Positions 1 through 26,871 of a DNA stretch of 26,871 nucleotides are shown here, piece after piece (position 1 is the first letter of the stretch; every line of letters begins with the position of its first letter). The notes under the pieces are model-generated. The model made no database searches. It had not been told where the DNA came from and was given only the letters and a program-made list of their open reading frames with translations. Origin of the DNA: a virus; IMG/VR virus record IMGVR_UViG_3300042558_002099, positions 1 to 26,871 of that record; one strand, given 5' to 3'. Position numbers and translations under genes: made by a program.

Positions 1-18
1 GGTTTCATCCATTGCGAT

Positions 19-79
19 ATAGAAAAAATCTATGGGAGGACCCGTGCCTTTCTCATGGGTGCGTATAGATAAAATCTAT
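19..79. repeat. Paired ATAGA(A/T)AAAATCTAT inverted repeats flanking a hairpin
   Basis: Two nearly identical 15-mers, ATAGAAAAAATCTAT at 19-33 and ATAGATAAAATCTAT at 65-79, differ at one base, and each is itself an imperfect palindrome. Between them ACCCGTG (40-46) pairs with CATGGGT (54-60) around a 7-nt loop. The layout is symmetrical and could be an operator or an RNA structure, but the function is unknown. The rest of 80-295 is AT-rich and shows no gene I can support. It ends in the leader of the gene at 296, with a TACCTTTA box at 268-275. Confidence 0.45.
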
Positions 80-295
80 TGAAAATTACATCTTTGTTTT
101 CTATCTCTCTTATTGTTTTGCTGTTCATGTTGTGTAGCCCACCTACAATTTTCTTTATAATATCCTTTGTTATTATCTATTCTATCTATTGAATATCCTG
201 TATCGGCTATGCAGTATTACAATAAAAAATATCTCAAAATAAATGCACATTGTATTACATAATGGATTACCTTTACAGTATTAAACAAACACACA

Positions 296-517
296 ATGAC
301 ACAGACAACATTTACTACCGCTCAAATCAATTCAGCAAAAATAATAGCTGATAACAAATGTAATAGCACATCAAATTTAGTAGCCGCAAGCGATTGCGCA
401 AACCTAATGTTTGAAGGTTTTGATACCAATACTGGTGCTAAATTATTTAGACTTTATAAAAGTTTTGATAAGAATTTTATGCCGATAGTAGCAATTAGTT
501 ACTGCTATGTGGATTAA
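296..517 (+). CDS. Small hypothetical protein (73 aa)
   Basis: This is the first complete gene in the window and I do not recognise it. The product is small and soluble-looking, with no membrane segment, rich in Asn, Thr and Ala in its first half, with two Cys residues near positions 22 and 34 and a more hydrophobic C-terminus ending in CYVD. The start is supported by the leader AAACAAACACACA directly before ATG, which recurs before other genes here. Its first codons (ACACAGACAACA) match those of the next gene. A TACCTTTA box about 20 nt upstream of the start (268-275) may be a promoter. It probably belongs to a + strand group with the genes at 621, 1204 and 1710. Confidence 0.6.
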   Translation: MTQTTFTTAQINSAKIIADNKCNSTSNLVAASDCANLMFEGFDTNTGAKLFRLYKSFDKNFMPIVAISYCYVD

Positions 518-591
518 CTTATTTCGGGGTGCAGCATCCGTACAACTGCAAAACTTTTCAAAATAAATTAGGTTATTAATTCAAAGTGTAT

Positions 592-599
592 TACTTTTA
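592..599 (+). promoter_or_regulatory. Possible promoter box TACTTTTA
   Basis: TACTTTTA lies 21 nt before the ATG at 621 and is one base off the Bacteroidota -7 consensus TAnnTTTG. Around it, TTACTTTTACA resembles TTACCTTTACA at 267-277 before the first gene. The -33 region shows only TTAG at the right distance, so this is a weak call that rests mainly on the similarity between the two upstream regions. Confidence 0.35.
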
Positions 600-620
600 C
601 AATCACAAACACACATAGTT

Positions 621-1127
621 ATGAACACACAGACAACAAACACACAGACAATAGAAAACACAATAGTAGCCTTTCACATTGGTAGAGGCGGACAATTTTA
701 CAATGCAGGTCACGTTACCTTTTTGGGCTGCAAAAATATAGGTTACTTTACAAGCGATTTAAATTTGGCATTTGAAAACGCCATGAAAGTATGGAAAGCT
801 ATCGGTAATCGTGAGAACCTGCAAGCTGCATACATTGAGGTAATGGATAGCGATAACGACCTTAATTTGGCTGCAAAATTCAAATCACGTACAGGTCTTG
901 ATTTGGGTGCGTTGGTTTATGTTGCCGATAACGGTGAAATAGTAGGTTTGACTACAGAAGATGAAGCTACTGGTATTGGCAGCATAAACATAGACAATCA
1001 ATATGATACTACTTTCACTTGCTATCTTAAAGATTGTTCCGATGCACAATTACAGCTAATAGCTGACTATAGCGGATACTTACCTTCTGATGTTCTGGAA
1101 TATGCACAAAATACAGTAAACGCATAA
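621..1127 (+). CDS. Hypothetical protein (168 aa)
   Basis: This is an unrecognised soluble protein. It opens with a duplicated Asn-Thr-Gln stretch (MNTQTTNTQT) encoded by a tandem ACACAGACAACAA repeat, followed by a glycine-rich segment (residues about 18-34, HIGRGGQFYNAGHVTF) that looks like the most conserved part. The rest is mixed alpha/beta with an acidic middle and no signal peptide or membrane segment. I have an impression of similar proteins in Bacteroidota mobile elements but cannot name a family. The start is preceded by CACAAACACACATAGTT, the recurring leader type. A stable hairpin at 1144-1183 separates it from the next gene. Confidence 0.65.
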   Translation: MNTQTTNTQTIENTIVAFHIGRGGQFYNAGHVTFLGCKNIGYFTSDLNLAFENAMKVWKAIGNRENLQAAYIEVMDSDNDLNLAAKFKSRTGLDLGALVYVADNGEIVGLTTEDEATGIGSINIDNQYDTTFTCYLKDCSDAQLQLIADYSGYLPSDVLEYAQNTVNA

Positions 1128-1143
1128 TACAATCTTACACTCC

Positions 1144-1183
1144 CCCACCGAGCCGCTCTGTTAATTCAGGCGGCTATTGTGGG
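1144..1183 (+). other. Two-part hairpin in the intergenic leader
   Basis: CCCAC (1144-1148) pairs with GTGGG (1179-1183), and inside it AGCCGC (1151-1156) pairs with GCGGCT (1170-1175). No T-run follows, so it is not a normal intrinsic terminator. It lies between the stop at 1127 and the ATG at 1204 and could protect the transcript 3' end or control translation of the next gene. Confidence 0.5.
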
Positions 1184-1203
1184 CAAAACAAAACACACAT
1201 TTT

Positions 1204-1638
1204 ATGAACACACAATTTAAAGTAGGGCAAAAAGTAAGAGTAATAACAGGGGCAAATGTTGTCGACTCTGATATGTTTAACAACATGGCAGGTGTAATAG
1301 TTGACATATTACTTAACAACACTCCAGATGTTTGCATTTATGTAGACTTTCAAAACGGCTACAAAATTTGGTGCTACACGCAAAATGATAGGGGTATTAC
1401 ATTGAATGTAGAGATACTAGGGTCTGATACATTTAGTGCTACAATAGAGTTTAGAGGTGACATGAGTGTAGGCATACGCCCTTACTATTACACACTGGGA
1501 TTAGACGCAAATCTGATAGAAGTATTTGCAGACGATAAAGCATATAGAGATGAGTTAAGAAATAAAATACAAGCCCTATACACCGAGATAGATAACGAAA
1601 TGAAATGCCATGTAATATTTTCAGACGAAACAATTTAA
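1204..1638 (+). CDS. Hypothetical protein with KOW/SH3-like N-terminus (144 aa)
   Basis: The frame is open from 1177, but the ATG at 1204 is preferred because AAAACAAAACACACATTTT precedes it and its first codons (MNTQF) match the start of the gene at 621. Residues about 5-50 (FKVGQKVRVITGAN, then MAGVIVDIL and VCIYVDFQNG) look like a small SH3/KOW-type beta-barrel: a VGxxVRV strand, a G-V-I turn and a YVDF strand. The C-terminal third is charged and probably helical. Substrate and partner are unknown. It is probably co-transcribed with the genes around it, with a hairpin just upstream. Confidence 0.6.
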   Translation: MNTQFKVGQKVRVITGANVVDSDMFNNMAGVIVDILLNNTPDVCIYVDFQNGYKIWCYTQNDRGITLNVEILGSDTFSATIEFRGDMSVGIRPYYYTLGLDANLIEVFADDKAYRDELRNKIQALYTEIDNEMKCHVIFSDETI

Positions 1639-1642
1639 CCAC

Positions 1643-1708
1643 ATGATACGCAAAATAATAATATTCTTAACGCTGCTGCTACTTGCGGCACTAATCCAAA
1701 ACTACTAA
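1643..1708 (+). CDS. Membrane micropeptide (21 aa)
   Basis: A 21-codon reading frame fits exactly between two genes: its ATG is 4 nt after the stop at 1638, and its TAA is one base before the ATG at 1710 (TAACATG junction, a spacing repeated elsewhere here). The peptide starts MIRK, continues with about 14 hydrophobic residues (IIIFLTLLLLAALI) and ends QNY, which is a single membrane segment with positive residues at the N-terminus. It could be a toxin-like or regulatory membrane peptide. The tight packing and clear amphipathic order support it; its size leaves real doubt. Confidence 0.45.
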   Translation: MIRKIIIFLTLLLLAALIQNY

Positions 1709-1709
1709 C

Positions 1710-2012
1710 ATGCCTAGAACAATCATAAGTAAAGTAAAGGTTTTACAAGTTTACCCCGATGCGGTTTGTAAGGAACTAAACACAAACACATTTTTGATAA
1801 TAATAAATGCTAATTGGCTACCTAAACAACAAAGCGAGGCTAAGGCATGGAATAGGGCTTGGCAGATTATCCGAGCCGAACAACGCAAATCAGACGGTAA
1901 CGCACCAAAAGAGATTACCACAATAAGAATAAAACCCACTGTAAAAGCTAACATAATCAGTAAACATGGTAGCGTTCAAAAGTGGGTTGATAGTATGACC
2001 ACCGCAATATAG
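1710..2012 (+). CDS. Hypothetical protein with KVLxVYPxAxC motif (100 aa)
   Basis: Near the N-terminus is KVKVLQVYPDAVC, followed by an AKAWNRAWQII helix. The protein encoded at 14859-15083 has the same order: KVLSVYPMAYC, a beta-hairpin region, then a PEQAWENLANKI helix. I infer that the two are distant paralogues. The C-terminal part (residues about 70-100, IKANI-like followed by SKHGSVQKWVDSM) is extra relative to the other copy and may be a separate small helical unit. The function is unknown. It is the last gene of the + strand block, directly before the terminator at 2018-2051. Confidence 0.6.
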   Translation: MPRTIISKVKVLQVYPDAVCKELNTNTFLIIINANWLPKQQSEAKAWNRAWQIIRAEQRKSDGNAPKEITTIRIKPTVKANIISKHGSVQKWVDSMTTAI

Positions 2013-2017
2013 CTTTA

Positions 2018-2051
2018 AACCCCCCTAATCTTTCGATTACGGGGGTTTTTT
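2018..2051 (+). terminator. Intrinsic terminator of the left + strand block
   Basis: AACCCCCCTAATC (2018-2030) pairs with GATTACGGGGGTT (2035-2047) around the loop TTTC with one C/C mismatch, and a run of T follows to 2051. It closes the + block and lies between convergent genes. The - orientation has only a short T-run, so it is mainly a + terminator. Confidence 0.85.
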
Positions 2052-2101
2052 AGTTAAATGGTATATAGATATAGGTTTGTAATTATAACGCCTTATTTCG
2101 C

Positions 2102-2413
2102 CTATTTTTCAAAGTGGAAAATTACATCGTTTGTTACATCGGTTACTAAGCCATAATCTAAACACAAAGTAAATTTAGAATTCAGTTCCCTTAGTTTGTC
2201 GTGCTGTACCCGAATATGAAATCTAAACTGTTGAATACTCTTACTCCCCTTACGCCTTTTACACCTCATGCAGCTTGGATATAACTGGTTATTAGTGCTG
2301 TCTAGTTTTAGAATTTGCATACTTAACGCATTACCGCAATATGCACATTTGCACCCATACTTGTTTAGCACGTTTTCTCGGTCTTGTCGGCTTATTCTGA
2401 TTTGTGTTTTCAT
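2102..2413 (-). CDS. HNH-like zinc protein, probably degenerate endonuclease (103 aa)
   Basis: The layout is that of a small phage HNH protein. A first Cys pair CxYCG (C23, C26) is followed after about 20 residues by a second pair CMRC (C48, C51) and the basic helix KRRKGSKSIQQFR that normally ends the beta-beta-alpha-metal fold. The usual catalytic DH/EHH segment between the pairs is missing: the sequence there reads LKLDSTNNQLYPSC, with no histidine. It may therefore bind zinc and DNA without cutting, or use other residues. It starts 3 nt after the stop of the VRR-NUC gene and is the last gene of the replication transcript. Confidence 0.6.
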   Translation of the reverse strand: MKTQIRISRQDRENVLNKYGCKCAYCGNALSMQILKLDSTNNQLYPSCMRCKRRKGSKSIQQFRFHIRVQHDKLRELNSKFTLCLDYGLVTDVTNDVIFHFEK

Positions 2414-2416
2414 GCC

Positions 2417-2797
2417 CTAATTGTTGAGTATTGTTTCAATTACATTTATCCAATCACTTGCCGTTCTGCAAACATGCACGTAATGCCCATTATTAGCCCA
2501 AATAAGGTGTAGTTCTTTCTGTTCCCTACTAAGTACACCATTCGCCCCATTTTTCAGCTCTATTGCCGTTAATTTACCACCGTACACACAAAGCATATCA
2601 GGTACACCTGATGTAAGCCCTGTCGCTTTCATTTTCATTACCTCAATTTTGTTCCTGTACCCACCATTCGGCACACTGAATAATGTACCTCTTATTTCGG
2701 GATAGGTATTATGCGCCCACTGGTAACATGCGGCTTGTAGTTTATCTTCTGATGCCCACCCTATTGCATCTTGTTCGAGTAGTTGTTGTTTTGTCAT
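2417..2797 (-). CDS. VRR-NUC domain nuclease (126 aa)
   Basis: A single-domain PD-(D/E)XK nuclease of the VRR-NUC family. The family signature is visible in order: SEDKLQ with E17, SVPNGGYRNK (residues 41-50), KATGLTSGVPD with catalytic D67, AIELK with E80 and K82, then REQKEL with Q93 and a final GHYVHVC strand. The length fits stand-alone phage members. VRR-NUC proteins cut structured DNA such as Holliday junctions or flaps and are found in phage replication modules, so a role in resolving replication or recombination intermediates before packaging is likely. It lies downstream of the iteron-like region, next to the HNH-like gene. Confidence 0.9.
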   Translation of the reverse strand: MTKQQLLEQDAIGWASEDKLQAACYQWAHNTYPEIRGTLFSVPNGGYRNKIEVMKMKATGLTSGVPDMLCVYGGKLTAIELKNGANGVLSREQKELHLIWANNGHYVHVCRTASDWINVIETILNN

Positions 2798-2853
2798 TGC
2801 TCTAAGTGTAAAAGTTATTTTAGCTTTAATTGTGTTTTGTTATTTAAATGTTG

Positions 2854-3175
2854 GGTAACAAACTTTGACCAACTTTGTTACCTTTTTTTTGCAACTTTGT
2901 TACCGCTAACTCATTGATAATCAGTGCTTTTTTCGCCCAAAACGTCGGGTAACAAACTTTTACCCATTTTTCATAGCATTCTATAATAATAAAAAAAGTT
3001 GCAGCCCTTTTATTTTTTGCTTTTACTACTCTCTTCTTTTTTTTTCTCTATACACGTAATTAAGTAAAAAAGTCTGTAACTCTGTTACCTTTTGTATAAG
3101 TCATTGATAATCAAAGGCTTATCGGTAACAAACTTGGTAACAAACTTTGAAAAGGTAACAAGGAAGTTTGTTACC
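2854..3175. repeat. Nine-copy GGTAACAAA iteron-like cluster, candidate origin
   Basis: The 384-bp gap 2798-3181 has no gene but holds nine copies of GGTAACAAA or its complement. + copies are at 2854, 2948, 3124, 3136 and 3154 (last base G); - copies (TTTGTTACC) start at 2874, 2896, 3081 (one mismatch) and 3167. Several extend to GGTAACAAACTTTG. The 2854/2874 and 3154/3167 pairs form inverted repeats. A second motif, TCATTGATAATCA, occurs twice in direct orientation at 2911-2923 and 3101-3113. The segment between is AT-rich with long T and A runs. Repeats plus an AT-rich stretch directly behind the PrimPol-helicase gene fit an iteron origin; an operator array or decayed coding sequence is the alternative. 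Confidence 0.7.
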
Positions 3176-3181
3176 TTTTGC

Positions 3182-5689
3182 TTAAAATGGCACTTCCGCT
3201 GCTAAATTGCTATTTTTTTCGGGACTATCAAATAACTTATATCTATCAACTATACCATTTTCTTTGATTAGCACTTGTTTTTCAAAGTGTATTTCATGTT
3301 TTTGACAATAGCTTTCTAGTGCTGAATTAAGCCGTATAGATGATAACTTATACAATTTATTACCCCCATTATCAGAATAAAAGGTATCGTAGGTGTTATT
3401 GAACGCTTTAACTTGCACTTTTTTTATAAGTTTCCATTCTGTAATATTTTCCTCTATGAACTGTAAAGTTAATAATCCGTACTCTTGTTCAAATTGTTTT
3501 TGCCACCCACCTTCCGTTAATTGTGGGGCTGTAAGCCTCATGACCTTGAGCCACTGCTGAATAGATGCAAGGATAATGTTGTCGTAGGCTTGCCAATCTT
3601 CGGTAGTCCAGTCGGTAGGAAACATCTTGCCAAAGTGGGTATTTACGCCACCTGCTTTTGTAAAAAAGTCAGTAAATTCAATCGGTATAATTCTACGCCT
3701 TAAACCACCGTCTGACACCTCATAACTGTAATTTGTGCTGACTAATAGCTTAGGCATATCTCCCACATCAACGGTACTAATATTTTTGAATAACTTTTTG
3801 TTGATACCGTTACCGCTTGACAGTTCTTTAAGAAATAGGAAATCAAACTTTTTCGGCACATCTGATATTGATAGTACTTTTTCGTAGTCCCATGACTGCA
3901 AAAAATCCTTATCTAATACTACTTGACTTCCTGGCAGGTTCTTAACACTTGTAGCGTATTTAAGCATATTGCTAAATATGTTTTTACCGCTACCGCCCCC
4001 TGACTTTGGGTCGGGACATTGCTCAACTAATACTACTATATATGCGTCTGATTCGTCTTTAAATTCGTGGCATAGATAGCCAATACATTGCAATACGTGC
4101 GGTGTAACACTAACTGATAGGTCAAGATATTTGTAATAAAGTGAATTTTTATGGGTGTTATCTGTTGTTACTGTTAGGTCACGTAGTTGTATTTTGTTTT
4201 CCCATATTAATTTGTTAGCTGGTAGATTGCTGTAGGGTAGCACTTCAACTCCATCTTTATCAATAGTAGCATAGCAGTTGTTATAGAACTTATATGATAG
4301 GTGTTTAGTGGGGGTCAGTATGACTGATGTATCTAATATGGGTAGGCTGGCAATAATATGTTTGCCTGACTTTTGGATAAATTCATCTAACGCATTAAAA
4401 ACTGTTTCATACTCTTCGGCATCTTCGATATGTATGTATGATTTTAATTCATCAAAGTATGTACGTGCATCGGTACGACATATTTTGTACCCTTGTATTT
4501 TGGTTACATCTTCTTTATGTAAGCGATAGCCTAAGCCATGCGATACGGTGTACAATTTTTCTCGGCTGATGTATGTGCCGCCCTTGTCATTTATCGCCCA
4601 AAATATGCCATGTGGGTGCGTTTCTGTAGCCTTTTGTAGTATGTCCTGTACAAACTGCTTTGCCTCATCTGATATGTTAGCAGGTGTAGGGGTATTATAG
4701 GCTGTAGCGGTCTTAATTATCCGTTGTTCATGTTCATGTTTAATTTTACCATATCCACTATCTACTAAGTGACGGTATAGTTTTTTGTAGTCACCACCGA
4801 ATTGTAAAGTACATAGTACTGCTGCTGGTGTTAACCATTTGCCCGCCTCAAATTCGGTACTGGTGGTAAAAAAATAATATAATCGGTAATCTTTGCGAAA
4901 TGTTACAGATACGCCCCCTTCATTTCTGTTAGGTCGTGTCCACCTGCGGTACATATCATGGTCATTAAATATCTTATAACCATTAGCTGTTAATATGTCC
5001 TCTGCTGCTATGCTACCGTTAAAATGGTCGAATGGGTTTTCATCGTAGTAGTCAGTCTGTTTTTTAGTGGGCTTGTAGCTTACTTCTGCCTTTATGCGTT
5101 GGTTGTAGCTGATGCAAAGATTAATCAAGCTATCACGCTCTGATTGTGTGATTAGTGGTATGTTAGCACCCTGATGTATGGAATAGCCCATTGATGGCGG
5201 TGCGAGTGCGTAACCACCTTCTCCCCTTGTTTCAATACCACATTCTTTAACATCTGCTTTCCATGCCAATTTTTTATTCCCTTGCGCTTTACCGTCTGCA
5301 ATTCTGTATAGTATGTGATAGCCCCCTGACGGTGTTTTGTGTATGCGCAGCCTGTACCATAGTTCGGGGTATATTTGGCGTATATCGCTAAAAAGTCTAC
5401 CATCTATACCGTTCCAGTGCTTACAGTCTATGTCTATTATCTCTAAGTTACCAGATACTGCACCGCATACCATAGCAATAGCTGTAGTATTATGCTTATC
5501 CATCTCGTACCATAACGCCTCTTTGCTAATTATATTAGATTGGTATTGTTTCCAACCTGAATAGGCAACTTTAGCAGGTATGATAGTTCCATCTTGTTTT
5601 GTTTCTGCTTTGTCACGTACTGGTACAATGGATATACCAGCAGATAATAATTCCTGTACTTGCCCGAATACGGCAGATAGTTCTTGCAT
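3182..5689 (-). CDS. PrimPol-D5 type primase-helicase (835 aa)
   Basis: A multidomain replication protein. Residues about 10-200 are a bifunctional primase-polymerase (PrimPol/AEP) domain: catalytic DID at 86-88, SGGYH at 121-125 and ETRGEGGY at 153-160. Residues about 220-310 are a linker region. The C-terminal half is an SF3/D5-like helicase: Walker A GGGSGKN (564-570), VLSISDVPK as the Walker B region (605-613), sensor STNY (651-654) and arginine finger GGLRRR (661-666). A probable winged-helix tail (about 740-820) follows. It should unwind DNA and make primers at the phage origin, and may also extend them since no DNA polymerase is visible here. A structured segment precedes it and the iteron-like cluster follows its stop. 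Confidence 0.92.
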   Translation of the reverse strand: MQELSAVFGQVQELLSAGISIVPVRDKAETKQDGTIIPAKVAYSGWKQYQSNIISKEALWYEMDKHNTTAIAMVCGAVSGNLEIIDIDCKHWNGIDGRLFSDIRQIYPELWYRLRIHKTPSGGYHILYRIADGKAQGNKKLAWKADVKECGIETRGEGGYALAPPSMGYSIHQGANIPLITQSERDSLINLCISYNQRIKAEVSYKPTKKQTDYYDENPFDHFNGSIAAEDILTANGYKIFNDHDMYRRWTRPNRNEGGVSVTFRKDYRLYYFFTTSTEFEAGKWLTPAAVLCTLQFGGDYKKLYRHLVDSGYGKIKHEHEQRIIKTATAYNTPTPANISDEAKQFVQDILQKATETHPHGIFWAINDKGGTYISREKLYTVSHGLGYRLHKEDVTKIQGYKICRTDARTYFDELKSYIHIEDAEEYETVFNALDEFIQKSGKHIIASLPILDTSVILTPTKHLSYKFYNNCYATIDKDGVEVLPYSNLPANKLIWENKIQLRDLTVTTDNTHKNSLYYKYLDLSVSVTPHVLQCIGYLCHEFKDESDAYIVVLVEQCPDPKSGGGSGKNIFSNMLKYATSVKNLPGSQVVLDKDFLQSWDYEKVLSISDVPKKFDFLFLKELSSGNGINKKLFKNISTVDVGDMPKLLVSTNYSYEVSDGGLRRRIIPIEFTDFFTKAGGVNTHFGKMFPTDWTTEDWQAYDNIILASIQQWLKVMRLTAPQLTEGGWQKQFEQEYGLLTLQFIEENITEWKLIKKVQVKAFNNTYDTFYSDNGGNKLYKLSSIRLNSALESYCQKHEIHFEKQVLIKENGIVDRYKLFDSPEKNSNLAAEVPF

Positions 5690-5732
5690 TGTGTAAAAAT
5701 ATTAGTAATTTAGTTAGGAAATATAACCTCTC

Positions 5733-5851
5733 CCTTGTAGTGGGTACGGTGCGAGTATGTTAAAAAAATTAACCTTTAATGGGTTCAGCTCGGCAAAGCA
5801 TCCCCCACTAAAGGTTAGTTATAATATCTTTGTCACTAGTTGCCGCTAGTG
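5733..5851 (-). promoter_or_regulatory. Structured intergenic RNA upstream of primase-helicase (terminator/switch-like)
   Basis: The 172-bp gap between the SF2 helicase stop and the primase start holds several paired elements, described in transcript (-) order. First comes a perfect 6-bp hairpin CACTAG-CGGCAA-CTAGTG (5851-5834). Next is a 13-bp stem, AACCTTTAGTGGG (5816-5804) with CCCATTAAAGGTT (5783-5771), closed by one G.U pair, with a 20-nt loop and followed by AA and seven T (5768-5762): a good intrinsic terminator. Last, CCCACTACAAGG (5744-5733) can pair with the same upstream arm CCTTTAGTGGG with one bulge. Two exclusive partners for one arm suggest control, although the second partner lies after the T-run. 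It could also be a replication signal. Confidence 0.6.
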
Positions 5852-5861
5852 GTCTGCAAAG

Positions 5862-7370
5862 TTAAACTATTTTGTCGAAAAAATCAATTCTTTCTCCGTA
5901 ACTTGGTGCGTTGAAATCTGCCCAACTTTCTTTATATCCCATAGCTTTAGCGTACTCATAGATATATGTAGGGGTAGTAAGTGTTAAGGCTTTCGCTACC
6001 CTTGCAGCATACGGTTTCTTATCTTTAATTTTTGCATAGTTAGCAAGTTCAATCGGGGTTAGTTGTGATAGGCGTTTACCTTTAATCTCTTTAAGTTGTG
6101 CGTTTTGCTGCTCCAACATAACAATATGCACCTGCTCAATCTCGTTGGGCTGCTTTGTTTTCACAAACACATGCCCACAATTACTACATTCTTGTGCTAA
6201 TATTGGCAATAGGTATTTACATTTCGGACATTCTTTTATCGGTGCTACCCCTTCACGTTTTTTTGGTATGGTGTTCCAAACTACATTCCAGTCTACTGGC
6301 TCACCGTTTATACATGGGTAATCCCATCTGCCATGTCGCTTACCGTTACCCCCGTAATCAAGTACAGTCCACATTGCTTTACCTGTGTCGGGGCTTGTAC
6401 GGCTTGCCCTGCCACACATCTGCAAGTATAATGGTAGGCTTGTAGTTGCTCTGTATAGTAGTATTAAGTCAACTGGCGGAAAGTCAAAGCCCTTATTCAT
6501 TGATGCAATGCTGATACAAATATTTACACCGCTATGTAGGTTTGTAAATTGTGCTAATTCGTATGCCTGTACTGATTCACTACGTATTTCGTATTTGCTA
6601 TGTTGTGTACAAACTTTATAGCCTTGTTGGGTCAGGTACGAATGTAATGACTCTGCCGATTTGATTGATGCGCAAAATATCATACATTTAGTGTACCTGT
6701 ATTGGCGTAGGTGCTGTAGTACAAACTGGTGTGAATTAACGGTGTCAAAAATACGTTCTTGGCTTTCCTCTGTAAACTCCCCTGCTTTGATTTGCAGACT
6801 ATTTAAATTTGCTGCTGTTACCTGTGCATGTTGATACTTTATAAGGTAGTTGTTAGCTACTAACCATTCAGGCTGTTTGCCTACTACTATTGAATTGTAT
6901 AGCGTTGGTAGGTGTTTTGCCCACTTCATAGCTGGGGTAGCTGTAAGCCCTATCAGTAGTGCATGTGGTAGCTGTAGTAGTAGTTTTGTAGCTGTGCCTA
7001 CGTGCGCTTCATCATTGATAATTAATAGGCTGTTACCCATAGTAGCGAACTGTTTAATCAGTTCTGCCCTACGTGCTAATGTTTGTGCCATTGCAAGATA
7101 TAAGCGATTAGGTGCTAAGTAGCTAAGTTTTGCAGTGCTGTTGATGTTGGTTGTGTCTGTTATTTCAGCATCTAACTGCTTGTATATCTTATCACTTTCC
7201 GTTATAAATAGCACTGTTTTACCCTTGCTTAATGCTCTGTTGGTAATGGATATGGCTATCTTAGTTTTACCTCCACCTGTAGCAATGCAGTTAATTATAC
7301 GCTTGTAATTGTGTACCGCATGTGCTACTTCAAGTACATTTTCTAATTGATAATCTCTTAGTGTGAACAT
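5862..7370 (-). CDS. SF2 DNA helicase with C-terminal zinc ribbon (502 aa)
   Basis: A superfamily 2 helicase of the DEAD/DEAH type (ResIII plus Helicase_C). Motifs in order: Q-like LRDYQ at residues 4-8, Walker A TGGGKT (31-36), Walker B DEAH (120-123), motif III TATP (143-146), a second RecA-like domain with FDFPPVDLILLYR (about 295-307) and motif VI QMCGRASR (317-324). A zinc ribbon follows, CPKC (381-384) and CSNC (395-398). The C-terminal tail is helical and basic. Such phage proteins unwind or remodel DNA in replication or recombination. The leader CTAAACACACACAACT precedes the ATG. It lies between the SSB-like gene and the primase-helicase. Confidence 0.9.
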   Translation of the reverse strand: MFTLRDYQLENVLEVAHAVHNYKRIINCIATGGGKTKIAISITNRALSKGKTVLFITESDKIYKQLDAEITDTTNINSTAKLSYLAPNRLYLAMAQTLARRAELIKQFATMGNSLLIINDEAHVGTATKLLLQLPHALLIGLTATPAMKWAKHLPTLYNSIVVGKQPEWLVANNYLIKYQHAQVTAANLNSLQIKAGEFTEESQERIFDTVNSHQFVLQHLRQYRYTKCMIFCASIKSAESLHSYLTQQGYKVCTQHSKYEIRSESVQAYELAQFTNLHSGVNICISIASMNKGFDFPPVDLILLYRATTSLPLYLQMCGRASRTSPDTGKAMWTVLDYGGNGKRHGRWDYPCINGEPVDWNVVWNTIPKKREGVAPIKECPKCKYLLPILAQECSNCGHVFVKTKQPNEIEQVHIVMLEQQNAQLKEIKGKRLSQLTPIELANYAKIKDKKPYAARVAKALTLTTPTYIYEYAKAMGYKESWADFNAPSYGERIDFFDKIV

Positions 7371-7409
7371 AGTTGTGTGTGTTTAGATAATGATAGGGTT
7401 TATAGGGTG

Positions 7410-7799
7410 TTAAAATGGTAGTTTATCTATAGCTTGTTGCATAGCTTGTTGGTTTTCTACTGGTGCGCTTTGCTGCTGCTGTGGTGCTGTGGTACTGGCT
7501 GCTACTGGCTCAATTTTCCACATATCCAAATTTACAATGTACTTAGTGCTACCATCTTTTTTGTCAACATAGCTGTTGCCCTTTACATTGAACGATACCG
7601 ATACTTGGCTGCCGATTGCGTACTTATCCAACACATCACACTTCGCCTGTACGGCTTGCATTTTGAGTGGATTTGGGTATTCCGTACCGTTTACGTTTTC
7701 TACTGTCATTAAGACAAATTCACGTTTCTTAAACTTATCTGATACCTGTTGTGTTTCAGATTTGGCAATCAGTGTGCCTGTTAGATTAAAGCTACTCAT
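7410..7799 (-). CDS. DUF3127-type OB-fold SSB-like protein (129 aa)
   Basis: The N-terminal 95 residues match the DUF3127 family of Bacteroidota phages, an OB-fold thought to act as a single-strand DNA-binding protein: FNLTGTLIAKSETQQVSDKFKKREFVL is broken here as FNLTGTLIAK and KKREFVLMTV, followed by PLKMQAVQ, GSQVSVSFNVKG and a WKIEP end strand. A Gln/Pro/Ala-rich linker (about 97-122) leads to the tip DKLPF, which resembles the acidic DDDIPF tip that bacterial SSB uses to recruit partners. I infer it coats ssDNA during phage replication and calls in the helicases encoded next to it. It starts after ACAAAACAAACAAT. Confidence 0.85.
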   Translation of the reverse strand: MSSFNLTGTLIAKSETQQVSDKFKKREFVLMTVENVNGTEYPNPLKMQAVQAKCDVLDKYAIGSQVSVSFNVKGNSYVDKKDGSTKYIVNLDMWKIEPVAASTTAPQQQQSAPVENQQAMQQAIDKLPF

Positions 7800-7825
7800 A
7801 TTGTTTGTTTTGTGCCTATTGGCGG

Positions 7826-8014
7826 TTAAATTATTGGTGTTAAAAGTTTTGTTGATACTATAAATAAATTATCGTCTTTTTCTCGGCTTACTTTGCAAAA
7901 CATACCGTCTGCACCCTCATGCATACATACCACCGTTACTACATCCCCCTTACTTGCTACCTTAATTTTGCCTAGTACCTTATCTTCTTTTAGGCGGTAT
8001 CTGTTATTCTCCAT
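7826..8014 (-). CDS. Small hypothetical protein, SH3-like (62 aa)
   Basis: A small, basic, probably all-beta protein. KGDVVTVVCMHEG followed by MFCKVSREKDDNLFIVSTKLL looks like a mini SH3-type barrel with an initial YRLKEDKVLGKI strand. I cannot assign it to a family. It overlaps the 3' end of the gene at 8004 by 11 nt, which indicates translational coupling in the replication transcript. Its stop is 26 nt before the SSB-like gene's start. Confidence 0.6.
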   Translation of the reverse strand: MENNRYRLKEDKVLGKIKVASKGDVVTVVCMHEGADGMFCKVSREKDDNLFIVSTKLLTPII

Positions 8015-8240
8015 CGTCTGTTATTGTTAACTCGGTGTGGTGGTAAGTTGGTATGTCGTGGTCTACTTTCTTTGCAAGGCTAATAAGGTCATTGTCAAGA
8101 TGTACGCTTATTATTGTTTCGTTATCTGCAATCCCTAGAAAGGTTGTTAAATTGTTGTCTGTTAGGAACTTGCATAGCTGCTGATTTGTGTCGAACTTAA
8201 TGTAGCACCTTTGACTGAGTGCTTTGCGAATGTCTATCAT
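8004..8240 (-). CDS. Small hypothetical protein (78 aa)
   Basis: An unrecognised acidic protein with a likely alpha/beta pattern (MIDIRKALSQRCYIKF, then a helix QLCKFLTDNN and strands TFLGIADNETIISVHL). There is no membrane segment. It starts at a TAACATG junction one base after the stop of the DPPY methylase gene and overlaps the next gene by 11 nt, so it is certainly within the same transcript. No function can be inferred. Confidence 0.6.
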   Translation of the reverse strand: MIDIRKALSQRCYIKFDTNQQLCKFLTDNNLTTFLGIADNETIISVHLDNDLISLAKKVDHDIPTYHHTELTITDDGE

Positions 8241-8241
8241 G

Positions 8242-8859
8242 TTAAAATAGTTTTATTTGTTTGGTATGGTTATTAATTCGTTTCATTGCTGCATCAAAGT
8301 ACTCTTTATCCAATTCGCAAGCTGTCAAATCAAATCCGTAATCATGGCAAGCTATTGCGATACTTCCGCTACCTAAATGTGTGTCGAGTATTTTATCACC
8401 CTGTTTTGCGTATTTGTCAAGTAGCCATTTGTAAAGTGCGACTGGTTTTTGTGTGACGTGTACCCTTTCTTCTATTCCTAAATCTTTGTTTAAAGATATT
8501 TTTTTTGAATTTTTATCAAAAGAAGTAAGTGCTAATTCTACATTGCTCATCGTGTGCATTCCGTCCATGTATGGTTTGTGCCAAACTACAAAGCACCTAC
8601 TGTTTGGCAAATGTTCAATGAAGTAATTACCTCCCCAAACTATCCAATTTACCGACACCCTGAATAACTCTTTGAAATATTTTTCGTCAGGAATAAAATC
8701 CCAGTCAGAACCCTTTTTTTGCCACTTCTTTGCCCAAGTTCCACCTTGCGTTAACTTTTCACCCAACCCATACGGAGGGTCAACAATAGCCAAATCGAAA
8801 TACTTATCGGGGTATCGTGCCATTAAAGCCATGTTGTCTTCATTCGTTATTGTCAGCAT
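8242..8859 (-). CDS. DNA methyltransferase, DPPY class-beta type (205 aa)
   Basis: An amino-methyltransferase of the N6_N4_Mtase family with beta motif order: catalytic motif IV DPPY at 27-30, HVTQKP at 134-139 (the usual TQKP segment), and the SAM-binding motif I DTHLGSGS at 159-166 near the C-terminus, followed by CELDKEYFDAA. Motif I carries H where family members often have F/P, which is tolerated. The short length and absence of a restriction gene next to it suggest an orphan phage methylase that marks phage DNA against host nucleases or regulates replication. It overlaps the small upstream gene (8840-9007) by 20 nt. Confidence 0.9.
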   Translation of the reverse strand: MLTITNEDNMALMARYPDKYFDLAIVDPPYGLGEKLTQGGTWAKKWQKKGSDWDFIPDEKYFKELFRVSVNWIVWGGNYFIEHLPNSRCFVVWHKPYMDGMHTMSNVELALTSFDKNSKKISLNKDLGIEERVHVTQKPVALYKWLLDKYAKQGDKILDTHLGSGSIAIACHDYGFDLTACELDKEYFDAAMKRINNHTKQIKLF

Positions 8860-9007
8860 CGGTGTAATTTAGTTTTATTTGTTTAGGTGGATTATTAAGC
8901 AACAACTCCACACGCTTACGATACAATTCTGTTTTCTTAATGTTGCCCTCTGCAAGATAGCGAAGGTACATATTGATGTAGTGTGTTAGGCGTGTGGAGT
9001 AGTCCAT
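8840..9007 (-). CDS. Small basic hypothetical protein (55 aa)
   Basis: This short frame fills the gap between the two methylase genes. Its ATG is 3 nt after the TAA of the DUF4942 methylase gene, and its TGA lies 20 nt inside the next gene. The product is a helical, charged peptide (MDYSTRLTHYINMYLRYL at the start, then KKTELYRKRVELLLNNPPKQ). The position, coupling and helical pattern support it being real. It could be a small partner of either methylase, but no family is recognised. Confidence 0.6.
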   Translation of the reverse strand: MDYSTRLTHYINMYLRYLAEGNIKKTELYRKRVELLLNNPPKQIKLNYTDADNNE

Positions 9008-9010
9008 GTC

Positions 9011-10537
9011 TTACTTTTTTTTGTTTTTCATTCCTTCGGGTAATGGGTAGCCCTTTATTCTTGCTACATGTTGGTTAAAGGTAGCCCACAAATCAGTATC
9101 AATAAACTTGCAATGTACCGTACCTTTTTTGTAACATTTAATCTCGAAAAATCCCCATTTTGTCCACTCACCCCACTGCATCGGTGGTATTACTTTTACG
9201 TTCTTTTTACCCTCTGAAATTAACCTGTCTGCATACGGCTGTGCAATATCTATACTTTCTAAGTAGGGTAAATGACTATGTCTGTTATCCATCAATATCT
9301 TGCCATCAATCTCTATTTTGTAGCGGTGGCTGCCTGCACTATGTAGCGAATACATGTCATCATAGTTTGTGCCTGTGATAAAGCATAAAGCCTTTTGCAA
9401 ATCGTCCATTAACTCCGTTCCTTTGCTACCCCACCTAAATTCTATTTCACCGCTCCAACCCCTGTTAACTCCATAAGGCATGATGAACTTTTCATTTACT
9501 AGGTAGTGGCTGTTAGTTTTCCATCCTTCTACATTATACCTGTTTTCGCTATAGTGTTCTGTTAGTTTGTCGAAAACCTCAATGATAGCCCTATCCATTC
9601 TATTGCCTGTAGTACCTATCACTATTTCTATCATCTTATAGATGTTACGCATAGAGAAAGGTACTTCGCTTTGTTGCTCCACAAACTTATTAATATCACT
9701 CTTTAGCCCTGTAGTAGAATACTTTTGCATATTCATTTTGGTAAATACCCATTGCCACGCTGATTTTTGTAAGTCTTTTTTGAAATCATTGCGCATTACT
9801 GGCAGGCTATCTTTTTGGCATGTAAATGAAAGTTTACTTGTGAAAAATGAACTTGTTAACTCATTCATTTCTGCACCTATCTGTAACTGCTTATCATATA
9901 ACTGTACTGCTGATACATAACGATTAACCAAATCACGTACAAAGTTGTAAGGCATTATGCCATTTCCTTGTGCCTCTGCTGGCTCATCTTCCATAAAAAA
10001 CCCCTCAAATTCTGCTTTGCTTTCACCTTGCTTGTGTATGCGTATTAATCCAACTTTAGTGTAGGTTGTGCGCTCTGCTGTGGTGAACGCTTCGCCTATA
10101 TTGGTGCAACTGCCGTAGGTATCAATAATGGTGCGTAGTTCCTTACGTGTGGCACTGTAGCTGTTGTTGTACGTTTCGTAGTTGCATAGCATTACTATTG
10201 TGCAACCTGCTGGGGCTATTTTGTAAGCGTGTAATATATGCTCATCGCCTCTGCTAAATGGTGGATTGCCAATTATTAAATTAATGTGGCTTATGTCGCT
10301 TGACTGTACGGTCAGGAAATCATCTGAAATTACCTTGCATTTACGCATTAATATGCTACGTAAATCGTTATGTTTCTCACATGATATAACCTGTTTTGCT
10401 CCACTTGATTTCAGGTAGTCAACTATATGACCTGCACCGCCTGAAGGCTCTAGTACTATGCTGCCGTCAATAGTAACACCCATACACATTTGCTCAATTA
10501 CATTGGCTGGCGTAGGGTAAAAGTCTGCATTAAACAT
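9011..10537 (-). CDS. N6-adenine methylase with DUF4942-like C-terminus (508 aa)
   Basis: A class I SAM-dependent methylase with alpha/gamma motif order: YPTP near residue 7, SAM-binding EPSGGAG (30-36), an acidic SCEKH strand end (52-56) and catalytic NPPF (91-94). From about residue 190 to the end it has the extra region typical of DUF4942 proteins (NIYKMIEIVIG, then a NEKFIMPYG segment and EFRWGSKGTELMDDLQKA). The large extension may recognise the target. It sits two genes before the other methylase, so this phage probably modifies its DNA with two specificities. The start is preceded by CTAAACACACAAATAACACAC, the recurring leader. Confidence 0.88.
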   Translation of the reverse strand: MFNADFYPTPANVIEQMCMGVTIDGSIVLEPSGGAGHIVDYLKSSGAKQVISCEKHNDLRSILMRKCKVISDDFLTVQSSDISHINLIIGNPPFSRGDEHILHAYKIAPAGCTIVMLCNYETYNNSYSATRKELRTIIDTYGSCTNIGEAFTTAERTTYTKVGLIRIHKQGESKAEFEGFFMEDEPAEAQGNGIMPYNFVRDLVNRYVSAVQLYDKQLQIGAEMNELTSSFFTSKLSFTCQKDSLPVMRNDFKKDLQKSAWQWVFTKMNMQKYSTTGLKSDINKFVEQQSEVPFSMRNIYKMIEIVIGTTGNRMDRAIIEVFDKLTEHYSENRYNVEGWKTNSHYLVNEKFIMPYGVNRGWSGEIEFRWGSKGTELMDDLQKALCFITGTNYDDMYSLHSAGSHRYKIEIDGKILMDNRHSHLPYLESIDIAQPYADRLISEGKKNVKVIPPMQWGEWTKWGFFEIKCYKKGTVHCKFIDTDLWATFNQHVARIKGYPLPEGMKNKKK

Positions 10538-10554
10538 GTGTGTTATTTGTGTGT

Positions 10555-11094
10555 TTAGTTATAAAATATTAAATCTGATTGCTGTTGTTTAACCTTTGCT
10601 TTGGGTATCGGCTTTCGCTGGTGGATATGGCTTTGTTCTTGTGATTGCTGATACCTTTTATTAAACCTTGCTATGGCATTTTCCGCTTCATTAGGGTACA
10701 CCATTATGCTAGTCTTACTATCTACTATCACCCTTACTTTTTGCGGTCTATTTTGCTCTGCTATTACTATCCCCTCTTTAGTTTCAATCCGTTGTAGTGC
10801 TTTATCCTTAGCAGCCAAACTACACTCCATCGTTTGTACTACCTTTGTTCTTTTTGGTTTTGGTGGTGCAATGTTACGGCTTTTAATTGGTGTTGTTGTT
10901 TTTTCTTTTGGGTCGGGAAAATCACGATACTTTAGTTGACCGTTGTGTGTCATCCACTTTTTATTTCTGTATGGTAAGGTGTCCGCAAACTTATACAGTG
11001 TGGCAATCTTTTTGTAACTACCTTCCCCGATGTGTTCCATTACATGATATGCGTTACGTGCCGCCTTTACTTTAAAGTGTCCAATTTTAGGCAT
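10555..11094 (-). CDS. Hypothetical basic protein (179 aa)
   Basis: No family is recognised. Residues 1-65 look folded (KIGHFKVKAARNAYHVMEHIGEG, then a YKFADTLPYRNKKW region). A Lys/Pro-rich linker with KPKRTK follows (about 66-85), then a second folded part with QKVRVIVDSKTSIMVYPNEAENAIARFNK (about 117-145), and a Gln/Lys-rich tail. The high basic content and its place between DNA-handling genes suggest nucleic-acid binding, but this is inference. It overlaps the gene at 11087 by 8 nt. Confidence 0.6.
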   Translation of the reverse strand: MPKIGHFKVKAARNAYHVMEHIGEGSYKKIATLYKFADTLPYRNKKWMTHNGQLKYRDFPDPKEKTTTPIKSRNIAPPKPKRTKVVQTMECSLAAKDKALQRIETKEGIVIAEQNRPQKVRVIVDSKTSIMVYPNEAENAIARFNKRYQQSQEQSHIHQRKPIPKAKVKQQQSDLIFYN

Positions 11095-11479
11095 TTTGAT
11101 TAGATTTTAGTTGTTCGTTAAATATTTCTTGTAGCACTTTAGTTACTTCAGCTACATTTTTTACACCCGAAATAAAGTCAAGTAATAGCCCGATATCTTC
11201 TATTCGTTCGCTTGTATAATCTTGTTCTAGTACATGCCAACTATCACTATTGCCAAATAACTTTAATTCGGTTCTTATGATTTCCATTGCGCTTATTTGT
11301 CTGCTTATAGCTTTTTTCAAATCATCTGTACCAGTTCTTTTACTTTCAATTAGGTATGGATTAAGTCGCAATGATTCAAGCGTATAAGATGCAATAGTGT
11401 TAAGGTATAGTATTCGTCTAAGGTCATTCATTAAGTCATCAAATGCTATTTCTGCGTATGTTCTTTTTGTGGGAGTCAT
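11087..11479 (-). CDS. Hypothetical helical protein (130 aa)
   Basis: A mostly helical, soluble protein with regular charged and hydrophobic spacing (MTPTKRTYAEIAFDDLMNDL at the start; DLKKAISRQISAMEIIRTEL; ERIEDIGLLLDFISGV; EVTKVLQEIFNEQLK). It might oligomerise. It overlaps the DnaA-like gene by 4 nt (ATGA junction), so it is likely translated with it and could be its partner. No domain is recognised. Confidence 0.6.
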   Translation of the reverse strand: MTPTKRTYAEIAFDDLMNDLRRILYLNTIASYTLESLRLNPYLIESKRTGTDDLKKAISRQISAMEIIRTELKLFGNSDSWHVLEQDYTSERIEDIGLLLDFISGVKNVAEVTKVLQEIFNEQLKSNQNA

Positions 11480-11826
11480 TTTTGTAAGTTTAGCTGTGTG
11501 TTAATTGCTGATATATTGTACTTCATTTCGTCATCGTTTTGCAGTAACCTTTCAACCTTATTTAGTGCATGTATTACGCTTGTATGGTCTTTCTTATTGT
11601 ACATATTGGTAATCGCTTGCAATGTCATTCCTGTAGTGCGCAAATAGTACCAAATTAAGTGCCTACATTCTGTAATATTGTATCGTCTGCTACCTGTCTT
11701 CACTTGCTCAATAGTCACCTTAAAATGGCTGCAAACTACTTGTTCTATTCGTTCAACTGTTAGCACTCCTTTGTATTTGCGCTCCAACCAAAACTGCTCT
11801 TCTATGTATTTTGCTGTTATTATCAT
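11476..11826 (-). CDS. DnaA domain-IV-only protein (116 aa)
   Basis: Residues about 22-90 match the C-terminal DNA-binding domain of DnaA (Bac_DnaA_C): VERIEQVVCSHFKVT, a TGSRRYNITECRHLIWYYLR helix pair, MTLQAITNMYNKK, and the box-recognising signature DHTSVIHALNKV. There is no AAA+ ATPase domain. Such stand-alone domains could bind an origin or compete with host DnaA. I chose the ATG at 11826 because it lies 7 nt after the preceding stop in a TAACATG context; an ATG 27 nt upstream would overlap the preceding gene by 20 nt. It overlaps the next gene by 4 nt. Confidence 0.88.
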   Translation of the reverse strand: MIITAKYIEEQFWLERKYKGVLTVERIEQVVCSHFKVTIEQVKTGSRRYNITECRHLIWYYLRTTGMTLQAITNMYNKKDHTSVIHALNKVERLLQNDDEMKYNISAINTQLNLQK

Positions 11827-11833
11827 GTTAGGG

Positions 11834-12325
11834 TTATTTAAGTGTAACTGCAATAGATGTAGTAGATGTTTTGATTGGTTTTAGTAGTGTAGACACTTCT
11901 CCTGTGGCACTGTCCACTATATCCAATCCACTAGGCGGTAATGATTTTAAAAACTCCTCACGTTCCTTTATCTTGGCTTTTAGTTCTGCCATTTCTGCAT
12001 ACAACCCATCAATCACGCTATCTCCACAATGTGCAAAATCATACTTCGTTCCTACCTCTTGAATACGAAAATTAGCGTTATGCAAATCAAAGTTTTTACC
12101 ATGCTTTGCGGCTTGGGTAAGTAGCATTTCCTTGTACTCTTTATCCTCTGATAGTTCCTTAATCAAAGCCTCTGTATTCTTTACCTGTAAATGCACCTTT
12201 AATGGGTCTGTAATGCCGTCTTTTAGGCTGTTTATTACCGAACGTACAAATGATGTACGCTCGGCTTTGGTGGTTTCAAATAGGCTTAAAATTGATGTTG
12301 CTGATAATTCGTTATTTGTGTGCAT
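11834..12325 (-). CDS. Coiled-coil phage protein next to Sak4-like ATPase (163 aa)
   Basis: A mainly helical protein with a charged coiled-coil stretch near residues 108-130 (YAEMAELKAKIKEREEFLKS). The C-terminal 30 residues are low-complexity Ser/Thr-rich. The N-terminal half (LSLFETTKAERTSFVRSVIN...) is helical. It starts inside the end of the Sak4-like gene (14-nt overlap), so the two are translationally coupled. Phages often put an accessory protein beside their annealing ATPase, which makes a recombination role likely, but the sequence alone does not name a family. Confidence 0.65.
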   Translation of the reverse strand: MHTNNELSATSILSLFETTKAERTSFVRSVINSLKDGITDPLKVHLQVKNTEALIKELSEDKEYKEMLLTQAAKHGKNFDLHNANFRIQEVGTKYDFAHCGDSVIDGLYAEMAELKAKIKEREEFLKSLPPSGLDIVDSATGEVSTLLKPIKTSTTSIAVTLK

Positions 12326-13148
12326 TTAGTATAGTTTGTTTGCGTTCTGAAAATAGTTGTTTCATATCATCACTAAGGTCTGTATTTGCTGCAAATAGCA
12401 TGGATAAACCTTCGATTGTGTTGCATCGTTGTATCTTTTGTTCTAGTGTTACTTCAGGTAGTATCACACCACTATTACACCACTCTAGTATCATTCTGCC
12501 AGTTTCCTCACTTGGCATAAATGGAATATTTGCATCGAATAAACCTGTACGGTCTTTGCTAACTGTTGCACTGTGTTTTGTGTCAAGTTCTAAGTTACAA
12601 GTCAACTCGTATTCAAAACCTTCTCTAGTAACCTCTTTTAGTCCTACTTTTTGCGGTACTTTTTTCCCATTCACATCTACTAACTCATAATCAGTCTTAC
12701 GCCTAACGGTGGTAATCATGTGGCAAGGGGACTGTAAAATTGCATCTAGGAAAGCCTGATGACGTGGGGTAATCTTAGCCCAGTTAGTGTAGCTGTTACC
12801 AGTCATACTATTGGATATTTCTAATATACCGCCTTTACCGTCCCACTCATGTGTAATGCTATCTACTATAATAACTTCCATACCAGCATTTTCACATTCC
12901 TTAATGGCGGTTATATACTTTTCGGGTGTATATGGTGCTGTAAGTGATAACACGCTGTAATCCCCTAAATGTGCGTAAAGGTCGGCACTGCCATTTTCAG
13001 TATCTATGATAGCTACCTTTGACAAGTCGCCACCTGCTAATCCTTTAGCGATAAGTATAGCACTGAATGTTTTACCACCACCGCTTACGGCTGATAGTCC
13101 TAATCTGATTTTAGCCTTTTGTCTTGTGGCTTTTCTTAATGTACTCAT
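12312..13148 (-). CDS. Sak4-like RecA-fold annealing ATPase (278 aa)
   Basis: A RecA-fold P-loop ATPase of the AAA_24/Sak4 kind. Walker A SGGGKTF lies at 22-28, IIDTENGSA at 47-55 is the usual second motif, Walker B VIIVDS at 92-97 is followed by THEWDGKGG, and a polar HMITTVRRKTDYE strand end resembles sensor motifs. There is no N-terminal extension. Sak4 proteins promote single-strand annealing with an SSB partner, matching the OB-fold gene further down the transcript. A promoter (13177-13207) and the leader CTAAACACACAAACAC lie directly before it, so it can be expressed separately from the upstream small genes. Confidence 0.88.
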   Translation of the reverse strand: MSTLRKATRQKAKIRLGLSAVSGGGKTFSAILIAKGLAGGDLSKVAIIDTENGSADLYAHLGDYSVLSLTAPYTPEKYITAIKECENAGMEVIIVDSITHEWDGKGGILEISNSMTGNSYTNWAKITPRHQAFLDAILQSPCHMITTVRRKTDYELVDVNGKKVPQKVGLKEVTREGFEYELTCNLELDTKHSATVSKDRTGLFDANIPFMPSEETGRMILEWCNSGVILPEVTLEQKIQRCNTIEGLSMLFAANTDLSDDMKQLFSERKQTILNAHK

Positions 13149-13176
13149 GTGTTTGTGTGTTTAGTTTAACGATGTG

Positions 13177-13207
13177 TAAATGTACAAAATGTTATTTGAA
13201 TTTCAAA
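13177..13207 (-). promoter_or_regulatory. Promoter for the Sak4-like gene
   Basis: On the - strand TTTG (13207-13204) is followed after exactly 19 nt by TACATTTA (13184-13177), one base from the Bacteroidota consensus TTTG-N19-TAnnTTTG. It overlaps the last codons of the preceding gene and lies 29 nt before the ATG at 13148. It should give an extra transcript start for the recombination genes. Confidence 0.75.
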
Positions 13208-13572
13208 GTAACTTGTATCTCTTTACCACATTTATTTTTACTTGCTATGTTGTGGGCTTTCCAGTTGTTAGGTCGTTTAAGTAGCTGGTGAACTGTGCTG
13301 CTATGTTTGCCCCAAATTGCGGATAGCTCTTTGATGTTGAATGTTAGGTCTAGGTCGGCAAATAGTATATGGTCGGTTACTTCGTTAGGTTTGGTGAAAA
13401 TATACAAATACGTGCTATCATCCAGCCATAAACACACACAATCATTATCAGCATTAAACGGTAATGCTGGTTCTTGCTCCATGTAATCTAGTACTTGCGT
13501 TAAAAAATTGCGCTGCTCGATTGATGTGGTAACTATTGTTAATTTGTTTTCGATTGCTTTGAAAATGTGCAT
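13192..13572 (-). CDS. Putative DNA-binding (HTH-like) protein (126 aa)
   Basis: Residues about 77-113 (FNIKELSAIWGKHSSTVHQLLKR, here split as FNIKELSAIWG and KHSSTVHQLLK) have the spacing of a helix-turn-helix: helix, short turn, then a recognition helix with S-S-T-V-H-Q. The N-terminal 75 residues are alpha/beta with an acidic patch (NADNDCVCLWLDD). No family name is certain. It sits at the head of the recombination genes, and the promoter of the Sak4-like gene overlaps its 3' end, so it could regulate this transcript. A small gene overlaps its start by 34 nt. Confidence 0.6.
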   Translation of the reverse strand: MHIFKAIENKLTIVTTSIEQRNFLTQVLDYMEQEPALPFNADNDCVCLWLDDSTYLYIFTKPNEVTDHILFADLDLTFNIKELSAIWGKHSSTVHQLLKRPNNWKAHNIASKNKCGKEIQVTLKFK

Positions 13573-13682
13573 TTTAGTTGGTTTAAAAAGTTGGCTAAAA
13601 GATTAGTGTACTTGCGTTTATTGCGTCTTGCGGTATGGTAGTGGAATGTTACAAATAGGTCGTGTTTGCGTTTACGTGTCAT
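13539..13682 (-). CDS. Small basic protein (47 aa)
   Basis: This frame starts at an ATGA junction with the preceding tiny gene and runs 34 nt into the start of the next one. The product is strongly basic (MTRKRKHDLF, then HTARRNKRKYTNLL), as expected for a nucleic-acid-binding peptide. The overlap at both ends is typical of this transcript and is the main support. No homologue is recognised, and the codon pattern cannot prove it. Confidence 0.45.
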   Translation of the reverse strand: MTRKRKHDLFVTFHYHTARRNKRKYTNLLANFLNQLKCTFSKQSKTN

Positions 13683-13765
13683 GTTGTGGCGTTTTTTAGT
13701 AGGTAAATAATTCCGATTAGTGCCATTACGGTGTAGGCTATTAGTTCTATGTTTTGCGGTATCAT
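13679..13765 (-). CDS. Membrane micropeptide (28 aa)
   Basis: A 28-residue frame begins at a TAACATG junction and ends in an ATGA overlap with the next gene. It contains one hydrophobic segment (ELIAYTVMALIGIIYLL) and a short polar end. Its position in a chain of coupled small genes supports it; its size makes it uncertain. Confidence 0.4.
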   Translation of the reverse strand: MIPQNIELIAYTVMALIGIIYLLKNATT

Positions 13766-13766
13766 G

Positions 13767-13922
13767 TTAGTATATATCTGTTTCGTCAAAAATATTGTGT
13801 TGTTTTTTGCGCTTAGTAGTGGTTATGCTTTCTCTCACAATCATAACGAATACCATTACTACTACTATTGCAGCAATAATTAGTGCGCTGTCTGCCGTTG
13901 TTGGGTTCTTTGGGTCTAACAT
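13767..13922 (-). CDS. Small single-pass membrane protein (51 aa)
   Basis: The ATG overlaps the stop of the preceding gene by 7 nt. The peptide has a polar N-terminus (MLDPKNPTTADS), one clear membrane segment of about 18 residues (ALIIAAIVVVMVFVMIV) and a basic, then acidic, cytoplasmic-looking tail (TTTKRKKQ, then DETD). The order is that of a real single-pass inner-membrane peptide. The function is unknown; superinfection exclusion or membrane anchoring of the replication apparatus are possible roles. Confidence 0.55.
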   Translation of the reverse strand: MLDPKNPTTADSALIIAAIVVVMVFVMIVRESITTTKRKKQHNIFDETDIY

Positions 13923-14158
13923 CCTTCAACTGAATTTAAAGGGTTAGATAATAACGTTTCTGCTGTACCTGCGATTGCGACAACTTCATAAGGTGGCGTG
14001 TTTTGCGTACCTCTTATAATACGCTCGTAGCCCTCAATTAGTTGCATTTTATCGGCTATCATTTCCTTTTGATAGGCTTGTACCAGTTGCAGAAATTCAA
14101 TCCCTGTATTAGTAGGTAATTGGTCTGCGAAATCGAGTAGTTTTTTTAGTGCGCTCAT
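13916..14158 (-). CDS. Hypothetical helical protein (80 aa)
   Basis: A small helical protein (MSALKKLLDFADQLP, then a long helix FLQLVQAYQKEMIADKMQL) followed by a less structured tail. No domain is recognised. It starts after the A-rich leader AAACCAAACAAA and overlaps the small membrane-protein gene by 7 nt. It lies among the first genes transcribed from the promoter at 14505-14535. Confidence 0.55.
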   Translation of the reverse strand: MSALKKLLDFADQLPTNTGIEFLQLVQAYQKEMIADKMQLIEGYERIIRGTQNTPPYEVVAIAGTAETLLSNPLNSVEGC

Positions 14159-14169
14159 TTTGTTTGGTT

Positions 14170-14331
14170 TTAGTCTTCTGTTGAATATTCGTTTACAATT
14201 TGTTTTGCTAATTTCAGTAGCTTATATCTGTACTCTTTTTCACTGTCGTTTTTTGGCTCTTCAAAGTGTTCGTAACAGTCTAGTAAATCGTTGTAGGTAT
14301 TCTCAAACCTACAGTATGCCATGTTTGCCAT
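14170..14331 (-). CDS. Small acidic hypothetical protein (53 aa)
   Basis: The frame is open from 14391, but I chose the ATG at 14331 because AAAAACAACACA stands directly before it and it avoids overlap with the acidic gene at 14354. The peptide is helical and acidic (ENTYNDLLDCYEHFEEPKND, then a basic helix YRYKLLKLAKQIVNEY). It is not recognised. Confidence 0.5.
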   Translation of the reverse strand: MANMAYCRFENTYNDLLDCYEHFEEPKNDSEKEYRYKLLKLAKQIVNEYSTED

Positions 14332-14353
14332 TGTGTTGTTTTTATCGGTTAAA

Positions 14354-14482
14354 TTAATTATCTGTGTCTTCGTAATCGTCATCATCGTCATTTGGCTGTG
14401 GCTTCATGCCGTATTGTTCTGACTGTCTGAAATCGTACGGAATAATCTCCGCTACTATTGTGTTTTGTGTTTCTTTTGTCAT
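14354..14482 (-). CDS. First gene of replication transcript, acidic-tail peptide (42 aa)
   Basis: This is the first frame behind the strong promoter at 14505-14535; its ATG is 22 nt after the -7 box, with leader ACATTAAACGATAAAAAC. The peptide has a mixed N-terminus (MTKETQNTIVAEIIPYDF) and ends in a strongly acidic tail (NDDDDDYEDTDN). Acidic tails of this type are common in DNA-mimic inhibitors and in partner-binding tips, but at 42 residues no claim is possible. Its position directly behind the promoter is the main support. Confidence 0.5.
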   Translation of the reverse strand: MTKETQNTIVAEIIPYDFRQSEQYGMKPQPNDDDDDYEDTDN

Positions 14483-14504
14483 GTTTTTATCGTTTAATGT
14501 TTAG

Positions 14505-14535
14505 CAAATGTACAAATACTTTTTGACACTACAAA
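14505..14535 (-). promoter_or_regulatory. Canonical promoter for the replication block
   Basis: On the - strand TTTG (14535-14532), 19 nt, then TACATTTG (14512-14505) match the Bacteroidota TTTG-N19-TAnnTTTG consensus perfectly. It reads into the - strand genes from 14482. Its -33 box lies 22 nt from that of the divergent + promoter. Confidence 0.9.
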
Positions 14536-14557
14536 CTTTTGTAAAAAAATATTTTTA

Positions 14558-14588
14558 TTTGTTTATTCGGGAAAGTAGTGTATCTTTG
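14558..14588 (+). promoter_or_regulatory. Canonical promoter for the + small-gene block
   Basis: TTTG (14558-14561), 19 nt, then TATCTTTG (14581-14588) match the consensus perfectly. The ATG at 14605 follows after a 16-nt leader. The AT-rich 22 nt between the two -33 boxes (14536-14557) contain the near-palindrome TAAAAAAATATTTTTA, a possible operator. Confidence 0.9.
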
Positions 14589-14604
14589 TGAAAAATTATA
14601 ACAC

Positions 14605-14856
14605 ATGGCAGATACAGCACTACAACGGGCTATTGAGCAACTACAAAGTAAAATAAAAGATTATGACGGTGTAGATAATGCCGCTACATGCTTTAATGAA
14701 GCAATACAGATACTTACCGACCTTTTACCCTACGAGCGTGAAACAATCGAGACTGCTTATAAGGTAGGTGGCATAAATAGCAAAGCAATCTCATTCAATG
14801 GTATTTCAGAGTATAGAAACACACAAGATTACTTCACCAAAACATACAACCAATAA
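14605..14856 (+). CDS. Small hypothetical phage protein (83 aa)
   Basis: First gene of the + block, behind a consensus promoter and the leader AATTATAACAC. The peptide is helical at the N-terminus (ADTALQRAIEQLQSKI) and contains LLPYERETIETAYKVG, a segment I have the impression of seeing in other small phage proteins, but I cannot give a family. There is no membrane segment. It is followed after 2 nt by the next gene. Confidence 0.65.
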   Translation: MADTALQRAIEQLQSKIKDYDGVDNAATCFNEAIQILTDLLPYERETIETAYKVGGINSKAISFNGISEYRNTQDYFTKTYNQ

Positions 14857-14858
14857 CA

Positions 14859-15083
14859 ATGACAGCGAAAGAAAAGGTACTATCGGTGTACCCTATGGCA
14901 TATTGCGAATGGGATTACAACGTATCGGGAACTCACTCTTTTAAGTATTATATAAAAAATAAAAAGGGCGGTGACGATATAACTATAAAATTTAACACCC
15001 CTGAACAGGCATGGGAAAATTTAGCAAACAAAATTACTTCACTAAAACATACACAAACTAATGAGAATAAACGACCTATTTAA
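14859..15083 (+). CDS. Hypothetical protein with KVLxVYPxAxC motif (74 aa)
   Basis: Residues about 6-17 (KVLSVYPMAYC) and the later PEQAWENLANKI helix match the protein at 1710-2012 in order and spacing, with an extra beta-hairpin (HSFKYYIKNKKGG, then DITIKF) in the middle. The two appear to be members of one small family kept in two + strand blocks. The function is unknown. It overlaps the next gene by 23 nt. Confidence 0.6.
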   Translation: MTAKEKVLSVYPMAYCEWDYNVSGTHSFKYYIKNKKGGDDITIKFNTPEQAWENLANKITSLKHTQTNENKRPI

Positions 15084-15270
15084 AGCAATCAAGCTATGGG
15101 ATAAGATGGTACTAAAAGTACACCCCCAATATGTATATGACATTTGCAAGGGTAAAACTAAGCAGATACCGCCACCCTTAGCAGACGATATGATACGTGT
15201 AATACGTGAGGAAAGCGATAAGGCAATTAAACATTTGGAACTATTAAAAGCACAATATAATGAGCAATAA
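15061..15270 (+). CDS. Small helical hypothetical protein (69 aa)
   Basis: The frame overlaps its upstream neighbour by 23 nt and its downstream neighbour by 11 nt. The product is basic and helical (MRINDLFKAIKLWDKMVLKV; later DDMIRVIREESDKAIKHLELL). No domain is recognised. The overlaps indicate coupled translation in the + block. Confidence 0.55.
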   Translation: MRINDLFKAIKLWDKMVLKVHPQYVYDICKGKTKQIPPPLADDMIRVIREESDKAIKHLELLKAQYNEQ

Positions 15271-15670
15271 CAGATACGAGGTAGTAGCACCGATGCCGCA
15301 TTTTACGCACTTGTTCAAAGGGGATATATTATACCCAAAGCAACACGCATTATGTGGCGATTGTTGGGGTCATGATGAGGAAACTAATCCACAAAGATGG
15401 GTTACATTTTGCCCTGATTTTCCGCATTTATTTCGCCCTTTAAAGTGGTGGGAACATGTATCAAAAAATGAACTACCTGAATACGTAAAAGGTAAATTAT
15501 TATCTTCTAAACCTGTAGGGGTATTTAAAGTAATTTGGAAAATGGAAGGTAGTAATTTATTATTACGTGAGTTTGACCACAATATATTTAGTTGGCTTGT
15601 AGATTGTAATTTGCAGCCAGCCACCGAAGCCGAATATCAAGATTACATAACCAAACTAAACGCTAAATAA
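15260..15670 (+). CDS. Hypothetical protein (136 aa)
   Basis: An unrecognised protein rich in aromatic residues, with a Cys cluster in the first third (ALCGDCWGHDEETNPQRW, then FCPDF) that may bind metal: C32, C35 and C51 by approximate count. The rest is mixed alpha/beta. It starts inside the preceding gene and ends in a TAATG junction with the tiny membrane gene at 15670, so it is coupled on both sides. Confidence 0.65.
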   Translation: MSNNRYEVVAPMPHFTHLFKGDILYPKQHALCGDCWGHDEETNPQRWVTFCPDFPHLFRPLKWWEHVSKNELPEYVKGKLLSSKPVGVFKVIWKMEGSNLLLREFDHNIFSWLVDCNLQPATEAEYQDYITKLNAK

Positions 15671-15777
15671 TGCAGCAAATTATAATAGGCTTAATATTCC
15701 TAAACTGCATATTGTTAGCGGCTACAATTAGTACGCTAAACGATGCAATGAACATTTTAAAACAACATAAAAAATAA
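15670..15777 (+). CDS. Membrane micropeptide (35 aa)
   Basis: This frame is bounded by TAATG junctions at both ends (15668-15672 and 15775-15779): its ATG shares a base with the previous stop, and its own stop shares a base with the next ATG. The peptide has one hydrophobic segment (IIIGLIFLNCILLAATI) and a basic C-terminus (KQHKK). The double overlap makes it unlikely to be chance. Confidence 0.55.
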   Translation: MQQIIIGLIFLNCILLAATISTLNDAMNILKQHKK

Positions 15778-16163
15778 TGGAACACACAAGAACCACCCCC
15801 GAACAATCGGTAATACTCAAAAAGATTGGGTATGATGTGCCTGATACGCATTACTACAGTTCAGTCGTTGGTAGCATAATTTATGAAAGAATAGCATATA
15901 AATACAACTATAACATATTAGAGTTGGCTATGTCTGCACCAAAGTTAGTAGATGTTGCAACATGGACACGTACTGTACATGGTTGGCATGTAGCTGTAAT
16001 AGCAGGTCATAAACATCGCACATGGTCATACATTGTTACTGATGATGACGGTCATACTTATACATACGGGGATAATGACGAAACACCATTTAACACTCAC
16101 GACCTTGCATTATCACATGGTATTGATTTTATTTTAACTATACTTAAAAAACATAAACAATGA
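15777..16163 (+). CDS. Hypothetical protein (128 aa)
   Basis: An unrecognised soluble protein, His- and Tyr-rich, with GWHVAVIAGHKHRTWSYIV and DDDGHTYTYGDNDETPF segments that suggest a beta-sheet with a metal-friendly acidic loop. The N-terminal 55 residues are helical. It is coupled to neighbours by a TAATG junction upstream and a 4-nt ATGA overlap downstream. No function is inferred. Confidence 0.65.
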   Translation: MEHTRTTPEQSVILKKIGYDVPDTHYYSSVVGSIIYERIAYKYNYNILELAMSAPKLVDVATWTRTVHGWHVAVIAGHKHRTWSYIVTDDDGHTYTYGDNDETPFNTHDLALSHGIDFILTILKKHKQ

Positions 16164-16408
16164 CACCCACCCAACAAACTAAAATAGCCGAACTGCTGAT
16201 TAATAAGCTAAAACAAGCCCAAAACAAACCATTTGTAGAGATTACCTCACAAAGCGAAATTGAAGCCGAAATTGAGGCTAAAATGGTGCTTGCTGGTGTG
16301 GTTTATGAGATGATGAGAGAGGCTTTTAATTATAGCTTTTTAAATGATGATAATGACTTTGATAACTTTTTAAACAATTTAAAATGCACTACACACGAGA
16401 TGAGGTAA
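16160..16408 (+). CDS. Small acidic hypothetical protein (82 aa)
   Basis: A helical, acidic protein (AELLINKLKQAQNKPFVEI, then SEIEAEIEAKMVLAGVVYEMM and an acidic DDNDFDNF stretch). It shares a 4-nt overlap with the upstream gene and overlaps the downstream small gene by 25 nt. No family is recognised. Confidence 0.6.
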   Translation: MTPTQQTKIAELLINKLKQAQNKPFVEITSQSEIEAEIEAKMVLAGVVYEMMREAFNYSFLNDDNDFDNFLNNLKCTTHEMR

Positions 16409-16527
16409 TAGCCATTATAGACAATCTGCTAGGTATGCACCCTGAATTACAAGATGTTATAATGGGTGATACTTACGCATTGAACGCAACCGAATTTTTA
16501 ACTATAATAGAATCAAAAACTAACTAG
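16384..16527 (+). CDS. Small hypothetical protein (47 aa)
   Basis: This frame lies between the acidic gene and the DUF3310 gene, overlapping the former by 25 nt and ending 3 nt before the latter. The product is a small helical peptide (MHYTRDEVIAIIDNLLGM; later ATEFLTIIESKTN). It fills an otherwise empty 120-bp gap, which supports it. Not recognised. Confidence 0.5.
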   Translation: MHYTRDEVIAIIDNLLGMHPELQDVIMGDTYALNATEFLTIIESKTN

Positions 16528-16530
16528 AAC

Positions 16531-16737
16531 ATGAATAATACGCCCGACATGGTCAACCACCCACCGCATTACACCGTTAACGGCATTGAGGTAATAGATA
16601 TTATTGATGCCTTTAAGCTAAATTTTAATATGGGAAACGCATTGAAATATCTTTTACGTGCTGATAGGAAAGGAAACAAAGAACAAGATATTAATAAAGC
16701 TATTTGGTATTTGCAACGTGAAATAAACACAAAATAA
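16531..16737 (+). CDS. DUF3310 family protein (68 aa)
   Basis: The family signature is clear: MVNHPPHYTVNGIEVIDII (residues 7-25), then MGNALKYLLRADRKGN and IWYLQREI. DUF3310 proteins (sometimes listed as SaV-like or nucleotide kinase-like) occur in many phages; their role is not firmly known, and a link to nucleotide metabolism is only suggested. The length fits minimal members. It is the last gene of the + block, followed at once by a bidirectional terminator. Confidence 0.92.
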   Translation: MNNTPDMVNHPPHYTVNGIEVIDIIDAFKLNFNMGNALKYLLRADRKGNKEQDINKAIWYLQREINTK

Positions 16738-16740
16738 ACT

Positions 16741-16775
16741 AATAGCCCACTACCTTAAATAGTGGGCTATTTCTT
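16741..16775. terminator. Bidirectional terminator between convergent blocks
   Basis: A perfect 12-bp stem, AATAGCCCACTA (16741-16752) and TAGTGGGCTATT (16760-16771), encloses a 7-nt loop. T-rich tails follow on both strands (TCTTTT on +, AGTTTATTTT on -). It ends the + small-gene block and the - late block, which meet here. Confidence 0.88.
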
Positions 16776-17921
16776 TTAAAATATGTACGTTAGCCTACTA
16801 ATCTGACCGTTATTCTTACTATGTATATACCCCTCTATCGCCTTTGGGCTGTGCTGGTAACCATTGCGATGATGCCAACCGTCTGTACCACTTGGGCTAC
16901 GTAAACTCTCCACACATACACTCATATACTCTTTACTTTTCTTATGGTGAATGTGGTGCGTATAGTAGTACCTATGTTTGCATTTGTGCCAATTTTCACC
17001 AACTTCATGTGCCATTAATAATGCTAAATCTGTTTCTTTTGCTCCATCGCCATGTGTAGTACCGATTATGTTCTGACCGTATGTGTAGTACTTACGGTGC
17101 TGCATTGATGTATCGAATGTAATGTTTTCGCATTTCGCAAACCACGCATGTATAGTTTGTGCAAGGAAAAAACCATTTGTAAAATCATGATTGCTAGGGT
17201 TATACTGAAAGTGAACTGGTGCAATAGGTAGTAGTAATTCTATGCACTCTGTTAGTAGTTTCCGAGCTAATACAAAAGCATCATACCACATCATTGACGC
17301 ATCTTGTGGCGTACCGCTTGTGGTTGTGTTTTTAGGGCTATCAACATGCAGTATGTCGTTACCTGCTACAAATAGTATCTGGTCAATCTTAAAGCCCCTT
17401 ACGTACCCTAATATACCTTTAACGCCCTCTATTACTCTATTGTAAATTATGTCATGATTACATGCATCATTCGTTTCAAATGCACTGCATAACTTGTTTA
17501 GGTGTATATCTGCTGGGTCAATTACTAGCAGATAACCTTCGCTGTCTTGATTGTATTGTATGGTCGGGTATATGGGTGCATAGTTGGTTATATCTGCTAT
17601 GATAGAATTGCGTATATCTTCATAGCTAACTTGCTGACCTTTACCATCAACAAATAAAGAGAAATGCTTACCCTTGTGCCAATAGTGCTTAACTTCATCT
17701 AACGGTATTCCTAATTGTTCACATTCATCACTTAATAGTGGGTGCTGTTGTTTCTTTTGTAACGCCCTTATATGCAGCCTAAATGCTTCGGGGGTTACAT
17801 CTAACTTGTGTTTATCGACTATTTTTCGGGCTGTACCTGCTGCTGAACCGCCTGAATTTAGTTCTGCTAATATCTCATCATTCAAATACTCATACTTACT
17901 CGGTGTGTATTGATTAGCCAT
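16776..17921 (-). CDS. Phage metallophosphoesterase with N-terminal HTH (381 aa)
   Basis: A calcineurin-like metallophosphoesterase. Metal-binding motifs in order: DIH (138-140), GND (187-189), NHD (244-246, from SNHDF), THGDG (289-293) and HHIHH (322-326). Residues about 25-58 (AGTARKIVDKHKL, TPEAFRLHIRALQKK) look like a helix-turn-helix. Similar phage proteins are found widely in Bacteroidota phages; they probably cleave nucleic acids or nucleotides, and the HTH suggests DNA binding. It is the last gene of the - late block, 60 nt downstream of the endolysin stop, with its own weak promoter box. Confidence 0.85.
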   Translation of the reverse strand: MANQYTPSKYEYLNDEILAELNSGGSAAGTARKIVDKHKLDVTPEAFRLHIRALQKKQQHPLLSDECEQLGIPLDEVKHYWHKGKHFSLFVDGKGQQVSYEDIRNSIIADITNYAPIYPTIQYNQDSEGYLLVIDPADIHLNKLCSAFETNDACNHDIIYNRVIEGVKGILGYVRGFKIDQILFVAGNDILHVDSPKNTTTSGTPQDASMMWYDAFVLARKLLTECIELLLPIAPVHFQYNPSNHDFTNGFFLAQTIHAWFAKCENITFDTSMQHRKYYTYGQNIIGTTHGDGAKETDLALLMAHEVGENWHKCKHRYYYTHHIHHKKSKEYMSVCVESLRSPSGTDGWHHRNGYQHSPKAIEGYIHSKNNGQISRLTYIF

Positions 17922-17948
17922 TATACGTGATTATGTGAATAATGTCGG

Positions 17949-17956
17949 CAAAAATA
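17949..17956 (-). promoter_or_regulatory. Possible promoter box TATTTTTG for metallophosphoesterase
   Basis: TATTTTTG on the - strand matches TAnnTTTG and lies 27 nt before the ATG. At the expected -33 distance only ATTT/TTTC is seen, so the promoter is weak. An alternative box TAAATTTG lies 11 nt further upstream. Confidence 0.4.
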
Positions 17957-17981
17957 CACAAATTTAAGTAGGTTGAAATTA

Positions 17982-18425
17982 TTATTTTATTATTGGGTAT
18001 CCTTTACTATCTTTTGGTAACACTGCTAATTGTGTAGCTTTAGTATAACCAAATGTTATCTGAAAATGTGGCTTATCAACAAATTTCCATGTACCGCCCC
18101 ACTCTATGCCGAACCTATCCGCTATAGGCTTTAATTTGCTGTAATCAAAGTTCCAATTTACAGTTTTACCTACTAACTCCACTACATCAATGGCAAGTCC
18201 TAGATTATGAAACGATTGCCCCCCTTTAGCATTAGTAACTATCTTACCTGCTGTTGTTCTCCCTTGCGCATATAGTGCGTTTTGCTCGGCTATTGTACGG
18301 AGTGCATGTGTTACCCTTAGCGTTATATTTAACTCGCTTTCTGCGGCATCTATGAAGCGTGTAAAGGTATCACGTACTAATGGGTGTGTAGTTGCTATTC
18401 GCTGTATGCTTAATGGGTCTTTCAT
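17982..18425 (-). CDS. M15-family endolysin, L-alanyl-D-glutamate peptidase type (147 aa)
   Basis: A single-domain zinc peptidase of the peptidase M15 type. EQNALYAQGRTTAG (residues 47-60) and QSFHNLGLAIDVV (70-82) carry the usual zinc ligands H73 and D80; KPHFQ (118-122) supplies the third ligand H120. It should cut the peptide stems of host peptidoglycan. There is no signal peptide, so it needs the membrane lesion made by holin-like proteins, two candidates for which lie upstream at 19341-19838. A TACCTTTA box stands directly before the ATG, and a terminator (18504-18533) and tRNA-like element separate it from the spanin-like gene. Confidence 0.92.
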   Translation of the reverse strand: MKDPLSIQRIATTHPLVRDTFTRFIDAAESELNITLRVTHALRTIAEQNALYAQGRTTAGKIVTNAKGGQSFHNLGLAIDVVELVGKTVNWNFDYSKLKPIADRFGIEWGGTWKFVDKPHFQITFGYTKATQLAVLPKDSKGYPIIK

Positions 18426-18503
18426 GTTGTAAAGGTATATTATTACTAAATAATTGCAATGTCAAATTATATGCTTACACTTATTGGTGGTAAAGGTAGC
18501 AAT

Positions 18504-18533
18504 AAAAAACCCCAACCATAGAAATAGTCAGGG
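18504..18533 (-). terminator. Intrinsic terminator downstream of tRNA-like element
   Basis: On the - strand CCCTGAC (18533-18527) pairs with GTTGGGG (18516-18510) using two G.U pairs, and TTTTTT (18509-18504) follows. It would stop transcripts of the spanin-like gene and tRNA-like element before the endolysin. Confidence 0.7.
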
Positions 18534-18559
18534 AAAATTAAATCGTATGAAAAAAACCG

Positions 18560-18624
18560 TAGTCAAGACAGGACTCGAACCCGTATCAGCAAATGTGCCG
18601 TCTTACCATTGAAACGACTTGACT
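18560..18624 (-). tRNA. tRNA-like element with a truncated anticodon arm
   Basis: In - orientation the 64 nt plus discriminator A fold as a tRNA. A 7-bp acceptor stem AGTCAAG/CTTGACT is perfect. The D-arm is GTTT-CAATGGTA-AGAC, with GG in the loop. The T-arm is ACGGG-TTCGAGT-CCTGT, with a canonical TTCGANT loop. Between D and T arms there are only 15 nt instead of about 22: GGCACATTTGCTGAT. A small stem CGGCA/TGCTG with the 4-nt loop CATT is possible, but no 7-nt anticodon loop exists. The 3' end has A then CGG and seven T; CCA is not encoded. Its 5' end overlaps the stop codon of the upstream gene. It is either a decayed tRNA or a deliberate tRNA mimic. Confidence 0.65.
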
Positions 18625-19216
18625 AATTCAATATTCCAAATCTACGCAAAAAGTGTGCAATTATAAGCAGTATTAGTAGTATGTTCAATCCGATTGACCA
18701 CAATAACTTACTACGCTGTTTATTTTTCGTTTCTGTGGCTAATAGTTCCCTAGTAGTACTTTGTATCAACTTGGCATCTAACGCCCTGTAATCGGTCTGT
18801 AATTGCGTCAATGGTCTATTATCTAGTATTGTGTCGGTTGTGCGTAGTGTGTCAACTGAATGACTGTACTTGGTTACATACTTAGTGATGTATGTAGTAT
18901 CATTTATCGTGTTGGTTTTAGTAATGGTATCATGCGTTACTACTTTCTTACTCGGCAAATAAACGGTTTTAGTTCCGCTTAATTTCACTGGGAAATTAGC
19001 CAAACTCCATTTGCTCGGCACAACCTTTAGCACACTGTCTGCATCTGCTTTGCGTTTCAGTTTGTCGAACTTGCCGTATAACTTGGCTTGTTTCTTTTCG
19101 GCACTTTTGCAGCTACTAGATAGCAATATAAAAAATGCAGCTATGCAAAGTATGCAGCCTAATAACAGTGCTGCAAAAAACTTATCGTTGGGGTGATTAT
19201 TTGATGTGAATGTCAT
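18623..19216 (-). CDS. Membrane protein with u-spanin-like layout (197 aa)
   Basis: The N-terminus has a hydrophobic segment (residues about 14-32) ending in LSSSCKSAEKK, a lipobox-like Cys (C36) followed by a basic stretch. A beta-rich, Thr-rich periplasmic part follows (DTITKTNTINDTTYITKYV) and a helical stretch. The C-terminus has one membrane helix (LLWSIGLNILLILLIIAHFL). An N-terminal lipoprotein-like signal with a C-terminal membrane helix is the plan of unimolecular spanins, and the gene lies among lysis genes next to the endolysin. The lipobox is atypical, so a plain membrane anchor is the alternative. It has its own promoter-like box just before the start. Confidence 0.6.
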   Translation of the reverse strand: MTFTSNNHPNDKFFAALLLGCILCIAAFFILLSSSCKSAEKKQAKLYGKFDKLKRKADADSVLKVVPSKWSLANFPVKLSGTKTVYLPSKKVVTHDTITKTNTINDTTYITKYVTKYSHSVDTLRTTDTILDNRPLTQLQTDYRALDAKLIQSTTRELLATETKNKQRSKLLWSIGLNILLILLIIAHFLRRFGILN

Positions 19217-19220
19217 GACG

Positions 19221-19228
19221 CAAATATA
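19221..19228 (-). promoter_or_regulatory. -7 box TATATTTG close to spanin-like start
   Basis: TATATTTG on the - strand fits TAnnTTTG exactly, but it ends only 4 nt before the ATG at 19216 and the -33 region shows no TTTG. If used, the mRNA would be nearly leaderless. It stands behind two terminator-like hairpins that would otherwise cut the gene off from upstream transcription. Confidence 0.45.
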
Positions 19229-19231
19229 AAC

Positions 19232-19259
19232 AAAAAAGCCGCACTAAGAATAATGCAGC
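19232..19259 (-). terminator. Terminator hairpin upstream of spanin-like gene
   Basis: On the - strand GCTGCA (19259-19254) pairs with TGCGGC (19243-19238) with one G.U pair, and TTTTTT follows (19237-19232). It is the second of two hairpins in the 124-bp gap between the holin-like genes and the spanin-like gene. Confidence 0.6.
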
Positions 19260-19284
19260 CCCATTTTTAACCCTAAAACATTTT

Positions 19285-19321
19285 AAAAAGCCCCCAACCG
19301 AAACACACACAGTTGAGGGCT
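19285..19321 (-). terminator. Terminator after holin-like genes
   Basis: On the - strand AGCCCTCAAC (19321-19312) pairs with GTTGGGGGCT (19298-19289) with one G.U pair, and a short T-run follows. The 13-nt loop contains TGTGTGTGTTT. It closes the holin-like gene pair. Confidence 0.8.
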
Positions 19322-19340
19322 ACACACTAAACACACATCT

Positions 19341-19586
19341 TTACTCACTCTTAGTATCATCATTTACATACCCAAACGCATTACTTACAGCGTATAGGAT
19401 AGGAACACCTATATCCAAAACCCGACTTACATAGCTTGCAACTACATCGTTAATTTCGGGAAACGTGATATTTATTAGCTGCCATATAGCCAATGCAGCC
19501 ATAAAGAAACGGTATATAACTTTAAGGGTAGGTGGTGTAGTACCCTCAAACCCTTGCACACCAAATTTAAGTATTTTGTTGTTCAT
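19341..19586 (-). CDS. Small membrane protein, holin candidate (81 aa)
   Basis: Two hydrophobic stretches are visible, residues about 22-44 (VIYRFFMAALAIWQLINITF) and about 53-72 (SRVLDIGVPILYAVSNAFGY), followed by an acidic tail (DDTKSE). The size, the two membrane helices, the charged tail and the place in the lysis region fit a class II-type holin that would let the endolysin through the inner membrane. No family signature is certain. It follows the coiled-coil membrane gene by 3 nt and precedes a terminator. Confidence 0.5.
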   Translation of the reverse strand: MNNKILKFGVQGFEGTTPPTLKVIYRFFMAALAIWQLINITFPEINDVVASYVSRVLDIGVPILYAVSNAFGYVNDDTKSE

Positions 19587-19589
19587 TGT

Positions 19590-19838
19590 TTATTTTTTAG
19601 TGGTCATTAAGTATTGTATCTGTTGTTCGTGCCTATTCACATCATTGCCCATGTACTTAATCTGCTCCTGTACTTGTCTATAATCGCTGTTATTGCGCTC
19701 AATAGCATAAAGTATGTTGGTATAACCTTTAACTCCCATTGTTAACACACCGCCTGTAATAGTGGTAATGGTAATAATTACACCCCATGTAATGCCTGTT
19801 ATTTTCTTGGTTAAAACCGTTTCTTCTTTGGGTGACAT
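19590..19838 (-). CDS. Small membrane protein with coiled-coil tail (82 aa)
   Basis: A basic N-terminus (VLTKKITG) leads to one membrane segment (ITWGVIITITTITGGVLTMG, about residues 15-34). The remaining half is a charged, Gln-rich helix (NNSDYRQVQEQIKYMGNDVNRHEQ is broken here as NNSDYRQVQEQIKYM and NDVNRHEQQIQYL) likely to form a coiled coil. This plan, together with its place in the lysis cassette, suggests a holin partner or a pinholin-like accessory. It is the first gene after the promoter at 19861-19891. Confidence 0.55.
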   Translation of the reverse strand: MSPKEETVLTKKITGITWGVIITITTITGGVLTMGVKGYTNILYAIERNNSDYRQVQEQIKYMGNDVNRHEQQIQYLMTTKK

Positions 19839-19860
19839 TTGCTACTTAAATTAGTTTTGA

Positions 19861-19891
19861 CAAATATAGTTATAAAATCACAACCCCCAAA
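19861..19891 (-). promoter_or_regulatory. Canonical promoter of the lysis genes
   Basis: On the - strand TTTG (19891-19888), 19 nt, then TATATTTG (19868-19861) match the Bacteroidota consensus in full. It overlaps the end of the gene at 19870 and lies 22 nt before the ATG at 19838, giving the holin-like genes their own transcript start. Confidence 0.88.
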
Positions 19892-20103
19892 TAATTAGCT
19901 ATGTAATTACCTGCCATTATTTCGCTACCATTGTAAGCAAGTGCGAACTCACTATCTACTGGTAAATTACCCTCAGTCACTATTTTATGGTTAGCGTCTA
20001 ATAACTTGTACCATATAGCACCGCTACCATCTGCAATAGTGGCTGTTACGTGCAATAGTGTTGCAGTCCCTGTGGTATATTCTCTTGGCTGTATCTGTAT
20101 CAT
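19870..20103 (-). CDS. Small beta-rich hypothetical protein, fibre-associated (77 aa)
   Basis: An all-beta small protein (IQIQPREYTTGTATLLHVTATIAD, here only the first strands IQIQPREY and TATLLHVTATI are given), then IWYKLLDANHKIVTEGNL and SEIMAGNYIANYLGVVIL. It resembles a small sandwich domain, perhaps a fibre tip or chaperone. It starts 3 nt after the stop of the tail fibre gene (TAGACTATG), so it is likely translated together with it. No family is assigned. Confidence 0.6.
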   Translation of the reverse strand: MIQIQPREYTTGTATLLHVTATIADGSGAIWYKLLDANHKIVTEGNLPVDSEFALAYNGSEIMAGNYIANYLGVVIL

Positions 20104-20106
20104 AGT

Positions 20107-22089
20107 CTAGTATATTTCTTCCAAATGCTGAATTAATCCATAAACAACAACGCCACCTACGGTACCATTATTTACCGCTTGTTGTTGCACTAATCTGTCA
20201 CCTACTGGTGGTACGTTAGTAGTAGGATTTAATGTTACTACCCTTATTGCTGCTGTTTTACTTATAACTTCTAACTGCATGTAATAGGTGCTATTAGGGG
20301 CTATATAAACCGTAAGCCTGTATACATCTTCGTTATTAGGTTTGATGCCTGTATTAACCTTTGTAACTACGCCAGTTCCGCTATAGTGTGCAAATTGTAG
20401 TGTTGTGTCTGCGGCATCTTTTATAACCATTAATGATGAATATGGCGTAGGTGCTGTAAGGAATGTAGATGGGTCACCGCTTAATGCTGCTACCGCCTCT
20501 GAATATCCTATCATTATCCTTTGTGTGCTTAGATAGGTAGGGAACGAAAATGTAAATGTACCCCTACCACCACCACCACTAAACTTAGTGTTACCACAAA
20601 TTATACCTGCCGATAGTGCTATGCTACCAATTCTAATTAACGAACTTGAATTAGCCCCCGATGCGGTTGTAAATGTTGTTTTATTGTAGTTAAGGTGCTG
20701 TATAGTACTATTCCATGCAGCCGGTATATAACCTAATGTACCTGCCGTTTGCACCATACCGCCATAGACATAGTTGTTAGTATATGCTATGTTTCCTGTC
20801 ACTGTTGGCAACATAGTACTTGTAATCTGTGTATTTATAGCACGTTGCAAAGCCGCTGGTATGCTTACAGTATCATTTATCCTAATTGCACCCATACCCA
20901 TTCTGTTACTGCCCCACATCTTTACACCGCCATGATAATCATTTACAACGGCAGATGTTGTTGTGTCCCATGCAAATTCCAACCGCATATCTGTTGTATC
21001 TATCCGTACCTTAGTTGTCCCACGAATAGTAGTATCGCCATTCGCTTTATAAAGCATGTTAAACTCATTGGCTTTAACTAGGGTACTACTGCCGCCTGTA
21101 GCACTGATAGTATATGTGCCACTTGTTGTAATTGCTGTTGTAGGCGTAATTGTTACATTAGTGCCGCCTACTAGCTGAATACTACTTACCGTACCCTTAG
21201 CATTCCACGTTGCAGCACTTGCTATGTATGCGTCTGCTATTGCTGTAGTGGTGTGTAGTTCTGATAGTTGCGTAACGCCACCTGTAACACTCATAGCATT
21301 ACCGCTACCGCTACTTTTTGTAACAGTCAAAGCCTCACCGCTACCGCCCTTAGTTACTGATAATGCAGTGCCACTACCTGACGGCTTGTTAATTACGCCC
21401 GTACGTGCCGATATGGCATGTGTACCTAAGTCTACGTCAGTAGTAGCCCCTGTATATGGTACATACCCCGCCAATGACGGTATTTGAGTAGATACCCAAT
21501 ATCTTGTTGCATCCCATGTTGTAGTATCTGAATAGTTTTGCTTTAAATTTATCCGATTTGATAATGTTGCGGTATCGGATTTTAAAAGGAAATTGGTTAA
21601 TGTATCCTTATCCGCTTTAGTGTCATAAAGGGTGGATATAGCCCCAAACGCAACACCAACGGCACTATCAATTGTAACTATATCACTTTGCAATGTGGCT
21701 ATGTTCCCGTATATAATAGTATTGTTGCTGTCAATGATGTTACTAACGCTGTCAATTTCCCTGTTCAATCGGGTAATAGATGATATGTAGTTATTGGTAT
21801 CTACCGCCCCTGCTGATATGCTTGCCAATCCACTATCTACATAAGCATTAGTAGCCCAAATAAGGCTATCATTGTTTATCCTTAATACCGCCTTACCTCT
21901 TGAATCAAACCCTAGCACCATGTTAGTATTAGTAGTTCTGTATGCTGGGAATACTAGCACACTATCCACCTTTAAACTACCAACTATCAATCCTGTATCT
22001 GTTGTTCTGCCGTTACCTATTGGCACTATTCTCTGTGCATTAGCACCTACCGATAAAACTAGCAATAATGCTACTATAATAATCCTCAT
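20107..22089 (-). CDS. Tail fibre / receptor-binding protein with Sec signal peptide (660 aa)
   Basis: Residues 1-18 are a signal peptide: MR, a hydrophobic core IIIVALLLVLSVG and an ANA cleavage site before Q19. This is odd for a virion protein. Residues about 95-190 are a heptad-like fibrous region (REIDSVSNIIDSNN; NRINLKQNYSD). YVPYTGATTDVDLGTH (209-224) is a block found in many Bacteroidota phage fibres. Three tandem GSGxALxVTK-type repeats (about 236-270) and a beta-rich region follow. From about 470 to the end a sandwich-like head with a Gly-rich turn (FSGGGGRGTFTF) is probably the receptor-binding part. It overlaps the upstream gene by 4 nt. Confidence 0.8.
   Translation of the reverse strand: MRIIIVALLLVLSVGANAQRIVPIGNGRTTDTGLIVGSLKVDSVLVFPAYRTTNTNMVLGFDSRGKAVLRINNDSLIWATNAYVDSGLASISAGAVDTNNYISSITRLNREIDSVSNIIDSNNTIIYGNIATLQSDIVTIDSAVGVAFGAISTLYDTKADKDTLTNFLLKSDTATLSNRINLKQNYSDTTTWDATRYWVSTQIPSLAGYVPYTGATTDVDLGTHAISARTGVINKPSGSGTALSVTKGGSGEALTVTKSSGSGNAMSVTGGVTQLSELHTTTAIADAYIASAATWNAKGTVSSIQLVGGTNVTITPTTAITTSGTYTISATGGSSTLVKANEFNMLYKANGDTTIRGTTKVRIDTTDMRLEFAWDTTTSAVVNDYHGGVKMWGSNRMGMGAIRINDTVSIPAALQRAINTQITSTMLPTVTGNIAYTNNYVYGGMVQTAGTLGYIPAAWNSTIQHLNYNKTTFTTASGANSSSLIRIGSIALSAGIICGNTKFSGGGGRGTFTFSFPTYLSTQRIMIGYSEAVAALSGDPSTFLTAPTPYSSLMVIKDAADTTLQFAHYSGTGVVTKVNTGIKPNNEDVYRLTVYIAPNSTYYMQLEVISKTAAIRVVTLNPTTNVPPVGDRLVQQQAVNNGTVGGVVVYGLIQHLEEIY
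21280..21384 (-). repeat. Internal tandem repeats in tail fibre gene
   Basis: Three copies of a 33-36 bp unit encode PSGSGTALSVTK, GGSGEALTVTK and SSGSGNAMSVTG. Such Gly-Ser-rich beta repeats usually form a shaft in trimeric fibres and can expand or contract by slippage. Confidence 0.6.
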
Positions 22090-22430
22090 AACAATACTAA
22101 TATTTTTTGTGATGTGTAAAATGAAATAATTATACCTGTAATTGTATCTCCGTCTTGCGTAAAGTCTACATCTCTTATATAAACTTGATTGTCTGTTAAT
22201 AGTGCCTGTACATTGTTACCCTCAAATGCTACATTTGTAACTGAATTGCCATCTTCGCTAACTGTAATTATTTTCCTTAGCTGTGCCTTTACGTATTCCT
22301 TTACATCTGCCGCCTCATAGATATAGTTTTCGTATAGTTCCGTTTCTTCATTGTATCGAATACCAACAATATAATCTAACTCCGAAAATTCGGGAGCTGT
22401 ATTTAATTCTGAAAATTTAATATTTGGCAT
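22086..22430 (-). CDS. Hypothetical structural protein upstream of fibre (114 aa)
   Basis: An acidic, beta-rich protein (KFSELNTAPEFSELDYIVGI at the start; ITVSEDGNSVTNVAFEGNN; DVDFTQDGDTITGIIISFY). The phrase FSELNTAPEFSELDYIVG resembles N-terminal regions of phage fibre or adsorption proteins. The 4-nt ATGA overlap with the fibre gene suggests a partner, perhaps a fibre adaptor. This is inference from position. Confidence 0.6.
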   Translation of the reverse strand: MPNIKFSELNTAPEFSELDYIVGIRYNEETELYENYIYEAADVKEYVKAQLRKIITVSEDGNSVTNVAFEGNNVQALLTDNQVYIRDVDFTQDGDTITGIIISFYTSQKILVLL

Positions 22431-22436
22431 ATCGTT

Positions 22437-23093
22437 CTATTCTGCTATGAAGTAATTAATTGCAATTTCATCTATAAATAGGTTTGGTGGTGGTGCGCTT
22501 TCTGCACCCCATAAATAGCCCTTATCAGTATTGTAAAGTTTAACCACTGTAGTAGCTAATTCAAGTGGTACACCCTCTTGTAATTCAACCGTTTCGGGTA
22601 CTGTTACCTCATACTCTATTCGCCCTGTAGCCTCAAATACACTTTCATTATTGTTGGGTGCTTCGGGTATAGATATTGACTTAATTTTTGTGCTACAAAG
22701 CACACCAAAACCATACAATAGTTCTTTATATTCAGGGCTTTCAAATATAGCCCTTATCATACCTAATATACGGTGCATTTCTACCGCCCCACGATAATCA
22801 CCCCTTACGTTATTAGTGGCGTGTGCTGCCGTATAAACATCAATAGTAAACAAGTATATGCCGTTAACTTGATGCCTATCACGATTATCATAATCGGCAC
22901 GTTGTAGCGTTACATTTACTGCTGGTGCTTCGGTATGGTCAAACTGTATGATACGCTCGCAATAAAATGCAGGGTTGGGAGTTGTGCCGCCTGAAAGTGT
23001 AAATTGATTAGCAAATTCGGCAAATAGTATAGCCCCGATACGGTCACGTATTAGTTCATATTTCTGCGGTGCTATTACTCCATTAAGTGCCAT
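22437..23093 (-). CDS. Neck / tail-completion-like protein (218 aa)
   Basis: The protein begins with a helical segment (YELIRDRIGAILFAEFANQF) and then has alternating strands (NVTLQRADYDNRDRH; GIYLFTIDVYTAAH), which recalls tail-terminator or head-tail completion proteins of lambda-like phages. No catalytic residues are expected. It lies two genes after the capsid gene in the usual place for such proteins. Family assignment is uncertain. Its start overlaps the preceding gene by 11 nt. Confidence 0.5.
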   Translation of the reverse strand: MALNGVIAPQKYELIRDRIGAILFAEFANQFTLSGGTTPNPAFYCERIIQFDHTEAPAVNVTLQRADYDNRDRHQVNGIYLFTIDVYTAAHATNNVRGDYRGAVEMHRILGMIRAIFESPEYKELLYGFGVLCSTKIKSISIPEAPNNNESVFEATGRIEYEVTVPETVELQEGVPLELATTVVKLYNTDKGYLWGAESAPPPNLFIDEIAINYFIAE

Positions 23094-23451
23094 ACTTGCC
23101 CAATATTAACGTAATTAATCTACCTGTATCAGATGGAAACCACTGATTAACAACATACTGCACCGCCTCAACCGTAACCTTATGCCCTTTAAAATCTACC
23201 TCACCGTTTGCATTGCGTATAGTATAGTTAGCTTCATCAAATACATCTTCCGATACTGATACGTGTGCCATTCTATTATTGAACGCTACCCCTTGCCGAT
23301 TTACATCAATGTGATGCCTAGAAAACAAACCGTTAACGGTGCATGTTTCGGGTGGGCTGGCAGGTGAAATGAAAGACATAGATACCCCGAACCCACTAGC
23401 GTTACTGCTAATGTTTGCAATATCACGCCTTGCCAATTCTAGTAGGCTCAT
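23083..23451 (-). CDS. Head-tail joining / head-closure-like protein (122 aa)
   Basis: A beta-rich protein with an initial helix (LLELARRDIANI), strands TCTVNGLFSRHHI, HVSVSEDVF and NGEVDFKGHKVTV, where the GEVDFKGHKV segment resembles stoppers such as lambda gpFII-like proteins. It is located between a small structural gene and the tail-completion-like gene, the usual place for a neck protein. It overlaps the gene before it by 4 nt and the gene after it by 11 nt. Confidence 0.55.
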   Translation of the reverse strand: MSLLELARRDIANISSNASGFGVSMSFISPASPPETCTVNGLFSRHHIDVNRQGVAFNNRMAHVSVSEDVFDEANYTIRNANGEVDFKGHKVTVEAVQYVVNQWFPSDTGRLITLILGKYGT

Positions 23452-23645
23452 TTGCTTTGTTTTTTCTGTTTGGTATCTTTTATTGGTTCTACTATTTCAG
23501 GGGCTAATTCGCAAAGATACCCACCTTTAACCAATATAGCAGCATCGGTAGCTAACATATCTTGAGTAACTACATCGCCTGCATAATGTATTTTATTTCC
23601 ACTACCTGTTATTGCGATTGGTATAACCTTGTATTGTTTTTGCAT
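23448..23645 (-). CDS. Small structural-region protein (65 aa)
   Basis: A small protein with an N-terminal beta part (KVIPIAITGSGNKIHYAGDVV), an AAILVKGGYLCEL turn and a basic tail (KDTKQKKQSK). The IAI-x-GNK-x-AGD pattern resembles small proteins encoded just after capsid genes in lambda-like phages, but no role is assigned. It begins behind the capsid-gene hairpin and overlaps the next gene by 4 nt. Confidence 0.6.
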   Translation of the reverse strand: MQKQYKVIPIAITGSGNKIHYAGDVVTQDMLATDAAILVKGGYLCELAPEIVEPIKDTKQKKQSK

Positions 23646-23660
23646 GTTTTGTTAATTTAA

Positions 23661-23694
23661 AATAGCCATGCCATTTGTTAACGGCATGGCTATT
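23661..23694 (-). terminator. Hairpin after the capsid gene, partial terminator
   Basis: A perfect 12-bp stem AATAGCCATGCC (23694-23683) and GGCATGGCTATT (23672-23661) with a 10-nt loop, followed by TTAAATTAAC on the - strand. The T-run is weak, so it probably reduces read-through or protects the abundant capsid mRNA. Confidence 0.75.
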
Positions 23695-23716
23695 AAAGTT
23701 AAGGTATTTATTTATC

Positions 23717-24769
23717 TTATGCTAGTACTGTAGCTGTAAACAGTTTGTCTACTTCTAGTAGTATTGGCAAACCTGCTGACTGTACACCGTACACTCTTGA
23801 ACGTCTGCGCTCGTCTGTGTAGCTATAGTAAATGAATTTACCTGTACGCACTACTGGGTTATCTTCATCAATCAACTGTGGTACACCTGCATAAGCCATC
23901 ATAAAGGCTGGGTTAGGTGGCAGTATGATTATTTTCTTTGGGTCGATGTAAGGCTGTAGTGTGCCGCTTGCATCTTCATAATATTGGTCATAAACCCATA
24001 TACGATAGTTGCAAGTACCTGCGCTAAACATACCCATGTAATCAGCACCTTCGGTATTCTTAACTGGGCTTACAATGTCTGTAAGTGCTATTCTACGGAT
24101 ATCCGCTTCGGCTTGAAACTTAGTGTTAGCTATCATTGCCTGATATGCAGATGAACCCATCAACAAATCAAATGTACCTGTACCAACCTTACCAACTGAA
24201 CGCATAAGGCTGCCCCATGTGCCTAAGAAAGATGATATACTTACTGTATTGTCTGCGAAGTTGTGCGCTGAATTGTAAGCAAGTATCATAGATGCTTTAC
24301 GCTGAAAATCTATGTTTTCGGTAGATGTAGCAGTTACGATACCTGTTTGTAGGGCTTGCGCTCTTTGCAACTCATATCTACGCTCAATCTTATCAGCAAG
24401 CATTTGCATTTTCTCTGTACCCTCATTAAGGATAGCAGTTACTACACCTGCATCAACTGAACCGCTACCAATTAGACGGTCATACATACGCAATGAATCA
24501 ACTGTAAAGTTTTCATCAAAGTAAGTAGGGTCGAAGTCTTTTTGCGTAGACTTTTCAAACTTGTTATGATTGCCTTCTGCATTGCGAAGTACATCGACTG
24601 CAATCTTTTCTTTACCTCTCTGTACTTCGATACTTACGTAACGTGTAGCAGTTGGGGTAGTGTCGGGAAACCATGTAGCAAGGAACGTAGTAGGGCGTAG
24701 ACGCTCTTTCCACAATGCTAAAAACTTGGTGGTAATTGTTGACCGTATTAATGAACTGGGTATTGCCAT
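23717..24769 (-). CDS. Major capsid protein, lambda gpE-like (350 aa)
   Basis: The sequence fits the Phage_cap_E family: an N-terminal arm with FLATWFPDTTPTATRYV, a middle helix RRYELQRAQALQTG (about 128-141), and the C-terminal signature YIDPKKIIILPPNP (about 272-285), then RTGKFIYYSYTDERRRSRVYG and SAGLPILLEV. It builds the HK97-fold shell. Size and neighbours (protease and decoration gene before, neck genes after) agree with the lambda head order. A strong hairpin follows the gene. No membrane or signal sequence is present. Confidence 0.93.
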   Translation of the reverse strand: MAIPSSLIRSTITTKFLALWKERLRPTTFLATWFPDTTPTATRYVSIEVQRGKEKIAVDVLRNAEGNHNKFEKSTQKDFDPTYFDENFTVDSLRMYDRLIGSGSVDAGVVTAILNEGTEKMQMLADKIERRYELQRAQALQTGIVTATSTENIDFQRKASMILAYNSAHNFADNTVSISSFLGTWGSLMRSVGKVGTGTFDLLMGSSAYQAMIANTKFQAEADIRRIALTDIVSPVKNTEGADYMGMFSAGTCNYRIWVYDQYYEDASGTLQPYIDPKKIIILPPNPAFMMAYAGVPQLIDEDNPVVRTGKFIYYSYTDERRRSRVYGVQSAGLPILLEVDKLFTATVLA

Positions 24770-24793
24770 TTTATAAGTTATTTACTTTGTTAA

Positions 24794-25258
24794 TTAAGAT
24801 TGTGGATTATCGATTGCTGTTAATTCAGTAGAAGTAATTATCTGAAACCCTGAACGCTGCATTACATCTTTAATTGTACCTGCTGGCACTGTAGCTACGC
24901 CTGCTGGGCTAGAACCATCTGTACCGATATAGTTTACAACTGTTGCAAGTGTTTCGCCTGACGCAAAACCTAACAACTCGCTTGCTACTCTACCAGCTAT
25001 GCAATAGGTAATAGTTGCACTTGCACCGTTAGCTACTACAAAAGTATCAGCAGATACACCTAGTGGTATTTGTGAACCGTTTGTATTGTCTTTGTCTTGT
25101 AGTGCTATAAGGTTACTAGAACCAACACGACCGAGCAAACGACCTGCGGCTATTGTAACTTCGCTACCACTTGCATTAGTAAATGTAGCGGTATCGTAAT
25201 AATTGCGACCTAGAAATAATTTCGAGGTATCAAAATTTGCTATTTGCGGATTTGCCAT
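24794..25258 (-). CDS. Head decoration protein, gpD-like (154 aa)
   Basis: A small Ala/Gly/Thr-rich, beta-rich protein between the prohead protease and the major capsid gene, exactly where lambda places gpD. Segments such as TIAAGRLLGRVGSSNLIAL, GSQIPLGVSADTFVV and YCIAGRVASELLGF fit the decoration-protein pattern of short strands with an A-G-R-V-L motif. The protein probably sits on the capsid surface and stabilises it after expansion. It ends 24 nt before the capsid gene. Confidence 0.78.
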   Translation of the reverse strand: MANPQIANFDTSKLFLGRNYYDTATFTNASGSEVTIAAGRLLGRVGSSNLIALQDKDNTNGSQIPLGVSADTFVVANGASATITYCIAGRVASELLGFASGETLATVVNYIGTDGSSPAGVATVPAGTIKDVMQRSGFQIITSTELTAIDNPQS

Positions 25259-25267
25259 GATATTAAA

Positions 25268-25594
25268 TTATTTTAAGTTTACGTTTTCGATTGCCTCTTT
25301 CCAAAAATCTTCTTCTTGCTTAGCCTCTGTAGTTGCTGGGGCTTCAACCTTTGCAGGTGTTACGCTTGCAGGGCTACCATTTTCAGCATTAAGCATAAAC
25401 TGTGCTTGTGCTGCTTTTAGGCTAAATTCTGCCATTTGTGTAGCAGATAGTGCGCTACCTTCTGTGATACCTTTTTTGCAAGCCTCCAAATCAAGGTGCG
25501 CAAATACCATAAATGAATTAACTCTATCACGCTCGCTGGCAAGAATAGCATTTACCAATTCTGGGTGCTGTGCCTTTAATTCTGTTACTGTCAT
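25268..25594 (-). CDS. Probable internally started scaffold protein (108 aa)
   Basis: Within the protease gene, codon 217 (ATG, start at 25594) follows AACAATAAAAAACAATAAA, an A-rich leader like those before other genes in this window. The product would be MTVTELKAQHPELVNAIL... ending EAIENVNLK: helical, charged and Ala-rich, without the protease part. This is the same arrangement as lambda C/Nu3, where the scaffold is started inside the protease gene. I infer the internal start from the leader; protein data would be needed. Confidence 0.55.
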   Translation of the reverse strand: MTVTELKAQHPELVNAILASERDRVNSFMVFAHLDLEACKKGITEGSALSATQMAEFSLKAAQAQFMLNAENGSPASVTPAKVEAPATTEAKQEEDFWKEAIENVNLK

Positions 25595-26242
25595 TTTATT
25601 GTTTTTTATTGTTATTGTTGTATTAGCCTCTTTTATTTCAGGTATTGCGAACGGCATTACTTCATAGCCCGATTGTGCTGCCATTGCGTAATGCCCTTTT
25701 AGTTCCGCTTGCATTGTAGGTGTAATGTTTACCACCTTATTTATTAGCCCTATTTCTTTCGCTTGTTTCGCTGTAAGCAATACATCTATTCGGGTATCAG
25801 TAGAAAACACATCATCCATTGATTTGCCTGTAATAGATTGAAACAAAGTAGTATTAACCTTAGCTTCTAACGCCTCACGTAATTTACCGTTAACCCTGTT
25901 TAATGATGCCCACATTTCAGCAGTCATTATGTTAGGGTCTTTTTCTACCCATGATGGATAAGCAGCCCGATGTACTAATATTTCCGATACATCTAACGCT
26001 TCGTTATCTTGGGTATAAGCTAACATAAATGCACCCATACTATGTGCCTTACCGTCAACCTTTATTTTAGTTGCTTTGGTACGTTCTGAAAGTTTGGCAA
26101 TCATACCAAATGTACTTTCAGGACTGCCACCGCCTGTATTCATACGTATAACTACATCTTCATCTTTATACGCCTCTAGCTGCGCTATAAAGTTAGCAGC
26201 CGATGCGTCATAGAGGTAATTATATAGTATTATTTCTTTCAT
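25268..26242 (-). CDS. ClpP-like prohead protease with scaffold domain (324 aa)
   Basis: A serine protease of the S14/ClpP-like type fused to a scaffold-like tail. Residues 1-180 hold the protease: IRMNTGGGSPESTFGM (32-47), the nucleophile S68 in KAHSMGAF, H91 in ILVHRAAYPSW, and an acidic DTRID segment (148-153) that should provide the Asp. LLTAKQAKEIGLINKV is the usual end of the fold. The last 108 residues, from M217, are helical, Ala/Glu-rich and scaffold-like. The frame is open 33 nt further upstream, but the ATG at 26242 gives a natural start (MKEIILYNY). It is expected to cleave head precursors during maturation. Confidence 0.88.
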   Translation of the reverse strand: MKEIILYNYLYDASAANFIAQLEAYKDEDVVIRMNTGGGSPESTFGMIAKLSERTKATKIKVDGKAHSMGAFMLAYTQDNEALDVSEILVHRAAYPSWVEKDPNIMTAEMWASLNRVNGKLREALEAKVNTTLFQSITGKSMDDVFSTDTRIDVLLTAKQAKEIGLINKVVNITPTMQAELKGHYAMAAQSGYEVMPFAIPEIKEANTTITIKNNKMTVTELKAQHPELVNAILASERDRVNSFMVFAHLDLEACKKGITEGSALSATQMAEFSLKAAQAQFMLNAENGSPASVTPAKVEAPATTEAKQEEDFWKEAIENVNLK

Positions 26243-26283
26243 TCGCTTGTAAAATAACGCTACGAAAAAAAACATTGCAAAGG

Positions 26284-26316
26284 TTTGCCGATATTGTCGG
26301 TAAATTATTAATTTTG
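26284..26316 (+). promoter_or_regulatory. Promoter with TAATTTTG box next to the ATG of the RHH gene
   Basis: TTTG (26284-26287) and TAATTTTG (26309-26316) are 21 nt apart, slightly longer than the usual 19. The -7 box ends 3 nt before the ATG at 26320, so the mRNA would be almost leaderless. CCGATATTGTCGG (26288-26300), an inverted repeat between the boxes, could be an operator for autoregulation. Confidence 0.6.
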
Positions 26317-26319
26317 CGT

Positions 26320-26493
26320 ATGGATAAGAAAGATGTAAGAGTAAACAACATAGGCACTAAGCAGCATAATGAGGTTAAAAATATAGCATCTCATGTAGGC
26401 TGTAGTATGGGTGAATTGATAAAAAAGAATTTGCATGTTATAATCCAGCAGTACCCAAAGGACTATCGGGAATATCCTTGCGACAAAGACTAA
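26320..26493 (+). CDS. Small Arc-like ribbon-helix-helix protein (57 aa)
   Basis: A short basic protein with the RHH pattern: a strand DVRVNNIGT, helix QHNEVKNIASHVG, turn CS and a second helix MGELIKKNLHVIIQQY. RHH dimers bind DNA with the strand. The ATG at 26320 is chosen because it lies just behind the TAATTTTG box and begins MDKKD; the frame is open further upstream but lacks an RHH fit there. It is the only + gene in the late region, and its 3' end overlaps the tail of the - glycosyltransferase gene by 56 nt, so it might be a regulator and also make antisense RNA. Confidence 0.7.
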   Translation: MDKKDVRVNNIGTKQHNEVKNIASHVGCSMGELIKKNLHVIIQQYPKDYREYPCDKD

Positions 26494-26871
26494 CCCATGC
26501 CCTGTTAGTTGTATTTTTTGGGCTTGTATTTCCGCTATGTATAGTGGCTAAAAATCCGTTAATATATGGGTTGATATGTGTATTTGCTTTTTTGCAAAAC
26601 ATATAGTCTTCACCTATGTGCATGTCTGCAAATTTATTGCGCTTCCAAAATTCTTTTCTGTATGCCATTGTAGCACCCCATACTATTTTGCTAGTATTTG
26701 AACCTATATATTTATACCCACCTGTAGCATAAAATTGTGATAGACCTACTATGTCGGCTGTGGGATTGTCTTGCAGCTCCTGTACACATTTACTTACCCA
26801 ATCTGTAGCATACACATCATCACTATCCATGTGAACAATAATATCCCCAATAGTTTTAGATACTAATTTAT
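26438..26871 (-). CDS. Glycosyltransferase family 2, N-terminus outside the window (partial)
   Basis: The frame runs to the right edge without a stop, so the gene begins outside the window. Visible from the edge: GDIIVHMDSDD with the GT-A metal-binding DxD, then an acceptor side region and GEDYMFCKK, where the ED of GED is the usual catalytic acid pair, and a WVSLCRKD C-terminus. It should transfer a sugar from a nucleotide-sugar donor. In a phage late region this may decorate virion proteins or alter host surface sugars. Its 3' end overlaps the convergent RHH gene. Confidence 0.85.
   Translation of the reverse strand, partial: KLVSKTIGDIIVHMDSDDVYATDWVSKCVQELQDNPTADIVGLSQFYATGGYKYIGSNTSKIVWGATMAYRKEFWKRNKFADMHIGEDYMFCKKANTHINPYINGFLATIHSGNTSPKNTTNRAWVSLCRKDIPDSPLGTAGL

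Follow-up and report, generated by a model that had tools for sequence, protein, structure and literature searches.

A repeat array directly downstream of a PrimPol-helicase gene as the probable replication origin of a tailed phage, with iterons and helicase tip as a putative exchangeable address cassette

Introduction

Why would a virus carry nine copies of a short repeat, on both strands, in a gene-free gap between a PrimPol-helicase gene and a VRR-NUC nuclease gene? The DNA analyzed in the current study, referred to here as the window, is the complete 26,871-nt stretch of the IMG/VR virus record IMGVR_UViG_3300042558_002099. It encodes a major head protein as well as a head maturation protease and it is part of a tailed phage. 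An earlier note, made from the sequence alone, regarded the repeats as the iterons of a replication origin, which would be read either by the PrimPol-helicase or by a protein resembling domain IV of DnaA.

Two relevant features are already known from other genetic elements, namely the layout of PICI origins (PMC6092414) and the swapping of initiator domains together with origins in PLE (PMC8263062), both described in the literature. PICI origins consist of two iteron sets around an AT-rich stretch, located directly 3' of the initiator-helicase gene, and according to PMC6092414 no other known bacterial replicon has this layout. The C-terminal domain of the SaPI Rep is reported to recognise an origin that directly follows the helicase gene (PMC7581432). 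Within the open-licence PubMed Central text searched, we found no report of an iteron grammar, a wing-residue relation or a cassette swap in tailed phages.

Results

A recount of the repeats yielded the same nine copies as described in the earlier note, seven of them exact copies of GGTAACAAA and two with one mismatch, distributed over both strands. All seven exact copies in the window lie inside 2854-3175 (0.57 expected, with a maximum of 3 in 100 dinucleotide shuffles), and the remainder of the 26,871 nt contains none. When a single mismatch is permitted, the entire window has 22 matches versus 13.7 expected, and there is consequently nothing unusual about one-mismatch copies beyond the gap. 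The 7-mer core TGTTACC/GGTAACA likewise occurs 18 times in the window and 9 times in the gap; it is the clustering, not the bare core, that makes the array remarkable. No other repeat cluster in this contig is as significant as the array, and the same is true of G002, a 46-kb contig that includes the whole window at 100% identity. The features of the locus are as follows.

2417..2797, minus strand: VRR-NUC nuclease gene, the next gene past the proposed origin (PF08774, E 5e-5, narrowly missing the curated cut-off; phrog_824)
2854..2862, plus strand: iteron GGTAACAAA, set 1, exact copy
2874..2882, minus strand: iteron, set 1, exact copy
2896..2904, minus strand: iteron, set 1, exact copy
2911..2923, plus strand: second direct repeat TCATTGATAATCA, copy 1, exact repeat
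2948..2956, plus strand: iteron, set 1, exact copy
2960..3080, no strand: AT-rich spacer between the iteron sets, 74.4% AT, candidate melting region
3075..3081, plus strand: one copy of the lineage B iteron type (below), TGTAACT, within the lineage A array, by sequence match
3081..3089, minus strand: iteron, set 2, one mismatch
3101..3113, plus strand: second direct repeat TCATTGATAATCA, copy 2, exact repeat
3124..3132, plus strand: iteron, set 2, exact copy
3136..3144, plus strand: iteron, set 2, exact copy
3150..3179, no strand: 12-bp perfect inverted repeat directly past the helicase stop codon, composed of two iterons and their flanks, from a repeat search
3154..3162, plus strand: iteron, set 2, one mismatch
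3167..3175, minus strand: iteron, set 2, exact copy
3182..5689, minus strand: PrimPol-helicase, 835 aa, proposed initiator (Prim-Pol PF09250, E 8e-10; phrog_19930; phrog_28855)
3185..3271, minus strand: PrimPol-helicase residues 807-835, putative iteron reader, the sole segment in which lineages A and B differ consistently

The gap extends over 384 bp (2798-3181), directly 3' of the PrimPol-helicase stop codon and with the VRR-NUC gene on its other side; it contains no listed ORF of at least 60 aa and has A or T at 268 of its 384 bases. Its iterons are split into a set of four (2854-2956) and a set of five (3081-3175), a division not mentioned in the earlier note, and these sets flank a spacer that only 73 of the 26,752 120-mers of the window exceed in AT content. 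The window thus resembles the PICI and SaPI origins both in having its gap immediately 3' of the PrimPol-helicase, a presumed initiator, and in having four plus five copies around an AT-rich spacer. The gene-free gap, the AT-rich runs between copies and the 13-bp direct repeat were all reported in the earlier note and are borne out here. TCATTGATAATCA is present once within each iteron set, and in lineage B one copy is exact and the other altered; it could be the site of a second protein. The inverted repeat at 3150..3179 could serve as the terminator of the helicase transcript. A search of window positions 2600-3400 against Rfam yielded no match. The cumulative GC skew, which had been proposed as a check on the origin, speaks against it: over most of the 46-kb contig the curve rises, it then barely changes between approximately 22 and 40 kb, and it does not turn at the array.

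The PrimPol-helicase matches phrog_19930 (DNA polymerase/primase) with an E value of 2e-46 and phrog_28855 over residues 410-715, within which GGGSGKN at residues 564-570 was read by eye as a Walker A motif. Pfam and PDB searches with the protein gave no VapE, D5 or PDB match outside of the Prim-Pol domain, while profile comparisons yielded a probability of 0.3% for its tail against the VapE C-terminal domain and no detectable match of the protein to a D5 helicase. The model of its C-terminal fold was unreliable (pLDDT 48). By these searches, the homologous core and C-terminal domain characteristic of the SaPI Rep/VapE family were not found in the window protein. The protein ends in EVPF (3185-3196), and an SSB-like protein of the window (phrog_4932) ends in KLPF (7413-7424); two helicases from other loci, L047 and L052, end in LPF/LPFK. 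Such endings resemble the C-terminal tip of bacterial SSB and may represent a shared docking tail.

Ten contigs encode a helicase 97-100% identical to that of the window, some of them covering only part of it, and they fall into lineage A (L001-L004, L007, L009 and L010, of which L001-L003 are the window's own sequence) and lineage B (L005, L006 and L008). The seven exact repeats are kept in all seven lineage A contigs, and none is there in the three lineage B contigs, in which the gap can still be aligned and the array instead consists of TGTAAC/GTTACA in 10 copies (p 3e-10). Six of the nine lineage A sites are changed in place in lineage B and three are lost, with further lineage B copies located elsewhere; columns within the sites are less conserved between the lineages than the others (42/63 vs 252/316, Fisher p 0.03). 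Between the helicases of the two lineages, residues 1-806 are free of consistent differences, and ten such differences fall at 807-832, including 807, 808 and 814. At the nucleotide level, the lineages are 92-97% identical over three 100-nt bins that precede the last bin of the helicase gene, drop to 61-87% between -100 and +400 relative to the helicase stop, and return to 92-93% from +400 to +700. This dip is absent between two lineage A phages, and beyond +700 identity falls in the A/B and A/A comparisons alike. Other proteins also differ between the lineages, as judged from one lineage B contig each (seven differences in an SF2 helicase, 10 in the ORF at 10555-11094, 13 in that at 7826-8014 and 23 in that at 13192-13572), and linkage alone therefore does not single out the helicase. 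To judge from these alignments, it is marked out by the confinement of its differences to the tip, not by their number. The helicase of L007 (lineage A) is cut to 826 residues by an extra A in an A-run just before the usual end, either a sequencing error or natural slippage.

The earlier note had also suggested a search for the motif beside this gene in related phages and had given related phages with intact coding sequence in this region as evidence against an origin. The motif persists throughout lineage A, whereas lineage B has switched to another, and the objection applies in part to L011, whose helicase is 51% identical: a different sequence directly follows its helicase, and its 10.9-kb contig contains no repeat cluster at p<1e-6.

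A wider set of loci was assembled from four overlapping scans by VapE-helicase homology, each retaining the best 80 loci nearest its query, for 320 loci together. Query A1 comprised seven helicases with seen or suspected arrays, and queries A2 and A3 were members of the first set, mostly array-bearing. The helicase ORF was closed, as judged by a fixed residue pattern, in 245 loci, of which 241 had enough downstream DNA and 176 were non-redundant. With an array called from an over-represented 6-mer at p<1e-6, arrays were detected in 132 of the 176 gaps 3' of VapE helicases among the matches listed, a rate that describes this clade rather than phages at large, since the queries were selected and the nearest loci kept. 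In control regions, arrays were called in 5/176 of the last 463 coding bases, 2/172 at +900 and 1/176 mid-gene, and in none of 176 Markov shuffles. When the 132 arrays were aligned by expectation-maximisation with no motif given, a single core emerged: G-T, then two or three variable bases, then C. The resulting meta-motif (G 0.88, T 0.90, C-rich at positions 7-8) scored 5.19, versus 1.70-1.81 for four column-permuted controls, and the iteron core common to the arrays among the matches listed can be written as G-T-N-N-M-C.

A clean core was present in 120 of the 132 arrays, and these were used for the covariation test below. Among the matches listed, 97 of these 120 have an internal spacer of at least 60 bp, which in 88 of them is more AT-rich than its region, at least two copies lie on each side of the largest spacer in 66, and both strands are used in 119. 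A VRR-NUC-like ORF lies no more than 1.4 kb past the array in 115 of the 120 VapE loci, again among the matches listed, and the order helicase, origin, VRR-NUC is thus a conserved block in this VapE clade.

Twenty stretches from named phages were collected by helicase homology, 18 via queries found beside arrays and two via the window helicase. By inspection of the sequence and k-mer counts, an array lies directly past the helicase in 12 of the 20 (LfeSau, NatCom_6238, Ted, ECel-2020f, SamW, Bacuni_F1, Javan135, 98201, phiRg507T2_3, THSA-485A, AC844P2 and PeggyLeg03), and the remaining eight have none (BX788P2, BO668P1, SJC14, 9NA, Vibrio 1.103.O, MSF2, Abt2graduatex2 and phi40:1). PT1028 of Staphylococcus aureus, which we read as SaPI-like, has GTTCCC repeats past its helicase. 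Among distant relatives of the PrimPol protein, L498 has a GTGGC-type array (p 2e-11) and L499-L505 have repeats of the CGGTCAA type, outside of the G-T-N-N-M-C grammar (p 1e-5 to 1e-8); L506 and L507 have no array. Downstream of the PrimPol gene in L499-L505, the TTGACCG/CGGTCAA repeats are followed by a hairpin-like CCCCCCCC-TATAAG-GGGGGG.

A separate search for paired GGTAACAAA was treated solely as a lead, as its matches were selected on the motif and, among those listed, are mixed with coding repeats; L063 and L024, both collagen-like, and L116, with another repeat, were read by eye as coding repeats and not as arrays. The array-adjacent helicases among the matches listed belong to several families (VapE, D5, DUF927, AAA_25 and Toprim), and some of the types lack a Prim-Pol match at E 0.01. 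Some GGTAACAAA clusters among these matches adjoin other genes, and L130 has no adjacent helicase. At L123:271 and L087:3465, five GGTAACAAA copies lie beside a shared gene that we read as integrase-like, with no helicase among the nearby listed ORFs. At L090:7086-7175 and L088:652-741, the copies lie within a phage gene, and in L090 the next gene was read as helicase-like; this placement recalls the origins inside lambda-type O genes.

Which part of a helicase corresponds to its iteron was examined across the VapE set. Identity over the whole C-terminal domain predicted the iteron weakly in a Mantel comparison of 59 loci (partial correlation 0.057, with 18 of 300 permutations as high), and this comparison was replaced by a column-wise test of 792 alignment columns in 120 loci against the four variable iteron bases, excluding pairs above 90% identity. 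Two columns stand out with z scores of 19.3 and 18.1, the next reaching 8.4, and permuting the labels 200 times reached at most 9.5 when done freely and, in another 200 rounds within clades, at most 10.2. As the column-wise test was picked after a trio of phages (L191/L194/L196, below) had been seen, its strength rests on these permutations. Both residues are found on the wing of a C-terminal winged helix, at 83 and 92 of the modeled fragment (numbers converted by hand from the alignment columns), on strands 77-85 and 92-98. The VapE C-terminal domain is modeled as a winged helix with a pLDDT of 93, and the nearest solved structure is 7pds, PriRep1 with dsDNA (TM 0.74-0.79), which we take to be a SaPI Rep. 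The helicase of L191 matches 7pds at E 2e-92 over residues 358-784, spanning the ATPase and the C-terminal domain, and the comparison loci have both the homologous helicase core and the C-terminal domain of the SaPI Rep/VapE family.

Lys at the first wing residue is accompanied by CC at iteron positions 7-8 in 26 of 26 cases (21/21 viral, 5/5 genomic), versus 17/84 for other residues. Among pairs less than 50% identical in the rest of the protein, the same iteron occurs in 43/71 of those sharing both residues versus 110/3554 of those sharing neither, and the corresponding values for pairs 80-100% identical are 11/12 and 2/38. For the 70 of the 120 loci that could be matched among loci below 60% identity, the residue pair predicted the iteron correctly in 29 and the nearest neighbor in 11; this fraction of 0.41 compares with at most 0.27, and a mean of 0.09, for 300 random pairs of variable columns. 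A two-residue rule trained on viral contigs was exact for 3 of 15 genome loci and the nearest neighbor for 1 of 15 (22 loci, of which seven had no training match). Exact prediction on the genome loci is thus poor, and taken together these results indicate that the two residues matter, but do not alone fix the iteron.

The trio consists of L191, of L194 with L195, and of L196, whose helicases are 98-99% identical and whose iterons are of three different types. Between types, 9-16 residues differ, and the final eighth of the helicase accounts for 9-12 of these. The DNA is 98-100% identical on either side of a stretch of approximately 400 bp, from -100 to +300 of the helicase stop, within which identity falls to 53-95%; L191 diverges again from the other two types beyond +2100. 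The alignment of the trio offers a direct view of a swap of wing plus array. The linked change of both could be partly hitch-hiking in one recombination tract.

Discussion

Based upon these features, we consider it quite probable that the array is the replication origin of the phage, of the PICI/SaPI-like type, that the helicase tip binds the iterons, and that iterons and tip together constitute an exchangeable address cassette. The PrimPol-helicase, encoded just upstream, would bind the iterons via its C-terminal tip, assemble on both iteron sets and melt the AT-rich spacer between them, after which it would load itself and its Prim-Pol domain would prime DNA synthesis. Presumably, related phages swap the iteron sequence and the C-terminal tip together and thereby change the origin that the helicase serves. 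Binding, melting, loading and origin firing are steps that we infer, whereas the array, its place, its layout and the linked A/B switch can be read from the window and its relatives. For the VapE-helicase phages, the sequences likewise show that arrays are prevalent, that the iterons have a common core and that two wing residues covary with the iteron bases. The origin proposed in the earlier note gains support from this comparison, as arrays 3' of VapE-type helicases are far more frequent than in control regions.

Phage P4 alpha protein is a primase-helicase with an origin-binding C-terminus and type I iterons. In the VapE phages, the wing likely binds the array, given the homology of these helicases to PriRep1 and the origin recognition reported for the C-terminal domain of SaPI Rep; their helicases match PriRep1 in both the ATPase and the C-terminal domain. 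The window differs from the PICI/SaPI systems in that its origin would belong to a tailed phage with head genes, which a PICI satellite does not carry as a full virion set, and in that its PrimPol-helicase has no detectable homology to 7pds. That its tip works like the VapE wing is an analogy, for which the linked switch, the iteron grammar (TGTTACC, with TGTAACT for lineage B), the position and the layout all agree. SCCmec Cch2 is a further parallel, with AAGTG direct repeats immediately past the gene of a relative of SaPI Rep, a helicase whose isolated C-terminal domain binds the origin, although its iteron is another one, its primase is separate and it is not a phage (PMC7581432).

Four other explanations deserve consideration. 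Firstly, the repeats could be template start sites for the Prim-Pol domain, comparable to TTTGGTTA for the NrS-1 polymerase, rather than double-stranded sites for the helicase tip, which we regard as unlikely. The N-terminal domain is indeed a Prim-Pol, the NrS-1 site 5'-TTTGGTTA-3' resembles TTTGTTACC (PMC8718748), and CCPol-MP of SCCmec primes efficiently on its own iterons (PMC7581432). NrS-1 PrimPol is also a phage Prim-Pol with a helicase ring that needs an 8-nt site, but it has two mid-genome copies that are read as a priming template and no array, as described in the excerpts of PMC8718748 and PMC7102993. In the window, TTTGGTTA occurs four times, but never within the gap; the A/B switch is accompanied by no consistent difference in the Prim-Pol domain, and helicases with no Prim-Pol match at E 0.01 also adjoin arrays among the matches listed.

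Secondly, the origin could be a large stem-loop 3' of the replication gene, with the iterons as by-products of its stem, a scenario that appears somewhat less probable still. ORF904 of pRN1 resembles the window protein in combining Prim-Pol and helicase and in having a putative origin 3' of its own gene, and its authors report similar stem-loops in several phages; the element required downstream of the pRN1 gene, however, is a stem-loop of approximately 100 nt and not a set of iterons (PMC4234260). The array strand folds better than shuffles (z -4.9), but the iteron copies are inverted relative to each other, which alone would account for the folding. Furthermore, lineage B has altered six of the nine lineage A sites in place, and the site columns are the less conserved ones.

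Thirdly, the array could be an origin with the DnaA-domain-IV protein (11476-11853) as its reader, the other candidate of the earlier note and, in our estimation, a very improbable one. The protein has a good Bac_DnaA_C domain (E 8e-17, with the DnaA_C match at residues 33-100), but it hardly changes when the iteron switches: the one lineage B contig compared shows a single A/B difference, at residue 105 and thus outside of the domain match, and a lineage A copy (G004, 95.2% identical) is as far from the window as the lineage B copy (95.7%). The remark that the repeat does not look like a DnaA box holds as well, as the window contains no TTATCCACA box, the gap contains no TTATNCACA, and the single relaxed match in the window is at 17934. 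In the VapE set, moreover, the iteron follows the wing residues of the helicase. Of the two proposed readers, the helicase is consequently favoured, its tip being what switches with the array.

Lastly, operators for a regulator of the downstream VRR-NUC/HNH genes are equally improbable: the gap is also the VRR-NUC leader region and 2750-3250 contains one promoter-like and one terminator-like match (means of 1.4 and 0.3 in shuffles), but the promoter-like matches are thus no more frequent than in shuffles, the VapE-set array covaries with the helicase that ends there, and the layout is that of PICI origins.

Returning to an origin read by the helicase tip, a broader scenario seems to us somewhat better than an even proposition: many tailed phages may start replication at iteron origins directly past the gene of a self-loading helicase, with a G-T-N-N-M-C grammar set largely by about two wing residues, and near-identical phages may exchange a cassette of approximately 400 bp, leaving close relatives with origins that are incompatible with one another; satellites, competitors or nucleases directed at origins possibly supply the selective pressure. 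The PLE RepA/ori of Vibrio cholerae provides a parallel, in which the DNA-binding domain and the origin covary and are swapped as a module, and its authors suggest that an origin-directed nuclease selected for such swaps; the PLE initiator is nevertheless a RepA_N protein and not a helicase, and the whole domain is swapped, not a wing tip (PMC8263062).

The occurrence of such arrays in many phages ties satellites and phages together. As a specificity module, a swap limited to the wing and the array would be unusually small. Should the two-residue relation prove real, sequence alone could serve to locate origins and to assign each to its helicase, and the causes of the rapid diversification of origin addresses would become testable.
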